From an uncultured Phycisphaeraceae bacterium (GTDB lineage Bacteria; Planctomycetota; Phycisphaerae; Phycisphaerales; UBA1924), in assembly GCA_937899905.1 (NCBI GenBank), contig CALCCF010000089.1:1-64000 (forward strand): a DNA stretch of 64,000 nucleotides. Direction: 5' to 3'. Numbering within the stretch: position 1 is the first letter of the stretch; every line of letters begins with the position of its first letter. The notes under the pieces are model-generated. The model was not told the DNA's origin. It made no database searches and saw only the letters and a program-made list of their open reading frames with translations. A program made the position numbers and the translations under genes. Positions 1-64,000 of the stretch are shown piece by piece.

Positions 1-1002
1 GTCGCCCTGTACGAGGCCGACCTTCAGCGAGGCGGGGCCGTCGGTGCGGCCGCCCGTCGACTGGGCGGCGTTGGCGTCAGAGTTGTTGCCGCCCGGAACG
101 CTCACCGGGTTGCCCAGGATGTCCTGACCTTGGCCGTCGATGAGGTTGTCCACGGCGCTCAGCGGTCCGCCGAGGAAGTCGCTGAAGTTCAGGCTGCCGA
201 TGATCGAGAAGTCGACGCCGAACGCGTTGTTCTCGGTCAGGGCCGCCTGCAGGATGGTCGCCTCGACGAGCACCTGGCTGGGCTTGGTGTCGATCTGCAC
301 GAGCAGGTCGCGGATGGCCTCGACGTTCTCCTCGAAGTCGACGACCACGATGAAGCTCTCGGCGGCCATGTCATCGGCGCCGACGGGCGCGTTGTCCTGG
401 ATCTGGAACGGGGCGGTCTTGCCCGGGGCCTTGATCTGCCCGTTCTCGCTGAGCAGTGCCTGGGCGAACTCGGCGGCGTCGCTCGAGTTGATGTAATCCA
501 GAGGGATCACCGCCGTCGTGCGCTGGCGGCTGCTCTCGATAAGGCGTTGGATCTCCTCGGCGGTGTACACATAGATGAAGTTGCCTTCCTCGATGTAGCC
601 GAAGCCGTTGACGTGCAGGATGGCGTCGAGCGCCTCGTAGAACGTCACGCCGTAGAGCGTTGCGGTAACGGTCGCGGCCACGTTCCGGCTGGCGACGATG
701 TTGCGCTGGCTCTGGATCGAGAGCATCTGCAGGACGTCGGCGAGTTCCTCGTCAACGACGTGCAGGTCGACGATCAGATGCTCGTCAACGGTGATCTCGC
801 CCTCGACCGGAACGTCCTTGATGTCGCCGACGGGCTTGGCGTCCGGCGAGATGAGCTCGGGTGTCTTCTCCAGCGAGAAGGCGTCGCCGGCCTGGCCGAG
901 TGCTGCGGGAGTGCCGGCCAAGGCGCCAAGCGCCGCGGCCGAGGCGGTGGTCAGCGTGACGTTGGTGGTCGACGCGTTGTGCTTGTTGCTTTGAGCCGTC
1001 AT
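1..1002 (-). CDS. Secretin of a type II secretion / type IV pilus system, N-terminal part (cut by window edge)
   Basis: The gene reads off the left window edge, and the 334 N-terminal residues are present. A signal-peptide-like start is followed by a small STN/secretin N-terminal subdomain (about 75-150, core DLHVVDEELADVLQML). A NolW-like repeat comes next (about 162-240), and the beginning of the secretin core carries PSQVLVEATILQ. Secretins form the outer-membrane ring through which pili or folded exoproteins pass. The start is the ATG at 1000-1002, preceded by a GAGGGA ribosome site. It is the last visible gene of a minus-strand run that begins with three prepilins. GspD and PilQ cannot be told apart from this part alone. 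Confidence 0.85.
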   Translation of the reverse strand, partial: MTAQSNKHNASTTNVTLTTASAAALGALAGTPAALGQAGDAFSLEKTPELISPDAKPVGDIKDVPVEGEITVDEHLIVDLHVVDEELADVLQMLSIQSQRNIVASRNVAATVTATLYGVTFYEALDAILHVNGFGYIEEGNFIYVYTAEEIQRLIESSRQRTTAVIPLDYINSSDAAEFAQALLSENGQIKAPGKTAPFQIQDNAPVGADDMAAESFIVVVDFEENVEAIRDLLVQIDTKPSQVLVEATILQAALTENNAFGVDFSIIGSLNFSDFLGGPLSAVDNLIDGQGQDILGNPVSVPGGNNSDANAAQSTGGRTDGPASLKVGLVQGD

Positions 1003-1205
1003 AGTGGGTGTTCCCTCGATCCGCGGTTCATCCGTCCATGCCATCCGGCCGCAACCCCTGCGGTGCGTCCATGGGCCAAAACATCCGTTCTTTCCTCGAC
1101 GGTCGCCAATGCCGACTTGTCGTTTCGAGCCCACAAAACAGAACAACCGGCCAGCCTGCACCAAGTGGGCAAGGCCTGCCGGTCGCACGGGTTGTGTTGT
1201 TGGGA

Positions 1206-1457
1206 TCAGCCCTCGGAGAGTGGCGTACGGCCGTCGGGGCCGAGAACGGGCTCGGTTTCAGCGTCGCGTTGCTGCTGGCCCTGCGGCTTGGGCTCGGCGT
1301 AGGCCTGGCGGGGCACGTCGGTTACCAGACGCAACCGAAGCCAGATGAGGGCGGTGAACAACAGCAGAGCCACGCAGATGGTTGTTCCCGAACGGCCGAA
1401 GACCGTTGCGAACGCGCTGCGACGGGGAGCAAACGAAGCCCTGTTGGTTGTGGTCAT
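1206..1457 (-). CDS. Small single-span membrane protein in the pilin/secretin operon
   Basis: This 83-residue protein has one membrane segment at about 26-42 and a short polar C-terminal tail rich in Gln, Glu and Pro. The start is the ATG at 1455-1457 with a GGAGG site 7-8 bases upstream. A longer reading of the same frame back to 1688 is a shadow of the upstream prepilin. I do not recognise a family. Its place between a prepilin and the secretin suggests an assembly or pilotin-like accessory part of the same machine, which is inference from position only. Confidence 0.6.
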   Translation of the reverse strand: MTTTNRASFAPRRSAFATVFGRSGTTICVALLLFTALIWLRLRLVTDVPRQAYAEPKPQGQQQRDAETEPVLGPDGRTPLSEG

Positions 1458-1545
1458 CACCGCAAGCCTCCGAAGCGGTACTTCGGGCGTTGCGACCTCA
1501 CGATTGAGTAGAAGTGCGAGGGTGCGAGAACTCGGGCGGGCGGCC

Positions 1546-2070
1546 CTACTCGCGCTCGACAACGACGCGGCCGGTGTAGGCCTCCACATCGATGCGGAAG
1601 GTCTGGCCGATCGCGTCGCGGATCCGAATGAACCCGCCGGTGCTCGGGCGTTCGCCGTCGAGGGTCTCGACAGGACCACCCAGCTCATCGAAGATCAGGA
1701 TGTTATCGCCATCAAAGTCGACCTCGATGATGGCGGCGCCAGCGGTGCGCTCCTCGTCCCAGATGACCTCGTAGCGGTTGCCGTCTCGGGTCCGATCGAA
1801 GAGCGCGTCAACGTCGGGATCGATGACCGAGCCGCGAACCTCGCACAGCACATAGCGCCCCTCGTCCTCATAGAAAATGATGGCTCGGCGGGCCTGATAC
1901 GCCACGGCATCGGACTGCGCGTACGTGATGTCCGCCACGAGCTCGCGGACGGCCGTCTGGACACGCAGGTTGCCGGCCGAACTCATCGACGGCACCACGA
2001 TCGCCGCCGCCGTTCCCAGGATGGTCACGACGACGAGGACTTCCAAGAGCGTGTACGCGCGGGCAAGCAT
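1546..2070 (-). CDS. Minor prepilin (GspH/FimT-like)
   Basis: The 174-residue protein begins with a class III prepilin leader, MLARA followed by YTLLEVLVVVTIL, with Glu at +5 of the mature protein and a hydrophobic N-terminal helix. It should be cut and methylated by prepilin peptidase and join a pseudopilus or pilus at the inner membrane. The C-terminal half is beta-rich, as in minor pseudopilins. The ATG at 2068-2070 has an AAGGAG ribosome site 5 bases upstream; upstream in-frame Met codons lack this. The residue after the cleavage point is Tyr rather than the usual Phe or Met. It lies 37 bases after the preceding prepilin. Confidence 0.8.
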   Translation of the reverse strand: MLARAYTLLEVLVVVTILGTAAAIVVPSMSSAGNLRVQTAVRELVADITYAQSDAVAYQARRAIIFYEDEGRYVLCEVRGSVIDPDVDALFDRTRDGNRYEVIWDEERTAGAAIIEVDFDGDNILIFDELGGPVETLDGERPSTGGFIRIRDAIGQTFRIDVEAYTGRVVVERE

Positions 2071-2107
2071 GGAAACTCCTTGGCGCAGTTGCGCGTGCAC
2101 CATTCCG

Positions 2108-2539
2108 TCAGGGCGTGCGTGGGAAGGGGACGTCATCGCCCGAGAATCCACCAGCCCAGAGGTTGCCGGTGTCGGGATCGAAGATCCACGCGTGATCGGT
2201 CTGATACTCGCTGTCGGGCGAGTCGCGATGGATGATCGCCAGGCGGTTCTCACCACCGACGTACGCGTTCACCGGCGCGGACATGAGGTAGTTCGTCGTG
2301 TCACCGACGATCTCGCCCCACGTGCCATCGCCCTCCTCGATCGTCGGGAACGAGTCGTTCCGCGCCCGGTAGACGACCACGTGTCGGCGAACCTTGCCCA
2401 AGTCGTAGAGCGTCGCGTTGACCTGCGACTCCTCCTGGGCGCCGACCATCTGCGGCACCACGATCGAGGCGAGGATCGCGAGGATCACCACAACGATGAG
2501 GATCTCAACGAGCGTAAACGCGGCACGTACGCGTGGCAT
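2108..2539 (-). CDS. Prepilin, GspG-like
   Basis: This 143-residue prepilin has the N-terminal signature RAAFTLVEILIVVVILAIL. The globular part ends with a segment (IFDPDTGNLWAGG) that closely matches the end of the neighbouring pilin at 2632-3084, so the two are paralogues. It should be processed by prepilin peptidase and assembled into the pseudopilus. The start at 2537-2539 has GGAGG 8 bases upstream. A strong hairpin lies between the upstream pilin gene and this one, so expression of this gene may be lower. Confidence 0.82.
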   Translation of the reverse strand: MPRVRAAFTLVEILIVVVILAILASIVVPQMVGAQEESQVNATLYDLGKVRRHVVVYRARNDSFPTIEEGDGTWGEIVGDTTNYLMSAPVNAYVGGENRLAIIHRDSPDSEYQTDHAWIFDPDTGNLWAGGFSGDDVPFPRTP

Positions 2540-2579
2540 GCCCAAACCTCCGTCGATACCCCTGCAGCCTCGCAAATGC

Positions 2580-2605
2580 CCGCCGTGGGCTCTCGCCCAC
2601 GGCGG
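2580..2605 (-). terminator. Strong intercistronic hairpin after the major pilin gene
   Basis: An 11-bp perfect inverted repeat (2580-2590 and 2595-2605, loop 2591-2594) starts 27 bases after the pilin stop codon on the minus strand. The following T tract is weak (ATTTG). Such a hairpin could end most transcripts after the abundant pilin, or protect its mRNA 3' end, while allowing some readthrough into the minor prepilin and secretin genes. Confidence 0.5.
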
Positions 2606-2631
2606 ACCTAGATCAAACCATCAACACTGGA

Positions 2632-3084
2632 TTACGGGGCGATCCAGCCACCGGCGGCCTCATCGAAGCCGTTCATCCAGATGCGGCCGGTGTCCTCGTC
2701 GTACACCCAACCATCATCGCCAGCCTCGACCGCATCGGTCGGAGCATCGGTACCAGCAGTGACGGTGCTGGTGCCGGTACGGGGGTTAACCGGAGCCACC
2801 CGCAGGTAGTCGCCGTTGACGATACTGGTCCAGCCGCCGACGGGCTCGGTGAGCCCCTCGTCGGTGAACAGATCATCGGCGGCCGGAGCGATGCCGTTGT
2901 TGCGAACGCGGTACAGCTCGATCTGGTTACGAACCGTCTGGAGCTGGCTCTCCGCGCTGCTCACCTGGGCGTCCTCACTGGCGCTTGTGAACTGCGGGAT
3001 AACGATCGCGGCCAGGATGCCGAGGATCACCACGACGATCAGAATTTCAACAAGCGTAAATGCCTTACGAACCTGTGCGCGCAT
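2632..3084 (-). CDS. Major pseudopilin / pilin, GspG-like
   Basis: The protein has 150 residues, with a short basic leader, the processing site before FTLVEILIVVVILGILAA, a long hydrophobic helix, then a small globular domain with regularly placed Asp and Gly typical of GspG-type pilins (for example WVYDEDTGRIW). It should be the main pseudopilus or pilus subunit. It is the first gene of the minus-strand operon that ends with the secretin, and it has the best ribosome site of the group (GGAGGG before the ATG at 3082-3084). A hairpin follows the gene. Confidence 0.85.
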   Translation of the reverse strand: MRAQVRKAFTLVEILIVVVILGILAAIVIPQFTSASEDAQVSSAESQLQTVRNQIELYRVRNNGIAPAADDLFTDEGLTEPVGGWTSIVNGDYLRVAPVNPRTGTSTVTAGTDAPTDAVEAGDDGWVYDEDTGRIWMNGFDEAAGGWIAP

Positions 3085-3344
3085 GATGCGTGCCCTCCTA
3101 GGTACCCGCCGCCCGAGCTCTCACCGAACCATTCGGCGTCGCGTCGTCACGCTCGCGCGGGCGAGCTCTGTCTTGGCCCGTGGTTGGCACCATGCCAATC
3201 ACGGCCATAGGGAGCATCGGATTCACGCTGCGGTGTGTCCGCCGCTTCAGCGGTCTGGCGGAAGATACAGGTCGGTTTGTGCGGCCTGGGAACGTGGGAT
3301 CACGTGACGACGGGCGTACTCGACTTATCACACCAGTCGCGCAA
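3085..3344. other. Intergenic region upstream of the pilin operon
   Basis: I see no gene here. It should hold the promoter of the minus-strand pilin operon. A small inverted repeat (GCTCGC at 3151-3156, GCGAGC at 3161-3166) is visible, but no convincing -35/-10 pair. Confidence 0.4.
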
Positions 3345-3369
3345 CAAAAACCCGGGCGTCGGCCCGGGT
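3345..3369 (-). terminator. Rho-independent terminator of the HEAT-repeat gene
   Basis: A perfect 8-bp inverted repeat, ACCCGGGC at 3350-3357 and GCCCGGGT at 3362-3369 with a 4-base loop, is followed on the minus strand by five T residues. It lies 30 bases after the stop codon of the gene at 3399-5573. Confidence 0.85.
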
Positions 3370-3398
3370 GCAGGAGTCTCTGGAGTGTTCTCGGTCCT

Positions 3399-5573
3399 TT
3401 ACGACCCGCGGGCGTCGAGGATCAAGCCGGCAAGGTCATCACTGGGCACGCCAAGCGAGCCGAGCAGGCCGGCGGCCGCGATGGCCTCGGCGTCGTTGCC
3501 GTCGCGGGCGATCTGCAGCAGGCGCTGGATCTGACGCTCGAGCAGTTGGTTGCCGTGGCGGCGGGCCGAGTTGGCCGTGTGGCCAAGCAAGGCCACACGC
3601 TGGGCCCCCTGGCCCTGGATCGCACGATCGAACACGGCCTGCTGCGCGCTGGGCGCGTCGATCCAGCTGAGCAATTCGGCGAGGCGGAGCTCGAACAGCC
3701 CCTCGTCTTCCCCGAGCGCCTGAACGAGCTGGGTGGTGGCGTCGGAGGCGATGATCACGCGGTTATCGGATACCGCAAGCTCGACCAAGGCATCGATCGC
3801 CAACGCGGCGTAGATCGTGGCCTCTTCCTCAGAGATGGGCCCACCGAGTGTGCGCTCCACGAGGTCGTCGATGGTCGCCTGCATCTGGTCGCTGCGAAGG
3901 CCCGCGGTGCGGATCGCGATCGAGCGGTCCTCGCCATAGCGGCGACGCAGCTCGATCTCATCGGCGCCTCCCGAGAGCATCAGCAGCGGCGCGGCCAGCA
4001 GGCGGCTCGTGGCACCCATCTGGGCGACCAAGCCAACCGACTGATCCAGCGGCAGGCTCGCCACCACAAGGTCGACGCTCGCAGCGGTCTCGTACTCCTC
4101 ACGCAGGGAGTCGAGCGACTCGCCGGCGGGGCTCACGCGGAATCCCATGCCCTCGAGCATGCGCTGCAGGCCGCGACCAACCTCGGGGTCGCTGGCGACC
4201 ACCAAAGCGTAGCGATCGGTGGCGCCGCGAATCGACGAGGCGAGGATCGGCGCGATCAGGTCGCTGCGGTCGAACGGCTGGTCGGGCTGCGCGCTCGCGA
4301 AGGCCAGGGCGGCCTCGTACTGCACGCGGCGGTTCGGGTAGGTCAATGACTCGACGAGCGGCTGGGCGGTGCCGGTCGAGGCAACCCAGAGGTCCTGGCC
4401 GCCGGCGGTCTGGCCGATGGCCTCGATCGCCTTGCGCGCCAACTGCGTGTTGCTCGTCGCGAGCGCCCGAGCCAGCACGTTCTGTGCTATGGTCGAGCCC
4501 GACGCGACGGCGTAGTACATCGGCTCGCGAAGGCCAAGGTCGAGGTTGGCGTCCTCGGGACGCTCGATGTCCAAGCGAAGGTACGACGCGACCCACAGAG
4601 CCGCAGCCGCGGCGTTGGGGCGGCGGACCAGCCGGAGCGAGTCCTCGCTCAGACGCATGGCCATCATCTCGTGGAACACCGGGGTCGGCACCGAATCGAA
4701 GATGAGACCACCCGCGGTCGGCTGGTAGCTCCAAACAGGTTGGTTGCCCTCGCCGGGGAAGCTCGTCACGCTGGCGACCTCGGCCGAGAAGTTCTCAGCG
4801 ATTGTCACGTACAGCTCGTGGGCGCTCGCACCGTCGGCATCCATCACGGACGACAGTGCTCGTTGGGCGGCGTCGCGCACGGGGGCGTTCATTGACGATT
4901 GCGCAACCTCGGCAAGGAACGGGGCCGACGTGTCGTAGCCAATCTGACCGAGCAGGTCGGCGATCGCGCGCTGGGTCTGCGGGGCGGCCTCACGCAGTGC
5001 GACGCTCAGGGGCATGACGGCCTGCTGGCCAAGCTGCACCAGGACGGCGCGCACTTCGCGAACGAGCGACGGGTCGGCGCCCTCGTCGATCACGCGAAGC
5101 AGCTGCGGCACGGCGTACTCGCCGGCGGCGACAAGGCGCTCCTTGGCGAGCAAGCGGCCGCGCAACGGGCCGGTGAGCATCGCGATGTTCTCGGCGATCT
5201 CCTGCGGGTCGCGCGAGCGCTGCAGCCGGCCTTCTCTGTACAACTGCTGGAGCGACGCGGCCTGGCTCTCGGCAAGGCCCGAGCGGATGGCCTCGTTCAC
5301 CGCACGATCGAAGCGGTCCTGAAGGCCCGCGCCCTCGATCAGCTCGACGAACTCGCGGGGCTCGAGGCCACGACCGACGAGCTGCGCGGCGTAATCGGCG
5401 GCGACATCATCGCGATCGATGAACACGAAGTGGATGAACTCATCCAGCAGCTGGCGATCGGTCAGCCGATCCGGGCCGTCCTGGGCCATCGCCGGTGCGG
5501 CGAGATGGGTGGAGACGGCCAGTGCGAGGCAGCCGGCGAAGGTGGGCAGGGTCGATCGCGAAAACATGGGCAC
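3399..5573 (-). CDS. Exported HEAT-repeat protein with a degenerate receiver-like module
   Basis: The protein has about 724 residues. An N-terminal signal peptide (AAPAMAQDG cleavage region) is followed by an alpha-helical region with HEAT-like repeats at about 90-260 and further helical repeats around 390-450. A segment at about 452-575 (start RYALVVASDPEVGRGL) has the spacing of a response-regulator receiver fold, but the expected phospho-Asp strand reads VDLVVASLPL. More helices follow. I chose a GTG start at 5571-5573 because GGAG lies 8 bases upstream; the next ATG (5565-5567) is 14 bases from it. A terminator follows the gene. HEAT proteins usually bind partners. The function is unknown. 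Confidence 0.75.
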   Translation of the reverse strand: MPMFSRSTLPTFAGCLALAVSTHLAAPAMAQDGPDRLTDRQLLDEFIHFVFIDRDDVAADYAAQLVGRGLEPREFVELIEGAGLQDRFDRAVNEAIRSGLAESQAASLQQLYREGRLQRSRDPQEIAENIAMLTGPLRGRLLAKERLVAAGEYAVPQLLRVIDEGADPSLVREVRAVLVQLGQQAVMPLSVALREAAPQTQRAIADLLGQIGYDTSAPFLAEVAQSSMNAPVRDAAQRALSSVMDADGASAHELYVTIAENFSAEVASVTSFPGEGNQPVWSYQPTAGGLIFDSVPTPVFHEMMAMRLSEDSLRLVRRPNAAAAALWVASYLRLDIERPEDANLDLGLREPMYYAVASGSTIAQNVLARALATSNTQLARKAIEAIGQTAGGQDLWVASTGTAQPLVESLTYPNRRVQYEAALAFASAQPDQPFDRSDLIAPILASSIRGATDRYALVVASDPEVGRGLQRMLEGMGFRVSPAGESLDSLREEYETAASVDLVVASLPLDQSVGLVAQMGATSRLLAAPLLMLSGGADEIELRRRYGEDRSIAIRTAGLRSDQMQATIDDLVERTLGGPISEEEATIYAALAIDALVELAVSDNRVIIASDATTQLVQALGEDEGLFELRLAELLSWIDAPSAQQAVFDRAIQGQGAQRVALLGHTANSARRHGNQLLERQIQRLLQIARDGNDAEAIAAAGLLGSLGVPSDDLAGLILDARGS

Positions 5574-5835
5574 GAGCTGCACTCCTCTAAAGAGATCGGT
5601 CGTCGTATGGCCGCCTGTGGGACGCCACACTCACCCCGTCAGGGACTCCAGGGTCCCAGCCGGGGGGTCGGGAGGATAGACCACCGCCGCCGACAAGGCA
5701 GCCTCCCCAGGCCGAAGGGCCCGTGGTTGGGGACGGTACGGGGCGGTGGCCAAACAGGATCCAGCGACGCTTACAGCGGTGACCAAATGCGTGTTTCTTC
5801 GGCCCATGTGAAGATTGGCTGCTCGCTGCTCAGAA

Positions 5836-7332
5836 CTAGCCGGCCTTGAGCTTCGGCACCGAACGCTCATGGGGCTCGTCGGCGGGCGGCTGGAGTCGCT
5901 CGCGTGCCGCAATGAACGCATCCTGACAGGCCTCGAACGCGTCGACCACCGCCGGGTCGAACTGGCGGCCTCGCTCCTCCACGATGATACCTGCGGCCTT
6001 CTCGTGGCTCATCGCGTCCTTGTACGCCCGCTTGCTCGTCAGGGCGTCGTACACATCGGCGAGGGCGACGATCCGAGCCGCGAGCTGGATGTCCTCACCC
6101 GCGAGGCCGGTCGGGTAGCCCGAGCCGTCCCACCGCTCGTGGTGCTCCAGCGTCACGACGATGGCCATGTCGACGAGCTCGTCGCGGCCCATCGTCCGGC
6201 GGATCGCCAACAGCGTGTCGGCGCCGATGACCGGGTGTCGTTCCATCCGCGAGCGCTCGGTGTCGGTCAGTCGCCCAGGTTTCAGGAGTACCGAATCGGA
6301 GATGCCGACCTTGCCGATGTCGTGCATCATCGAGGCGACGCGGAGGCGATTGATGTACCGCTCGTCGATATCGGGGTGCGTCTTGGCGAGCTCGAGCGCC
6401 AGAATCTCGCAATACTCAGCGATGCGTTCGAGGTGCGTGCCCGTGTCGGTGTCTCGATAGTCGGCGAGCTTGGCCAGGCCTTGGATGAGCGCATCTCTGG
6501 TGCTCATCGCTTGCTGCAAGCGGCGCTCGACCTCGTCCTCGAGCCCGGCGTTGATCGCCTCGAGCTCGCGGTCGTGCTTGCGCATGAGTGAGGCGGTCGT
6601 GATCCCAGTCGCGAGCAGCACGATGGATCCGATGCCAACCGAGATCCAGAGCATGCCGCTAGTCGCGGCTTCGCCAGCGGTGAGAAGGCCTTCTTCCGGT
6701 TGGTGTACCAGCAGGCGAGCCCCCAGCTCGGGCATCTCCTTGATCGAGATGAAGTGCGTCTGGAAGCCGTTGAAGCTGACCTTGCCGGAGGCGATTTGCT
6801 CGCCACTGACGTCACCAATCGTGCCCAGCTGCCCATCGTCGCGCCGGAGCTCCTTTTGCCCGAGGTTTACATCGAGCAGCGACTTGTCCTTCCGCATGTC
6901 GGGGTGGCAGAGCAGGTTGCCGTCTTCATCGATGAGGCATGCAAATCCGCCGGCGGGCAGGGCGAAGGACTCGATCACGGCCTGAGAGATCTGCCACGCC
7001 TCGTTGCCGTACTCGACGCTGCCACCGACCGTCTCCGCGAGCTTGGCCCCCACCGCTTGTGTGGTTGAGATGTTGCTCTGGACGATCTCGTCCGCGAACT
7101 TTTGGGCGACTTGGCTGCGGACTTCGCGAAACGTGACTGCCCAGCCGACGGCCATCAAGACCGCCTGCGCCGCGATGGTGACGAGTACGACTCGACGACG
7201 AGAACCGCTCGTCGAGCGAGCGCTCGCACCGATCACCCGATGCGGCGAATCCAACGGATCACGCGGCCCCTGTGTCGTGACGGTCGTGCTTGGCATCGGA
7301 GCAGAATCGGCCTGTTCGCAGATCGTCATCAT
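5836..7332 (-). CDS. Membrane sensor with HD-GYP phosphodiesterase domain
   Basis: The 498-residue protein has two membrane segments (about 47-67 and 226-250). These flank a periplasmic sensing region with a Cache-like stretch (LIDEDGNLLCHPD). A cytoplasmic HD-GYP domain follows. Its hallmarks are visible: HDIGK at about 337-341, HP, HHE at about 397-399, and WDGSGYP. HD-GYP enzymes of this type hydrolyse cyclic di-GMP. The start is uncertain: an upstream GTG at 7345-7347 and ATGs at 7332 and 7329 are all possible, and none has a clear ribosome site. The gene stands alone, with intergenic DNA on both sides. Confidence 0.9.
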   Translation of the reverse strand: MMTICEQADSAPMPSTTVTTQGPRDPLDSPHRVIGASARSTSGSRRRVVLVTIAAQAVLMAVGWAVTFREVRSQVAQKFADEIVQSNISTTQAVGAKLAETVGGSVEYGNEAWQISQAVIESFALPAGGFACLIDEDGNLLCHPDMRKDKSLLDVNLGQKELRRDDGQLGTIGDVSGEQIASGKVSFNGFQTHFISIKEMPELGARLLVHQPEEGLLTAGEAATSGMLWISVGIGSIVLLATGITTASLMRKHDRELEAINAGLEDEVERRLQQAMSTRDALIQGLAKLADYRDTDTGTHLERIAEYCEILALELAKTHPDIDERYINRLRVASMMHDIGKVGISDSVLLKPGRLTDTERSRMERHPVIGADTLLAIRRTMGRDELVDMAIVVTLEHHERWDGSGYPTGLAGEDIQLAARIVALADVYDALTSKRAYKDAMSHEKAAGIIVEERGRQFDPAVVDAFEACQDAFIAARERLQPPADEPHERSVPKLKAG

Positions 7333-7624
7333 GGCGCAGCAGATCACGTCGGACGATCCCGAATGCGCTTGCCGACATCCTGAATAGTTACGTGGACTTG
7401 CGGATCTCCGGGGTTCTCCTCGGAGTCGCTACCGATAGCCAACTTGGGCGTCCTAAAACGGGACGGAATGCTCGGCTATGTCCGCCTAACCCACAAAAAA
7501 CACACAACTTACGGCGTATCCATCGCGTCCTGCGTCAAGCGAACGAACGGTGCCGCCGATTTCACTGGCGTCCGCAGCAGGCCGTAGCGCTCGGAGCGCC
7601 GGGAAGGGATGTGAGGTGTGTGCC

Positions 7625-8200
7625 ATGCCGTTCGAGAAGGACGTGCTGACTACGGGAGAAGTCGCGGAGATCTGCAAGGTCGCCCCGCGCACGGTGAGCA
7701 AGTGGTTCGACTCAGGGGAACTTGAGGGTTATCGGATTCCGGGGTCCAAGGACCGCCGGATCCCGTTGCCCGCCCTGGTCAAGTTCATGAAGAAGCACCG
7801 CATGCCGCTGGACGGTCTGAAGACCACCGGCACCCGCGTGCTTCTCGTCGATAGCGACTCGGCAGTCACCGAGGGCCTGGGCAGCATCATCGCCGAGCAG
7901 ACCGAGTACGAGGTGTATACCGCCTCGACCAGCTTCCAGGCCGGAATGATGTGCGAGAAGCTCCGCCCGCATGTGCTTCTACTGGACATGCACCTCGGCG
8001 AGAACGAGACCCAGCAGGTCGTGCAGATGGTCCGCTCCAACGACGCGCTGGCCATGACCCGCATCGTCGCGCTGAGCAACCGCCTGACCGACGGCCAGGC
8101 CCAGGGCCTGAAGAGCCAGGGCTTCGACGGCTTCCTCCGCAAGCCGTTCCCGGCCCGCGAGGCGCTCCGCGTCATCGAATCGATGACCACCATGGTCTGA
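7625..8200 (+). CDS. Response regulator with N-terminal excisionase/MerR-type HTH and C-terminal receiver domain
   Basis: The protein has 191 residues. Residues 8-58 form a winged helix-turn-helix of the excisionase/MerR type (TTGEVAEICKVAPRTVSKWF, with the wing residues RIPGSKDRRIP). Residues 71-188 form a receiver domain with the acidic pair D76/D78, a phospho-acceptor D121 (VLLLDMHLG) and K173 (LRKPF). The order is the reverse of classic response regulators, in which the receiver comes first. The ATG at 7625-7627 has a GAGGTG-like ribosome site. No histidine kinase is adjacent, so it is an orphan here. A terminator hairpin follows at 8233-8258. Confidence 0.88.
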   Translation: MPFEKDVLTTGEVAEICKVAPRTVSKWFDSGELEGYRIPGSKDRRIPLPALVKFMKKHRMPLDGLKTTGTRVLLVDSDSAVTEGLGSIIAEQTEYEVYTASTSFQAGMMCEKLRPHVLLLDMHLGENETQQVVQMVRSNDALAMTRIVALSNRLTDGQAQGLKSQGFDGFLRKPFPAREALRVIESMTTMV

Positions 8201-8232
8201 TAGAACAAGCACACACCAAAGCCGAAACACAC

Positions 8233-8258
8233 AAGCCCACGCGCTCGCGCGTGGGCTT
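8233..8258 (+). terminator. Terminator hairpin after the HTH-receiver gene
   Basis: An 11-bp perfect stem (8233-8243 and 8248-8258, loop CTCG) lies 32 bases after the stop codon. The T tract is poor, so it may need help or act in both directions for the convergent gene ending at 8291. Confidence 0.65.
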
Positions 8259-8290
8259 GCTTGGTTATGGGTTGCTGGAATGCGCTGCTA

Positions 8291-9400
8291 CTACAGCACG
8301 GCGAGCGACGCCGCGACGATATCGCGTGCGGCGCCGAGATCCCGGCGATCGATCATCTCGGTGACCGTGTGGATGTACCGCGTGCCGCAGACGATGCCGA
8401 TGGCCTTCGCGCCGGCGGCCGCCTGCTGCGCGGCGGCACCGTCCTGGCCACCGCGCGCCAAGATGGTGCGCTGGTAGGCGATGCGCTTCTTCTTGGCGAT
8501 CGCCTCCACCTGGTCGACCAGTTCATGGTGGGCGATGAAGCTCGCATCCTGGATGTGCAGGCCGAAGCCCTTGCCGTGCTGCGTCACCGACTCAGCCTCG
8601 GGCACGCCCGGGGTATCGCACGCGAGCGAGACATCGATGCCAAGACCGACATCGGGCTGGACGGCGAAGCTCGCGGTCTTCGCACCGCGGAGGCCGACCT
8701 CTTCCTGCGTGGTGAACGCAACCACGACCTCGCAGTTGTGGCCGGAGCCGCTCTTGTGCAGCTTTCGGATGCTCTCGATGCCAAGCCAGCAGGCGAAGCG
8801 GTTGTCGAGCGCCTTGCTGACGACCTTGGTACCGATCTCGATGAGTGGCTCGTCCATAACGACGTAGTCGCCGATGCGGACCTTCTCCTTCACCTCGTCG
8901 GCGGGCATGCCGGTGTCGACGAAGAACTCCTTGACCTCCGGGACCTTGTTTCGTTCTTCAGGCCCGGAGATATGTACGGGCCGGCCGCCGGGGTTCATGA
9001 CGGCCTTGAGATCGCCGCCGCTGGTGCACACGAGCACGCGTCGGCTGAAGAGGTTCCGGGTGTCGAAGCCGCCGGCGGGGTTGAGGCGGATGAAGCCCTT
9101 GTCGTCGATGTGGCTCACGTAGAAGCCGATCTCGTCCATGTGGCTGAGGATCATGACCTTGGTCGGGTCGGCCTTGCTCGCGGAAACCTTCTTCGTGGTC
9201 TTCTTGCTCGTCTTCTTCGAGCCGCCCTTGGGGCGCGGGTGCCGCGTGCAGATCAGCGAGCCCATGGCGTCGGTGTACGTCTCGTCGAAGAGGCCCTGAA
9301 CCTCTTCCTCGATGAGCGCGCGGACGCGCTCCTCGCGGCCGGGCACGCCGGGGGTCTCGCACAGGCGCTTGAGCAGGTCGATGTTGAGGTCGTCTTTCAC
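8291..9400 (-). CDS. M42-family metallo-aminopeptidase
   Basis: The 369-residue cytoplasmic peptidase has the M42 metal-site pattern: H87 and D89 (LSHMDEIGF), D199 (SKALDNR), the catalytic pair E233/E234 (TQEEVGLRGA), a later Asp (LGIDVS) and His (TRYIHTVTE). These dinuclear metal enzymes trim peptides from the N terminus and usually form tetrahedral dodecamers. The start is GTG at 9398-9400, with GAAGGAG 8 bases upstream. A Lys/Ser/Thr-rich insertion at about 58-78 (KKTSKKTTKKV) separates the first strand from the metal site. The neighbouring gene at 9498 is divergent, leaving 97 bases for two promoters. Confidence 0.9.
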   Translation of the reverse strand: MKDDLNIDLLKRLCETPGVPGREERVRALIEEEVQGLFDETYTDAMGSLICTRHPRPKGGSKKTSKKTTKKVSASKADPTKVMILSHMDEIGFYVSHIDDKGFIRLNPAGGFDTRNLFSRRVLVCTSGGDLKAVMNPGGRPVHISGPEERNKVPEVKEFFVDTGMPADEVKEKVRIGDYVVMDEPLIEIGTKVVSKALDNRFACWLGIESIRKLHKSGSGHNCEVVVAFTTQEEVGLRGAKTASFAVQPDVGLGIDVSLACDTPGVPEAESVTQHGKGFGLHIQDASFIAHHELVDQVEAIAKKKRIAYQRTILARGGQDGAAAQQAAAGAKAIGIVCGTRYIHTVTEMIDRRDLGAARDIVAASLAVL

Positions 9401-9485
9401 GGATTACGCTCCTTCTCATGGACTCGCGGGCGGGTTTTCGGCCGCCGGCGGGCCCGCACTGTACCGCAGCCAGAGCCGCATCGCT

Positions 9486-9491
9486 TATTAT
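9486..9491 (+). promoter_or_regulatory. -10-like hexamer for a leaderless ygfZ start
   Basis: TATTAT sits exactly 6 bases before the ATG at 9498, and no Shine-Dalgarno sequence is present. This spacing places the transcription start at or next to the start codon. No clear -35 is visible. Confidence 0.5.
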
Positions 9492-9497
9492 CGAGGC

Positions 9498-10646
9498 ATG
9501 GCGACCAAGAGCCCCATGCTGGACCTCTACCAAGAACTCGAGGCCGCGCTGCACCCGTACGGCGATCCCGAACGCGGGCTGTTCGTCCCGATGGCCTTCG
9601 AGCACGTCGAGCTCGAGTACGCTGCGATCCGAAAGGGCTGTGCGCTCGTCGACCTGCCGCAGGCGGGCACGGTTGAGGTTGGCGGTGCCGATCGCCTGGA
9701 CTTCCTGAACAACCTGGTCACCCAGGAGCTCAAGGGTCTCGAATCCATGCGCAGTGTGCGCAGCTTCTGGCTGAACCGCAAGGGCCGCATCGACGCCGAC
9801 CTGCGGATCGTTGACACCGGCGAACGCACGCTCATGGCCGCCGATGCGCTCGTTGCCGCCGCCACGGCCGAGTCGCTGGCGGAATACGTGTTCGCCGAGG
9901 ACGTGACGCTTGAGGACGCGAGCGAGCGAACACACGTACTGGCGCTGCACGGCCCGCGCGCCGCGCAGGCTCTTATGGCCGTCGCCGACACCGACGAGAA
10001 CGTGGATCTCGAACCCGGGCAGGCCATGACCGTGATGGTGACCGGCGAGCAGGTGCTCGTCGAACGCGAGGACAGCGCGGGCGAGTTGGGGTTGGTGCTC
10101 ACAATGCGCACCGAAGCGGCACGACCGATCTACGTCGCACTAGCGAACGTCGACGTTGTCCGACCCTGCGGCTGGATGGCATACAACATCGCGCGCATCG
10201 AGGCTGGTTGGCCGCTCTTCCAGATCGACTTCGACGGCCGGAGCCTACCGGCGGAGACCGGCGTGCTGGACGACCGCGTGTCGTTCACCAAGGGCTGCTA
10301 TCTCGGGCAAGAGGTCGTCGCGCGCATGTACGCGCTCGGCAAGCCCAAGCAGGTCCTCATCGCGCTCCGGCTGGCCGAGGGCCAAGAGCCGCGTCTGCCC
10401 GAAGAGAAGGCCGAGATCTTTGTGGACGATTCGGCCGAGAAATCGGTCGGCACGATCACGAGCTCGACGATCGCGCCCATGCTGAGCGCCACGCCCATCG
10501 CGCTCGCCCAGGTGCGCAGCGGACACACGGACCCCGGTACCACGCTGTTCGTCGAGGCCGAGGGTGAGCGCACGCCGTTCGAGGTGCAGCCTCAACTCGC
10601 CTCGTGGCCCGCCGTCGAAGCATCATCTACGCCAGACCGGCAGTAG
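9498..10646 (+). CDS. ygfZ: YgfZ/GcvT-family folate-binding iron-sulfur cluster repair protein
   Basis: The 382-residue protein resembles the aminomethyltransferase fold and carries the YgfZ signature KGCYLGQEVVAR at about residue 265. YgfZ proteins bind tetrahydrofolate and support assembly or repair of certain Fe-S enzymes. I chose the ATG at 9498 because the longer reading upstream overlaps the divergent M42 gene and because a TATTAT box lies 6 bases away. The 3' end overlaps the convergent ribD gene by 55 bases. The final 20 or so residues (after about residue 362) are low in conservation-like features and could be an extension made possible by the overlap. Confidence 0.88.
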   Translation: MATKSPMLDLYQELEAALHPYGDPERGLFVPMAFEHVELEYAAIRKGCALVDLPQAGTVEVGGADRLDFLNNLVTQELKGLESMRSVRSFWLNRKGRIDADLRIVDTGERTLMAADALVAAATAESLAEYVFAEDVTLEDASERTHVLALHGPRAAQALMAVADTDENVDLEPGQAMTVMVTGEQVLVEREDSAGELGLVLTMRTEAARPIYVALANVDVVRPCGWMAYNIARIEAGWPLFQIDFDGRSLPAETGVLDDRVSFTKGCYLGQEVVARMYALGKPKQVLIALRLAEGQEPRLPEEKAEIFVDDSAEKSVGTITSSTIAPMLSATPIALAQVRSGHTDPGTTLFVEAEGERTPFEVQPQLASWPAVEASSTPDRQ

Positions 10647-11764
10647 GTCAGCTCGACATCCTCACCAACACGACGGACGCGACCCAGCCGGAGTTTGACG
10701 CCCGAGGACAGCGCCGGCGCCACCCGACCCACCGCCACCGAGCGTGCGAGTTCATCGCCGAGCAGCAACGGGGCGATGTACGCGATCGCCGTGTCGACCG
10801 CGTCGGCCTCGAAGAGCGAACCAAGCAGCCCCGCGCCACCCTCGACGAGTACGGTCGTGATGCCGAACGTGGAGTACAGCGTCCGCATGGTCTCTTGCAG
10901 GTCGAGCCCGCCCGATCCCTCGGGCCCCGCTGGGCAGCCCACGACACGCACGCCGGCTTTGGCCAGCTCGGCACGCTTCGTCTCGCTGATCGCCGCCGAC
11001 GCGAGTTTCGATTCGCAGCACACGACCGTTGCGACGCCCCGCGCCGTGCGAACGAGTTGGCGATCGAGCGGGATGTCCAGGTCCGGATCGAGCACGACCC
11101 GCATCGGCGTTGTGCGCGGCTTGCCATGACGCACGGTGAGCGCCGGGTCGTCGGCCATGACCGTGCCCATACCGGTCAGGATCGCGTCGACCCGGCCGCG
11201 CAATGCATGAACGCGGCGGCGCGAGCCGGCGTTGGAGATCCACTGGCTGTCCCCCTCACGCGTGGCGATGCGACCGTCGAGCGTCTGGGCCCACTTGGCG
11301 ATGACCCACGGGCGGCCGTCCCGCGCGCGCTGGCGGAATGGCGCGCTCACCGCGATCGCCAGCGCGCTCGCGTCCGATCGACGAACCCGGACACCACCGG
11401 CCCGCAGCACCTCGGCCCCGCCCTTGGCCACGTCATTGGGATCCTCGACCGCGTACACGACCTCGCCGATGCCCGCCTCGATCAGTGCACTGGAGCACGG
11501 TGGCTGCTTGCCCTGGTGAGCGCATGGCTCAAGAGTGACATACGCCGTCGCACCCTTCACGTCGTGCTCGTTGGCCTTCGCGCTGGCGAGAGCGCGCGTC
11601 TCGGCGTGTCGGCCACCGAAGCGCCGGTGCGCCCCTACGCCCAGAACATCGCTACCCCGCGCGATGACGCAGCCCACTAGTGCGCCGTCGCCGATGCGGC
11701 CGAGGCCCAGCATCGCAAGTCGCGCCGCCGAGTCAAGGTACTGCTTGTCGTGGGTGCTGTCCAA
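10592..11764 (-). CDS. ribD: Bifunctional riboflavin deaminase/reductase RibD
   Basis: The 390-residue protein has an N-terminal cytidine-deaminase-like domain with zinc ligands H53 (and E55, HAETRAL), C81 and C90 (EPCAHQGKQPPC). From about residue 150 a reductase domain follows (WVIAKWAQTLDGRIAT, SQWISN). RibD converts the pyrimidine product of GTP cyclohydrolase II in two steps during riboflavin synthesis. No ATG fits: the frame opens with TTG at 11762-11764, just after an in-frame stop, and the next Met is inside the domain. TATCAT lies 6 bases upstream of the TTG, with no ribosome site. It follows the RNase HII-like gene by 23 bases and overlaps ygfZ tail to tail. Confidence 0.9.
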   Translation of the reverse strand: MDSTHDKQYLDSAARLAMLGLGRIGDGALVGCVIARGSDVLGVGAHRRFGGRHAETRALASAKANEHDVKGATAYVTLEPCAHQGKQPPCSSALIEAGIGEVVYAVEDPNDVAKGGAEVLRAGGVRVRRSDASALAIAVSAPFRQRARDGRPWVIAKWAQTLDGRIATREGDSQWISNAGSRRRVHALRGRVDAILTGMGTVMADDPALTVRHGKPRTTPMRVVLDPDLDIPLDRQLVRTARGVATVVCCESKLASAAISETKRAELAKAGVRVVGCPAGPEGSGGLDLQETMRTLYSTFGITTVLVEGGAGLLGSLFEADAVDTAIAYIAPLLLGDELARSVAVGRVAPALSSGVKLRLGRVRRVGEDVELTYCRSGVDDASTAGHEAS

Positions 11765-11787
11765 GAGGGGATGATAGATCGAGTCGG

Positions 11788-12771
11788 CTACGCCAATCGC
11801 ACGAGCGACCGCCGCTCCTCATCGCTGAGCACGCCTTCCATCTCGGCGAGCCAGCGGCGGGCGTCGGTCACGTAGCCGGCCGTGGGCTTGATCTCCGGCC
11901 GCCGCTGGGACCAGTAGGCGTTGAACCGCTCCATGCTCAGCTCGCGGACGAGCTTGGCCAGCATCGACGCCAGAGCGACGGGGAAGTGCTCGTCCTCGGC
12001 CTTGGCCTGCACGCGGATGCGGACGTTGGGCAGGTCGGCGATCGCGTAGGTGCTGGCTTCCGTTGCTTCGGCCAGCGTCTCGATCGGCCTGCCGAACACT
12101 CGCGAGAGCGCGTTGGCGTATCGCGTGCGGCCGCCCTGGCGATCGAGGACGATCCGCGTGTGCGTGCCCGGGTGCTCGCGGCTCGTGCGCTCGATGAGTT
12201 CAAGCATCGCCGGCGCGTGCTCGGCGATCGCGGCGAGCGTCGTGTTGGCCTTCGAGCGTCCGCTGCCGACCATCGCGTTGAAGCGGGCCTCGTCGATGCG
12301 TGCCACCCGCAGCAACTCGACTCGAACGCGCGCATCTCGGAGCGTGGATGCCAGGACGTTTGAGGCGATGGACGCCTCGGCAGCATCGGCATGGGCGGGG
12401 CAAGGCACGGTATCCCCGACATACCAACCCAAGGAGCCCGACGCGACCCCGAGCGCTTCGAAGAGCGCCCGATCCGTCGATGGCGTCTCACCGGCCATCG
12501 CCCGCACGAAGCCCAGCACGCTCCGCTCGGCCTCGGCCAATCGCCCCTTGCCCTGGGCCAAGGGCTTGCACAGCTTCTTGCTGTCGGCGACGGCCAGCCG
12601 CTTGTGCGAGTCCCGCGGGGCCAGGCACACGGCGCCCTGGAGGCGGTCCCAGACGTCTGGCACACCGTCGTCGGGCGACCAGCGATCCAGCCGCAGGGCG
12701 GCCATTCCCACGCAGAGGGGGCCGAGCATGGGGCCGTAGCCCGCCTCGTCGATGCCGATGTACAGGAGCAC
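11788..12771 (-). CDS. RNase HII-like ribonuclease, enlarged form
   Basis: The protein has about 327 residues. It opens with the RNase HII active-site strand in variant form (YIGIDEAGYGPMLGP, where the family usually has GRG). It also carries VADSKKL, a later acidic strand (VLDRQGGRTRY) and a C-terminal helix region (EDEHFPVALASMLAKLV) like that of RNase HII. RNase HII cuts RNA in RNA-DNA hybrids and removes misincorporated ribonucleotides. The usual size is about 200-220 residues, so there are large insertions. I chose GTG at 12769-12771, which puts the catalytic strand at the N terminus. A longer reading to 12900 would overlap the upstream gene by 98 bases. Specificity is not proven. Confidence 0.65.
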   Translation of the reverse strand: MLLYIGIDEAGYGPMLGPLCVGMAALRLDRWSPDDGVPDVWDRLQGAVCLAPRDSHKRLAVADSKKLCKPLAQGKGRLAEAERSVLGFVRAMAGETPSTDRALFEALGVASGSLGWYVGDTVPCPAHADAAEASIASNVLASTLRDARVRVELLRVARIDEARFNAMVGSGRSKANTTLAAIAEHAPAMLELIERTSREHPGTHTRIVLDRQGGRTRYANALSRVFGRPIETLAEATEASTYAIADLPNVRIRVQAKAEDEHFPVALASMLAKLVRELSMERFNAYWSQRRPEIKPTAGYVTDARRWLAEMEGVLSDEERRSLVRLA

Positions 12772-12802
12772 GGGTCCATCATTCGCGCGGAGCCGCGCAC
12801 AG

Positions 12803-14134
12803 TCACTCGCTCGGATCGAGATGCCTTCGAAGAAACTCGATCGTGCGCACCCAAGCATCGGCTTGAGCGATTGCTTGGCCTTGACGAGTGCCGCCGACAC
12901 TTGGCGACCAGCTGGTCGGCCGATAGCCCGATGCCATCACCTCATGGCCAACGTCGTCATACGCCAGATGGGTCACCTCGTGCGGGAACTGCAACGCCTT
13001 GAGCGTCGCCACGATCGAATCTGACATCTGTGTTGCGGGCCACATTCGATCGTCTCGGCCGGAGACAAGCAAAATCGGTCCACTAATGTCCTCCACGTGG
13101 ATGCGTGCTGCCTCAACGGCGTCCTCATCCAACAAGCTATCTTCGTACAGGTAGTCGAGTCGGCCGGACGAGCGAAAGCGCGCTGAGGCTACGTATGGAA
13201 CGAACGCGAGTTCCTTTCCGTCCACACTCCACGAAGATGTCCTGGGCCAGCCTTCGGCTATCGACTGGAACACCACCGAGCTTGGGACTGCGGCAACAAC
13301 GGCCTTGATATCCTCGCGGCGGCTGGCCAGCAACAGCGCAAGTTCGCCGCCCTTTGATCCACCGAAGACTGCGATGCGATCGGGGTCAACACGCGGGTGG
13401 GCCTTGAGCCATGAAATGGCATGGTCGAAGTACTCGAGCGGGACGCGATCGAGCTCCTCGACGGTCTGAGGCTCACCAAAGTACCCCAGGGCAAAGCCGA
13501 GGTATCCGTGCGATGCGAGGTGTTCGGCGGTCGGGCCTGGAATCCCGCCTCCAGATCCGGGCAAGATGATCACCGCGGGTCGGCGGTCATCACCATCTTC
13601 GACGAACAGCCGCGCCGCAATCGAATCATCGGCCACGGGCTGCTCTCTCACACTCTGTATTCGATACCAACGCATGCGCGACGCCGTCGCGACGGCGCGC
13701 CCATCGACGATCGCCGAGATCGCCACTCGCTCGGCGTTTCCATCCTCCGGCGGCACGTGGGCACCGACTTTGGTCTTGCGCTGCGGGGACCACAACGGGC
13801 CAAGCGCATCGACCCCTTCCCAAGCACCATTGATGGGTGCTTGCACCCCTGGGTCGACGACGCCATCGGCGTCAGAGAGAAACTCGGCCTGACTCATCCA
13901 AAGACGCCCGTACCGATCGACGATCTGCGAGAACAATACGACACGTGTCTCGGGCGGCAAGCCGGTCGCCTTGACACTCAGGGGATCGCCAACAAGTGAC
14001 GCCTCCGTGGTACGCAACTCGATGGCCGGCTGCGATCGTGCGACGGTACACACGCTCCCGAGCAGGATGACAGCAACGAGCGCGCTATGCCACGCAGGCA
14101 CGACGGACAGTTTCCGGTAATTGATGGAAAACAT
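12803..14134 (-). CDS. Exported acyl-CoA thioester hydrolase / BAAT-family protein
   Basis: The 443-residue protein has a hydrophobic N-terminal signal segment (about 14-34). An all-beta domain at about 36-165 matches the acyl-CoA thioesterase/bile-acid-CoA amino-acid transferase N-terminal domain. An alpha/beta hydrolase follows with the nucleophile in FGGSKGGE (S260), an acid near D361/D362 (GRDDRMW) and H397 (DDVGHEV). The Ser nucleophile fits the thioesterase branch rather than Cys-containing BAAT. The export signal is odd for a CoA thioesterase and suggests another ester or thioester substrate outside the cytoplasm. The 5' end overlaps the paaX-like regulator by 50 bases, so the two are probably translated from one mRNA. 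Confidence 0.8.
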   Translation of the reverse strand: MFSINYRKLSVVPAWHSALVAVILLGSVCTVARSQPAIELRTTEASLVGDPLSVKATGLPPETRVVLFSQIVDRYGRLWMSQAEFLSDADGVVDPGVQAPINGAWEGVDALGPLWSPQRKTKVGAHVPPEDGNAERVAISAIVDGRAVATASRMRWYRIQSVREQPVADDSIAARLFVEDGDDRRPAVIILPGSGGGIPGPTAEHLASHGYLGFALGYFGEPQTVEELDRVPLEYFDHAISWLKAHPRVDPDRIAVFGGSKGGELALLLASRREDIKAVVAAVPSSVVFQSIAEGWPRTSSWSVDGKELAFVPYVASARFRSSGRLDYLYEDSLLDEDAVEAARIHVEDISGPILLVSGRDDRMWPATQMSDSIVATLKALQFPHEVTHLAYDDVGHEVMASGYRPTSWSPSVGGTRQGQAIAQADAWVRTIEFLRRHLDPSE

Positions 14135-14954
14135 GGTCTCCGTACTCCAAAAGCGAACCGTTCAAACACTGATACAACTCTGCGGCCAACTCGCGAGCCG
14201 CAGGTGCCGGCCAACGCGCTGGAAGCAGGGGCAGAGGGATGTCTGGGTCTCGCCAGGCCGTCTCCAGATAGGTCAGCACCAGCCTGAACCGCACGGCGAC
14301 GGCTTGCGTCGGGTCTATTCGGCTCCACTGGCGGCGGCGGGCGAGTGGTCGGAACTCTCGAACGAAAGCGTCGTAGCCTCTACGGAGTGTGTCAAGATCC
14401 CAATGACGATAGACGAACTCCGTGTCGGACAAGCCATCTTGACGTTTGGCACGAAACACGTGTACTTGATCGATGAGTGCCTGCTCGGTGAAGACTTGGG
14501 TCAGTCTCTGGGCCCGATCTCTTGGGTGGATGTACGTGGCCCGAGCCATGCTGGCAAAGCCCTCAACGCTCAATAGGCCTGAAACGAGATCGCGTAGGCG
14601 ACGCTGGTCGGTTCGAAATTCGTAGCTCACAACGGTCCACAACCCGTCCCAGTCGGTTGTTGGAAGGGCGTGAAAGCGCGCCGTGCCCGCGTCGGTCGAC
14701 GCCCGCCCGATCGAAGACAGGCGATACAGCTTGTGGCGGCCGAGGACCACCGTCTCGAGCGAGCCCTCTTGCGACATCCTGTAGAGCGTCTGGCGGATCG
14801 ACGTCGGGCTGTGCCCAAACGCCGACAGCGCGGCGACGAACCACGAACCTGGGAGAAGCCCACCCCGAGCGGCCCCGTACGACGCGAGCATCGAGTAGAC
14901 CAGTCGGGCCGGCTTCTGCTTGCCGACATATGTCACATGATCGTCGTTCGACAT
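14085..14954 (-). CDS. PaaX-family transcriptional regulator
   Basis: The 289-residue protein has an N-terminal winged-helix domain (ALSAFGHSPTSIRQTLYRMS, about 41-60) followed by the PaaX central and C-terminal domains (WDGLWTVVSYEF, then the helical VRFRLVLTYLETAWRDPDIP). PaaX represses phenylacetate degradation in other bacteria and binds aryl-CoA; no phenylacetate genes are visible here. Its likely target is its own promoter and the co-transcribed thioesterase gene, which it overlaps by 50 bases. A consensus TATAAT lies 11 bases upstream of the ATG, and two TGTCACAT repeats flank the start, which may be its operator. Confidence 0.85.
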   Translation of the reverse strand: MSNDDHVTYVGKQKPARLVYSMLASYGAARGGLLPGSWFVAALSAFGHSPTSIRQTLYRMSQEGSLETVVLGRHKLYRLSSIGRASTDAGTARFHALPTTDWDGLWTVVSYEFRTDQRRLRDLVSGLLSVEGFASMARATYIHPRDRAQRLTQVFTEQALIDQVHVFRAKRQDGLSDTEFVYRHWDLDTLRRGYDAFVREFRPLARRRQWSRIDPTQAVAVRFRLVLTYLETAWRDPDIPLPLLPARWPAPAARELAAELYQCLNGSLLEYGDHVFHQLPETVRRACVA

Positions 14955-14967
14955 AGATCTGTCACAT
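14931..14967. repeat. Direct repeats TGTCACAT flanking the paaX start (candidate operator)
   Basis: TGTCACAT occurs at 14931-14938 (inside codons 6-8 of the regulator) and at 14960-14967, with start-to-start spacing of 29 bases. The second copy overlaps the -10 hexamer of the paaX promoter. The first copy is part of a near palindrome, CATATGTCACATG. A repressor bound here could block its own transcription. The operator role is inference. Confidence 0.45.
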
Positions 14968-14971
14968 TATA
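14966..14971 (-). promoter_or_regulatory. paaX promoter -10 box
   Basis: On the minus strand the hexamer is the consensus TATAAT, 11 bases before the ATG, implying a leader of only a few bases. No good -35 is seen upstream, which would fit a repressor- or activator-dependent promoter. Confidence 0.6.
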
Positions 14972-15026
14972 CCCGCCCGTTCAGCCGCCCGTTTAGCGCG
15001 ACCGATCCAGCTGCGAACACCCTACG

Positions 15027-15032
15027 TACAAT
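15027..15032 (+). promoter_or_regulatory. -10-like hexamer for a leaderless ispG start
   Basis: TACAAT lies 6 bases before the ispG ATG, and no Shine-Dalgarno sequence is present. It shares an 84-base divergent intergenic region with the paaX promoter. Confidence 0.5.
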
Positions 15033-15038
15033 GGTCCA

Positions 15039-16331
15039 ATGCTCTCCAGACGCCCCACAAAGCCCATCTACCTAGGAAACGAGAAGACCGGCATCGTCCA
15101 GGTCGGCGGCGGCTTGCCTGATTCCCAGGGTCGCGAGACCACGCCCGCGCCGGTGTCGGTCCAGACCATGACGGCCGGGTACACGCACGACATCGATAAA
15201 TGCGTGGCCGAGATCCACAAGCTGCACTCGGCCGGGGCCGACGTGGTCCGCGTTGCCGTGCCCGAAAAGAAGGACACGGCCGCGCTGCCCGAGATCCTCA
15301 ACCAGACCAACGTGCCGATCGTCGCCGACGTACATTTCCACTTCAAGCGGGCGCTCGAGGCCGTCGAAGCGGGTGTCCACAAGATCCGCCTGAACCCGGG
15401 CAACATCAACGATCGCGACCAGGTCATTGACGTGATCAACGCGTGCAAGGACGCCCAGCTGCCCATCCGCGTGGGCGTCAACGAGGGCTCGATCATCGAG
15501 CGGCGTGACAAGCAGGCGCGGGCGAAGGAACTCGGTGCGTTCTTCAGCGAGCAGAAGCACGGCTACATGCTCGCCATCATGATCGCCAAGCTCGAAGAAT
15601 ACCTCGACATCTTCTACGAGCAGGACTTCCACGACGTGGCCATCAGCGCGAAATCGATGGACGCGACCATGGTCATCGATGCGTACACCGAGATCAGCAA
15701 GCGCTTCGACCACCCGCTGCATCTGGGCGTCACCCACGCAGGCCCGAAGGAGACCGGCTGCATCCGTTCGGTCGTCGCGCTGGGATCGCTGATGGCCAAC
15801 GGCATCGGCGACACGGTGCGCATCAGCTACGCGAACGATCCGATCTACGAAGTCGAGGACGGGCTTGAATTGCTCTACTCGCTGGGCCTGCGAGAGCGCA
15901 TCGGGGCCGAGCTGATCGCGTGCCCCACCTGCGGGCGCATCCAGGTCGACCTGTTCACGCTCGTGCAGGACGTGCGCGCGAAGCTTGCCAGCGAGATCCA
16001 GGAGCCGATGAAGGTCGCCGTCATGGGCTGCGTGGTCAACGGGCCGGGCGAGGCCGAGGGCGCCGACGTCGCCGTGTTCGCCGGCAACAAGCGCGGCATC
16101 ATCTACGTGCAGGGTGAGAAGGTTGCCAACATCCCCGAGGAAGACATCCTCGATCGCCTGCTCGCCGAGTGCAAGGACTTCCAGGCCAAGGTCCGCAGCG
16201 GCGAGGCCAAGCTCGGCGACAAGAAGGTCGACATCGTCCCGCCCGACCCCGAAGGCGAGCTCGGCAGCGGCTGGGAAAAGATGGCCGCCGAGCGGATCAA
16301 GGGCGCCGAGCTGACCGTGGGCGAGTCATAG
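15039..16331 (+). CDS. ispG: 4-hydroxy-3-methylbut-2-enyl diphosphate synthase IspG
   Basis: The 430-residue enzyme of the MEP isoprenoid pathway reduces MEcPP to HMBPP using a [4Fe-4S] cluster. The TIM-barrel half contains ADVHFHFKRALEA and KIRLNPGNI. The C-terminal cluster site has C295 and C298 (CPTCG) and C331 (GCVVNGPGEAEG), with the conserved Glu at 338. Length and motifs match the short bacterial IspG form without the A* insertion, and the C-terminal tail of about 60 residues is longer than usual. It starts from a position without a ribosome site. The stop codon is 3 bases from the end of the convergent SDR gene. Another MEP gene, dxr, is at 49259. Confidence 0.96.
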   Translation: MLSRRPTKPIYLGNEKTGIVQVGGGLPDSQGRETTPAPVSVQTMTAGYTHDIDKCVAEIHKLHSAGADVVRVAVPEKKDTAALPEILNQTNVPIVADVHFHFKRALEAVEAGVHKIRLNPGNINDRDQVIDVINACKDAQLPIRVGVNEGSIIERRDKQARAKELGAFFSEQKHGYMLAIMIAKLEEYLDIFYEQDFHDVAISAKSMDATMVIDAYTEISKRFDHPLHLGVTHAGPKETGCIRSVVALGSLMANGIGDTVRISYANDPIYEVEDGLELLYSLGLRERIGAELIACPTCGRIQVDLFTLVQDVRAKLASEIQEPMKVAVMGCVVNGPGEAEGADVAVFAGNKRGIIYVQGEKVANIPEEDILDRLLAECKDFQAKVRSGEAKLGDKKVDIVPPDPEGELGSGWEKMAAERIKGAELTVGES

Positions 16332-16334
16332 GAC

Positions 16335-17129
16335 TCACTTCTTTGGCTGCGCCGCGGTGCCTGCCGCCAGCCCGCCATCGACGCCAAATTCCGATCCGGT
16401 GATGTACCTCGACTCGTCACCGAGCAGGTACGCGACCAGACAGGCCACTTCCCCAGGCGTGCCCATGCGCTTCAGCGGGACCTCGGCCGCCATCGCGGCG
16501 ATCGCGGCTTCGCGATCCGGCGCGCCCTCGAGCAACACCTCCCACATCGGCGTGAGGATGGCTCCGGGCAGCACGGCGTTGCAACGGATCGGGTAGCCAC
16601 GCTCGGCGCAGTAGAGCGCGACCGACTTGGTGTGGTTTATGACCGCCGCCTTGCTGCTCGCGTACGCCACCGCCCCACCCACACCCACGCGGCCGCTGCG
16701 CGAGGCGATGTTGACGATCGAGCCGCCGGCCCGCTTCATCGCGGCGATCGCGAATCGGCATCCCAGGAACACGCCGTCCAAGTTCGTCGCGTGCACGGCC
16801 CGCCAGTCCTCGAGCGCACATCGCTCAGCGTCCTGCGGCCCGAGCTCGTCCTGGCCGAACCCGGTGATCCCGGCGTTGTTGACCACACCATGCAGATCGC
16901 CGATCGAGTTCAGCGCCGCCCGCCAATCGTCCTCGGCGCGCACGTCGAGGTGGACGTACCTGGCCCCAAGCGTCTCCGCAGCCGGCTCACCCTCCGCATC
17001 TCGGACGTCGCTCAGGACGACCGACGCCCCGCGCTCGACACACGTCCTCGCGATCGCCAGCCCGATGCCGCGCGCCGCGCCGGTAACCAGGATGGCCTTG
17101 CCTTCGAGTTGCGTGACGCTGCCAGGCAT
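16335..17129 (-). CDS. Short-chain dehydrogenase/reductase (SDR)
   Basis: The 264-residue classic SDR has the cofactor motif TGAARGIG (16-23), NNAG, the catalytic Ser region (NIASRSGRVG), YASSK with the catalytic Tyr and Lys, and a C-terminal GSEFGVDGG. An Asp after the second strand (VLSDVRD) suggests NAD(H) preference. The substrate is unknown. GAGGGG precedes the ATG at 17127-17129 and lies at the end of the upstream gene, so the two are probably translationally linked. Confidence 0.88.
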   Translation of the reverse strand: MPGSVTQLEGKAILVTGAARGIGLAIARTCVERGASVVLSDVRDAEGEPAAETLGARYVHLDVRAEDDWRAALNSIGDLHGVVNNAGITGFGQDELGPQDAERCALEDWRAVHATNLDGVFLGCRFAIAAMKRAGGSIVNIASRSGRVGVGGAVAYASSKAAVINHTKSVALYCAERGYPIRCNAVLPGAILTPMWEVLLEGAPDREAAIAAMAAEVPLKRMGTPGEVACLVAYLLGDESRYITGSEFGVDGGLAAGTAAQPKK

Positions 17130-17137
17130 CGGGCCCC

Positions 17138-17641
17138 TCAAACGACTCGCACCGCCGGCGGCTGGTCGGTGGTAAGGCCCGCGGCGGCGAGGCATTCGTG
17201 CAGCGCGTCGGCGTCGCGTGTCGTGAACGCCCCGCGGCTGAAGCTATCGAGGTCGAGCACGCCCCAGCAATTCTGGTGCGCGTCGAACACTGGGATCACA
17301 ACCTCGGCGATGTCGCGCGGATCGCAGGCGATGTAGCCCTCACCGAGAGACGCGATGTCGGGAACCACGAGCGTCACGTGCTGCGTGAACGACTGGCCGC
17401 AGGCGCCGTGCAACTCGATAGGCGAGCACGCGGGCTTGTCTCGCCGTGGGCCGAGCAGCATCTGCTGCTCGTTCTCGGAGTCGGGCACGTAGAAGCCCAG
17501 CCATGAGACATCCTCATCGGCGAGCGCTTCCCATGCCAGATCGACAAAGCCTGCCATCCGCGCTGCACGATCGCCGGTGAGGCTTCGGCAGGCAGAAAGC
17601 AGGCCTGAATAGTCGCGTGTCCGCGACTCGGATTCGCTCAT
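17138..17641 (-). CDS. GAF-domain protein, free methionine-(R)-sulfoxide reductase-like
   Basis: The 167-residue single-GAF protein has the three Cys positions typical of free Met-R-sulfoxide reductase: DKPACSPIELHGACGQS supplies two and GYIACDP the third. The strand EVVIPVF and the end GVLDLDS also match. Such enzymes reduce oxidised free methionine in the cytoplasm. The ATG at 17639-17641 is 7 bases from the rpsR stop codon and has no ribosome site, so it is likely coupled to rpsR translation. The reductase role follows from the Cys pattern and is not proven. Confidence 0.75.
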   Translation of the reverse strand: MSESESRTRDYSGLLSACRSLTGDRAARMAGFVDLAWEALADEDVSWLGFYVPDSENEQQMLLGPRRDKPACSPIELHGACGQSFTQHVTLVVPDIASLGEGYIACDPRDIAEVVIPVFDAHQNCWGVLDLDSFSRGAFTTRDADALHECLAAAGLTTDQPPAVRVV

Positions 17642-17648
17642 TGCGAGG

Positions 17649-17894
17649 TCAGAGCGTGGCGGAGGTGTAGGGCAGCAGGCCCATGAAGCGGGCACGCTTG
17701 ATCGCCTGGGCAATCATGGCCTGCTCCTTCGCGGTGGTGCTCAGGCGCTTGCGGCCGTAGATCTTGCCGTTGGGGCTCATCATGCGGCGCAGGTTGTCCG
17801 CGTCCTTCCAGTCGACGTAGACGACGCCGTTACCGGAAGTCTTGATGACGCTCTTCTTGTTGGGTCCGCCGCCGAAGCGAGAGAAACGGCTCAT
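17649..17894 (-). CDS. rpsR: Small ribosomal subunit protein bS18
   Basis: The 81-residue protein has the bS18 core: YVDWKDADNLRRMMSPNGKI, then RKRLSTTAKEQAMIAQAIKRAR and FMGLLPY. It binds 16S rRNA with bS6 in the platform. The ATG at 17892-17894 has GGAGG 8 bases upstream. A longer upstream reading is a shadow. No rpsF, ssb or rplI gene is adjacent, unlike the usual bacterial order; instead it leads into a GAF reductase gene and an SDR gene. Confidence 0.95.
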   Translation of the reverse strand: MSRFSRFGGGPNKKSVIKTSGNGVVYVDWKDADNLRRMMSPNGKIYGRKRLSTTAKEQAMIAQAIKRARFMGLLPYTSATL

Positions 17895-17985
17895 GCTGGC
17901 CTCCGTCGTGGGCTCTGGGCGCCCGCCGAGGACATTTTCCGGGCAGGCGCGACGGGTGAGAGTTGTCCAAAAACGATGTCCGAGA

Positions 17986-18663
17986 TCAATCCCAGCGGGG
18001 CTTGGAGGGCTTTTCAGCCGAGTCGCCTTCGCCGGGCCCAGATGATAGCGGGGTCGACCGGGGAGGGTCCAGCGGGATCGGGGCCTCGTCGGTCTCGGGC
18101 CGTCTCGGCCGCGTCGCTGCCGGGGTCGGGGAACCTCCGAAGCTACCTGCTGTGGCGTCTTCGTCGTCACCCGAGGCCGATGGGGCGATGAGCCGATCGA
18201 TCGAGAATCGGCCGCCACCGCGGATCAGCAGGAAGAGGCAACCCGCGGCGAGCACGCCGTTGCGGTACATCTGGCACATGCCGATGGTGTGGTCACAGGG
18301 AAAGTTGAAGTCGCCGAAGCAGCCGCACTCGACGACCAAGCCGCGCGCGATGACGGTGTAGATGCCGTACATGAAGGCACCCAGAGCGGCCGTCATCGCG
18401 AACGCCGCCGCCCTCGTCCATAGGCCCAGCAGCAAAAGCCCGGCGCAGATGGCCTCGGCCCACGGCACGGCGAACGTCGAGAGCGTCACAACATGGTGGT
18501 GGTCCGTCTTGCTCAGGACATCAAAGGACTGGATCGACTCGGCGAACGCTTGTGCCGCCTGCTCGTTACGCAGCTTCATGAAGGCCGCAAAGCCGAACAC
18601 GCCCGCGAGGAACAGGCGGACGAACACGGTGATCACCACGTCGATGCGCTGGCCCGTGGTCAT
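17986..18663 (-). CDS. MauE/DoxX-family redox-associated membrane protein
   Basis: The 225-residue protein has four membrane helices (about 10-28, 62-84, 87-107, 133-150) and a Cys-rich loop, ECGCFGDFNFPCD, typical of the MauE branch of the DoxX family. A proline-rich acidic cytoplasmic or periplasmic tail covers the last 70 residues. MauE proteins are linked to disulfide or quinone redox chemistry at the membrane. The ATG directly follows the TGA stop of the rhodanese-like gene with no spacing, so the two are translationally coupled. The run DUF1573, rhodanese, MauE suggests a joint role in envelope sulfur or redox handling. Confidence 0.8.
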   Translation of the reverse strand: MTTGQRIDVVITVFVRLFLAGVFGFAAFMKLRNEQAAQAFAESIQSFDVLSKTDHHHVVTLSTFAVPWAEAICAGLLLLGLWTRAAAFAMTAALGAFMYGIYTVIARGLVVECGCFGDFNFPCDHTIGMCQMYRNGVLAAGCLFLLIRGGGRFSIDRLIAPSASGDDEDATAGSFGGSPTPAATRPRRPETDEAPIPLDPPRSTPLSSGPGEGDSAEKPSKPRWD

Positions 18664-19272
18664 TCAGCCGCCCTCCACCGGTTCGGTCGGGTGGCCGGCG
18701 TCGGCCCAGGCGCCGAAGCCCTCGTGCATGATGTAGACCTCTTCGAAGCCCCAGCCGATCAGCCGCTTGGCGACATTTTCGGAAGCATCGCACTCGCCGC
18801 CGCCGCAAAAGACGACCACCGGGAACACCGGATCCATCTGGTTGAGGATGGCATCCGCGCTGAAGTCGATGAAATTACGGGTCTCGAGGTGAAACGCGCC
18901 TTCGACCGTGCCGACGACACGCTCGTTTTCTGTGCGCGCATCAACGAATGGCATGCCCTCGTCCCACAGCTCGAACGCATCTGCGATCGAGATGTAGTAG
19001 TCGGGCAAGTCCTCTTCAACGGCCGCCACAGGAGGCTCAGCCGTTGCGGGCTCGGCTTGCCCCGCATCGGGATCAACGCCATCGTCGGGCACCGATGCCG
19101 GATCGCTTTCTTCGGCCGACGGCTCGGACGTGGGCGCGGGCTCGATCGCAGTCGCACCCGTCCGGGCACGGATGTCGGCGATGTCGCGATAGATCGGCCA
19201 TTGCATGGAATTGACCGTGGCCGCAGCCACGATCACCACGATGAGGATCGCCACACGCCCCACGAACCGCAT
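18664..19272 (-). CDS. Membrane-anchored rhodanese-domain protein
   Basis: The 202-residue protein has one N-terminal membrane anchor (about 7-20), a linker of 60 residues rich in Pro, Glu and Asp, then a rhodanese domain from about 90 with FVDARTENE and the active-site loop FCGGGECDASENVAKRL. Rhodanese domains carry persulfide sulfur on the loop Cys. The loop has a second Cys five residues later, which could form a disulfide. It lies between DUF1573 (4-base gap) and MauE (no gap). The start is ATG at 19270-19272, with a GGTGAG site inside the end of the upstream gene. Confidence 0.85.
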   Translation of the reverse strand: MRFVGRVAILIVVIVAAATVNSMQWPIYRDIADIRARTGATAIEPAPTSEPSAEESDPASVPDDGVDPDAGQAEPATAEPPVAAVEEDLPDYYISIADAFELWDEGMPFVDARTENERVVGTVEGAFHLETRNFIDFSADAILNQMDPVFPVVVFCGGGECDASENVAKRLIGWGFEEVYIMHEGFGAWADAGHPTEPVEGG

Positions 19273-19276
19273 CGGC

Positions 19277-20470
19277 TTACTCACCCGACCGCGTGCCGGC
19301 GACGCGGCCGACGTACGGCAACATGACCTCTTCCTCGAGGGGCACATCGGTCATGAACACGAGGTTGCCACGGATGCGGCCGACTTCCTCGGCGCCGGGC
19401 ATAACCAACCGAACGCGGTACCCGTCGGCGGCCTTGCCATCGACCACGGCCTCGTCGAGTGGCTCGATCTCGAACTCGATGGGCATGGGCGGCATGTTGC
19501 GTGGCTGCAGAGGGCGCAGCTCGACGCCGGTGATCCTGAACGCCTCGTTGCGGCCATGGCGGATTTCGACGACCTCTTGGAGGTCGCGACCAACGGCAAG
19601 CGTGCCCAGCGACATGCGGCTGGGGTTGGTCAGCACATCACCCTGGATGTTCGCGCTGATCGGCAAGGTCACCAGCTTGCGTCGGTCGTCGTTCGTGCGG
19701 ATCGCGGCCATCGCCTGGAGGCGGCCGGGAGGCGCGGTGTCGAGGAGCGTCACCAGGAGATCGGTGCGGGCGACCATCTCGCCGTCCTGCTCGATTGGGT
19801 CGGTCCCCAGGACCTCGACGGAGAAGTGCTCGGCGCCATCGCCGACCAGCGTCGCGTGGAAGGCCTCAAAGTCGCTGCGCATGCCCGTCACGCTGACAAG
19901 CGTCTCCTTGCGCGTGTGCTTGATGACGCGACCGAGGGTGACCTGCTGCTGCGACATGGCGATCAGCGGACGCACGTGGGCCCGAACCTTCACCGAGACC
20001 GCCGGGTTCGAGCGATCGTTCGTGCGGAAGGTCACCGTCTGCTCATGCGGGCCGGGGTTCTTGCCCCGAGGATCGAACGTAACCGTGAGCTCGACCGATT
20101 CGCCGGGATCGAAGTCGTTCTTGGGCAGCTGGGTCACCGTGCACCCGCACGTCGAATTGACGCCGGGGACCGACAGCGTGGCGTTGCCAGCGTTACGGAA
20201 GCGGATCGTGCCCGACACCGGCTCGTCGTCGAGGATGCGACCGAAGTCGATCACCGGCGTCTCGAGCTCGAACGAGGGCAGGCCCTGGATCTCGCCGTCC
20301 TGGACGGGGCGCGCTTGCTCGTTGCCGGACTGCTGGCCGGAGTTCTGGAAGGCCTGCGCCGGCGTCGCGATGAGGGCCATCGCCAGACCGCACACGGCCA
20401 CGCTGCTCGCACGATATCCGGTTGTGTTCAACACGTTGATCTTCCTCGACTTATGCATGACTTGGTGCAT
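19277..20470 (-). CDS. Exported DUF1573-family protein
   Basis: The 397-residue protein has a signal peptide (about 20-40, ATPAQAFQ) and a DUF1573 immunoglobulin-like domain starting near residue 75 with IDFGRILDDEPV and the hallmark STCGCTV. Further beta-rich segments resemble a second and third such domain. DUF1573 proteins are common in Bacteroidetes and planctomycetes, and the role is unknown. GGAGGAGG precedes the ATG at 20468-20470. It heads the operon with the rhodanese and MauE-like genes, so its CGC motif may take part in thiol chemistry (inference). Confidence 0.85.
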   Translation of the reverse strand: MHQVMHKSRKINVLNTTGYRASSVAVCGLAMALIATPAQAFQNSGQQSGNEQARPVQDGEIQGLPSFELETPVIDFGRILDDEPVSGTIRFRNAGNATLSVPGVNSTCGCTVTQLPKNDFDPGESVELTVTFDPRGKNPGPHEQTVTFRTNDRSNPAVSVKVRAHVRPLIAMSQQQVTLGRVIKHTRKETLVSVTGMRSDFEAFHATLVGDGAEHFSVEVLGTDPIEQDGEMVARTDLLVTLLDTAPPGRLQAMAAIRTNDDRRKLVTLPISANIQGDVLTNPSRMSLGTLAVGRDLQEVVEIRHGRNEAFRITGVELRPLQPRNMPPMPIEFEIEPLDEAVVDGKAADGYRVRLVMPGAEEVGRIRGNLVFMTDVPLEEEVMLPYVGRVAGTRSGE

Positions 20471-20682
20471 GGCGTCCTCCTCCGCGATCCGAGCCCGCGG
20501 GCTCGGCCACGCTCCATTCTCCCCTCGCCAGCGGCCGCAACGGCTCTCGCGATACCGAGAGCATACCACGGGCCGGCCGATCGGCCCATAGGGAAGCGCA
20601 CGCGGTCGCAATCTGTCACGCCCCGGGGCTATTCCAATCGGCACCCCAGATACGCACGAAACCCTGACAAACCCTATTGGAC

Positions 20683-21942
20683 CTACTCCATCGCTTCGGC
20701 CAAGCGGTTCAGCGCGTGGGCGTAGCAGGCGGTCCGCATGGGAACGCCCTCAGACTCCATCAGGTCGTACACCGAATTGAACGCGCTGGACATGATGTCG
20801 CCGAGACGCTCGTGCACGGTCTCGAGGTTCCAGTAGTAGCCGCTGATGTTCTGGCACCACTCGAAATAGCTCACGGTCACGCCGCCGGCGTTGGCCAGGA
20901 TGTCGGGGACGACCAACGCGTCGGTCTGGGCGAGGATCTCGTCGGCCTCCTTGGTGAGCGGGCCGTTGGCCAGCTCGATGAGGACCTTGGCCTTGACGTC
21001 GTGGGCGTTGTCGCGGGTGATGGCGTTCTCGAGGGCCGCGGGGACGAGCACGTCGACGCCGAGCTCGAGCAGTTCCTCGTTGGTCACCGAGCGGCCGACC
21101 TCGGGCAAGCGACGCGTGCTGTTCTTGGTATCGATGGTGGCCTTCACGTCCAGGCCGTTCTCGTCGTAGATGCCGCCGCGCGAGTCGCTGACGGCGACGA
21201 CCTTGTAGCCGACGCTGTCGGCGAGCCTGGCGAAGTGCTGGCCGGCATTGCCGAAGCCCTGGATGGCGACGGTGATCTCCTTGGGGTTCCAGCCGCGCTT
21301 GGCCTCGATCTCTTGCAGGCAGACGAATCCACCGCGGGCGGTGGCGTCATCACGGCCGAGTGAGCCGCCGCGCGACACGGGCTTGCCGGTGATAACGCCC
21401 GGGTAGCGGCCACGCTTGATCGTGTCGAACTCGTCGCTCATCCAGCCCATGATGGTCGCGTTGGTGTAGACATCGGGGGCGGGAACATCGATGTCCGGGC
21501 CCAGCACGTCGGCCATGCCGCGCATGTAGCCGCGGCTCAGACGCTCGAGCTCACGCTCGCTCAGACCGCGTGGGTCGACAATGACGCCGCCCTTGCCGCC
21601 GCCCAGCGGGATGCCCACGGTGGCGCACTTGAAGGTCATCCAGAACGCGAGCGCCCGGACCTCGGCCGACGACACGTCGGGGTGGAAACGGATGCCGCCC
21701 TTGGCCGGGCCGCGGACCGTGTTGTACCGGCAGCGGAAGCCGGTGAACATCTTGGTCGAGCCATCGTCCATCTGCACGGGGATGCCGCCCTCGGTGAACC
21801 GTTCGGCGTGCTTGAGCCGCTCGACGGTCTCGGCCTTGGCCCGGCTGTGCTTGGCGGCCAGATCGAGGCGGGGCAGCGCCTCGTCGCGGAACACGTCGGG
21901 GGCGGCCTGCGTCTGGGGGGCGGTCAACACGTCGGGGCTCAT
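20683..21942 (-). CDS. Glu/Leu/Phe/Val dehydrogenase (glutamate dehydrogenase-like)
   Basis: The 419-residue enzyme has the family's substrate-binding core: GPAKGGIRFHP with K81, FKCATVGIPLGGGKGG with K105 and K117, and PAPDVYTN. A C-terminal Rossmann domain carries IQGFGNAG. The whole length and the hexameric NAD-type layout match bacterial glutamate dehydrogenases that interconvert glutamate and 2-oxoglutarate plus ammonia. Coenzyme choice cannot be read securely. AAGGAG precedes the ATG at 21940-21942. The gene stands alone. Confidence 0.92.
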   Translation of the reverse strand: MSPDVLTAPQTQAAPDVFRDEALPRLDLAAKHSRAKAETVERLKHAERFTEGGIPVQMDDGSTKMFTGFRCRYNTVRGPAKGGIRFHPDVSSAEVRALAFWMTFKCATVGIPLGGGKGGVIVDPRGLSERELERLSRGYMRGMADVLGPDIDVPAPDVYTNATIMGWMSDEFDTIKRGRYPGVITGKPVSRGGSLGRDDATARGGFVCLQEIEAKRGWNPKEITVAIQGFGNAGQHFARLADSVGYKVVAVSDSRGGIYDENGLDVKATIDTKNSTRRLPEVGRSVTNEELLELGVDVLVPAALENAITRDNAHDVKAKVLIELANGPLTKEADEILAQTDALVVPDILANAGGVTVSYFEWCQNISGYYWNLETVHERLGDIMSSAFNSVYDLMESEGVPMRTACYAHALNRLAEAME

Positions 21943-22023
21943 GGGCGTCTCCTTGGGTGCGGGGTTCAGGCCGTGCCGGCCGAACCAATCAAGGAGGAAT
22001 CATTGACCATCCAGGGGCGATAA

Positions 22024-22863
22024 TCACGCCGAAACGGGGGCTTTGAACCCCAATCTCGTGTACGCGAGCGAGAAGCCCAGCCGCATCGCGTTGCGCTCGG
22101 TGGCGATGCCCGGCTCGCACTCGATGACAGCCACGGAGCAGCCCTCTTCGATGCCCTGCTGGAGGCGCCTCGCGATCAGTGCGGCCTGGATGCCTCGCCG
22201 CCGGAACGGCTCGCCGACCACAGCGCCCCAGAGCGAGGCCAGCCGCACCGGCGGCTCGCCCTGAGCTGGCGCGAGTTCCATGATTTCCATGCCACAAGTG
22301 CCAGCAAGTTCACCATCGGCATACGCGATGAAGCCCCTGGATCGCGGGTGTCGCTGGCTGCTTTCGGCGGCCTCGAAATCGCCGTCACTCGGCGCCTCAC
22401 CCGGCTTGGTAAACCCCTCGACGCGATGTCGCACTAGAGCACGTACAGCATCGTGGTCGTCGACGTCGAGCAGCTCGATTCGTACGCCGGGAGCAGCTTC
22501 AGGCTCCTCCAGAGCGCCGAGGTCGCGCGCGAAGACCCGTTCAACTTGCTTGAGGGCTAGCCCGGCCCGGGACAACACGTTGAATGCTTCCTCGCCGGCA
22601 AGATCCGTGAGGTCGATGCTGGGCGTCGCACCGCGTGACCGCAAAAAGTGCGCGATGCGGTCGACCCCAGCGTCGGTAATCGAACGGTCCAGGCCACAGC
22701 CGATCGCACCGCTGAGCCAGTCGACGCCCTCCTTGAACGCCACAACACCTCCGCCCTGCCCAACGGCGAGAGCTTGGTGCTCATCAGCCAGTTCGGCAAG
22801 AACCGCTTGCTGTCTGCGCTCGTTGAGCAGCATGATTGTTCGCGAGTCCATTGGCAAGGCCAT
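22024..22863 (-). CDS. GNAT-family N-acetyltransferase
   Basis: The protein has about 279 residues. The C-terminal half (about 135-279) is a GNAT domain with SLWGAVVGEPFRRRGIQAAL, where the RRRGIQAAL stretch fits the acetyl-CoA loop, followed by AVIECEPGIATERNAMRLGF. The N-terminal 120 residues form a second, less clear domain, perhaps a degenerate GNAT half. The substrate is unknown. I chose the ATG at 22861-22863 because a terminator hairpin for the upstream gene ends just before it and TATCCT lies 5 bases upstream, which suggests a leaderless transcript. Confidence 0.82.
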   Translation of the reverse strand: MALPMDSRTIMLLNERRQQAVLAELADEHQALAVGQGGGVVAFKEGVDWLSGAIGCGLDRSITDAGVDRIAHFLRSRGATPSIDLTDLAGEEAFNVLSRAGLALKQVERVFARDLGALEEPEAAPGVRIELLDVDDHDAVRALVRHRVEGFTKPGEAPSDGDFEAAESSQRHPRSRGFIAYADGELAGTCGMEIMELAPAQGEPPVRLASLWGAVVGEPFRRRGIQAALIARRLQQGIEEGCSVAVIECEPGIATERNAMRLGFSLAYTRLGFKAPVSA

Positions 22864-22894
22864 GCGCAAGGATAGAACGTGCTGACGCAAACGC

Positions 22895-22939
22895 ACCGCC
22901 GGACGCGGCGCCAAGGAGAGAGCGTCCGCGTCCGGCGGT
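22895..22939 (-). terminator. Long-stem terminator after the dockerin gene
   Basis: A perfect 13-bp inverted repeat (22895-22907 and 22927-22939) with a 19-base loop starts 23 bases after the stop of the gene at 22963. Only a short T run (GTTTG) follows on the minus strand. Confidence 0.65.
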
Positions 22940-22962
22940 GGCCTGGTTGATGTGCATTCCGC

Positions 22963-23937
22963 TTAGCAGCCCGCGGAGAAGGCGTTCTGGAAGCACAGGA
23001 AGTCGAAGAGCGAGAGGGCTCCGTCGCCGTCGCAGTCGGCCGTGGCATCGCCGGACGCGAACGCGTTCTGGAACTCCAGGAAGTCGAAGACCGTCAGCTG
23101 GCCGTCGCCGTCCAAGTCGGCGTAGCACGATGAGCTATCCCCAAACGTGAACGTGCCGATGACCTCGCCGACGCCCGTGAGCGGATCCACGTGCCAGCTG
23201 CCGTCGAAGCCGATGTGGTTCGAGCGGTTGCCGCTGATCTCGCCCGTGCCCAGCACCGTGATGACGATCTCATCGTCCTCGATCGGGATATCGATCTCGA
23301 TGACGATGTCCGCGGTCGGCGGCGCTGGTGGGCTTCCGGGATCGGCCAGCACGGAGTCGATGGCCTTTGAAAGGTTCACGGCACCAGTCGCACCGTCGAT
23401 GATGCCACCGGCTCCCGATGCGGCGTAGCCCACGAGGCCGCCGGCAATCACCTCAGCCGCGATGACCCACCACTTGGGCTTCAGGCTGCCACCATCGTCG
23501 GCAACCTCGCGATACTCCAAGGAGAGAAGCTCGCCGTCAGCGTTGGCGCCCCAGATGCCCTGGATCGAGCTGTTCCACTGCTCGTCGAGGATGGAGCCGA
23601 AGCCCTGCGCGTTCGAGTCGTAGCCCTCGCCCGTCGGCGTCAGATCACCGAAGTAGTCGATGGTCATCACGCCGCCGCACACATCACCCTGGCCAAAGGC
23701 GCTCCAGGTCTGCGCGTTGAAGCTGCCGGTGATGTTGAGCCTGCCACCCGAACAGGTTTCCCATGCCGAGTCCGGGTCGGAGGTCTGCATGTGCAGGCCG
23801 TGCAGCATGCTCTCGATCATCATCTGCACGTTGGCGTGCTGCTCGATTTCGAGACGCTGATCCTGGGCGTTGGCGACGGTCCCGGCGAGCAAGGCCAGAC
23901 CACAAAACGACTGCATAGCAAGAGCGCGAGCCTTCAT
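22963..23937 (-). CDS. Exported GC-type dockerin-domain protein (1)
   Basis: The 324-residue protein has a signal peptide (AGTVANAQDQ cleavage region), an unrecognised N-terminal domain with two or three Cys, a Gly-rich hydrophobic stretch at about 163-185, then beta-rich sequence. It ends with two dockerin-like calcium repeats (DLDGDGQLTVFDFLEFQNAF and DCDGDGALSLFDFLCFQNAF) and a terminal AGC. This C-terminal arrangement recurs in planctomycetes of this group and is probably an anchoring or sorting module. GGAGG precedes the ATG at 23935-23937. A terminator follows. Confidence 0.85.
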   Translation of the reverse strand: MKARALAMQSFCGLALLAGTVANAQDQRLEIEQHANVQMMIESMLHGLHMQTSDPDSAWETCSGGRLNITGSFNAQTWSAFGQGDVCGGVMTIDYFGDLTPTGEGYDSNAQGFGSILDEQWNSSIQGIWGANADGELLSLEYREVADDGGSLKPKWWVIAAEVIAGGLVGYAASGAGGIIDGATGAVNLSKAIDSVLADPGSPPAPPTADIVIEIDIPIEDDEIVITVLGTGEISGNRSNHIGFDGSWHVDPLTGVGEVIGTFTFGDSSSCYADLDGDGQLTVFDFLEFQNAFASGDATADCDGDGALSLFDFLCFQNAFSAGC

Positions 23938-24088
23938 GAGACACCTCCACGGAAACAACTGAGCTTGGTGTGTTGCCGGAGCAAACTTCGCTCTCGGCTA
24001 CGTGTACCAGCGGGTTTTCCGCGTGCTCATCACGCGACCTGCTCACAATTTCTGAACAATGCAAGCGTTCGCTCGAACTGACTTTACC

Positions 24089-24094
24089 TATCCT
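24089..24094 (+). promoter_or_regulatory. -10-like hexamer before the metallo-hydrolase gene
   Basis: TATCCT lies exactly 6 bases before the ATG at 24101, and no ribosome site is present. This fits a leaderless transcript. Confidence 0.45.
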
Positions 24095-24100
24095 GCCAGC

Positions 24101-25105
24101 ATGCTGAAGCACGAGCACCTGGCGCAGCCCATGACCTACACGTGCACCCTGCTTCGCGCGGGTCGATTGCTGCTCGATGCCGGCGGTATGTTCGGCCTGA
24201 TCCCGCGAGTCGTGTGGGAGTCGAAGGTCACGCCCGATGATCGCCATCGAGTCGAGCTGCACCACAACTGCCTCTGGCTTGTCGGAACCAAAGACGATCC
24301 GGCTCTCGGGCGGCCGCGCCAGATCATCATCGAAGCGGGCACGGGCGACAAGCTCGACCCCAAGATGGCCGGCATCTTCGGTCTCGACGGCCGCACGGTA
24401 GAGACCGCGCTGACCGAGGCCGGCGGCGACCCGACCAAGATCGACGACGTCGTGATCAGCCACCTGCACTTCGACCACGCCGGCGGGCTGACTCGGCGCG
24501 TGCGCCCAGGAGAGACCCCGGACTGGTCGGCCCAGGCGGGGCAAGCCAGCGGCGACGCGAGCCAGGTGAAGCTCACCTTCCCCAACGCCACGGTGCACGT
24601 CCAGCAGAAGGAATGGGGTACGGCGCTCGCCGGCGACTCGGTGATGACGCGGACGTACTACGAGGACCACTTGGCCCCGATCAAGGGCAAGCTCCGACTC
24701 CACGACTCGCCGCGTCCCTTCGAGCCCGGACGCGTGCCCCACAAGGACGAGCACCCGGCCCTGCACTGGGAGACACGGGCGACCACCATTCTTCCTGGGG
24801 TGAAGGTCTTCCTCGTTCCCGGCCACACCTGGGGCCAGCAGGCCACATGGTTCGTTGATGCGGCCGGGCGCGAAGTGGTCTTCACGCCGGATGTCATGCC
24901 GACGGCCTGGCACAGCGGCAAGTCGTACAGCCTGGCCTACGACGTCGAGCCCTACACCAGCATGGTGACCAAGGGCTGGCTGTTGCGTGAGGCGGCCGAG
25001 CGCGGATGGACGCTGATGCTCGATCACGAGCCGGGCGACCCCTGGCGGGTCGTGAAGCCCAACGATCGCGGCTGGTACGCCCTGGAAGCCTCCCCGAAGG
25101 CGTAG
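24101..25105 (+). CDS. MBL-fold metallo-hydrolase
   Basis: The 334-residue protein has the metallo-beta-lactamase fold motif SHLHFDHAGG with H121, H123, D125 and H126, a later His in VPGHTWGQQ and an Asp in VFTPDVMPT, and a C-terminal LDHEPGD. These ligands fit a dinuclear zinc or iron centre. The arrangement is like that of lactonases and related hydrolases (a type with a long insert after the first metal motif). It is probably cytoplasmic, as no signal is seen. The ATG at 24101 is preferred to upstream readings because of the -10-like box 6 bases away. Confidence 0.85.
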   Translation: MLKHEHLAQPMTYTCTLLRAGRLLLDAGGMFGLIPRVVWESKVTPDDRHRVELHHNCLWLVGTKDDPALGRPRQIIIEAGTGDKLDPKMAGIFGLDGRTVETALTEAGGDPTKIDDVVISHLHFDHAGGLTRRVRPGETPDWSAQAGQASGDASQVKLTFPNATVHVQQKEWGTALAGDSVMTRTYYEDHLAPIKGKLRLHDSPRPFEPGRVPHKDEHPALHWETRATTILPGVKVFLVPGHTWGQQATWFVDAAGREVVFTPDVMPTAWHSGKSYSLAYDVEPYTSMVTKGWLLREAAERGWTLMLDHEPGDPWRVVKPNDRGWYALEASPKA

Positions 25106-25140
25106 AACCGGCCCCCACCTTGGGGTCTACCATGCCCGGT

Positions 25141-25821
25141 ATGCCGCCCGTAGCCAACGAATCGGCATCTTCCAAAACCCGATCAGCGGCGGAGCCCACC
25201 GCTGCCACAGAGTCGACTGCGCCGGCGGATGCGGATCCGTCCGAGTCGGGAGATGCTGTGAGCGAGCCGCGCCCCGAGGACCCTAAGCCGAAGCGCAAGC
25301 GAACGCTGTGGGAACGCGGCGAGGCCTTCGTCAGCCGCCTGAGCACGAAGAACCACTTCTGGCACAGCGTCTGCTCGCGCATCTGGCTGCCGTATGCGTT
25401 CAAGAGCGGCATCAAGATGAAGATGATCGACAGCAAGACGTTCGAGGCTGTCGTGCCGTTCCGTCGGTTCAACCGCAACTGGTACAACGCGATGGCCGGT
25501 GCGGCGCTGCTGGGCAACGCCGAGATCGCTGGCGGCTCGTACATCTTCCGCGTGTGCGGTGCCGACTACACGGTCGTGTGCAAGAAGCTGGAGTACCGAT
25601 TCCTGCGCCCGTGCCTCGGGCCGGCCGTCTACCACGTGGAGCCCGAAGAGGACATCGATGAACTCGTCGCCAGCGGCAAAGAGTTCAATCTGACCGTGAA
25701 GATGAACGTCGTCCAGCAGATCCGCCGGCCCAGCGACAAGCAAAAGCGTGTCGGCGTTGCGACGGCGACCTTCCACGTGACCCCCAAGGCCCACCAACGA
25801 AGCCGCGGCCGGCTGCGTTGA
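25141..25821 (+). CDS. DUF4442/hotdog-fold protein, thioesterase-like
   Basis: The protein has about 226 residues. The first 60 are low-complexity Ser/Ala/Pro/Glu sequence. From about residue 65 it resembles DUF4442 (hotdog fold): the segment RNWYNAMAGAALLGNAEIAG matches the helix of acyl-CoA thioesterase-like proteins. The catalytic residues are not certain. ATGs at 25132 and 25141 are both possible. TACCAT 7 bases before 25141 favours that one, if the mRNA is leaderless. The next gene starts 6 bases after the stop codon. Confidence 0.6.
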   Translation: MPPVANESASSKTRSAAEPTAATESTAPADADPSESGDAVSEPRPEDPKPKRKRTLWERGEAFVSRLSTKNHFWHSVCSRIWLPYAFKSGIKMKMIDSKTFEAVVPFRRFNRNWYNAMAGAALLGNAEIAGGSYIFRVCGADYTVVCKKLEYRFLRPCLGPAVYHVEPEEDIDELVASGKEFNLTVKMNVVQQIRRPSDKQKRVGVATATFHVTPKAHQRSRGRLR

Positions 25822-25827
25822 TCGCCC

Positions 25828-27015
25828 ATGGCCGGGCCCGCCGTGAACCAACCACCATCTAAGACCTCGCCGCTGGCCACCCTGGGCTGGGGCTTCTATC
25901 TGGCCGTGTCGTGGACGTGGATCATCGGCATGATCCTGCCCGCGCTGCTGCTGCGTGACCTCGGATGGTGGGCGCTTGCCGTCTTTTTAGCCCCAAATGC
26001 CATCGGCGCCGCGCTCATGGGCACGGTCCTCCGAGATGCCCAAGCCGCACTCCGGCTGCGCCAGCAGCACGACGCCGCCATCCGCCGCTTCTCGATGGTC
26101 ACCATCGCGTTCCACCTGTACGTGCTCACGTCGATCGCGCTCGCCGTCGAGGGCTTCCCGTCGATCGGCGGCCAGGCGAGCGTGCTGATCATTGCGTGCG
26201 TGCTCGCCGTCGCGATGATGGCCGTGCGCCGCTGGCTGATCACCGCATTGGCGGTATGGGTTGCGAGCATCGGGCTCGCGATCGCGTTCGTTGCCTCCGA
26301 CGCGTCGGTTGTCATCGCCGATCCTGGCACGTTCGCCAGCGCATTCCCGCAAGACCTCCTGCTGCTCACGCCCGTCGTCGTCTTCGGCTTCGCGTTGTGC
26401 CCCTACCTGGACGCGACGTTCCTGCGCGCGCGGGCGTCGACCGGGCCGACCGCCGGCAAAGCCGCGTTCGCGTTTGGGTTCCTCGTGCCGTTCGTCATCA
26501 TGATCGCGTTCACGGTGATCTACGCCGCCGCAATAGTCTCGGGGCACGCCGTGGGCTGGGTGCTCATCCTGGCGCACCTCGCCGTGCAGGGCGGCTTCAC
26601 GCTGGCGGTCCACCTGCGCGAGTCCAAACTCACGCTGCCGCAGCGCGGCATCACGCTCGGCCTGACCATCGCCGCATTGGCGACGTCGTGGTCCTTGCCC
26701 GCCGGGCGGCTCGATTGGGCGGGCGACATGCTCGCCTGGGAAGTGGTGTACCGCCTCTTCCTCTCGGCCTACGGGCTGTTCTTCCCGGCGTACGTCCTGT
26801 TCGCGATGGTGCCATCCGCGCTGGGTATGGGCCCGATGCCAAGCGCCGGTCGCGCCGTGACGGCGATCACCATCGCCGCGGTGTTGCCCCTTTACGGGCT
26901 CGGGTTCATCGCGCTCGAAGAGCAGTGGCTGCCGCTCGCCCTGGGGCTCGTGCTCGCAGGCGCGTTCATCACGTTCGCGCTCCGTCGGCGGGCCGCGGAG
27001 GCCGGCGATGGCTGA
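25828..27015 (+). CDS. Polytopic membrane protein of unknown function
   Basis: The 395-residue protein has about 11 hydrophobic helices spread evenly over its length, with short loops and no large soluble domain. I do not recognise a family; the layout would fit a transporter or an intramembrane enzyme. Its stop codon overlaps the start of the YhaO-like nuclease gene by 8 bases, and it follows the DUF4442 gene by 6 bases, so all four genes up to 31437 look like one operon. Confidence 0.75.
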   Translation: MAGPAVNQPPSKTSPLATLGWGFYLAVSWTWIIGMILPALLLRDLGWWALAVFLAPNAIGAALMGTVLRDAQAALRLRQQHDAAIRRFSMVTIAFHLYVLTSIALAVEGFPSIGGQASVLIIACVLAVAMMAVRRWLITALAVWVASIGLAIAFVASDASVVIADPGTFASAFPQDLLLLTPVVVFGFALCPYLDATFLRARASTGPTAGKAAFAFGFLVPFVIMIAFTVIYAAAIVSGHAVGWVLILAHLAVQGGFTLAVHLRESKLTLPQRGITLGLTIAALATSWSLPAGRLDWAGDMLAWEVVYRLFLSAYGLFFPAYVLFAMVPSALGMGPMPSAGRAVTAITIAAVLPLYGLGFIALEEQWLPLALGLVLAGAFITFALRRRAAEAGDG

Positions 27016-28264
27016 GGCCACGTTCATCGCCGCCGCCGACCTGCACCTCGGCCGCCCCATCGCCAGCCTGCCCGAAGCGCTCCGCACGAGCGAGCGATCA
27101 CTCGGACCATTCGCCGCGCTCGAACGCATCGTCGATCTTGCCGTGCGCGAGCGGGCCGACGCGGTGCTACTCGCCGGAGATCTCGTCGACGACGACGGCG
27201 CGTACTTCGAGGTCTTCTCGGCGATCCAACACGCCGTTGCAACGCTCGATGGCATCCCCATGATCGCGATCGCGGGCAACCACGACGCCAACGTACTCCC
27301 AAAACTCGCCGAGTCGATCGAGGGCCTGACCCTGCTCGGCAAGGGCGGGCAATGGCAGGCCCACGCGCTGCCGACCGACGCCGGCGACGTGGAGATACTC
27401 GGCTGGAGCTTCCCAGACTCGCACTGCCGCCGATCCCCGTTCGAGGCTCCCCCGCCGCCGCGCGCCGGCCGCCGCATCGCCTTGCTGCACGGCGACCTCG
27501 ACGCGTCGAACAGCGTGTACGCGCCATTCACGCGCGCCGATCTTCGGCACCACGGCGCCGACGCGTGGTTGCTCGGTCACGTGCATGTCCCATCGTTCGA
27601 AGCGCTGACAAACGCGCAGCCGATTGGCTACCTCGGCAGTGCGTGCGGGCTCGATCCGAGTGAAACCGGACCGCACGGGGCATGGGTCGTGCGATGCCGC
27701 GATGAGCAGACCACGGTCGAACACAGGCCGATCGCGCCGACGCATTGGGCGCGCACCGCGATCGAATCGAGCGCCATCGATCTCGATCGCCTGGAGTCCG
27801 CGCTGCATGAGGCCGCCAACCGTGAGAGCCTCGATAGCGGAGAGGCTCGCGCCGTTGGTGTTCGCGTTGTCGTTGGCGGCGAGCACGAGCGATGGGCCGA
27901 GCTCAATGAGCGGATCGCGACCCTCGATCTGGGCGGACCCTGGACATGCGAGGGACGCACGGTGTTCCTCGATCGTGTCGTCGGCCGGTCCGGACCGTCG
28001 CTGCAACTGGAGTCGCTCGCGCAAGAGCCGTCGGCGGCGGGCCGCATCGCGAGCCTGATCCTCGAGTTGGAAGCGGGCGGGGCGGACGAGATCGTCGAGC
28101 GGGTGGCCGAGTCGTTCGCGGACCTCGCCGGCCTTCGGCACTTCCGCATCCCGCCCATCGGCGAGCGGGCGTACCCAACCCCCGACGCGCGGCGGACGCT
28201 CGTTCTCGAGGCCCGGGCCGTTCTGGGCGAGTTGCTCGCCCAGCACCCGAGGAGCGGTTCGTGA
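27008..28264 (+). CDS. SbcD/YhaO-like metallophosphoesterase (DNA repair exonuclease subunit)
   Basis: The 418-residue calcineurin-like phosphoesterase has the full metal motif set: ADLHLGR at about 9-15, GDLVDD, GNHDAN, LHGDLD and GHVHVP. The C-terminal part (about 230-418) would bind the partner ATPase. In SbcD and YhaO relatives the enzyme is an Mn-dependent nuclease that processes DNA ends and hairpins with an SMC-like ATPase. The stop codon overlaps the start of exactly such an ATPase (TGATG), so the pair is translationally coupled. Confidence 0.85.
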   Translation: MAEATFIAAADLHLGRPIASLPEALRTSERSLGPFAALERIVDLAVRERADAVLLAGDLVDDDGAYFEVFSAIQHAVATLDGIPMIAIAGNHDANVLPKLAESIEGLTLLGKGGQWQAHALPTDAGDVEILGWSFPDSHCRRSPFEAPPPPRAGRRIALLHGDLDASNSVYAPFTRADLRHHGADAWLLGHVHVPSFEALTNAQPIGYLGSACGLDPSETGPHGAWVVRCRDEQTTVEHRPIAPTHWARTAIESSAIDLDRLESALHEAANRESLDSGEARAVGVRVVVGGEHERWAELNERIATLDLGGPWTCEGRTVFLDRVVGRSGPSLQLESLAQEPSAAGRIASLILELEAGGADEIVERVAESFADLAGLRHFRIPPIGERAYPTPDARRTLVLEARAVLGELLAQHPRSGS

Positions 28265-31200
28265 TGCGCATCCGATCGATCAAGATCCAGCGCAGCCCCG
28301 GCATCTCTTCCGAGTTCGAGATCGACGGCTTCGGCGAAGGGCTCACACTGATCTCAGGGCGAAACGAATCGGGTAAGAGCACGCTGGCGATGGCCATCCG
28401 CACGCTGCTCTGGCCCGATCGGCACGACGACCTCGAAGCAAGCGGCCGGTTCGCCATAGACGACCGGGAATTCAACGCGTTTGTCGGTTTGCGCGGCGGC
28501 GATTGGCAGGGCAGCGCACCGCCGATGCCCGACCGCAGCGCCGCGAGGGGCCTCGTCATTGGCATCGGCGACCTCTGGCACGAGGACGACCACCACGAAT
28601 CCATCCGGCAATCCATGGCGCGGGAACTGCAAGGCGGGTACGACCTCGCCGCGCTCCAGCGCACCCTGGAGCCCAAATCACCCACGGCGCCGATGCGTGA
28701 TCTTGCTGGCGCGCGGGACGCGCTCGAGTCCGCTCGGGCCAACGCGAGTGCCCTCCACGCCCAAGAGGCCCGCCTGCCGGCGCTTCGCGAGCGTGTTGCC
28801 GCGCTCGGCAAGCAGGCCAACGAGAAGCCACAGATCGAGGCCGCGATTTCGAGGCTCGATCGGCTGGCGTCGCTCGCGGCCGACGAGCAACAACTGGCCC
28901 AACTCCCAGAGGGCGCCCTGAAACTCAACGGCGACGAGGGACGCCACGCCGCCTCGTTCCAGCGCGCGATCGATGACTCGGCGGCGAGCGTCGAGAAGGA
29001 AGCCGACGCTGCCGATGCCGCACAAGTCTCGCTCGATGCCCTCAGGCTGCCGGACGGCGGCATCGAGCCGGGCGATCTGGAGTTGCTCGCCAGTCTGTCC
29101 CAGGACGCCGAATCACTGCGCCAGCAGATCGCCCAGGCCCGGCAGCACTCCGACGGCGCTGCGGCCGCCGCTGAAGCCGTGGCGTCGAACGGCACGCCGA
29201 TGGATGCCGCGGCGCTCGACCGGCTCGACCACGCCCTACTGAACGTGCAGCACGCGCGCGAGCGGATGTCGCGCGACGTTGCCGCGGCGGAACACACGGA
29301 CCAGCCCCGGTCGGCCGGCGGTCGCACGCTGGCAAGCGCGCTGCTCGTGGGAACGCTTGCCGCTGCGATCGCCTCGGGCATCGCAGGCGCGTGGCTCGCT
29401 CTGGCCGCCTCCGCGATAACGTGCGTGCTCGCCGCGATCGCCGCCAGGCATCTGCTCTCGAATGCGAGCGCCCCCGATCCGCGGCTACGCGAACAGGCCG
29501 AACGCAGCTCGCGGGCGCACGAAGAGAGCCTCGCAGACCTCCGGTCCATCGATGGTATGGACAGCGAGCTGACCTCGACGCTGTCGATCGTCGTCGCGGC
29601 CAAGCGGGCCGAGCGCGCGGATGACGCGCTCCGACAGCTCCACGCCGCCCGCGCCGCGGAGGAGTCGCTCGAGGATCAACTCTGCAGGACCATCGAGCGT
29701 GCCGCTGCGCCGCTCGCGCGTTGCGGCCTTGAGCCATGCGACAATGCCGACGGCCTGATCCGTGCGCTCGCAAACGCGAAAGCAAGGGCCGCCGAGCACG
29801 ATCGTCTGGTGCGCGAGCGAGATGCGGCCGAGTTGCGTGCGGCCGACGAACGGCGTCGGCTTGCGCAGACCCGACAGGACTACGAGCGTTTCCTCTCACG
29901 TCTCGGGCTTACCGAGGATCGGCTCGACGAGCTACGCGTGTGGCTGCAGCATCGCGAGCGAGCCCAGGGGCTGTCCAAGCAGATCCACGAGTCGCGCGCG
30001 GTATTGTCGAGCATCGACGGCACGCTCGAAGCGACGCCGCGGTTGCTTGGACTCGATCTCGCGGCGCTGCGGCTCGAACTCCAAGAGTGCGAGCGGTCAG
30101 ACGCGGAACGCAGCGATATCGATCAAGAGATCGGCAAGATTGAGGGGGCCGTTCGCGAGTCCAAGCAGCAGGCCGATGTGCAGGCCGCCGTCGGTGCGGT
30201 GGAAGCTGCGGCGCAGGCCGTCGCCCAGGCCCGCGACCACGAGTGTGCCAAGGCCGCGCGCCGGCTGACCCTCGAGCACGCGGCCTCCGGCCTCCAGCGC
30301 AACGACATGCCCGCACTGGTGCGCGAGGCTGATGCAATGCTGGCACGGTTCACCGCGGGAGCGTACGGCCTACGCATCGACGGGTCTGGTCAGCCCGTGT
30401 TGTACGACTCACGGGAGGGCGTTGCCAAGACTTCCGAACAATTGTCGACGGGCACACGCGCCCAGATCATGCTCGCGCTCCGGCTGGCCGGCACTCGTGA
30501 AGCCGAACGCCGCGCCGGCTCGGGCCCGTTGCCGCTCGTGCTCGACGAGCCGCTGGCAACGACCGACAGGGGCCGTTTCAAGGCCGTCGCCGGTGCGCTG
30601 CTCGAGCTCGTACGCGAAGGGCGACAGGTCCTCTACCTCACCTGCGAGCCCGCGCACGTCGCCACGCTGGAGTCCGCCGCCGCTGAGAGTGGCGTTCCCG
30701 TCGTCGCGCTTGACCTCAATGCGATCCGTGGTCGGCAAGGCATGGAGCGCACGCCACGTCACGCGATCATGGAGCCAAAGCCCGAGCCGTCGCCGGCGAC
30801 AATGGCACGCGAGGACTACCTCCGCGCGCGCGGCGTTGCACCGCTGGATCCGTGGGCCCCGGCCGAGGCGATCGACGTGTACCACCTGATCGCCGACGAT
30901 CTCGGCCTCGTGCACGAGTTGGGGCAGCACGGCATCACTACGGTCGGCCAGGTGCTGGCCCAGCACGAGCGACAGGGCTCGGACTTCCGCTGGCCCGGCG
31001 TCGGCGACTTGGCCTCGATGGCTACGAGGCTCCTCGAGACTTGGCGCCGTGGGCGCTCCCGGCCATTCACCGCTCGAGACCTGGACGCATCAGGCGTCGC
31101 GGGCGCGTACTTCGATCGCCTGGCCGGACTCATTGAGGACCTCGGCGGCTCGGCTCGATCGCTGATCGAGGCCGTGGAGTCACGGAGCGACGAGCGGGCC

Positions 31201-31437
31201 AAGGGCTTCCGAGCCGACAAGGCGCGGGCGCTCAGGGCCTACATGGAAACCAACAGCTTCTTGCCGGAATCCGCACCCGTGGACCGTGCCGAGGCGATCT
31301 CGATCGCCCTGAGAGGCCCCGGCCTGGGTAGTACTGCCCAGGATCAAGGAGCGGTCACGCTCGCCAATCGGCTCTTGGACCTTTTTGAGGCATCCCAACG
31401 CCGCGAACGTGAAGCGCAGGCCGTTTCGGAGGCGTAA
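28264..31437 (+). CDS. SbcC/YhaN-like ATPase with membrane hairpin and C-terminal extension
   Basis: The 1057-residue protein has a Walker A motif at 32-39 (GRNESGKS), long coiled-coil arms (about 130-350 and 400-700), an ABC signature-like LSTGTRAQIMLALRLA at about 725-740 and Walker B with LVLDEPLATTD at about 757-767. A hydrophobic hairpin at about 355-398 lies at the far end of the arms, as in YhaN, and differs from the zinc hook of classic SbcC/Rad50. After the ATPase head an extra domain of about 210 residues follows, containing GITTVGQVLA and PGVGDLA, which resembles helix-hairpin-helix or RNA polymerase alpha-CTD-like folds. The start is ATG 28264-28266, overlapping the upstream stop. 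Confidence 0.85.
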   Translation: MRIRSIKIQRSPGISSEFEIDGFGEGLTLISGRNESGKSTLAMAIRTLLWPDRHDDLEASGRFAIDDREFNAFVGLRGGDWQGSAPPMPDRSAARGLVIGIGDLWHEDDHHESIRQSMARELQGGYDLAALQRTLEPKSPTAPMRDLAGARDALESARANASALHAQEARLPALRERVAALGKQANEKPQIEAAISRLDRLASLAADEQQLAQLPEGALKLNGDEGRHAASFQRAIDDSAASVEKEADAADAAQVSLDALRLPDGGIEPGDLELLASLSQDAESLRQQIAQARQHSDGAAAAAEAVASNGTPMDAAALDRLDHALLNVQHARERMSRDVAAAEHTDQPRSAGGRTLASALLVGTLAAAIASGIAGAWLALAASAITCVLAAIAARHLLSNASAPDPRLREQAERSSRAHEESLADLRSIDGMDSELTSTLSIVVAAKRAERADDALRQLHAARAAEESLEDQLCRTIERAAAPLARCGLEPCDNADGLIRALANAKARAAEHDRLVRERDAAELRAADERRRLAQTRQDYERFLSRLGLTEDRLDELRVWLQHRERAQGLSKQIHESRAVLSSIDGTLEATPRLLGLDLAALRLELQECERSDAERSDIDQEIGKIEGAVRESKQQADVQAAVGAVEAAAQAVAQARDHECAKAARRLTLEHAASGLQRNDMPALVREADAMLARFTAGAYGLRIDGSGQPVLYDSREGVAKTSEQLSTGTRAQIMLALRLAGTREAERRAGSGPLPLVLDEPLATTDRGRFKAVAGALLELVREGRQVLYLTCEPAHVATLESAAAESGVPVVALDLNAIRGRQGMERTPRHAIMEPKPEPSPATMAREDYLRARGVAPLDPWAPAEAIDVYHLIADDLGLVHELGQHGITTVGQVLAQHERQGSDFRWPGVGDLASMATRLLETWRRGRSRPFTARDLDASGVAGAYFDRLAGLIEDLGGSARSLIEAVESRSDERAKGFRADKARALRAYMETNSFLPESAPVDRAEAISIALRGPGLGSTAQDQGAVTLANRLLDLFEASQRREREAQAVSEA

Positions 31438-31633
31438 CCGATACGTCTGCCGCATCTGGGGCCCCTGGCCGCTGGCCCGAGTCACCCCTCGTGGTAGCCT
31501 GCACTCATTCACTCTGGACGCGACCACGACGCGCGTCCGGGCCGCTCGATATCGGACGCTGTCGTGTTGGGAGGCGGATCGCATCCGCCGGCGACTCGGC
31601 GTCGAAAGGCCGGGACCAGGGAGGTTCGAACAC

Positions 31634-34471
31634 ATGCATTCAAAGATGGCACTGATCTTGGCCTGCGGTATGGCCTTTGGGTTGGGTACGCCCGTGGCGA
31701 TGGCCGATTCGGCCTCGAGAGACGCGAGCGTTTCGGTGATGGCCCAAGACGGCCAGGACTCGGTTCTGACGTTCCGCGGCCAGGTCTTCCATGAGGCCGC
31801 CGGCCAGGTCTTCGACCTGGAGCAGGCCCAGACCCCCGGCGGCGAGGCCATCCTCATCGCGTGGCGCGAGGCCACCGATCAGGGCGAGGTCGCGTACTCG
31901 GCCATCTCGCTGACCGGCCAGCGCATCGATCGAGTCTCGACCACCGGACACACGATCCGGTTGCGCTACGCCGAGTTCGATCCCGATCGGTTCACGCCGG
32001 CTGTCCCCGGCCAGCTTTCCGCGACGCCGGACAACGACGCGTACATCGTGCAGTTCATCGGCCAGCCCGTTGAGGCCGCCGACTTGGCCCTTGAGGCCGC
32101 GGGCGCGACCATCCTCCGCACGCTGCACGATCACGCCCGCATCGTGCGGATGGATCCGGCTGCCAAGGCCGAGGTCGAGGCGATGGGCATCGTGCGCTGG
32201 GTCGGCTCGTACCACCCGGCCTACAAGCTCGAGGAAGAGATCCTGCAGCCGATCATGCTCGGTGGCACGTTCGCTGGCGGCGGCTCGGTCCGCTACTCGA
32301 TCGAGCTGCTAACCGACGGCAACGCGGCCATGGACCGCGCAACCGCCATCACACGCGCCCTCGGTGGCGCCATCGACCTCACCGTGCCGCAGGTCGGCCG
32401 CTTCGAGGCGACGCTCACCACGGCCCAGCTGCTGCAGCTCGCCTCCGACAGCGATGTTCTGTTTATCGATCGCTGGCAGGCCCCCGAAACGGACATGAAC
32501 ATCGCCCGCGCGATCGGCGGCGCGAACTACATCGAGGGCGTCGCGGGCTACGACGGCGCGGGTGTCCGCGGCGAGGTCATGGACAGCGGCCTGCGCACCA
32601 ACCACCAGGAGTTTGCATCCAACCCGCCCCTGCTGCACGGTGGTACGGGTGTCGATAGCCATGGCACCGCAACCTACAGCATCAACTTCGCAAGCGGCGT
32701 CAGTGGCTCAGCACGCGGCATGGTCCCCGAAGCTCAGGGCATCTTCGCCAGCTACTTCAGTGTTGGTAACCGGTATTCCCACACGCTGCAGCTCGTCAAC
32801 CCAACGCTGCCATACCGGGCGGTCTATCAGTCCAACAGCTGGGGTAGCGGACTCACCACGAGCTACACGACCTCGTCCAGCGAGATGGATCGCATCATCT
32901 TCGACTCGAATCTGCTCATCACGCAGAGCCAGTCGAACCAGGGCAGCACGCAGTCTCGTCCCCAAGCTTGGGCGAAGAACATCGTCTCGGTGGGCGGCAT
33001 CGTGCACCGCAACACGCTGAGCAAGGCCGATGACTGCTGGTGCAACGGCGCTAGCCGGGGGCCGGCCTCGGACGGTCGCATTAAGCCAGACCTCACGCAC
33101 TTCTACGACAGCACTTTTGCGGCGACCTCTAGTTCGACGAGTGCCTACACGCAGTTTGGCGGCACGAGCGGCGCCACGCCCATCGTCGCCGGCCACTTCG
33201 GCCTGTTCTACCAGATGTGGGCCGACGGCATCTTCGGAAACCCCGTCTCTGGCGGCGATGTCTTCGAGGAGCGCTCGGCATTCACCACCGCCAAGGCGAT
33301 GATGATCGCGACGGCCGACCCGTACAACTTCAGCGGGACCAGCACGGCCAACGACAAGGCCCGTGTGAAGCAGGGCTGGGGCATGCCTGACCTACAGGAG
33401 ATGTACGATAACCGCGAGCAGTTCTTCGTCGTCGATGAAGAGGACATCCTTTCGGAGCTCGACACCGCGCTCTACCAGCTCAAGGTGCCCGCGGACACGC
33501 CCCAGCTCCGGGCCACGATGACCTGGTCGGACCTCAACGGCACGACCTCGGGCTCGCAGCACCGCATCAATAACCTCGACCTCCGCATCACCTCGCCCAG
33601 CGGCGACGTGTACTGGGGCAACTCGGGCTTGAACGGCGGCATCTGGAGCACGGCCGGTGGCGTTGCCGACACCATCAACACCGTCGAGAACGTCTTCATC
33701 CAGGACCCTGCCGAGGGCGTCTGGACCGTCGAGGTGATTGCCGCCGACGTCAATGTCGATGGTCACCGCGAGACCCCGGCCCGTGATGTCGACTTCGCGC
33801 TTGTTGTCATGGGCGTCGAGGGCGAGGCCGCAGCGTTCGAGCTACCCTTCGCAGACGAGTTCCCCGATGACTCTCTGGACACCAGCAAGTGGATCGGCGC
33901 TGACAACGTCGCCGTGACCACGCTTGGTGTCAACCCGCCCAGCGAGCCGTACAGCCTGCTGATGATCGACGATGGTCTGCTGGCGTCGGCGACCATCAAC
34001 GTGCCCGGAACGCTACTGCCGGACACGCCTGTCGAGGTCGCCTTCGCGAGCCAGCACCGCGGCGTCGAGGCCGGCAAGACGCTCGACGTGGATTACTTCA
34101 GCACGTTCTTCGGCGAGTGGCGTGACCTGACCGAGGTCGTGTCCGATGGAGACAACCAGACGACCTTTGCGGCCAGCGCGACCGAACTGCCGCTCGACGC
34201 CTACGGCGACGGCTTCCGCATCCGCTTCACGACGCCAGGCGGCGACGTAACCGACCAGTGGTACATCGATGACATCGGCGTTCGCGTGATCGCCGACGAT
34301 CCGACGTGCCGGGCCGACCTCGACGGCGATGGCGAGTTGACGATCTTCGACTTCCTCGAGTTCCAGAACCTGTTCTCCACCGGCGACCTTCGCGCGGACT
34401 TCGACGGCGACGGTGTGCTGAACATCTTCGACTTCCTGGAGTTCCAGAACGAGTTCGCGACCGGCTGCTAA
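31634..34471 (+). CDS. Exported subtilisin-family (S8) protease with GC-type dockerin repeats (2)
   Basis: The 945-residue protein has a signal peptide (cleavage near VAMADSAS), a propeptide-like region of about 270 residues, and an S8 protease domain with D317 (VMDSGLRTNHQEF), H343 (DSHGTATYS) and S512 (GGTSGATPIVAGHF). A jelly-roll-like P-domain region and an acidic beta domain follow, then two dockerin repeats (DLDGDGELTIFDFLEFQN and DFDGDGVLNIFDFLEFQN) and a terminal TGC. The protease is probably displayed at the cell surface or in the periplasm. GGGAGG precedes the ATG. A terminator follows at 34496. Confidence 0.92.
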   Translation: MHSKMALILACGMAFGLGTPVAMADSASRDASVSVMAQDGQDSVLTFRGQVFHEAAGQVFDLEQAQTPGGEAILIAWREATDQGEVAYSAISLTGQRIDRVSTTGHTIRLRYAEFDPDRFTPAVPGQLSATPDNDAYIVQFIGQPVEAADLALEAAGATILRTLHDHARIVRMDPAAKAEVEAMGIVRWVGSYHPAYKLEEEILQPIMLGGTFAGGGSVRYSIELLTDGNAAMDRATAITRALGGAIDLTVPQVGRFEATLTTAQLLQLASDSDVLFIDRWQAPETDMNIARAIGGANYIEGVAGYDGAGVRGEVMDSGLRTNHQEFASNPPLLHGGTGVDSHGTATYSINFASGVSGSARGMVPEAQGIFASYFSVGNRYSHTLQLVNPTLPYRAVYQSNSWGSGLTTSYTTSSSEMDRIIFDSNLLITQSQSNQGSTQSRPQAWAKNIVSVGGIVHRNTLSKADDCWCNGASRGPASDGRIKPDLTHFYDSTFAATSSSTSAYTQFGGTSGATPIVAGHFGLFYQMWADGIFGNPVSGGDVFEERSAFTTAKAMMIATADPYNFSGTSTANDKARVKQGWGMPDLQEMYDNREQFFVVDEEDILSELDTALYQLKVPADTPQLRATMTWSDLNGTTSGSQHRINNLDLRITSPSGDVYWGNSGLNGGIWSTAGGVADTINTVENVFIQDPAEGVWTVEVIAADVNVDGHRETPARDVDFALVVMGVEGEAAAFELPFADEFPDDSLDTSKWIGADNVAVTTLGVNPPSEPYSLLMIDDGLLASATINVPGTLLPDTPVEVAFASQHRGVEAGKTLDVDYFSTFFGEWRDLTEVVSDGDNQTTFAASATELPLDAYGDGFRIRFTTPGGDVTDQWYIDDIGVRVIADDPTCRADLDGDGELTIFDFLEFQNLFSTGDLRADFDGDGVLNIFDFLEFQNEFATGC

Positions 34472-34495
34472 GGCACAGTCCTATCCACATTCATG

Positions 34496-34526
34496 AGCCC
34501 GGGGCGATCACGGCCCGGGCTTTTTT
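34496..34526 (+). terminator. Rho-independent terminator of the subtilase gene
   Basis: AGCCCGGG at 34496-34503 pairs with CCCGGGCT at 34514-34521, followed by a run of six T residues. It lies 25 bases after the stop codon. Confidence 0.9.
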
Positions 34527-34661
34527 GTTGCGTGCGCAGGGTCGGGCCTGATCATCGGGAGGCAGCGCCCATCGAAGCAAAAGCCCGCCTTCGTGCGTTC
34601 GTCCCCTAGCTTGATACTGGCACACCGTAACACATTGGCTACCGACACGCTAGAGTCTCCT

Positions 34662-35141
34662 GTGCCTAGAACGAGTGCCATCCATGCACGAGCCCGCTTG
34701 CCCATCTGGGTCGGCGTCGTGCTATTGGGAGCCGCGATCGTCTTCGGCGAGCAGGCGCTGACGCGGTTTGGCATATGGGCGGCGATGAAGGCCGATCTCG
34801 GCACACCCTGCGGCCAGGTCATGTGCTCCTGCCCCAGCACCCAGCTCGCACGCGCCGTTGCGGTCACCCCGTGCGGCGGAACGGACGTGCAGGGCAGCGT
34901 TTGCATTGCCTGCGGGCGAGACACCGAGCCAAGGCAGCCCATGCGGCCGGCGCCATCGATGGACTCCGACCATCCTGGGCTGCTGATGATGGCCGCCGTC
35001 TCGCCACTCGTACTGGTCATACGTCGGCCCAAGACACGAGCCACGCCGCCCATGCTCGCCGGCCGCACAGATGCCGATCGACGCAGTTCCATCCGCTCAC
35101 GCTCCCTGGGCGTCGATCCGCAGCCTCCCAAGCAGGCCTGA
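34662..35141 (+). CDS. Small two-span membrane protein with a Cys-rich loop
   Basis: This predicted protein has 159 residues. Two hydrophobic segments (about 14-31 and 106-121) flank a loop with seven Cys (TPCGQVMCSCP, TPCGG, VCIACGR). The loop ends in a CXXC-like pair, and a basic tail follows. I do not recognise a family. The GTG at 34662 is supported by TAGAGT 5 bases upstream (leaderless pattern); another GTG at 34593 is in frame. An opposite-strand ORF covers the same region, but it looks like a shadow because it lacks a ribosome site and domain-like features. The Cys pattern could bind metal or heme or form disulfides. Confidence 0.45.
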   Translation: MPRTSAIHARARLPIWVGVVLLGAAIVFGEQALTRFGIWAAMKADLGTPCGQVMCSCPSTQLARAVAVTPCGGTDVQGSVCIACGRDTEPRQPMRPAPSMDSDHPGLLMMAAVSPLVLVIRRPKTRATPPMLAGRTDADRRSSIRSRSLGVDPQPPKQA

Positions 35142-35218
35142 GCGTTCTCGGCGTTCGCCGTGCGCCGCGCGCACTGCCTTGATCATCCATCCATGATCCA
35201 GAGTTGGGAGGCGTGCCC

Positions 35219-35980
35219 ATGCACGCACGACGCGGCGCGTCCGTACGCGCCTTCACGCTCATCGAGCTACTCGTTGTCATCGCCATCGTCACCGTGCTCA
35301 TCGGCATCCTGCTCCCGGCGCTCGGCCGTGCGCAAGATGTCGCTCGCAGCGCGGCATGCCTCAGCTCCATGCGTTCGCTGGCCCAGGCCACGCACCTCTA
35401 CGCGCAGGACTACGCGGGGCGGATGCCGGCGAGCACGCACTCGGCCTTCGCCGATCGTCGCCAACCGTGGGCATTCGCATTGGCTCCGTACCTGGGGGAC
35501 GACGGCCTCAAGGGCCAGAGCGACGCGGCGAGATGGCGGAACTACATGGAGCGCTCCTGCCGCTGCGGATTCGATCCTCGGCGGGGCGAGACTCCGCAAG
35601 GCGAGCGCGACGGCTATCTGCTCTTTAACGGCAGCTACGGCCTGAACGTCTACTTCGAGCTCACGAGGGGGGAGGTCGGGAGCACCGGACCCGCACCCGT
35701 GCGTGCAATCGGTCTGCTGCCCAACCCATCGAAGACGGTGCTGTTCGGTGAGGTCGGTCCGGGCTCAGAGGGAGAGCCGGCCGGCCTCGCCGACCACGCC
35801 GATCACGTGATGGCCCACTTCTGGACCCTGTACTCCGCGCCCTCCGAGGTCGCGACCACGCGGCACGGCTCGACCTGCGGCTACGCGTTCGCAGATGGCC
35901 ACGCCGCCGACCTGCCATTCCAAGACACGTTCGATCCCGATCGCGGAATCGACCTGTGGAACCCACACACCGCACACTAA
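35219..35980 (+). CDS. Prepilin-type protein with H-X9-DG motif
   Basis: The 253-residue protein has a prepilin leader (RAFTLIELLVVIAIVTVLIG) and a DUF1559-like body. Near the C terminus His is followed by nine residues and Asp-Gly (RHGSTCGYAFADGH), the H-X9-DG pattern known from many planctomycete prepilin-like proteins. Such proteins are probably exported and processed by prepilin peptidase; their individual roles are unknown. GGGAGG precedes the ATG at 35219. A dockerin protein gene starts 36 bases after its stop codon, suggesting co-expression. Confidence 0.85.
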   Translation: MHARRGASVRAFTLIELLVVIAIVTVLIGILLPALGRAQDVARSAACLSSMRSLAQATHLYAQDYAGRMPASTHSAFADRRQPWAFALAPYLGDDGLKGQSDAARWRNYMERSCRCGFDPRRGETPQGERDGYLLFNGSYGLNVYFELTRGEVGSTGPAPVRAIGLLPNPSKTVLFGEVGPGSEGEPAGLADHADHVMAHFWTLYSAPSEVATTRHGSTCGYAFADGHAADLPFQDTFDPDRGIDLWNPHTAH

Positions 35981-36015
35981 CACAACTCGACGCGATGCGT
36001 CAGGAGAGGATTACC

Positions 36016-36708
36016 ATGAAGACTCACACCACCACCGTGCTCGCCGTCCTCGCCACCGCGGGCAGCGCCTTGGCTCAGGCACCCCAGATGGGCGGTCCGA
36101 TGCGGCACGTCATGCTCGGCCTTGATGGCGATCGCGTGATGGCCATGAACCCGCACAACGAAGCCATGGAGCTGCGCAACTACGGCGAGACCTACCCGGG
36201 CGCTGCCAGCGTGCTCGACGGCACGGCGTACAACGCGCAGTACGGGTGGATGGCCATGGGCGGGCTGAGCCTGCCCGCCGGAGCTTCGATCTGGATCGAG
36301 CTCGAAAGCGCGACCGACGGGCTCATGGTCTATCGGGGCGGCACGTTCGAGCCGATCCACGGCACCGATGACAGCGCGATGGCGTTCATGTGGGACGGCC
36401 GGATGCTGCACAATTGGTGGGCCGTGACCGAGGTTGGCAGCTACGAGGCCGACATCGTCATCTACTTGGGCGACGCCGCGGGCACGCCGATCTCGGGCTA
36501 CCAGGCCGGCCGCACGACGCTGCGTTGGATCTACCGCCCCACGTGCGTTGCCGACTTCAACGACGACGGCGCGGTCAACGTCTTCGACTTCCTTGCGTTC
36601 CAGAACGCCTTCGACGGCGGCGACGCGATCGCCGACCTCGATGCGGATGGCGATCTCACCCTGTTCGACTTCCTGGCCTTCCAGACCGCGTTCGACGGCG
36701 GGTGCTGA
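36016..36708 (+). CDS. Exported GC-type dockerin-domain protein (3)
   Basis: The 230-residue protein has a signal peptide (AGSALAQAPQ) and an unrecognised beta-rich domain of about 150 residues with many Met and Trp (HVMLGLDGDRVMAM, HNWWAV). Two dockerin-like repeats (DFNDDGAVNVFDFLAFQNAF and DLDADGDLTLFDFLAFQTAF) and the final GGC follow. AGGAGAGGA precedes the ATG at 36016. It is the last gene of a unit with the H-X9-DG prepilin. Confidence 0.82.
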   Translation: MKTHTTTVLAVLATAGSALAQAPQMGGPMRHVMLGLDGDRVMAMNPHNEAMELRNYGETYPGAASVLDGTAYNAQYGWMAMGGLSLPAGASIWIELESATDGLMVYRGGTFEPIHGTDDSAMAFMWDGRMLHNWWAVTEVGSYEADIVIYLGDAAGTPISGYQAGRTTLRWIYRPTCVADFNDDGAVNVFDFLAFQNAFDGGDAIADLDADGDLTLFDFLAFQTAFDGGC

Positions 36709-36721
36709 GTGCCTCCGAATA

Positions 36722-36737
36722 CCTGGGCTTGCCCAGG
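36722..36737 (+). terminator. Hairpin after the third dockerin gene
   Basis: CCTGGGC and GCCCAGG form a short stem 13 bases after the stop codon. The T tract is minimal (GTTTG). It may end the transcript before the LysW leader region. Confidence 0.5.
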
Positions 36738-36753
36738 AGTTTGACTCAACCGC

Positions 36754-36781
36754 TTGACTCCCACGAACCGATAGCCATCAT
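36754..36781 (+). promoter_or_regulatory. Candidate promoter of the LysW leader/operon
   Basis: TTGACT at 36754-36759 (five of six to the -35 consensus) is followed after 16 bases by CATCAT at 36776-36781 (four of six to -10). The start would fall at or near the ATG at 36789, so the leader peptide would be read from a leaderless or nearly leaderless mRNA. A second TTGACT lies at 36741-36746. Confidence 0.45.
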
Positions 36782-36788
36782 TGAACTG

Positions 36789-36884
36789 ATGACGACGTGC
36801 GCTCACATCGCGACCTCCCGCAACGGGAAAGCCAAAGCCAAGGGAAGCAAACCCTCCGGCTGCGGTCGCGTGCGCGTCCGTTAG
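36789..36884 (+). CDS. Candidate Lys/Arg-rich leader peptide of the LysW operon
   Basis: This 31-codon ORF begins with ATG and ends with TAG. It carries Lys at 14, 16, 18 and 21 (GKAKAKGSK) and Arg at 11, 27, 29 and 31 (GRVRVR), about a quarter of all residues. It ends 22 bases before a perfect terminator hairpin and lies upstream of lysW. Codons 22-24 contain CTCCGGC (36854-36860), which can pair with GCCGGAG in the left arm of that hairpin (36914-36920). This fits a ribosome-read attenuator sensing Lys and/or Arg charging. No ribosome site is seen. It could still be a chance ORF. Confidence 0.45.
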   Translation: MTTCAHIATSRNGKAKAKGSKPSGCGRVRVR

Positions 36885-36906
36885 AGTTCCTTGCATAGAC
36901 ATCCGC

Positions 36907-36942
36907 AAGGCCCGCCGGAGACCATCTCCGGCGGGCCTTTTT
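36907..36942 (+). terminator. Perfect terminator hairpin upstream of lysW (candidate attenuator)
   Basis: A 14-bp perfect stem (36907-36920 and 36926-36939) with a 5-base loop is followed by a five-T tract at 36938-36942. It lies 45 bases before the lysW start. The stretch in between holds a ribosome site but no convincing promoter, so transcription of the operon would have to pass this terminator. An alternative pairing of its left arm with the upstream ORF is possible. Confidence 0.85.
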
Positions 36943-36987
36943 CGTTGTTTTTCCAGATGTTTTTCCCAGTTTCCCAGGAGAATCGCC

Positions 36988-37191
36988 ATGTCCCAGATCG
37001 CGACCGGCACCACGACAGAGACCCTGACGGCCACCTGCCCCGAGTGCGGCGGCACCATCACGTTCGCCCGAGCTCCCAGGCGGCATGAGATCGTCCGCTG
37101 CCCAGACTGCGGAGCTGAGTTGGAAGTCACCAGCGTGTCCCCCATCACCCTCGCGCTTGCGCCCGAGGTCGAAGAGGACTGGGGCGAATGA
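36988..37191 (+). CDS. lysW: Amino-group carrier protein LysW
   Basis: The 67-residue protein has a zinc-ribbon-like fold with CPEC at 17-20 and CPDC at 38-41 and the diagnostic C-terminal EDWGE. In the LysW pathway the C-terminal Glu of this protein is joined to the amino group of 2-aminoadipate (or glutamate), and all later intermediates stay bound to it. AGGAG precedes the ATG. It opens the lysW-X-Y-Z-K operon and has a terminator just upstream of it. Confidence 0.95.
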   Translation: MSQIATGTTTETLTATCPECGGTITFARAPRRHEIVRCPDCGAELEVTSVSPITLALAPEVEEDWGE

Positions 37192-37233
37192 AGGCCTGGC
37201 GGGGACCGATCGCACGACACGAGGAGGCAGACC

Positions 37234-38109
37234 ATGCGACTAACGCTGCTGCACACACGGATCCGAACCGAGGAGCGTCTGCTGCTCGACGAGCTCGAAC
37301 GTCGCGGCATCGCTGCCGAGCTCGTCCACGCCGATGAGGCCGTGCTCGATCTGACCGAGTCGTTCGACGCTCGAAACGAACCACACGTGCTGCTCGATCG
37401 CTGTCTGAGCCACACGAAGGCGCTCGCGATCGTGCGAGCCTTCGAGAGCCGTGGCGCGATCTGCATGAATCCATCAAAGGTCACACGCACGTGTGGCGAT
37501 AAGCTGCTCACGACGCTCGCCCTGACCGACGCCGATGTACCCACGCCCCGGACCGTCGCGGCGTTTTCGGCCGATGGCGCAATCCAAGCCGCAGATGAAC
37601 TCGGCTACCCGGTGGTCATCAAGCCGTGCACGGGTTCATGGGGGCGCATGGTCGGCCGTCTGAGTGATCGCGACGCCCTGGAGGCCGTGCTCGAGCACAA
37701 GCTCGCGCTCGGTGGACCGCAGCACGGCGTGATCTACCTCCAGGAGATGATCAACAAGCGCGAACGAGACATCAGGGCGTTTGTCGTGGGTGGGCGCACC
37801 ATCGCGGCCATCGTGCGGCACAGCGAGCATTGGATCACCAACACCGCGCGAGGCGGGCGGGCGGAGGGGCTGCCCGTCTCGGCGGAACTGGACGACATCT
37901 GCCGCCGCGCATCGAACGCGGTGGGCGGCGGCGAGCACAGCCTGCTGGCGGTCGATCTGTTCGAGGACCCCGATCGCGGGCTTCTTGTATGCGAGGTGAA
38001 CTCGACGATGGAATTCCGCAACTCCATCGAAACCACAGGCGTGGACATCCCCGCACGCATCGTCGATCACCTGGTGGAAGCGGCGAACGCCTCGGCGGTG
38101 GTCGCATGA
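37234..38109 (+). CDS. lysX: LysX-type ATP-grasp ligase ([LysW]-aminoadipate or -glutamate ligase)
   Basis: The 291-residue RimK-like ATP-grasp enzyme has a pre-ATP-grasp domain, then VVIKPCTGSWGRMVGRL (ATP-binding region), LQEMINKRERDIRAFVVGG, and the metal-binding end CEVNSTMEFRNSIETTGVDI. It couples the substrate amino group to the C-terminal Glu of LysW. Substrate choice between aminoadipate (lysine) and glutamate (arginine) cannot be fixed here by eye. GAGGAGG precedes the ATG at 37234; the stop overlaps the next start (ATGA). Confidence 0.92.
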   Translation: MRLTLLHTRIRTEERLLLDELERRGIAAELVHADEAVLDLTESFDARNEPHVLLDRCLSHTKALAIVRAFESRGAICMNPSKVTRTCGDKLLTTLALTDADVPTPRTVAAFSADGAIQAADELGYPVVIKPCTGSWGRMVGRLSDRDALEAVLEHKLALGGPQHGVIYLQEMINKRERDIRAFVVGGRTIAAIVRHSEHWITNTARGGRAEGLPVSAELDDICRRASNAVGGGEHSLLAVDLFEDPDRGLLVCEVNSTMEFRNSIETTGVDIPARIVDHLVEAANASAVVA

Positions 38110-39134
38110 GCGTCCGGGTGGGCATCATCGGAGGCGCGGGGTACACGGGCGGGGAGCTCCTTCGCCTGCTCTCGATGCACCCGCACGCCAAAGTCGCCTG
38201 GGCGACCTCGCGCGGCCGGGCGGGCTGGCATGTCTCGACCATCCACCCAAACCTGCGCGGCGTGCTCGACCTGGCGTTCATCGACCCCGGTGAGGTCGAC
38301 CCCGTCGACGTCGTATTCCTGTGCCTGCCACACGGCGAAACGGCGGGGAACATCGAGCGATACGCCGACCTTGCCCACAGGGTGATCGATCTGAGCAGCG
38401 ACTTCCGGCTGCGTGATCCCGACGACTACGAGCAAACCTATGGCCAGCCGCACGCGGCGCCGCAATGGCTCGATCGCTTCGTCTACGGGCTGCCGGAGGC
38501 CCATCGAGACGATCTCGCGGACGCTCGTTACATCAGCGGCGTGGGCTGCAACGCGACGGCGATGAACCTGGCGCTTCTGCCCCTCGCGCGGGCGGGCGCC
38601 ATCGAGCGAGTGATCGCCGACGTGAAGGTCGGCTCCAGTGAGTCCGGTGCCGAGGCCAGCAGCGCAAGCAACCACGCCGAGCGGACCAACGCCCTGCGAA
38701 CATTCGCGCCAACGGGCCACCGACACGCCGCCGAAGTAAGGCAGCTCTGCGGTGACTTTCCGCTGCACGTCACGGCGACGACGACCGACCTCGTTCGCGG
38801 GGTTCTCGCGACATGCCACGTGCTGATCAACGAGGAACTGACCGATCGCGACGTCTGGCAGATGTTTCGGAGCGCCTACGCCGACGAGCCGTTCGTGCGC
38901 ATCGTGCGCGAGCGGCGCGGGCTGTACCGGCTGCCCGAGCCGAAGGTCTTGGCGGGGACGAACTACGCCGATGTGGGTTTCGCGGTCGAAACCGGCGCGA
39001 GGCGGGTGGTGGCGCTCTGCGCGATCGACAACCTCGGCAAGGGCGCGGCTGGGAGCGCCGTGCAGAGCATGAACGTGGCCTGCGGCTTCGAGGAATCGGT
39101 GGGATTGACGTTCCCGGGTCTGCACCCGGTCTAG
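38106..39134 (+). CDS. lysY: LysY-type [LysW]-acyl phosphate reductase (N-acetyl-glutamyl-phosphate reductase family)
   Basis: The 342-residue enzyme has an N-terminal nucleotide-binding motif GGAGYTGGELLRLL, the catalytic Cys in SGVGCNATAMNL, and DNLGKGAAGSAVQ near the end, as in ArgC/LysY. It reduces the acyl phosphate made by the kinase to a semialdehyde with NADPH while the substrate is held on LysW. It starts within the lysX stop codon (ATGA overlap) and ends 12 bases before the kinase gene. Confidence 0.93.
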   Translation: MSVRVGIIGGAGYTGGELLRLLSMHPHAKVAWATSRGRAGWHVSTIHPNLRGVLDLAFIDPGEVDPVDVVFLCLPHGETAGNIERYADLAHRVIDLSSDFRLRDPDDYEQTYGQPHAAPQWLDRFVYGLPEAHRDDLADARYISGVGCNATAMNLALLPLARAGAIERVIADVKVGSSESGAEASSASNHAERTNALRTFAPTGHRHAAEVRQLCGDFPLHVTATTTDLVRGVLATCHVLINEELTDRDVWQMFRSAYADEPFVRIVRERRGLYRLPEPKVLAGTNYADVGFAVETGARRVVALCAIDNLGKGAAGSAVQSMNVACGFEESVGLTFPGLHPV

Positions 39135-39146
39135 GAGGAGTGCGCG

Positions 39147-39947
39147 ATGATTGTGGTGAAGATCGGCGGTGCCGAAGGCATCGGCCCCGAACAAGCCTGC
39201 GACGATGTCGCCGAGCTCGTACGCAGCGGCGAGCACGTCGTGGTCGTGCATGGCGGCTCGCACGAGACGAACACGCTGAGTGAGCGGCTGGGTGTTCAGC
39301 CGCGGTTCATCACGAGCCCAAGCGGCCACACGAGCCGGTACACGGACGAGCAGGCCATCGACATCTTCCAGATGGCGTGCGGGAGGCTCAACGCACGCAT
39401 CGTTCGTCTGCTGCGCGAACGCGTCGTCGACGCCGTCGGCTTGAGCGGCATGGACGGCGGACTATGGACGGCCAAGCGCAAGGCCGCAATCCGAGCGGTC
39501 GAGGATGGCGTCACGACGATCATCCGCGACGACCACAGCGGCACGATAGAGAGCGTTGATGCACGCATGATCGAAGCGCTCATCAATGCCGGGCGGACCC
39601 CGGTGCTCTGTCCCCCTGCCATCGGGCGAGACTACGAGCCGATCAACGTCGACGCCGACCGGGCCGCCGCGCAGACCGCCGGCGCGATCGATGCGGATAC
39701 CCTCGTAATCCTCTCGAACGTGCCGGGTCTGCTGCGATCGTTCCCGGATGAGTCCTCACTGATTCCGAGCCTCGCCCGAGCCGAACTGGACTCGGCCATC
39801 GAAGTCGCCCAGGGCCGCATGAAGCGAAAGGTTCTTGCGGCGGGCGAGGCGCTCGATGCCGGTGTGGGTCGTGTCATCCTGGCCGACGCCCGGCGTGAGC
39901 ACCCGATACGCCACGCGCTCGAAGGACAGGGCACGGTGCTGTCATGA
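39147..39947 (+). CDS. lysZ: LysZ-type [LysW]-aminoadipate/glutamate kinase
   Basis: The 266-residue amino-acid kinase of the NAGK family has the Gly-rich loop VVKIGGAEG, VVHGGSHETN, LSGMDGGLW and the ATP-site segment AEALINAG-like to VNVDADRAAAQTAGAI-like region, with KRKVLAAGEALDAGV at the end. It phosphorylates the side-chain carboxylate of the LysW-bound substrate. AGGAGGAG precedes the ATG at 39147. The stop codon overlaps the start of the hydrolase gene (ATGA). Confidence 0.92.
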   Translation: MIVVKIGGAEGIGPEQACDDVAELVRSGEHVVVVHGGSHETNTLSERLGVQPRFITSPSGHTSRYTDEQAIDIFQMACGRLNARIVRLLRERVVDAVGLSGMDGGLWTAKRKAAIRAVEDGVTTIIRDDHSGTIESVDARMIEALINAGRTPVLCPPAIGRDYEPINVDADRAAAQTAGAIDADTLVILSNVPGLLRSFPDESSLIPSLARAELDSAIEVAQGRMKRKVLAAGEALDAGVGRVILADARREHPIRHALEGQGTVLS

Positions 39948-41059
39948 CCATCGCCGACCACGACGCCATTGCGGTGCTCGGCGACCTGGTCTCGACGCCC
40001 AGCGTGTCTGGTGCCGAGCATGAGGCCGTTCTCTTGCTCGTCCAGCGGATGGAAGCACTCGGCTATCGAACGCGCATCGACGAGGCCGGCAACGCCGTGG
40101 GCACGATCGGCAGCGATGAGCCGGATGCCGCCGAGATCATGCTGCTGGGCCACATCGACACCGTGCCCGGGCATATCCCCGTGCGCATCGAGGATGGCGC
40201 GCTGTGGGGCCGCGGCTCGGTCGATGCCAAGGGCCCGCTGTGCGCATTCACCGTCGCCGCAGCTTCGGCCGAGTTGCCCAAGCACACTCGGCTCGTCGTC
40301 ATCGGAGCCGTTGGCGAGGAGACGCCGACCTCACCAGGCGCCTCACTCGTGAGCGATCAATACAGACCGAACGCGTGCCTCATCGGTGAACCCAGCGGCT
40401 GGCAGCGTTTCGCCATCGGATACAAGGGACGCCTGCTCGTGCACGCCCGATTCACCCAGGACTGCGGGCACACCGCTGGGCCCATAGGCTCGGTGGCGGA
40501 ACGCGGCTTGGCGTGGCACCGCAGCCTGACCGCGAACCTGCAGGAATGGAACCTCGGTCACGACGGACAATTCGACACCATCCAGCCCAACCTGCAACGC
40601 TTCAACACGACCAGCGACGGCCTCCAAGACTCCGCGATGCTCACCGTTGGGCTCCGGCTCCCGACATGGATCGACCCGCGCGACCTCGAACGCGACATAC
40701 GTAGCATCTCGCGCGATGGCGAGCTCAAGTTCGAGGGCCACAGCCCAGCGCACCGCGGTTCGCGATCGAGCGAGCCCGCAAACGCGCTCTCGCACGCGAT
40801 CGGCGTGCTCGATGGCCGCCCTACCCCCACCGTCAAGACTGGGACGAGCGATATGAACACCGTCGCGCACGCGTTCGACTGCCCGATCGTGGCCTACGGC
40901 CCGGGCGACAGCACGCTCGACCACACGCCGCACGAGCGGCTTGATCTCTCGGAGTACCTTCGCAGCATCGAGGTCCTGCGCACCGCGATTCCGATGCTCG
41001 CGAACGACCTTAGTGGTCGGCCGGAGTTGAGCGCGACTGCACCATCAGTCGTTTCATAG
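39944..41059 (+). CDS. lysK: LysK-type [LysW]-lysine/ornithine hydrolase (M20 peptidase)
   Basis: The 371-residue M20-family metallopeptidase has ligands H70 ([10 protein letters not shown]), D94 ([11 protein letters not shown]), the catalytic E125 and ligand E126 ([10 protein letters not shown]), another acidic ligand in LIGEPSG and a C-terminal His (LDHTPHERL). In this pathway it releases lysine or ornithine from LysW, the last step. It overlaps lysZ at the start and its last 50 bases overlap the convergent pdxJ. The aminotransferase step (LysJ) has no gene in this cluster. Confidence 0.9.
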
Positions 41060-41771
41060 AGGCCACCGCCTCTCGGAAACCCGTGTAGATCGATCGGCTG
41101 ACGATCGCGTGGCCGATGTGCAGTTCTTCGACCGCAGGCAGAGCCGCGATCGGCCCGACGTTGTGGTAGTTCAGCGCGTGCCCCGCGTTGAAGCGCATCC
41201 CGCGTGACACGATCTCGCGCCCGGCATTGGCAACCGACTCCAGCGACGCCGCAAGCTCTGGCCGACGAAAGTCACCGCCGCACTCGCTCCATGCGTGCGC
41301 GTACGGGCCCGTGTGCACCTCGCAGACGTCAAACCCCGCGTGGTGCGCCGCCTCGACCTGCGACGCATCGGGATCGATGAACGCGCTCACGATCAAGCCG
41401 GCGTCCCGTAGCCGATCTACCACGCCCCTCATGGCGTCGAGCCGACCGGCGATGTCCAGCCCACCCTCGGTGGTAATCTCTTGGCGGCCCTCGGGGACGA
41501 GCATAGCCGTGTGCGGCTTGAGCTCCGCCGCGAAGCCGATCATCTCGTCGGTCGCGGCCATCTCGAGATTCAGCCGGACGTTGATCGTGTCGCGCAGCCG
41601 GCGAAGGTCGTGGTCCTGCACGTGCCTGCGGTCCTCGCGCAGGTGTGCGGTGATGCCGTCGGCCCCGCCGAGTTCGGCCTCGTGCGCCGCCCGCACCGGA
41701 TCGGGCTCGGCACCCCGGCGAGCCTGGCGGACCGTGGCGACGTGGTCGATGTTGACACCAAGTTGGATCAT
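41010..41771 (-). CDS. pdxJ: Pyridoxine 5'-phosphate synthase PdxJ
   Basis: The 253-residue TIM barrel matches PdxJ: LGVNIDHVATVRQARRG at the N terminus, GADGITAHLREDRRHVQD, MLVPEGRQEITTEGGLD, and the C-terminal AGHALNYHNVGPIA and ELHIGHAIVSRSI. It makes pyridoxine 5'-phosphate from 3-hydroxy-1-aminoacetone phosphate and deoxyxylulose phosphate, which links it to the DXP supply also used by IspG/Dxr. TACCGT lies 5 bases before the ATG, with no ribosome site. The 3' end overlaps lysK by 50 bases. Confidence 0.95.
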   Translation of the reverse strand: MIQLGVNIDHVATVRQARRGAEPDPVRAAHEAELGGADGITAHLREDRRHVQDHDLRRLRDTINVRLNLEMAATDEMIGFAAELKPHTAMLVPEGRQEITTEGGLDIAGRLDAMRGVVDRLRDAGLIVSAFIDPDASQVEAAHHAGFDVCEVHTGPYAHAWSECGGDFRRPELAASLESVANAGREIVSRGMRFNAGHALNYHNVGPIAALPAVEELHIGHAIVSRSIYTGFREAVASMKRLMVQSRSTPADH

Positions 41772-41793
41772 GATGAACGGTAGGCCCGAGCGG

Positions 41794-42741
41794 CTATCGC
41801 TCGGCCTCGAAGCTGAGGGTCAGCACGGCGAGCGCGAGCACATGCCGGCGATCCAGCACCGGTTCGCCATCGCCTGCCAAATCGAAGTCGGACTCGAGTT
41901 GGAGCTGCATGGCGCTGCCATCGTGCAAGCGGTGCCCCGTCGCCACAAGTCGCCCGCCCCGACGAAACTCCAGACGCTTCCACGGGCCGCTGAGCGCGAG
42001 CATGACGCCGATGGGTCCCGATACAAGACCGCCGATGATGGACGCGAGATTCAGGTAGTCGCGCACGACGACCACCGCGACCTCGTCGGACGGCCCCCTT
42101 GGCCCGGGCTCACCCATGCTGGCCGCTTCGCTCCACGCGTAGATCTTCCCGGTGATGTTCCCAACCGAGGGCTCGTCGTCCGCTGCCGATTCCTCGGGTT
42201 CTTGAGGCTCGAACCCGCGCACACGCCACTTGCCGAGCCGTCGCGAGATCGTGCCGAACGTGCGTCCCTGCTCATCACGAAGGTCGTACCACGACTGACG
42301 GCCGGGGCGCTCGCCGAGCGCCATCAGTGGGGTGCGGTCGATGCCACCGGGTAGATCGTCATGGAACCTGTACTCGCGAAGCGGTTGCGCGAATAGCACG
42401 GCCACGATACCAATGAGACCGACCGACACGGCCAGCGATACGGCCAAAAGCGGCGGAAGCCCGATACCCACCGGCACCGTGAACGCGAGAGCCACGGTCA
42501 CCATCACGCCCGCGAGCACGGCGAAGAACTTGACGCGGCTGACCTTGGGCCGAACGACGAGCAGCACACGCACCGCCGCATCACGGATGCCAACGCGCAC
42601 CCGTTCGCCGAAGCGATCCTGAACTCGCACGAGGATGAACTCGCCACCATCAACGAGCAGATCGAGCCCATCGACCGGGGGGACGAGCTCGACCTCGCCG
42701 GGCTTACGCTTCAGTTCGGGCGTTGTGTCGTGGTCAAGCAC
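41794..42741 (-). CDS. Two-span membrane protein, possibly scramblase/tubby-like
   Basis: The 315-residue protein has two adjacent membrane helices at about 72-92 and 96-119. A long cytoplasmic part follows with beta-rich repeats such as YDLRDEQGRTFGTISRR and FRRGGRLVATGHRL. The pattern of short Asp/Gly turns weakly recalls the tubby/scramblase-like fold, but I cannot confirm this. The start is GTG at 42739-42741, 13 bases after the rho stop codon and without a clear ribosome site, so it is probably coupled to rho. Confidence 0.6.
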   Translation of the reverse strand: MLDHDTTPELKRKPGEVELVPPVDGLDLLVDGGEFILVRVQDRFGERVRVGIRDAAVRVLLVVRPKVSRVKFFAVLAGVMVTVALAFTVPVGIGLPPLLAVSLAVSVGLIGIVAVLFAQPLREYRFHDDLPGGIDRTPLMALGERPGRQSWYDLRDEQGRTFGTISRRLGKWRVRGFEPQEPEESAADDEPSVGNITGKIYAWSEAASMGEPGPRGPSDEVAVVVVRDYLNLASIIGGLVSGPIGVMLALSGPWKRLEFRRGGRLVATGHRLHDGSAMQLQLESDFDLAGDGEPVLDRRHVLALAVLTLSFEAER

Positions 42742-42754
42742 CGGGATTTCAGGC

Positions 42755-44020
42755 TCAGGCCGAACTCGTCGCCCTATTCATGCCGATCAGGTCCTCGTTC
42801 GTCTCGAATCGCTTGAGGGCGCCCAGCAATTGCTCGATCTGCTGCGGCGGCGGCATCGAGAGCAAGCGGCGGCGCAGCGCGTTCACGGTCTCGAGCTCCT
42901 GCTTGGGCATGAGCAGGTCTTCCTTGCGCGTACCGCTGGCCGCGAGGTTCATCGCCGGGAAGAGCCGCCGCTCGGCGACCTTGCGGTCGAGGATGAGCTC
43001 CATGTTGCCGCTGCCCTTGAATTCTTCGAAGATCACCTGATCGCCCTGGCCGCCCGTATCGATGAGCGCCGTCGCGATGATGGTGAGCGAGCCAGCTTCC
43101 TCGGTCTGCCGGGCCGCGCCGAAGAGCTGACGTGGGACCTCGAGCGCCTTGCTGTCGATGCCGCCGCTCAGCGTGCGACCGCTGCTCGAGTACTCACGCG
43201 AACGATTGAACGCACGCCCGAGCCGTGTCAACGAGTCGAGGATGATGACCACGTCCTTGCCCAACTCGACGAGGCGCTTGCACCGCTCCATGGTCACTGT
43301 CGCGACCTGGATGTGACGCTCGGCCTCGTGATCGGCGCTTGAGGCGACAACCGTGACCCGATCCGAATCCCACGGGCGATCGGGATCATCGGGCCCATGA
43401 CCGGTCAGCGAGCGTCGGAAATCCGTCACCTCTTCGGGCCGCTCGTCGACAAGCAGCACGAACAATTCGGTGTGGTCATGGTTCCGCAAGATAGCGGTGG
43501 CGATGTCCTTCAGCAGCGTGGTCTTGCCGGCCTTGGGCGGGCTCACCACCATGGCGCGCTGGCCAAAGCCGATCGGGCAGAACAGATCGACCAACCGGCA
43601 CGACGCAGCGCAGCCGGGATACTCGAGCGTCATCCGCGGGCTCGGATCGACTGTCGTTAACTCGTCAAAGGGTGTGGGCTCCGGCGCGTCGTCCGCGGCG
43701 ATTCCCTCAATGGTGAGTAGACGCTCGGCGACGGGAGCCTTGACCGAGTTCCCACCCTGGCGTCCGGACTGCCGTCCTCGGCGCCCTCGCCCGTTGCGGC
43801 TGTTTCGGCCCTTGCCGTTCTGCTGCACGCCCGCGACCTTGCTCCCGAGCTCGACTTCGACGCTCGTGCCGGGCAACAGCGCAAATCGATCCACGATCGA
43901 TCGTGGGAGGATCGGGTCGTCTTCGCGGAACTGCACGGTGTCGCCCACGATCGGGCGTAACCGGACGTCACCGCGCCGCGGTTGATCAACCAGGCCGGAA
44001 AAGGTCGTCATGTTGTCCAT
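42755..44020 (-). CDS. rho: Transcription termination factor Rho, short N-terminal form
   Basis: The 421-residue RNA helicase has the complete motor domain: Walker A PPKAGKTTLL at 161-170, LVDERPEEVTDFRRS, VIILDSLTRLGRAFNR, and RKVAERRLFPAMN. The N-terminal part is unusual. The helical Rho_N domain is missing, and the cold-shock RNA-binding domain (about 17-108) is interrupted by an Arg/Gly/Asn-rich insertion at about 65-92 (GRNSRNGRGRRGRQSG). Longer upstream readings would add only low-complexity sequence. ATGs at 44018 and 44009 are both possible starts. The ptsI gene is divergent. Confidence 0.93.
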   Translation of the reverse strand: MDNMTTFSGLVDQPRRGDVRLRPIVGDTVQFREDDPILPRSIVDRFALLPGTSVEVELGSKVAGVQQNGKGRNSRNGRGRRGRQSGRQGGNSVKAPVAERLLTIEGIAADDAPEPTPFDELTTVDPSPRMTLEYPGCAASCRLVDLFCPIGFGQRAMVVSPPKAGKTTLLKDIATAILRNHDHTELFVLLVDERPEEVTDFRRSLTGHGPDDPDRPWDSDRVTVVASSADHEAERHIQVATVTMERCKRLVELGKDVVIILDSLTRLGRAFNRSREYSSSGRTLSGGIDSKALEVPRQLFGAARQTEEAGSLTIIATALIDTGGQGDQVIFEEFKGSGNMELILDRKVAERRLFPAMNLAASGTRKEDLLMPKQELETVNALRRRLLSMPPPQQIEQLLGALKRFETNEDLIGMNRATSSA

Positions 44021-44360
44021 TCGTCCGCAAGACCAACGCGACGCCGGACCAGACGAGGCCCAGCCGCATCGATCGGCTTTCCAGTGGTATCGGCCCGTAT
44101 GGCTCGCGAACTTGGCGAACCGCGGGAACGAACTCGCTATCAGAGGCAGCACGCCTCGCCGTGTCAAACGCCGTCGGGCATCTGCGGGACTTTCCCCGGA
44201 TCGCCGAGCATCCTGCCAAAATCCGATACGCGTGGCATCCGGCCTTGGATTCGGCTATCCTCGGCCTCTACGACGTGCAGGGGGTTATCGGTAGCGGAGG
44301 CCGCTCCGGCCGAGCCGATCGCCCATGTCATGCTCAGACCACAGGAGCCATAGCCCCGGC
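44021..44360. other. Divergent intergenic region between rho and ptsI
   Basis: The 340 bases hold no supported gene. They should contain the promoters of both genes. A TATCCT box is seen near 44259, about 100 bases before ptsI, and AGGAG lies 13 bases before the ptsI ATG. The long leader on the rho side would fit the autogenous control known for rho in other bacteria, but I see no clear signal. Confidence 0.4.
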
Positions 44361-46115
44361 ATGGAAGTCCTCCGCGGCATTGCGGTATCGCCCGGCCTCG
44401 TCATCGGCCGCATGTTCCTCCTCGAAGACGAGGAGCGCCGCGTCGTGCGCCGGTTTACGCCCGCCGCGAACTCCGCCGAAGAAGTCTCGCGCCTCAAGGC
44501 CGCGCTGGAGACCTCTGTCGCCGACCTCGTCGCGGTCAAGGAGCGGGCCGAGGACGAGATGGGTGCCGAAGCGGCCAAGATATTCCTCTTCCATATCGGC
44601 GTACTCCAAGACGCGGCGCTGCTCGAAGGCATCTTCAATCGCATCGAGAACGATCGCATGGCCGCCGAGCACGCCGTTGAAGCTACATTCGGCGAGTGGG
44701 CCGGTCGCTTCGCCAGCATGGGCGATTCCGCGTTCACCACGAAGGTCAACGACCTCGAAGATCTACGCAATCGCGTGCTCGGCCACCTCATGGGCGAACA
44801 CAACCGGACGCTCGACGAGCTCAAGCACCAAGCCGTCGTCGTCGCCGATGACCTCACGCCCTCGCAAGCCGCAGGTTTCAATCGTGAACTCGTGCAGGCG
44901 TTTGTCACCGATCGCGGCGGACGCACGAGCCACACCGCCATCGTCGCGCGGGCGTTGAACATTCCCGCGGTCGTCGGCCTTCGCGGCGTTGCAAAGCTCG
45001 CCGAGGAAGACCAGACCATCATCGTCGACGGCCTCGAGGGCGTGGTCATCCTCGATCCGACCGACGAGCAGCTCGACCGCTACCGCGCACGGCAAGCGCG
45101 AATGGAGCGGCGAGAAACCGTCTGGAAAGAACAAGCGGCCGAGCCGTGCGTCACCACCGACGGCGTGCACATCCGCCTGATGGGCAACATCGAGTTCCCC
45201 GACGAGATCGCCCATGTGCTTGAGGTTGGTGGCGAGGGCGTGGGCCTGTATCGCACCGAGTTCCTCTACCTCACCAGCGACACCGAACCCAGCGAAGAGC
45301 AGCACTACGAGGCCTACCGACGCTGCGTGGAGCACATGCAGGGCCGCGAGTTGATCGTTCGCACCGTCGACCTCGGCGCCGACAAGTACACGCAGCACCG
45401 CGTCGAGCTTCCAGAACGCAACCCATTCCTGGGCAACCGATCGATCCGCTACTGCCTCAGCGACCTGCCGATGTTCAAGCGGCAACTCCGAGCCATCCTT
45501 CGCGCCAGCGCCCACGGCCCGCTCAAGATCATGTTCCCGCTGATCACGACGGTGCATGAGTTGCGCCAGGCCAAGGCCATCGTTCGTGATGTCATGGAGG
45601 ACCTGGCCGAGGAAGGCGTGCCCTTCGACCGCGACGTGCCCATGGGGATGATGGTCGAGGTGCCCGCCGCCGCTGTCATCGCCTCGAGCTTTGCCCGGGA
45701 CGCGGACTTCTTTAGCATCGGAACCAACGATCTGGTGCAGTACACCCTCGCGGTCGACCGGACCAACGAGCGTGGCGCCGACCTGTTCACCGCCATGCAC
45801 CCGGCTGTGCTCCGCCTCGTCAGAGACGTCATGCGGGGGGCGAAGAGCCGACAGATCCCAGTCTCTTGCTGCGGCGAGTCGGCGGCCGAACTCGACTTCG
45901 CCGTGTTGCTGATCGGTTTGGGTGTGCGTACGCTCTCTGTGGGGTCGTACTCGATCCCACAGGTCAAGCGGCTGGTTCGCAGCGTCTCCGCCGAGGAGTG
46001 TGCCCGGATCGCCAGGCGGGCCCTGTCGCTGGAATCGCCATCGGACGTCTCCGCGTACGTCCGAGAACGAGTCCGCAAGGCCGTGCCCGGTGCGTTCGAT
46101 TCCGGTGAAGACTGA
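44361..46115 (+). CDS. ptsI: Phosphoenolpyruvate-protein phosphotransferase (PTS enzyme I)
   Basis: The 584-residue protein has the enzyme I order: HPr-binding helical domain, phospho-His in GGRTSHTAIVARAL (H191), PEP-binding barrel with GEGVGLYRTEFLY and DLGADK, NPFLGNRSIR, FFSIGTNDLVQYT, and the active Cys in SCCGESAAE (C504). It starts the PTS phospho-relay by taking phosphate from PEP. No HPr or EIIA gene is adjacent. The start is ATG at 44361, with AGGAG 13 bases upstream. A further upstream ATG (44325) adds only 12 unconserved residues. Confidence 0.95.
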   Translation: MEVLRGIAVSPGLVIGRMFLLEDEERRVVRRFTPAANSAEEVSRLKAALETSVADLVAVKERAEDEMGAEAAKIFLFHIGVLQDAALLEGIFNRIENDRMAAEHAVEATFGEWAGRFASMGDSAFTTKVNDLEDLRNRVLGHLMGEHNRTLDELKHQAVVVADDLTPSQAAGFNRELVQAFVTDRGGRTSHTAIVARALNIPAVVGLRGVAKLAEEDQTIIVDGLEGVVILDPTDEQLDRYRARQARMERRETVWKEQAAEPCVTTDGVHIRLMGNIEFPDEIAHVLEVGGEGVGLYRTEFLYLTSDTEPSEEQHYEAYRRCVEHMQGRELIVRTVDLGADKYTQHRVELPERNPFLGNRSIRYCLSDLPMFKRQLRAILRASAHGPLKIMFPLITTVHELRQAKAIVRDVMEDLAEEGVPFDRDVPMGMMVEVPAAAVIASSFARDADFFSIGTNDLVQYTLAVDRTNERGADLFTAMHPAVLRLVRDVMRGAKSRQIPVSCCGESAAELDFAVLLIGLGVRTLSVGSYSIPQVKRLVRSVSAEECARIARRALSLESPSDVSAYVRERVRKAVPGAFDSGED

Positions 46116-46124
46116 TCCTCAAGT

Positions 46125-46143
46125 AGCCGATAATTCATCGGCT
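46125..46143 (+). terminator. Short hairpin after ptsI
   Basis: AGCCGAT (46125-46131) and ATCGGCT (46137-46143) with a 5-base loop begin 9 bases after the ptsI stop codon. There is no T tract, so it may be a processing or Rho-linked 3' end rather than an intrinsic terminator. Confidence 0.4.
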
Positions 46144-46513
46144 GGACGCCCAGAATCGCCTCTAGCCGAACCCCTGGGCCTTTACGGGCCGTAGATGTAT
46201 GAAGGCCAGGGGCCTTGAGAGCGTCTCGAGCAACAGCGGCCCTTGCGATTGTCGCCCCAACGTGTTTCACGATCGGGCCGCGACGACACCGACTGACACA
46301 GCGACGCCCGCCCAGAGGCCGCGGATTGGCCAGGCCCGGCCGGCGTCGAACACGGCACGATCGTTCTTTGGTCGATGCCCTCACTCCTTGTGGAGTCCGC
46401 CGAAGTGACCCCCCTCCGTACCTTCGCAGGCCCGACCGCCGCCCTTGGGTGTGGCGTCGTTGGCCGCGGCGGCGTGGGCGGCCCGGCACTCCCTGCACGA
46501 AAGCCCACGCATC
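46144..46513 (+). other. Long leader region upstream of the RNase E/G gene
   Basis: I see no supported gene in these 370 bases. The rne gene of other bacteria has a long leader that the enzyme itself cuts, so this space may hold a 5' untranslated region, but no specific structure is evident to me. Confidence 0.35.
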
Positions 46514-49255
46514 ATGGCACGCAAGCCCAGCACCTCCGACAATGGATCAACCAAGGCTGACAACTCCGACAACGGCACGACGAAGAAGAAGACATCACGG
46601 TCCCGAAGCTCCGGCGGCCGATCCTCTGGCAGCCGGGGGAAGTTCCAGAGCAACGCCATCGAGTCCAACAGCGGCGTGCCCACCGCCTCGCGGATGATCG
46701 TCAACTACATCCCCGGCGACACCTGCCGCATCGCGTTCGTCGATGAGGGCAAGCTTGAGGAATACCACGCCGAGCCAACCACGGCCGTCAGCCGCGTGAA
46801 CAACATCTACTTCGGCGTCGTGCGGAACAACAACACGGCGGTCCAGGCCGCGTTCGTCGACTTCGGGCTCGACGAGCACGGCTTCTTGCACACGACCGAT
46901 GTGCACCCCCGCTACTTCCCCAAAAACGAGGACGGCGCCGAGCGCGTGGGCATCAAGACCCCCCGCCGCGATCGCCCGCCGATCCAGAAGTGCTTCAAGC
47001 CCGGCGACCGCATCATGGTCCAGGTGCTCAAGGAGGGCGTGGGCACCAAGGGCCCGAGCCTGACGAGCTACATCTCCATCCCCGGGCGTTACCTCGTCAT
47101 GATGCCCGGCATGGACAACGTGGGCGTGTCCCGCAAGGTCGAGGATGAGGACCAGCGGCGCAAGATGCGCAAGATCCTCGACCAGCTCGACCTGCCAGAG
47201 GGCTTCGGGTTCATCCTGCGCACCGCCGGCATGGATCGCACGAAGACCGAGCTCAAGCGCGATCTGTCGTACCTGAAGCGGCTCTGGAGCGACATGGACA
47301 AAAAGCAGAAGGGCAAGAAGGCCCCGCTGCCGCTCTACGCCGAGAGCGACCTCTTGCTCCGCGCCCTCCGCGATCTCGCGGGCAACGAGGTCACCGAGAT
47401 CATCATCGACGATCCCACCGCGCTCGCGCGAGCCGAGCGGTTCCTCAAGATCGCCCACCCGCGTTCTCGGCCGAGCCTCAAGCGATACACGGGCAAGGCC
47501 CCGATCTTCGCGGCCTTTGGCATCGAGCAGCAGATCCAGAACATCCACTCGCGCGAGGTGCCGCTGCCCAGCGGCGGACGCCTGATCTTCGACGAGACCG
47601 AAGCGCTCGTCGCCATCGACGTCAACAGCGGCCGCTCGCGCAGCGCCAAGGACGCCGAGACCAACGCGTTCAAGACCAACATGGAGGCGGCCGACGAGAT
47701 CTGCCGCCAGCTCCGCCTGCGCGACATGGGCGGCCTGGTCATCAACGACCTGATCGACATGCGGCACGCCAGCAACCGCAAGGCCATCGAACAGCGCTTC
47801 ACCGAGCGACTCGGACGCGACCGCGCGAAGAGCACCATCCTGCCCATCAGTGAGTTCGGCCTGCTTGAGATGACCCGCCAGCGCATGCGTGCGAGCCACG
47901 AGCGCACGCACTTCGCCGAGTGCCCGATGTGCAAGGGCCGCGGCGTCATCCGCCGGCCCGACAGCGTCGCGGCCGAAGCGTTGCGCGAGCTCGCGCTCAT
48001 CGCAAGCTACGACAAGATCGCCCGCGTCGAGATGGTCGTCTCGGCCCAGGTCGCCAGCCACTTGCTTAGCGGTCGCCGCAAGCAGCTCAGCCGCATCGAG
48101 CGGACGAGCGGCACGATCACCGAGGTCCGCGTCAGCGAGACGATGTCCGCCGAGCGCTTCGTGCTGTACGGTTACGATGGCACCGGCAACGACGTCGAAC
48201 TGGAGAAGCTGCCCAAGCTGCCCAACCCAGAAGATCTGCTCGAAGACGCCGAAGGATTCGCCGAGGACGCCTCGGTCGAGACGATCGTCGCGCAAGCGGA
48301 TGAGGAAGACGACTCGGTCCCGGAGGTCGAGGCGCATCCGATCGAGCTCGACGCCGACTTCAACGAGGAAGAAGAGTCGACCGAGCGTTCTAGCCGCAAG
48401 CGCCGCAGGCGTCGCCGCCGTCGCCGCGGCTCGGACGCCGAAGCCGAAACCGCCATCGAGGACTCGCGTGACGACGAGGCGGATGAAGACCAGGCCGTTG
48501 AAGACGTGGAAGACGATCGCGCGCACCACGACGCCGACGAGGAAGAGGACCGCCCGCGCCGCAAGCGTCGCCGCCGCCGCCGCGGTGGCCGTGGCCGCTC
48601 CCGCGCTACCGAAGAGTCGCGCGAAGACCACGACGACGGCGACAGCGGATACGAAGAAGACTCCTTGGCCCGTCGCCTTGCCACCGCTCTGTCGCCCGAC
48701 AGCGATGAGGACTCGGACGACGACGGCGAGGAAGTTGCCGAAGCCCAAGAAGATGTTCACGACGACGAGCAACCACGCCGCAGGCGGCGCCGTCGTCGGC
48801 GTCGTGGCGGCCGTGACGAGGACCGGGCTCGGCAGGACGATCAGGAGTCGGATGACGAACAACTCATCGACACCGAGTCCGAGTCCGAGTCCGACGACGA
48901 GACCGAAGACCACGGCGAACGCCCGAAGCGTCGCCGCCGGCGCCATCGTGGATCGCGTCGTGACGACACACCCGAAGTCACGGCCGAAGACGAGTCGGAC
49001 GACGAAGATCTGGTTGAGGATGTTGACGCGACCGAGTTGATCGACGAGGACGCGGAAGAAGAGGAAGCAACCGAGGAAATCGTCGCGGAGGCTGCGCCTG
49101 CCGGGCTCATCGAACCGAGGCCGAAGCGCGGCCGCGGCTCGCGAGGCAGGGGAAAGAGCGAGGCCAAGGAGCCGGCGGCACCGGCCAAGCCCAAGCCTCG
49201 ATTCCTCTACGCCGCCCATCGCAAGACGAAGCCTTCGGGCCAAGACGGCGGATAA
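46514..49255 (+). CDS. RNase E/G family ribonuclease with long Arg/acidic tail
   Basis: The 913-residue endoribonuclease has an S1-like RNA-binding region (VDFGLDEHGFLHTTDVHPRY), the DNase I-like catalytic core with the Mg-binding D369 (AIDVNSGRS) and GGLVINDLIDMRH, and the zinc-link ECPMCKGRG. The core ends near residue 570. The last 320 residues are low-complexity, alternating acidic stretches with at least five Arg/Lys clusters (KRRRRRRRRRG, RRKRRRRRRGGRG and similar). That tail probably binds RNA and degradosome partners. The ATG at 46514 follows a long leader. dxr starts 3 bases after its stop codon. Confidence 0.93.
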   Translation: MARKPSTSDNGSTKADNSDNGTTKKKTSRSRSSGGRSSGSRGKFQSNAIESNSGVPTASRMIVNYIPGDTCRIAFVDEGKLEEYHAEPTTAVSRVNNIYFGVVRNNNTAVQAAFVDFGLDEHGFLHTTDVHPRYFPKNEDGAERVGIKTPRRDRPPIQKCFKPGDRIMVQVLKEGVGTKGPSLTSYISIPGRYLVMMPGMDNVGVSRKVEDEDQRRKMRKILDQLDLPEGFGFILRTAGMDRTKTELKRDLSYLKRLWSDMDKKQKGKKAPLPLYAESDLLLRALRDLAGNEVTEIIIDDPTALARAERFLKIAHPRSRPSLKRYTGKAPIFAAFGIEQQIQNIHSREVPLPSGGRLIFDETEALVAIDVNSGRSRSAKDAETNAFKTNMEAADEICRQLRLRDMGGLVINDLIDMRHASNRKAIEQRFTERLGRDRAKSTILPISEFGLLEMTRQRMRASHERTHFAECPMCKGRGVIRRPDSVAAEALRELALIASYDKIARVEMVVSAQVASHLLSGRRKQLSRIERTSGTITEVRVSETMSAERFVLYGYDGTGNDVELEKLPKLPNPEDLLEDAEGFAEDASVETIVAQADEEDDSVPEVEAHPIELDADFNEEEESTERSSRKRRRRRRRRRGSDAEAETAIEDSRDDEADEDQAVEDVEDDRAHHDADEEEDRPRRKRRRRRRGGRGRSRATEESREDHDDGDSGYEEDSLARRLATALSPDSDEDSDDDGEEVAEAQEDVHDDEQPRRRRRRRRRRGGRDEDRARQDDQESDDEQLIDTESESESDDETEDHGERPKRRRRRHRGSRRDDTPEVTAEDESDDEDLVEDVDATELIDEDAEEEEATEEIVAEAAPAGLIEPRPKRGRGSRGRGKSEAKEPAAPAKPKPRFLYAAHRKTKPSGQDGG

Positions 49256-49258
49256 CGC

Positions 49259-50473
49259 ATGGCGGCCAACACCCGGCGGCTCATCGTCCTGGGCAGCACC
49301 GGCTCGATCGGCCGGCAGACGCTCGACGTCGTCGAGCACCTGTCCACCATCGCGCGCTCGCAAGGCGAGCGGACGCCCATCGAGATTGTCGGCTTGGCGG
49401 CCGGGAGCCGTGCCGCCGATCTTTCTGCACAGGCGAGTGCGCACGGCGTCACCCATGTGGCGCTAAGCAACGCCGAATCCGACGCATTGCCAGCGGGGCT
49501 CACCGCCTTCACCGGAGACGATGCCGCCGAGCGTTTGGTGCGCGAGGTCGAAGCCGACATCGTGATGGCCGCGGTTGTCGGTGCCGCTGGTCTTCCCGCC
49601 ACGCTCGCCGCCGTCGAGCTCGGCCGCGACGTGGCGCTGGCCAACAAGGAGACGCTCGTCGCCGCGGGCGGGTTGGTCGTTCCCGCGGCCGAGCGTACCG
49701 GCTCCAGGCTGCTTCCCGTCGACAGCGAGCATTCCGCCTTGTGGCAATGCCTACACGCGATCGCCGGCCCTGAACAAGCCCCGCCGATGCGCCCGCCATC
49801 GCACGTCTCGCGGCTCGTGCTCACAGCATCCGGCGGCCCGTTCCGCACGGCGACCGCCGACGAGGTCTACAACGCCACACCCGAACAAGCCTTGGCGCAC
49901 CCTACCTGGAACATGGGGCCAAAGGTCACCATCGATTGTGCTTCGCTCACGAATAAGGCACTCGAGGTCATCGAGGCACACTGGCTCTTTGGCTTTGGGT
50001 CGGACCGCCTGGGCGTACTCGTGCATCCGCAGTCGATCGTCCACTCACTCATCGAGACCATCGACGGCTCGGTGCTCGCACAGCTCGGCATCAGCGACAT
50101 GCGGCTGCCCATCCAGTTCGCGCTCACGCACCCCGACCGCTCGCCGGGTCACACGCCACGGCTGGATCTCGCTTCGCTCGCGAGGCTCGACTTTGAGGAG
50201 CCCGACGAACGACGCTTCCCCGCGCTCGCCCTCGCTCGTTGGGTGATCGACCAGGGCGGCACCGCCGGCGCCATCTTCAACGCCGCCAACGAGGCCGCCG
50301 TCGAGGCCTTCATCGATGGGCGCATCCCATTCGGCCGCATCGGCGAGCTCACGCGCGATGCCTGCGACGCCATCGCCCCCGCTCCGCTAGCTGCACTCGG
50401 CGATGCTCTCGATGCAGACAGGCGTGCCCGGCAGCACGTTCGCGAGGCCATGCTGGCCGCCGGCAGCCGCTAG
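49259..50473 (+). CDS. dxr: 1-deoxy-D-xylulose 5-phosphate reductoisomerase Dxr
   Basis: The 404-residue enzyme has the NADPH motif LGSTGSIGRQTLDV, ALANKETLVAAGG, the metal/substrate motif LPVDSEHSALWQ, the flap LTASGGPFR, THPTWNMG-like (AHPTWNMGPKVTIDCASL) and the C-terminal helical domain. It makes MEP from DXP, the first committed step of the MEP pathway. With ispG at 15039 this shows that the organism uses that route. It is 3 bases from the RNase E/G gene and 58 bases from the first tandem paralogue. Confidence 0.96.
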   Translation: MAANTRRLIVLGSTGSIGRQTLDVVEHLSTIARSQGERTPIEIVGLAAGSRAADLSAQASAHGVTHVALSNAESDALPAGLTAFTGDDAAERLVREVEADIVMAAVVGAAGLPATLAAVELGRDVALANKETLVAAGGLVVPAAERTGSRLLPVDSEHSALWQCLHAIAGPEQAPPMRPPSHVSRLVLTASGGPFRTATADEVYNATPEQALAHPTWNMGPKVTIDCASLTNKALEVIEAHWLFGFGSDRLGVLVHPQSIVHSLIETIDGSVLAQLGISDMRLPIQFALTHPDRSPGHTPRLDLASLARLDFEEPDERRFPALALARWVIDQGGTAGAIFNAANEAAVEAFIDGRIPFGRIGELTRDACDAIAPAPLAALGDALDADRRARQHVREAMLAAGSR

Positions 50474-50531
50474 CCCACGCCTCGCCCGCCGATCATCGCA
50501 ACCCATGCACGCCCAACCCGTATGCTGGGGC

Positions 50532-52073
50532 ATGCGATACCTCCCCCATGCCCGACGCGGCGGCATCCTGAAGAGCCTGCTGCTCGTCATCGCCGGCATC
50601 GTGCTCCTGCTGCTGCTCGTGGTGGGCTTCGAGTTCTATCTCGGCGCGACCGCCAAACCGACGATCACCGTCAACTACACCCAGCGCATCCACGATGCTC
50701 GGCTCGAGCGGCAACGCGCGGCGAACGGCCCCGGCCTGAACCAGCACCCCCTGTTTGAAGAGCACATGGTGTTCATCCGCTCGGTAAACGAGCAAGCCGT
50801 CGAACGGTGGATCGATGCCAGTAGTGATCCCGCCGATCCCTGGGCTCCGCCCTCGTTCGACCTCATGTACACGGTCCCAGAAAAAGGCACGCGTGAGCAG
50901 TTCGCGGCCGCACAGCGGCTCGTGCGAGAGGGCCTCGAGTTCTGGCGCGACCAGGGCGTCTTCGAGCGATCCGCGGAGCTCGCGACACTCGAACGCCTCG
51001 CCCGCCCGCCTTTTGATGGCCCGGTGTTCCAGTGGCTCCTCCCACACCTCGGCACCGCGCGCATGCTCGCCCGGGCCCAAGCGGCGCGAGCGCACGTGGC
51101 CGCGGAACGCGGCGATGCCGACGAGTGGCTCACCGCGATCGAAGAGATGTTCGTGATCGCCCGGCACATCGAGGGCATGGGCTCGCTCATCGACTACCTC
51201 GTCGGCGTCGCCATCCGGTCACTCGCGCGTACGGCCCTCTTGGAAACCATGCTCAAGCACGGCCTGCACGATGCATCGATGCTCGATCGAATCGAGACCG
51301 TGGTCCACCGCGAGCTCATCAACAGCGCGGTCCCGTTGGAGCGGGTCCTGAACAACGAACGGGCGTTCGTGGACGACATCATCCAGCGGTCGTTCACCGA
51401 CAACGGCAACGGCAACGGGCGGTTCATCCCGCTGGCCTTCTCCCGGCTCATGGGCGAGCAGGTGTTCGGGTCGGGGTCCATGATGCTCCCGCTGGGTGAC
51501 AATGCCGCCTCCAACATCCACGGCCGGCTCTTCTTCGATCGGCGCGAGGCCACCGAATGGGCCGATGCGCAGTGGGCCTTGTACATCGAATCCGCGGCTG
51601 CGCAGGGGGCCGACGCGGTTGCACTGGATCGCAAGAGCGAATCGGCAGCCATTGAGCAAGACTGGCGCAACCCGATCACCTCGGTGATCAGCAACTACAC
51701 CCGCACCATCATGACGAGCCGGGTCGATCGCATCCAGACCCAAGGCCTTCTCGTGTTCCTCGCCATCGAGCGCTACCGGCTCCAGTACGAAGATGCTCTA
51801 CCCCAGACCCTCGACGACCTCGGCGATCTGCTGCCCGAGCAGCTGCGCACGGACCCATTCACCGGCCAGCCGTGGGACTACCAGCCAAAGCCGCGCACGC
51901 TGGACGCCAGCAAACAGCCGCTGCGCGATGGCGCGATGGCATGGCCGTATACGCTCGGCAGCCGAGGGCTGCCCGGCATGGAACCCAATCGCCCCAGCGA
52001 ACGCAACAACCACGCCTACTACGGCGTGCTCATCACCCAGCCGATCCAGGGGCCGAGTTACGATACATGGTGA
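50532..52073 (+). CDS. Tandem paralogue 1: membrane-anchored protein of unknown function
   Basis: The 513-residue protein has one N-terminal membrane helix (about 14-37) followed by a large, probably periplasmic, helical domain. A conserved C-terminal module reads IERYRLQYEDALPQTLDDLG, then RTDPFTGQPWDYQP, WPYTLGSRGLPG and a final LITQPIQGP. That module recalls the tail of type II pseudopilins. It is clearly related to the two genes that follow. The ATG at 50532 has TATGCT 5 bases upstream, a leaderless pattern. The stop overlaps the next start by 7 bases. Confidence 0.75.
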   Translation: MRYLPHARRGGILKSLLLVIAGIVLLLLLVVGFEFYLGATAKPTITVNYTQRIHDARLERQRAANGPGLNQHPLFEEHMVFIRSVNEQAVERWIDASSDPADPWAPPSFDLMYTVPEKGTREQFAAAQRLVREGLEFWRDQGVFERSAELATLERLARPPFDGPVFQWLLPHLGTARMLARAQAARAHVAAERGDADEWLTAIEEMFVIARHIEGMGSLIDYLVGVAIRSLARTALLETMLKHGLHDASMLDRIETVVHRELINSAVPLERVLNNERAFVDDIIQRSFTDNGNGNGRFIPLAFSRLMGEQVFGSGSMMLPLGDNAASNIHGRLFFDRREATEWADAQWALYIESAAAQGADAVALDRKSESAAIEQDWRNPITSVISNYTRTIMTSRVDRIQTQGLLVFLAIERYRLQYEDALPQTLDDLGDLLPEQLRTDPFTGQPWDYQPKPRTLDASKQPLRDGAMAWPYTLGSRGLPGMEPNRPSERNNHAYYGVLITQPIQGPSYDTW

Positions 52074-53611
52074 GAGCCTTCCACCCTCGACCGCTGCTGT
52101 TCCTCGCCCTCGTAAGCCTGGCCCTCGCGGTGGCCTCGTGCGACGACGGACAAGACCAGCCCATCGCGACGATCGACTACGCCCAGCGCCTCCACGACGA
52201 CACCCTGGCACGTCAACGCGAGGTCATGGGCGAAAACGAGAACCAGTGGCCTCGCTACGAGTCGGTCATGGCCGAGCTCGAGTCGCGCCTTGACATCGTG
52301 AAACGGGCCGATAGCAACGCATTCAGCGCAGCCGAAAAGTCCGATCCCGAAAACGTGTGGGCTGGCTTGGGACTCGCGATCTTCGGCATGGTCCCGCATC
52401 GCGGCGCGCCCGAAGACTTTGCAGCCGAGCACGCGCGAGCCGTCGCCATGTTCGAGGACCTGCGTGCCCAAGGCATCTTCGACATTACAGCCGAGCTCAG
52501 CGATCTCCTGGTGACGATGCCGCCCCCCGAAGACAGGCCGTTCGAGCTCTCGACGCAGCCGTTCAGGTCCACATCGCGACAACTCATTCGGCTGCAGAAT
52601 GCCCGCATGCATCTCGCTGGCGACGACGAGGCCCAGCTGCTCTCCGGTCTTCAAGAAGGCCTCACCGTGGGGCGCCACATCTCTTGGCACGGTTCGGTCC
52701 CCGAGTGGATGACAGGCCAGCTGCTTGTGCGAATCGCTGTGCAAGACTTCCTCCGAGCCCTACTCCGCCAGCCAACGCTCAGCGACGACACCCTCGCTCG
52801 GGCCGACGCGCTCATCGTGTTGGAAGGCCAGACGCGTACCGCCGGCATCGAGCACGTGATCCATGCCATCGACCTGACGACCAAAGACCTGATCCAGCGC
52901 ACGTACTCGGCACGCGGCGATCTCCACATCGAGTCGCACGAGCGGTACTTTCCACCGGGGTTCTTCGACACCCCGCCGCCCGAAGAGCCCATCGACAACG
53001 ACGACATGTTTGCGATCTTTGGATCGATGTACTTCCCCTCGCCAGAAGAGCCCTACGACAGCCGGAAAGACGTCACCGTTTGGTTCGAGACGCTGCAAGC
53101 GATGATCCTCGAGGCCGCTAGGGCCAAGGGCATCGACGTCCTTCCCGCCTACGACGAAACCGCGGCGTTCGCGCAGACGGCCACACCACACGCGCCGCTG
53201 GCCGCAGGCCTGGCGCCACCACCGCGGCTCATCTTCTTCCAACGCGGCCTGGACCTCGAACTCACGGGCACCCGTGTCGTCCTCTCCATCGAACGCTTCC
53301 GCCTACGCAACGGAGGCACGCTTCCGGCAAGCTTGGATGACCTTGGATCACTGCTGCCCGTCGACACGCGTACCGATCCACTCACGGGCACGCCTTGGGT
53401 CTACGAGCCCACACCGATCGAGGCCGATCGCAACGGCGACCCGCTGTTGGAGGGCGCCCTCGCGTGGCCCTACACGGTGCGCAGCGCAGCCTTGCCCGGA
53501 GCGGAGCCAAATGCGCGATGGCAGAGTAACCCAAAGGGCGGGATGCTCATCACCGCGCCGATCCAAGGGCCAAAGTACGACGAGATCGAGCAAGACTCGG
53601 GCAACGGCTGA
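52067..53611 (+). CDS. Tandem paralogue 2: lipoprotein of unknown function
   Basis: The 514-residue relative of the genes on both sides has a lipoprotein signal with lipobox VASC in place of the membrane anchor. It shares the start of the mature domain (TIDYAQRLHDDTLARQRE), the C-terminal module (IERFRLRNGGTLPASLDDLG, RTDPLTGTPWVYEP, WPYTVRS) and the closing LITAPIQGP. The three paralogues therefore differ mainly in how they are anchored and in the middle helical domain. It ends 12 bases before paralogue 3. Confidence 0.75.
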   Translation: MVRAFHPRPLLFLALVSLALAVASCDDGQDQPIATIDYAQRLHDDTLARQREVMGENENQWPRYESVMAELESRLDIVKRADSNAFSAAEKSDPENVWAGLGLAIFGMVPHRGAPEDFAAEHARAVAMFEDLRAQGIFDITAELSDLLVTMPPPEDRPFELSTQPFRSTSRQLIRLQNARMHLAGDDEAQLLSGLQEGLTVGRHISWHGSVPEWMTGQLLVRIAVQDFLRALLRQPTLSDDTLARADALIVLEGQTRTAGIEHVIHAIDLTTKDLIQRTYSARGDLHIESHERYFPPGFFDTPPPEEPIDNDDMFAIFGSMYFPSPEEPYDSRKDVTVWFETLQAMILEAARAKGIDVLPAYDETAAFAQTATPHAPLAAGLAPPPRLIFFQRGLDLELTGTRVVLSIERFRLRNGGTLPASLDDLGSLLPVDTRTDPLTGTPWVYEPTPIEADRNGDPLLEGALAWPYTVRSAALPGAEPNARWQSNPKGGMLITAPIQGPKYDEIEQDSGNG

Positions 53612-53623
53612 AGGAGGAGGAGT

Positions 53624-55174
53624 TTGGCTGCACAATCAAATCTGGCAACACGCGCTCGCCGCGGCAGCATCCTGCGCAAGCTGGTCATCACCATCGGCGT
53701 GGTGCTCGGCCTCGCGCTCATCTTCATCGCCATCGAGGTGACGATCGCGCTCACCGCCAAGCCGGTGCCCGCCATCGACTACGGCGAACGAATCCGCGAG
53801 GCCACGCTTGAACGCCAGCGCACGCTGCACGGCGAAGGCCCCGACCAGTGGCCGCAGTTCAACTCGATGCTTGGCCTCGTCCAGACCGGCTCGAACTATC
53901 TCGAGCAGCAGACCCAGGCGCTCACGCCCGATCCCGACAACACGTATTCCTACGTCGGCTTCTCCGTCATCCTGCGACCCGAAGAAGATCCCTACCGGCC
54001 GCAAGATGCCTCGACGGCGGCGAACTACCTGGACGCCCGCGAACGCGCGATCCGAGCGCTCGAGCACTGGCGCAGCATCGGCATCTTCGAGGCCTCCGCC
54101 GAACTGCCCGAGATGCTCCGCGTGGCGTTTCCTCCCGTGCCCGGCCCGATGGGCAGGTCCGTGATTCCGCAGCTCGGACAGGCCCGGCAACTAGTGCGAG
54201 CGCTCGCCGCCCGGATGCGGCTGGCCGCCGTGAACGGAGACCAGGTCGAGCGACTCATGGCGTTCGAAGAGGGTCTCGCGTTGGCTCGCGCAACGTCGAG
54301 TTCGGGCCCAATCCTCGGCTGGCTGACCGGCGCTGCCATCCAAGGCATGATGCTGGGGGAGCTCAAGCACGGGCTCTACCTCCACCCCGTGGACGACGAG
54401 GCGTGGCTGGCCGCTGCGGACGCCATCATCGAGCGCGAGCTCGTGCGGCACATGATCACGCCCGAGCAGATCAGAGACAACAAGCACCTCGAACACCTCG
54501 ACGAAGTCCAACGCTCGTTCACCGAGGGCGGACGCTTCGTGCCCCGTGAGTACGCCAAGCTCCAGTACGGCTTCAACCTGAACAACGCACCGGACCACCT
54601 CATGCCTTTCGGGGACACCGCGTGGTCGAACCTCCACGGCCGAGCCTACCTCGGTCGCGGCACGGTGACCCAGTGGTTCGAGCGCGCCAACGAGCTCGGG
54701 ATCGAGGCGTACCGAGCTCGCGGGACGGCCATGGCTCTTGCCGACGAGCGACTCGCGAACCATGTTGCGACTGCCGACCGGCGCAATCCAGTGGGCCAGT
54801 CGATGACCGATCCGAGCCAATTCATCTGGATCGCTCGTCAGTCCGACATCCAAGTCGCCGGCACTCGCGTACTGCTCGCCATCGAGCGATATCGATTGCG
54901 AAACCAGGGACGTTTGCCAAGATCGCTCGATGACCTTGGCGACCTCTTGCCCGAGAGCCGGCGCACGGATCCCATCATGCGGCACACTTGGGCGTACGCC
55001 CCAACACCCGGCACCTCAGGCTGGAACGGGGAGCCGTTGGATGCAGACGACGAACCCTGGCCCTACACGCTGCAAAGCCACCCAATGCCTGACCTCTCAA
55101 CGCCGTTCGGCGATTTTGGAGGCCGTGTGCTCATTACTACGCCGATGTATCTGCCCGACTACGCCGTACGATGA
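53624..55174 (+). CDS. Tandem paralogue 3: membrane-anchored protein of unknown function
   Basis: The 516-residue protein starts with TTG at 53624, directly downstream of a very strong ribosome site (AAGGAGGAGGAG). It has an N-terminal membrane helix (about 20-43), the shared IDYGERIREATLERQR, a helical middle domain and the common C-terminal module (IERYRLRNQGRLPRSLDDLG, RRTDPIMRHTWAYAP, WPYTLQS), ending LITTPMYLP. The PFTG part of the module is altered compared with the other two. The next gene starts 4 bases after its stop codon. Confidence 0.75.
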   Translation: MAAQSNLATRARRGSILRKLVITIGVVLGLALIFIAIEVTIALTAKPVPAIDYGERIREATLERQRTLHGEGPDQWPQFNSMLGLVQTGSNYLEQQTQALTPDPDNTYSYVGFSVILRPEEDPYRPQDASTAANYLDARERAIRALEHWRSIGIFEASAELPEMLRVAFPPVPGPMGRSVIPQLGQARQLVRALAARMRLAAVNGDQVERLMAFEEGLALARATSSSGPILGWLTGAAIQGMMLGELKHGLYLHPVDDEAWLAAADAIIERELVRHMITPEQIRDNKHLEHLDEVQRSFTEGGRFVPREYAKLQYGFNLNNAPDHLMPFGDTAWSNLHGRAYLGRGTVTQWFERANELGIEAYRARGTAMALADERLANHVATADRRNPVGQSMTDPSQFIWIARQSDIQVAGTRVLLAIERYRLRNQGRLPRSLDDLGDLLPESRRTDPIMRHTWAYAPTPGTSGWNGEPLDADDEPWPYTLQSHPMPDLSTPFGDFGGRVLITTPMYLPDYAVR

Positions 55175-55178
55175 ACGC

Positions 55179-57014
55179 ATGACCCAGGCGACAATCGCGC
55201 GGCGCGGACGGCACCTACTCGTTCAGGTTCTCGTAACAGCCATCGTGGCGGCTTCCGCGTTTGCCCAGGACGCTCCACCGGCCGGCCAAGACGCGTTCGA
55301 CGCCTTCGATCGCGCCCGATCGATCGCGCGAGGCGAGCAACCACGGAGCGAAGCGGCTCCCGATGTGTGGGCGGTCGCGATCACGCTCCGCGAGGGCGGA
55401 CAGCGATCGGTGATCGACGCCGTCGCGTTCGATCGCGCTCGAGCGGGCCTGATCGACGCGGTCGCGCGCGAGCTCCCCGGCCCGATCGGCAACGACACCC
55501 GCCTCACTCTCGAGCTGGCCGGCAGGCCCTCACCCATCGATGGCGCGCGTGGTCTTGCAGAAGTCGCGCTCGCGATCCGCCCCGGCCTCGATGCCGTCGC
55601 CGTGCAAGCGGGCGACGCCTCGGCCATCGTCTTCCCCGACGCCGCCCTCGCCAACGCGATGCTACCCAGCGATATGGTCATCGAGGCCCTGCGCGACGCC
55701 TTGACCGACAACCTTCCCGCCGGCCTCGCCAGCGAACCCGGTGCCTGGGCTCGGTACGCCGACGCCGCGCTGCGCAGCGGCGAGATCACCGCGTTCCGAT
55801 TGCCCGTGACCTCACTCGCGCAGGTCGGCGATGCGCCCGCCCCGAGGCTGCTGCACCGCGGTGGCCGCATAATCGAGTTCGGCGAGATCACGCCGCAAGC
55901 GATGCTCCAGTGGGCCGGCGGCATGGCCGACCACCTGCAAGCGAGGCGATACACCGGCTTGGAGCCCTACGGCCTCCGCGGCACGCTCGACCCGCTTCGT
56001 GGCGAGTTCCTCTCGCCCGTCGATGACCCGTTCGCCCAAGCGCTCGCCGCCTACGCGTTGCTGCGATTCGGAAGATCCGGCTGGGCCCCCGCCGCCCAGA
56101 CTCAACAGGCGCGGACCGCCGGCTTCGTCATCCTCCGCCAGCTCGCGTTCGTCACGCCCATCCGCATCGGCGCTATGGCCGACCTCGGCGATCGCGCACC
56201 CCTCGAGCGCGAGGCCTGGGCCGAGCCGGCGTCGGCGGCGATGACGCTCATCGCGATGGAGCCGCTCGAAGCGGAGGCATTCAACCTCTACCCAGAGCTC
56301 GACTCAATGCGCGACCGCTGCGCCAAGGTGGTGCGTGATGCCGTGGGCCTCTCCATCACTGGCGACCCCGTCTTCGACGACGAAACCCCGCCAGCATCAC
56401 ACGCCCTGCTCGCGCGTGCGCTCGTCGCCCTCGGTCGATCTTCGGCAGGCGCAGCCGAAGACCTGCAAACCGGCCAAGCGGCCGCACGCGCGGTCATCGA
56501 GCGCAGCGGGCCCGCGCTGCTCGTCACGCAGATGCCCTGGGCCCTAGCCGCCTTGGGCCCCGATGACCGCGAGGCTAGCCAAGAAACAATGCTTGAGATG
56601 CGCCGGCTCATCCTCGAGCACCAGCTCACCGGCCCCGAGGTCGAGGGCGACGACCGAGACCTCGCCGGCGGCATCGTTTTCACCAAGGGCGGGCCACCCG
56701 TGCCAACCTGGCAGACCGCCCGCGCGGCCGTAGCACTGGGTGCCATGCTCAACGATCCGAGCCTGACGCCCGACGCAGACGAGCCCGGCCGATTCCTCGA
56801 ATTGCTCCGCACGCTGCGATTCCTGCGGCAATTGACCGCCGACGAAAGCCTCGATCACCTCATGGCCGAGCCCACCATCTCGGCCGGCGGCGTGCGGGCC
56901 GCCCTGTGGGATCAGAGGCAGCCCTCCATCGCCACCAGCCTCGCCCTCTTGGCCGCCTGCGAGGCCCTCGATGCGGCCTTCAAGACCGACGAAGAAACCG
57001 GGCCAGACGAATAA
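55179..57014 (+). CDS. Exported protein of unknown function
   Basis: The 611-residue protein has a signal peptide (cleavage near ASAFAQDAP). The first 200 residues weakly recall the AMMECR1 fold in strand order, without its Cys motif. The rest is helical, with tandem segments like those of prenyltransferase/terpene-cyclase-type alpha barrels (DPFAQALAAYALLRFGRSG). No catalytic motif is evident to me. An ATG at 55171 overlaps the preceding stop but is out of frame; I use the ATG at 55179. It completes the unit of the three paralogues. Confidence 0.65.
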   Translation: MTQATIARRGRHLLVQVLVTAIVAASAFAQDAPPAGQDAFDAFDRARSIARGEQPRSEAAPDVWAVAITLREGGQRSVIDAVAFDRARAGLIDAVARELPGPIGNDTRLTLELAGRPSPIDGARGLAEVALAIRPGLDAVAVQAGDASAIVFPDAALANAMLPSDMVIEALRDALTDNLPAGLASEPGAWARYADAALRSGEITAFRLPVTSLAQVGDAPAPRLLHRGGRIIEFGEITPQAMLQWAGGMADHLQARRYTGLEPYGLRGTLDPLRGEFLSPVDDPFAQALAAYALLRFGRSGWAPAAQTQQARTAGFVILRQLAFVTPIRIGAMADLGDRAPLEREAWAEPASAAMTLIAMEPLEAEAFNLYPELDSMRDRCAKVVRDAVGLSITGDPVFDDETPPASHALLARALVALGRSSAGAAEDLQTGQAAARAVIERSGPALLVTQMPWALAALGPDDREASQETMLEMRRLILEHQLTGPEVEGDDRDLAGGIVFTKGGPPVPTWQTARAAVALGAMLNDPSLTPDADEPGRFLELLRTLRFLRQLTADESLDHLMAEPTISAGGVRAALWDQRQPSIATSLALLAACEALDAAFKTDEETGPDE

Positions 57015-57021
57015 GGCGACC

Positions 57022-57027
57022 TATAAT
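57022..57027 (+). promoter_or_regulatory. -10 box likely serving gyrA
   Basis: Consensus TATAAT lies 83 bases before the gyrA start and just after the stop of the upstream gene. No good -35 is seen. It would give a leader of about 75 bases that carries both hairpins described next. Confidence 0.5.
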
Positions 57028-57039
57028 CCCTCCTTGCCA

Positions 57040-57087
57040 AAACGCCAGAATGATCGGCGTTTAGATGGCATCAAGCTCATCTTGATG
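57040..57087 (+). promoter_or_regulatory. Two consecutive hairpins in the gyrA leader
   Basis: AAACGCC/GGCGTTT (57040-57046 and 57056-57062) and CATCAAG/CTTGATG (57069-57075 and 57081-57087) form two perfect 7-bp stems. The second ends 9 bases before the ribosome site. They may control gyrA translation or stability; the first could also end the upstream transcript, though its T run is short. Confidence 0.45.
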
Positions 57088-57109
57088 ATGGGTGCTGGAG
57101 GGCCGCCGC

Positions 57110-59875
57110 TTGGCCGACGACCGTGATGATGCTGGGGCAACCCAGAACGAAAGCCCGAACGCCGAAGAGTCGCAGGGTCCGGTGATCGAGGGCGGCCACG
57201 TGATCGACCTGGAGATCGATCGCGAGCTGCGCGAGAGCTACCTCACCTATGCGATGAGCACGATCATGGACCGGGCCCTGCCCGACGTCCGTGATGGCCT
57301 CAAGCCCAGCCAGCGACGCATCCTCGTCGCGATGAACGATAACAACCTCCGCCCCGGCCGCAAGCACCTCAAGTGTGCGAAGATCGCCGGCGACACCAGC
57401 GGCAACTACCACCCCCACGGCGAGAGCGTGATCTACCCCACGCTTGTCGGCCTTGCCCAGTCTTGGCGCATGCGCGTGCCGCTCATCGACCCCCAGGGCA
57501 ACTTTGGTTCGATCGAGGGCGATCCGCCCGCGGCCATGCGATACACCGAAGCGCGCATGCACCACGCCGCCGTCGACATGCTCCAGGACATGGACCTAAG
57601 CACCGTCGACATGCAGCCCAACTACGACGAGCGTTTGCTCGAGCCCAAGGTGCTGCCCGGGCGCTTCCCCAATCTGCTCGTGAACGGCTCGCTCGGCATC
57701 GCCGTCGGCATGGCGACCAGCATGCCGCCGCATAACCCAAGCGAGATCCTCGACGCCATCACCCGCGTCGTCGACAAGCCCGACATCGACCTTATCGAAC
57801 TCATGCAGGACGAGCTCGACGCCGAGGGCAACGTCACGCGCCTGGGCGTGAAGGGCCCGGACTTCCCAACCGGCGGCGTAATCGTCGGCCGCCGCGGCAT
57901 CGGCGAGGCCTACGCGACCGGCCGCGGCAAGGTCTACCTCCGAGGCGTCTGCCACGTCGAGGACCTCAACAAGGACCGCCAGCAGCTCGTCATCGACGAG
58001 ATCCCCTACAACCTCAGCCAGCGCAACCTGGTCGAGAAGATCGTCGAGGCCGTCCAAGACGAACGCATCAAGGACATCAGCGACATCCGCAACGCGTCTG
58101 GCCGCCAGGCCCAGACCCGCGTGGTCATCGAGCTCAAGCGTGGTGCCGACCCGGCCGTGGTCGAGAACCAGCTCTACCAGTTCACGCCGCTGCAGCAGAC
58201 CTTCAGCATCATCAACATCGCGCTCGTCGGCCGCCGCCCGGTCACGCTGAGCCTCAAGGAGCTCATCGAGCTCTACATCGAGCACCGCGTCGAGGTCATC
58301 CGCCGCCGCACCGAGCACCTGCTCCGCGAGGCCCGCCGCAAGGCCCACCTGCTCGAGGGCCAGATCTACGCCGTCATCGACATCGACGAGATCGTCAGGC
58401 TCATCCGCGGCAGCAAGACGCGCGAAGAAGCCATCGAGAAGCTGATGGAACGGCGGTACCGCATCCCGCCCGAGCATCCCGCCGCGAAAGAGATCCCCCA
58501 GCGTCTGCTCGACCACGTCGCGAAATTCGAGGAGCACGGCGGCGTCATCCTCACGCGCCACCAGGCCGAGCAGATCGGCTCGATGCGCCTCATCCAGCTC
58601 GTGGGTCTTGAGATCGAGCGCCTGGTCGACGAGTACCGCAAGCTCATCGCCGAGATCGAGGACTACGAGGACATCCTCGCCAGCCGCGAGCGCGTGATGG
58701 GCATCATCCGCGACGACTGTGCGAACATGAAGGCCCGCTACGGCGACGACCGCCGCACCGCGATCGAGGACGCCGTCGGCGAGATCGACATGGAGTCGCT
58801 CATCCGCGAGCACGACGTCGTGGTCACCATCAGCCGCGGCGGGTACGCCAAGCGCGTGCCGGCCGAGACGTACCGCGCCCAGGCCCGCGGCGGCAAGGGC
58901 ATCCGTGCCGGCACCTCTCGCGACGAGGACTTCATCCAGCACCTGTTCGTCGCCAGCACGCACGACCACCTGCTGTGCTTCACGAACACGGGCCGCGTCT
59001 TCAAGATGAAAGTCTACGAGCTGCCCGAGATGGCCCGGACGGCCAAGGGTCGCGCCATCGTCAACCTGCTCGACCTCAAGGAGGGCGAGAAGGTCTGGGC
59101 GTTCCTGACTATCAAGGACTTCGAGGCCTCCAGCCAATTCCTCACCTTCGCCACGCGCGGCGGCATCGTGAAGCGCACGCCGCTTCGTGCCTACCGCAAC
59201 GTCAACCGCTCGGGACTTATCGCCGTCGGCCTGAAGGAAGGCGACGAGCTCTTCGACGTCGCGCTCACCAACGGCAACGACGACATCCTGCTCGTCACGA
59301 GTAACGGCATGGCCATCCGCTTCCCCGAGGACGACGTCCGCGTCATGGGCCGCTCAGCCGCCGGCGTGAAGGGCATCGACCTCGCCAGCGATGCCCGCAT
59401 CGTCGGCCTCGTCGCCATCCCCATGGTGCCCGACGAAGACGGCGACATGATGACCGATCCGCAGGCCATCGAGCGGAACCTCTGCCTGCTGACGGTCACC
59501 GAAACGGGCTACGGCAAGCGCACGCCCGTCGACGAGTACCGCGTGCAGCCCGAGACTGGCAAGCCGCGCAGCCAGAGCCGCGGCGGCAAGGGACGCCGCG
59601 ACATCGCCACCGGCGATCGCAACGGCATGGCCATGGCGTCCGTCGGCCTCTTCGACGGCCAGGAGATCATGGTCATCTCGCGCGGCGGCCAGCTCGTCCG
59701 CATGGCCGGCGAGACCATCCGCGAGGTCGGCCGCGGCGCGAAGGGTGTTCGCGTGGTTTCGCTCAACAACGGTGACGAGGTGATCGCCGTCGCACCGGTC
59801 GCCGAGGAAGCAGCGGACGGCGAGAACGGCTCGGCCGATGCGAGCGGCGAGGAAGCCGCGGGCGGCGAGTCGTGA
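57110..59875 (+). CDS. gyrA: DNA gyrase subunit A
   Basis: The 921-residue protein has the breakage-reunion domain with catalytic Tyr145 (AMRYTEARM), the QRDR loop [22 protein letters not shown], and a C-terminal six-blade beta-pinwheel whose GyrA box reads QARGGKG, which marks it as GyrA rather than ParC. A second box-like SRGGKGRR occurs near residue 825. The C-terminal tail is acidic. I chose TTG at 57110-57112 because GGAGGG lies 7 bases upstream; a GTG at 57092 is also in frame. Two leader hairpins precede it. gyrB is not in the window. Confidence 0.95.
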
Positions 59876-60222
59876 CCACAAACTGGGACGAGGACATCGT
59901 GCTGGCCAACCTGGCCGACGAGCCCGCGCTCAGCGATGAACTGGCGACCATCCTCGATCGCCTCGACGCGATGGACCAGAGCGAGCACCACCCCCACGTC
60001 GTGCTCGACTTTACCGAGGTCTCCTACGTCAACAGCTCGAACATCGCCCAGCTCCTCCGCCTCCGCCAAGCCACCGAGGAGTCGGGCCGGCAGATGAGGC
60101 TCGCCAACGTCGGCGGCGAGGTGCTCGCCGTGCTGCGTACGACCGGGCTCGACCGCGTGCTCGTGCTCTCGCCCGACACGCTCACCGCCCTCGCCAGCGT
60201 GCAGATCGACGACGGCACCTAG
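59872..60222 (+). CDS. STAS-domain (anti-sigma factor antagonist-like) protein
   Basis: The 116-residue single-domain protein has the STAS core HVVLDFTEVSYVNSSNIAQL, with Ser residues at the place where antagonists such as SpoIIAA are phosphorylated, and a C-terminal helix (LRTTGLDRVLVL). The start is GTG at 59872, overlapping the gyrA stop (GTGA), so it is translationally coupled to gyrA. No anti-sigma kinase, phosphatase or sigma factor is adjacent, so its partner is unknown. Confidence 0.82.
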   Translation: MTTNWDEDIVLANLADEPALSDELATILDRLDAMDQSEHHPHVVLDFTEVSYVNSSNIAQLLRLRQATEESGRQMRLANVGGEVLAVLRTTGLDRVLVLSPDTLTALASVQIDDGT

Positions 60223-60237
60223 CGCTCGGGGGACGCC

Positions 60238-61926
60238 ATGGAATTCCTGGCCGAAGGATTCGGACGGGTCGCGGCCATGCTGGGCCTTGTCAGCGTGCTC
60301 GGCGCGATTGCCCTGCTCCTACGCCAACCATTGGTGGTAGCGTTCCTCGTTGCGGGAGTCCTCGCGGGCCCCTCCGTGCTCGGCTGGTCCATAGACGCCG
60401 AAGAGGTCGAGCTGCTCGGTGAGCTCGGCATCGCCATCCTGCTCTTTCTCGTGGGTCTCAGGCTCGACGTCTCCGTCATCCGCACGATGGGCCCCATCGC
60501 GCTGATCTGCGGCTTTACTCAGGTCGTCATCACAACCGTTCTCGGCTTCGCGCTTGGGCCGCTGCTGGGCCTCAACACGACAGCATCGATCTACGTCGGC
60601 GTCGCGCTCGCGTTCTCGAGCACAATCATCATCGTGAAGCTGCTCAGCGATCGGCGAGAGCTCAGCTCGCTGCACGGCCAGCTCGCCGTCGGTGTGCTGA
60701 TCGTGCAAGATATCGTGGTTATCGCCGTGCTCATCGTGCTGGCCACGCTCGGCAACGCCGCGGGCGACGAGGGCGGCTCCATCGCGTGGAGCATGGTGCG
60801 GACCGCCGGAGTCGCGATCGTCGCCGCCGCCATCCTCGCCGCCGCCATGCGCTATGCGATCCCATTCGTCACACGACACCTCGCCAAATCGACCGAGCTC
60901 CTGCTCCTCGCCGCCATCGCGTGGGCCGTCGGTCTGGCCGCGGGCGCCAAGGCCCTCGGCCTGAGCAACGAGGTCGGCGCCTTCGTCGCGGGCGTCAGCC
61001 TCGCGAGTACGCCGTTCCGCGAGGCCATCGGCAACCGGCTCGTGCCGCTGCGCGACTTCATGCTCGTGTTCTTCTTCCTCGACCTTGGCGCGGGCCTGAA
61101 GCTCGACAGCCTCGGCGAGCAGATCGTCCCAGCGATCGTGCTATCAGCATTCGTGCTCATCGGCAAGCCATTGACCGTCATGGTCATCGTGGGGCTCGCC
61201 GGCTATCGCAAACACACCTCGTTTAGTACCGGCGTGACGCTCGGGCAGATCTCCGAGTTCTCGCTCATCATGGCCGCGCTGGGCGTAACCATCGGCCACA
61301 TCGAGGAAGGCACGCTCGCGCTCATCACGCTCGTCGCGATCATCACCATCGCCGCCTCGACCTACGGCATCGTCAACATCCGCACCTTGTACGAACCGCT
61401 TCGCGGCGTACTCGGCATCTTCGAGCGTCCGAGTTCGATACGCGAGATCGGCTCGGCTACCACAGCACCGATGTCGCCGCAGGTCATCCTGGTTGGGCTC
61501 GGCCGATACGGCGGCCGCATCGGCCGACAACTCATCGCACGCGGCTTCGAGGTCTTCGCCGTCGACTTCGACCCCAAGGCACTGCGCGACTGGCTGGATC
61601 ACGGCCGGGCCGGGCAATACGGCGACATAACCGACCCCGAGTTCTGCTCAACCCTGCCGCTGCACGATGCCAAGGTCGTCGTGTGTTCGGCCCCAGAGCT
61701 ACGCACAAACATGGCGCTGCTCGATGCCCTAAAGACCGCCGGCTACGAGGGCACGTTCGTCGCCACCGCCCACAACCGCCGAGAAGCCCGCACGCTGCGA
61801 CGCTCGGGCGCGGGCCTGGTGCTCGAGCCGTTCGCCAACGCCGCCCATGAGGCCGCCGACAAGCTGGAGGCCCTCGCCGGACCACCGCCAGAGGCATCGA
61901 GCGACGCGCCCACCGACGCCACATAG
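60238..61926 (+). CDS. CPA2-family cation:proton antiporter with RCK (TrkA-N) domain
   Basis: The 562-residue protein has 12-13 membrane helices of the CPA2 (KefB/KefC-like) type, with AFSSTIIIVKLLSDRRE, VLIVQDIVV and GLSNEVGAFVAGVSLASTPF. A cytoplasmic RCK domain starts near 414 with VILVGLGRYGGRIG and VFAVDFDP. Such proteins exchange K+ or Na+ for H+ and are gated by nucleotides through the RCK domain. It starts 15 bases after the STAS gene. Confidence 0.92.
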   Translation: MEFLAEGFGRVAAMLGLVSVLGAIALLLRQPLVVAFLVAGVLAGPSVLGWSIDAEEVELLGELGIAILLFLVGLRLDVSVIRTMGPIALICGFTQVVITTVLGFALGPLLGLNTTASIYVGVALAFSSTIIIVKLLSDRRELSSLHGQLAVGVLIVQDIVVIAVLIVLATLGNAAGDEGGSIAWSMVRTAGVAIVAAAILAAAMRYAIPFVTRHLAKSTELLLLAAIAWAVGLAAGAKALGLSNEVGAFVAGVSLASTPFREAIGNRLVPLRDFMLVFFFLDLGAGLKLDSLGEQIVPAIVLSAFVLIGKPLTVMVIVGLAGYRKHTSFSTGVTLGQISEFSLIMAALGVTIGHIEEGTLALITLVAIITIAASTYGIVNIRTLYEPLRGVLGIFERPSSIREIGSATTAPMSPQVILVGLGRYGGRIGRQLIARGFEVFAVDFDPKALRDWLDHGRAGQYGDITDPEFCSTLPLHDAKVVVCSAPELRTNMALLDALKTAGYEGTFVATAHNRREARTLRRSGAGLVLEPFANAAHEAADKLEALAGPPPEASSDAPTDAT

Positions 61927-61951
61927 CATTGGTATTCCAGGGAGAAGGAAC

Positions 61952-62929
61952 ATGAAAAAGCTCGCCAAGATCGCGTCGATCGCGATACTGCCGATCGCCA
62001 GTCTGGTCGTGATGGCGGTCATCCTCGCTTGGATCTATATCGACACCGTGGCCCAGAGCGGCGTGGAACGCGGCGCGACCTACGCGCTGGACGTACCCAC
62101 CACGCTTGTCTCCGCCGACGTCGGCATTCTTTCCGGCGGGGTCACGCTCACGGGTCTGGAAGTCAGCAACCCCAACGGTTTCGATGCCCCCCACTTCCTG
62201 AAACTTGGCTCAACCGACCTCGACGTCTCCCTCGGCTCGCTCACCAGCGACACCGTCGAGATCCCCTCGCTCGTGCTCAGCGGCATCGATGTCCGCCTAG
62301 AGCGCACGACCGAGGGCTCCAACTACCGGGCAATCCTCGACAACCTATCTCGATTCGAGAAGGGCGAGAAGGCCGAGCCCAAACCCGACGGCAAGACGTT
62401 TGTCATCCGCACGCTGGAGATCCGCGATGTGAAGGTCCACGTCGATGCGGTACCCATCGGCGGCGCGCTCGGCGAGCTCGCCTCCGCGGAACTGACCGTT
62501 CCAGAGGTCGTGCTCCGAGACGTCGGCTCGGGCGGCAAGCCCATGTCGATCGCCGAGCTGTCGGCGGTGATCCTGAAGACCATCCTCGCGTCGGCCATCG
62601 ACGTCGGCGGCGATATCCTCTCCGAAGACGTGCTCGGCGAGCTCGGCGGCCAGCTCTCCTCGATGCTCAGGCTCGACGAGATGGGAGTCGGCGACATCGA
62701 GGGCCTAGGCCAGCAAGCCGCCGCGTTGCTCGGCGCACCGGTCGAGGACGTGACGGAGCAGGTCCAGGGCGCACTCGACGACGCGAGCTCGGCCGCACAA
62801 GGCGCCGTTGAGGATGTGCAGGACTCGATCGCCGAAGAGGCCGAGCGCGCTCGCGATCGCCTCGGCGGCCTGCTCGGGGGTGGCGGGTCGGACGAACCCG
62901 CGAAGGAAGACCCGAAAGACCCAGGCTAA
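61952..62929 (+). CDS. AsmA-like inner-membrane-anchored protein
   Basis: The 325-residue protein has an N-terminal membrane helix (about 9-31). An AsmA/DUF748-like beta domain follows, with the recurring pattern SLSSxTVEIPSLVLSGIDV and VIRTLEIRDVKV, in which short strands alternate. The C-terminal 75 residues are helical and acidic (about 240-315) with a Gly-rich stretch. AsmA-like proteins bridge the envelope in lipid transport. GGGAGAAGGAA precedes the ATG. The stop codon overlaps the convergent TPR gene by 4 bases. Confidence 0.72.
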   Translation: MKKLAKIASIAILPIASLVVMAVILAWIYIDTVAQSGVERGATYALDVPTTLVSADVGILSGGVTLTGLEVSNPNGFDAPHFLKLGSTDLDVSLGSLTSDTVEIPSLVLSGIDVRLERTTEGSNYRAILDNLSRFEKGEKAEPKPDGKTFVIRTLEIRDVKVHVDAVPIGGALGELASAELTVPEVVLRDVGSGGKPMSIAELSAVILKTILASAIDVGGDILSEDVLGELGGQLSSMLRLDEMGVGDIEGLGQQAAALLGAPVEDVTEQVQGALDDASSAAQGAVEDVQDSIAEEAERARDRLGGLLGGGGSDEPAKEDPKDPG

Positions 62930-64000
62930 CCGCCGCCGGTCGTACGCGGCTGGGCCATGAACTCCCGCTGATCGGACAGACGCTCGACGAGCTTGGACGC
63001 ACCGGCGTGCCCGGCGTCCTTCGCACGACGCGCGTACGCCAAGGCCGTCGGACGGTCCTGGGCGCGATCGAGCCAAACCGCGGTCTCGAACGCCAGATCG
63101 GCGTCGTTCGGACGAGCGTCGGACGCGGCCCGGTACAGCTTGGCGGCCTCGGCGGGCTGCTTCAACATGCCGAAGCACTCACCGGCCAAGCGCAGCACAG
63201 GCTTCGTGGACCGAGCTTCCTCAGACAGCGAGCCGAGCACGACGACGGCCTTGCCCGCGTCGCCCATGCGATTCAGCGCACGAGCCTGGATGATCTTCCA
63301 CGCGTCGTTGTCCGGGTCGTGGTGGCGTGCGCGGCCCGCGTGCTGGAGCGCCATCTCGCTCTTGTTCTCGCGCATGGCGATCTCGGCGAGCATGCCCCAG
63401 ATCCGAGGATCGTCTGGCGCGGCATGGCGAGCACGGGCGAGCGCTGCCGTCGCCGGGGCGTAGTTGCCCGCCTCAAGCTCGGCCTGGCCCAGGAACAGTG
63501 CATACTGCGGGTTCGATGGATCTGCCTCATGCGCAACGCGCAGGTGCGCGATCGCCTCGGGCCGCTTGCGCAGCCGCGATGCCAGCGCGCCCGCCGCAAA
63601 GTGCAACTGTGGATCGGTCCGACTGCCGAGCGTGATGGCCTGCGAGTACTGGTCATACGCCGCCTGGTAATCATCGATCGCCATGTACGCCTCGCCCAGC
63701 GCGACGCGGAGGTCCGGATCGCGATCGGCTCGTGACACGAGCGGCTCGAGGAGCGCAAGCGCCATATCGGGCTCGCCATCGGCGAGATAGGTTCGCGCTT
63801 GCTCCAGCCCAGCGGCAATCTCGGCCGTCCTCGGCGTCGCCCCCGCCGAGGCAGCCGCTGCCGAGGCCGGTGGCGGCTTCGAGCCCTGCCAGAAGAACGC
63901 GAGCGCAACCACCAGGCCGACCGACAGCAGGCCCACTGCGGCCGTGCCCAAACCCAGGCCGCGGCGCTTGGGCTCCTGCGGCTCATAGGCCGGGAATCGG
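62926..64000 (-). CDS. TPR-repeat protein with N-terminal membrane anchor (cut by window edge)
   Basis: The gene runs to the right window edge, and its true start lies outside. Within the window the frame opens with a cytoplasmic stretch (about 16 residues, rich in Pro and Arg), a membrane helix (VGLLSVGLVVALAFFW) and then TPR-like helical repeats through the whole length (for example LRVALGEAYMAIDDYQAAYD and ALFLGQAELEAGNYAPATAA). The TTG near 63951 is internal. TPR proteins bind partners; the role is unknown. Confidence 0.8.
   Translation of the reverse strand, partial: RFPAYEPQEPKRRGLGLGTAAVGLLSVGLVVALAFFWQGSKPPPASAAAASAGATPRTAEIAAGLEQARTYLADGEPDMALALLEPLVSRADRDPDLRVALGEAYMAIDDYQAAYDQYSQAITLGSRTDPQLHFAAGALASRLRKRPEAIAHLRVAHEADPSNPQYALFLGQAELEAGNYAPATAALARARHAAPDDPRIWGMLAEIAMRENKSEMALQHAGRARHHDPDNDAWKIIQARALNRMGDAGKAVVVLGSLSEEARSTKPVLRLAGECFGMLKQPAEAAKLYRAASDARPNDADLAFETAVWLDRAQDRPTALAYARRAKDAGHAGASKLVERLSDQREFMAQPRTTGGG

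Follow-up and report, generated by a model that had tools for sequence, protein, structure and literature searches.

A probable lysine-sensing transcription attenuator conserved upstream of the LysW operon in Phycisphaerales and part of the Chloroflexota

What controls the genes of the amino-group carrier protein (LysW) pathway in bacteria far from the usual laboratory models? Bacterial lysine genes are best known under L-box or T-box control, and we know of little experimental data on regulation for the order Phycisphaerales of the Planctomycetota or for the part of the Chloroflexota considered here. The question is raised by a 64-kb stretch of DNA (hereafter the window), contig C89 of a Phycisphaerales genome (G000) of 3.63 Mb in 113 contigs. 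In it a promoter-like site, a 31-codon ORF rich in Lys and Arg codons and a strong terminator precede, in this order, the genes lysW-X-Y-Z-K. From sequence comparison and modelled RNA folds we consider it highly probable that this leader controls lysW-X-Y-Z-K by ribosome-mediated transcription attenuation in response to charged tRNA-Lys, so that lysine shortage would very probably switch the operon on.

All the genes of the operon are on the forward strand. The first one, lysW (36988–37191), codes for the amino-group carrier protein with the C-terminus EDWGE and has an AGGAG at 36976–36980. It is followed by lysX (37234–38109), with the Asn-Thr signature WITNTARGG, lysY/argC (about 38106–39134, its start set at an ATG near the family match), lysZ (39147–39947), coding for the [LysW]-aminoadipate kinase, and lysK (39944–41059), coding for the [LysW]-lysine hydrolase. 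On the opposite strand pdxJ (41010–41771) faces lysK, the last ca. 50 nt of which it overlaps. Farther downstream, also on the reverse strand, there is a gene for a Rho-like termination factor (42755–44167) with a long N-terminal part that has no match; the protein scores 374 bits with TIGR00767 (below the cut-off of 509) and 378 bits with PRK09376 (above the cut-off of 315). Two forward-strand genes located 5' of the operon (31385–34471 and 35956–36708) code for GC-type dockerin proteins, one of them with a subtilase domain.

The leader is preceded by a sigma-70-like promoter (36754–36781, +), formed by a TTGACT at 36754–36759 and a CATCAT at 36776–36781 with a spacer of 16 nt. Only 7 nt downstream of the -10 is the ATG of the 31-codon ORF (36789–36884, +; MTTCAHIATSRNGKAKAKGSKPSGCGRVRVR), which has four Lys and four Arg codons. 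Three of the Lys codons form the run AAA GCC AAA GCC AAG (KAKAK, 36828–36842, +). An earlier sequence-only reading of this DNA had proposed the promoter, the spacing of the ATG and the ORF, and we find all of them at these positions. It had also described a perfect 14-bp terminator 22 bases after the ORF; the terminator is there and the hairpin does start 22 nt past the stop codon, with a stem of 15 pairs instead of 14 (36907–36939, 11 G-C pairs), a loop of 3 and a T-rich tail, the whole spanning 36907–36947 (+). When both strands were scanned between 34000 and 42000 a single promoter-like site was detected (0.7 are expected from shuffles), and by the consensus used there was none between the terminator and lysW, as had been claimed. 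When the 300 nt 5' of lysW were shuffled 3000 times with their dinucleotides kept, 3 of the shuffles reached four Lys within 12 codons. Our script detected six strong terminator-like hairpins in the window, and no other than that of the leader closely follows an ORF of this Lys density. The layout 5' of lysW is beyond chance.

The RNA between the Lys codons and the terminator contains the segments expected for a switch. Segment 2 (CTCCGGC, 36854–36860, +) begins 11 nt past the third Lys codon and is the exact complement of segment 3 (GCCGGAG, 36914–36920, +), which is at the same time part of the left arm of the terminator (3:4) and the 3' half of the predicted antiterminator (2:3). A protector hairpin (1:2, 36837–36860, +) is predicted to form if segment 1 is free of the ribosome, by pairing of 36837–36839 with 36858–36860 and of 36841–36844 with 36852–36855. 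A further hairpin, CCTTGC/GCAAGG (36889–36910, +), is contained within the predicted antiterminator fold and is kept in the genus. The region 36780–36990 folds better than its shuffled versions (z -4.8, 0 of 200). Both alternative structures of the sequence-only reading are found in the models, given the ribosome edges that we assumed: a ribosome stalled at the third Lys codon, with RNA made up to segment 3, leads to the antiterminator (P(2:3)=1.00), while a ribosome at the stop or at the first Arg codon leads to the terminator (P(3:4)=1.00), and with the ribosome absent both the protector and the terminator form (P(1:2)=1.00, P(3:4)=1.00). Once the entire terminator has been transcribed it wins over the antiterminator even with the stall at the third Lys codon (P(3:4)=1.00), and therefore the switch has to act while the RNA is being made, a feature of other attenuators too. 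As modelled, this set of folds is that of a classical attenuator switch.

The predicted sequence of events is as follows. The RNA would start at, or a few bases from, the ATG of the leader ORF. When lysyl-tRNA is ample, the ribosome would clear the Lys codons, leaving segment 3 free, the terminator would form and transcription would end. When lysyl-tRNA is scarce, the ribosome would halt at the KAKAK codons covering segment 1 and exposing segment 2, and the exposed CTCCGGC would pair with GCCGGAG before segment 4 is synthesized, allowing the RNA polymerase to continue into lysW.

Five relatives of the same genus (G001 and G003–G006) have retained the TTGACT, the spacing to the ATG (looser in G004), the peptide, the terminator and the T tract. 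The TTGACT is identical in all six genomes and the -10 is more variable. The peptides follow the pattern KAKA[KQ]G..P[SP]G.GR[VA]RV[RH], with the first and second Lys invariant in the six leaders and the third in five. The fourth Lys codon (36849–36851) is kept in four of the six, being replaced by T or Q in the other two, and in the window segment 2 starts only 2 nt past it. Judging by these positions the sensor is formed by the KAKAK codons, the fourth being too close to segment 2; of the original claim that the Lys codons precede the pairing segment, it is the part concerning KAKAK that stands. One more genome placed in the genus by the classification tool (G002) has a divergent leader, RKASKATTRG, with two Lys in 12 codons, and its LysX is found elsewhere on the tree.

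Taken in the window sequence alone the 7-bp complementarity is within chance (P=0.13), and its significance comes from the comparison among relatives. A shuffle test run locus by locus was weak (P<0.05 in 9 of 57 loci; chi-square 198 with 114 df over loci that are non-independent), and we have used instead a permutation test across leaders, in which, for the 55 leaders whose terminator was clear, the ORF segment past the second Lys codon was paired with the left arm of the terminator. The duplex formed with the partner of the same locus averaged -21.0 kcal/mol against -18.07 (sd 0.42) for permuted partners, and none of 20,000 permutations was as good. With the 38 representatives less than 0.80 alike the result was similar (-20.26 versus -17.55 kcal/mol, 0 of 20,000). 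A control region 5' of the Lys codons gave no signal in either set (7857 and 5544 of 20,000, respectively). The own partner had a median rank of 16 of 55 and 13 of 38, the set having shifted as a whole. The letters of the segment vary by lineage while the complementarity is retained: the pair is GTCCGGG:CCCGGAC in several Phycisphaerales, CAGGCCCG:CGGGCCTG in L010, TCCAAGG:CCTTGGA in L015 and CGTCGTG:CACGACG in L049. The protector recurs too. Of 29 other leaders of the Phycisphaerales type (KAK[DG]), 23 have GACGC-N5-GCGTC, or a form of it with no more than one mismatch, immediately past their last Lys codon, with versions such as GACAC:GTGTC (L008) and GGCGC:GCGTC; among the six without a match, some had been anchored by the script on an earlier Lys codon. 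A ribosome on the last Lys codon would mask the 5' arm of this protector and release the 3' arm, which overlaps segment 2.

How far does the leader extend? We have gathered 100 lysW loci, of which 21 come from 61 related genomes and the other 79 from a collection scan, being among its best 80 of 369 hits ranked by similarity to the LysW of the window; removal of seven duplicates and the too short L099 left 92 distinct loci. Leaders were picked by eye within 300 nt 5' of lysW in 63 of them (in L037 the frame taken was not the best scoring one), and L056, with a leader ca. 300 nt upstream that was at first scored as absent, was added as the 64th. In this set chosen by similarity, including the best 80 of 369, the leader is thus present in 64 of 92 loci. 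It precedes all 50 distinct Planctomycetota loci of the same similarity-chosen set, all eight labelled Anaerolineae/Anaerolineales or Ardenticatenia/Ardenticatenaceae (counting L056), two of the five labelled only “Chloroflexi” (L073 and L083) and four with an odd or absent taxon label (L051, L057, L081 and L097), for which binning errors are possible. L081 corresponds to G233, which was placed in the phylum Planctomycetota in the wider draw described below. No leader was found in the remaining 28 of the 92 loci, belonging to Chloroflexia (Herpetosiphon, Chloroflexus, Oscillochloris, Chloroploca and kin), Actinomycetota (Streptomyces, Micromonospora) and Acetothermia/Bipolaricaulota; given that the leader of L056 was first missed, other absences may be missed leaders as well. 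At least three Lys within 12 codons were present in 60 of the 63 leaders (the exceptions being L012, L024 and L025), and the clustering of Lys was significant (P<0.05, 100 shuffles each) in 58 of 63 (not in L002, L024, L025, L041 and L042), compared to one (L085) of the 29 loci then scored as lacking an attenuator ORF. The script detected a hairpin with a T tail 3' of 57 of the 63 leaders, two of them weak, and no hairpin in the other six. The idea of a Lys-codon-driven attenuator ahead of the LysW operon is thus supported by the comparison of relatives that the sequence-only reading had called for, close and distant, in which a Lys-rich or K/R-rich ORF, the terminator and the pairing are conserved.

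In a wider and less similarity-biased draw of 392 Planctomycetota genomes, LysW was matched at E<=1e-9 in 25 (20 with a weaker match were put aside as unlikely LysW). The leader was located 5' of lysW in nine of nine genomes inside the order and in one of 16 outside (G233). G116 was scored as absent because its frame with three Lys ends 12 nt before lysW, which leaves no space for a terminator. In a quick-search tree built from 85 rows of LysX, the presence of the leader requires three changes versus 23.2 for shuffled labels, or two, by reasoning on the same tree, if L056 is relabelled. L057 (labelled Cyanobacteria) and L097 (labelled Halieaceae) have the leader, and their LysX are located beside those of L096 (Phycisphaerales) and L093 (Anaerolineae, long branches); both are probably mis-binned contigs.

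We have also built a covariance model on 35 leaders and scanned the 61 genomes with stricter filters. The 13 strong matches (E<=1.8e-11) were all directly 5' of lysW, one per genome, but since all of them are training sequences they provide no independent support and show only the absence of a comparable second site; no second strong site away from lysW was detected in the 61 genomes. The other matches among those listed had E values from 3.9e-4 to 0.1. Among the eight LysW-containing genomes outside the training set, two were matched at lysW, weakly (G002, E 0.002; G025, E 0.012), and these are probably real. The model gave no match at lysW in the other six (G008, G009, G012, G015, G016 and G031), indicating that it misses divergent leaders. 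As for ten loci with weaker matches to the model, seven lacked a frame with four Lys in 12 codons (one of them, L169, was inspected and has a terminator without such a frame), and the frames of this kind in L172, L173 and L176 resemble parts of longer proteins.

A -35/-10 match was found 5' of 42 of the 63 leaders, compared to 0–23% of the trials with composition-shuffled regions, and was absent before the other 21. In 28 of the 42 an in-frame ATG is located 5–12 nt past the -10. Such a distance leaves no space for a ribosome-binding site and suggests a leaderless ORF, and so we infer from the promoter spacing that the leader ORF is probably translated in this manner. A CCGAT stretch between the -35 and the -10 recurs in the leader promoters of several relatives (2 in the window versus 0.64 in shuffles). 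Elsewhere in the window, at 52290 (+), the sequence TTGACATCGTGAAACGGGCCGATAGC resembles the promoter of the lysW leader, with the stretch CCGATAGC after its -35.

The sequence-only reading had left the signal as Lys or Arg, and an attenuator responding to Arg, or to both, deserves consideration since the ORF has four Arg codons, no ArgJ was found in the genome of the window and, according to excerpts of PMC10433800, LysW pathways can yield ornithine in some archaea. However, the run of Arg codons is limited to the genus, the leaders of Chloroflexota keeping Lys with few or no Arg, and a ribosome near the first Arg codon would mask segment 2 so that, in the predicted fold, only the terminator forms. 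These two facts point to Lys as the signal, and we have rejected Arg; a response to it, alone or with Lys, seems to us very unlikely. LysX also argues against Arg. The same excerpts (PMC10433800) give Asn-Thr as the signature of SaLysX and Gly-Phe as that of SaArgX, and the Asn-Thr form, as TNTA[RL]G, was found in 88 of 94 matches including that of the window (of the rest, L098 has TNVARG and the pattern missed the other five).

The product of the operon is most likely lysine, a reading based on the LysX signature, on the distribution of LysA and on a homocitrate synthase. In 26 hand-picked genomes LysA was over the cut-off in two of the 19 with LysW (G023 and G057) versus six of the seven without it; G029 has a split match below the cut-off. 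In G012 a homocitrate synthase is encoded directly 3' of lysK (TIGR02146, 442.5 bits, cut-off 413.55). The genome of the window gave no match over the cut-off for homocitrate synthase or LysA (an arginine decarboxylase accounts for the weak match to LysA) and none for ArgJ. Its single HMGL-like protein (PF00682) is a hydroxymethylglutaryl-CoA lyase, and so LeuA is missing too, while DapA and two isocitrate-dehydrogenase-type genes are present. PF00682 matched one frame, at 79–153 bits, in 17 of the 19 genomes with LysW, the protein being identified for that of the window.

Could the ORF code instead for a functional small protein with its own terminator, lysW being transcribed from another promoter? 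Its C-terminal tail (SGDGRVRVR type) is conserved in the genus, as such a protein would require, although with few silent changes, which fits a constraint on the RNA. Past the genus and its nearest kin it is mainly the Lys cluster that survives, the promoter-like site that lysW would need after the terminator was not found, and it would give no reason for the complementarity to the terminator arm, making this reading very improbable as well. Less credible still is that the hairpin is the 3' terminator of the dockerin gene at 35956–36708 and the ORF a chance frame. In the window that gene is directly 5', and the open frame can be followed back to 36390. However, a motif search of the 900 nt 5' of the Lys codons found the dockerin repeat in the window and three of the other genus genomes and none in G003 and G005, where leader, promoter and terminator persist; the terminator is therefore not that of the dockerin gene, and the same elements accompany lysW in two phyla. 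We have rejected this candidate. A lysine riboswitch (L-box) or a T-box, both known as sensors of lysine or tRNA-Lys, was rejected as the least probable of all, neither being among the eight covariance-model matches at E<=5 in 36400–37300.

Returning to the probable attenuator sensing tRNA-Lys, its Lys codons differ from those of the genes. Over 59 loci, the Lys codons of the leaders are AAA 202 times and AAG 43 times, whereas lysX has 43 AAA and 225 AAG (Fisher p 6e-55, nominal because the loci are related), and the share of AAA is higher in the leader than in lysX in 51 of the 59. The corresponding figures for nine genes of the window are 6 AAA and 63 AAG. This preference may reflect the sensing of one tRNA-Lys isoacceptor. 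One idea about attenuators is that, among synonymous codons, they favour that whose tRNA is the first to become uncharged, and the AAA-rich leaders provide a natural test of it. A broader reading, put forward here tentatively and with some doubt, is that a single ancient lysine attenuator has been inherited with the LysW operon across at least two phyla (Phycisphaerales in the Planctomycetota; Anaerolineae/Ardenticatenia in the Chloroflexota), with a leaderless ORF in which the rarer AAA reads one tRNA-Lys isoacceptor, in hosts that mostly lack both LysA over the cut-off and a recognisable homocitrate synthase and would obtain aminoadipate from an unknown source. Attenuation by sensing of tRNA-Lys looks usual for the carrier-protein lysine pathway in this order of Planctomycetota and in part of the Chloroflexota, and the leader would tie the LysW operon to lysine, not to arginine, in hosts with an unclear aminoadipate supply.

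The closest precedent is the lysine cluster of Thermus thermophilus, which is reportedly controlled by leader-peptide transcription attenuation, likewise before lysine genes of the LysW type. This would contradict the sequence-only reading, which knew of no such control for the carrier-protein pathway. Ours are other phyla and here the leader is directly 5' of lysW-X-Y-Z-K; the likeness is one of reported arrangement. Thermus composti, included as a named control, gave a LysW match. The trp- and his-type attenuators of Proteobacteria share with these leaders an ORF with regulatory codons, the 1:2, 2:3 and 3:4 pairings and an intrinsic terminator, but here it is Lys that would be sensed, and the regulatory codons are mostly AAA, the synonym least used by lysX of the same loci. 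At the terminator region of the window the Rfam models His_leader (RF00514, 24.5 bits) and Thr_leader (RF00506, 16.9 bits) match far under their gathering thresholds of 49 and 55. As far as searches of the open-access literature show, the probable lysine attenuator is new for these bacteria, although its principle is classical and the Thermus case is said to precede it. The titles and abstract openings listed by these searches contained no description of attenuation of a LysW operon; the “lysW” of PMC545781 is an unrelated transporter name. The trpL of Sinorhizobium meliloti, according to excerpts of PMC10117765, is an attenuator ORF that is leaderless and begins with its AUG, as we propose for the LysW leader; there the amino acid is Trp and the leaderless start was shown by experiment, whereas here it would be Lys and the start is deduced from the spacing of the promoter.
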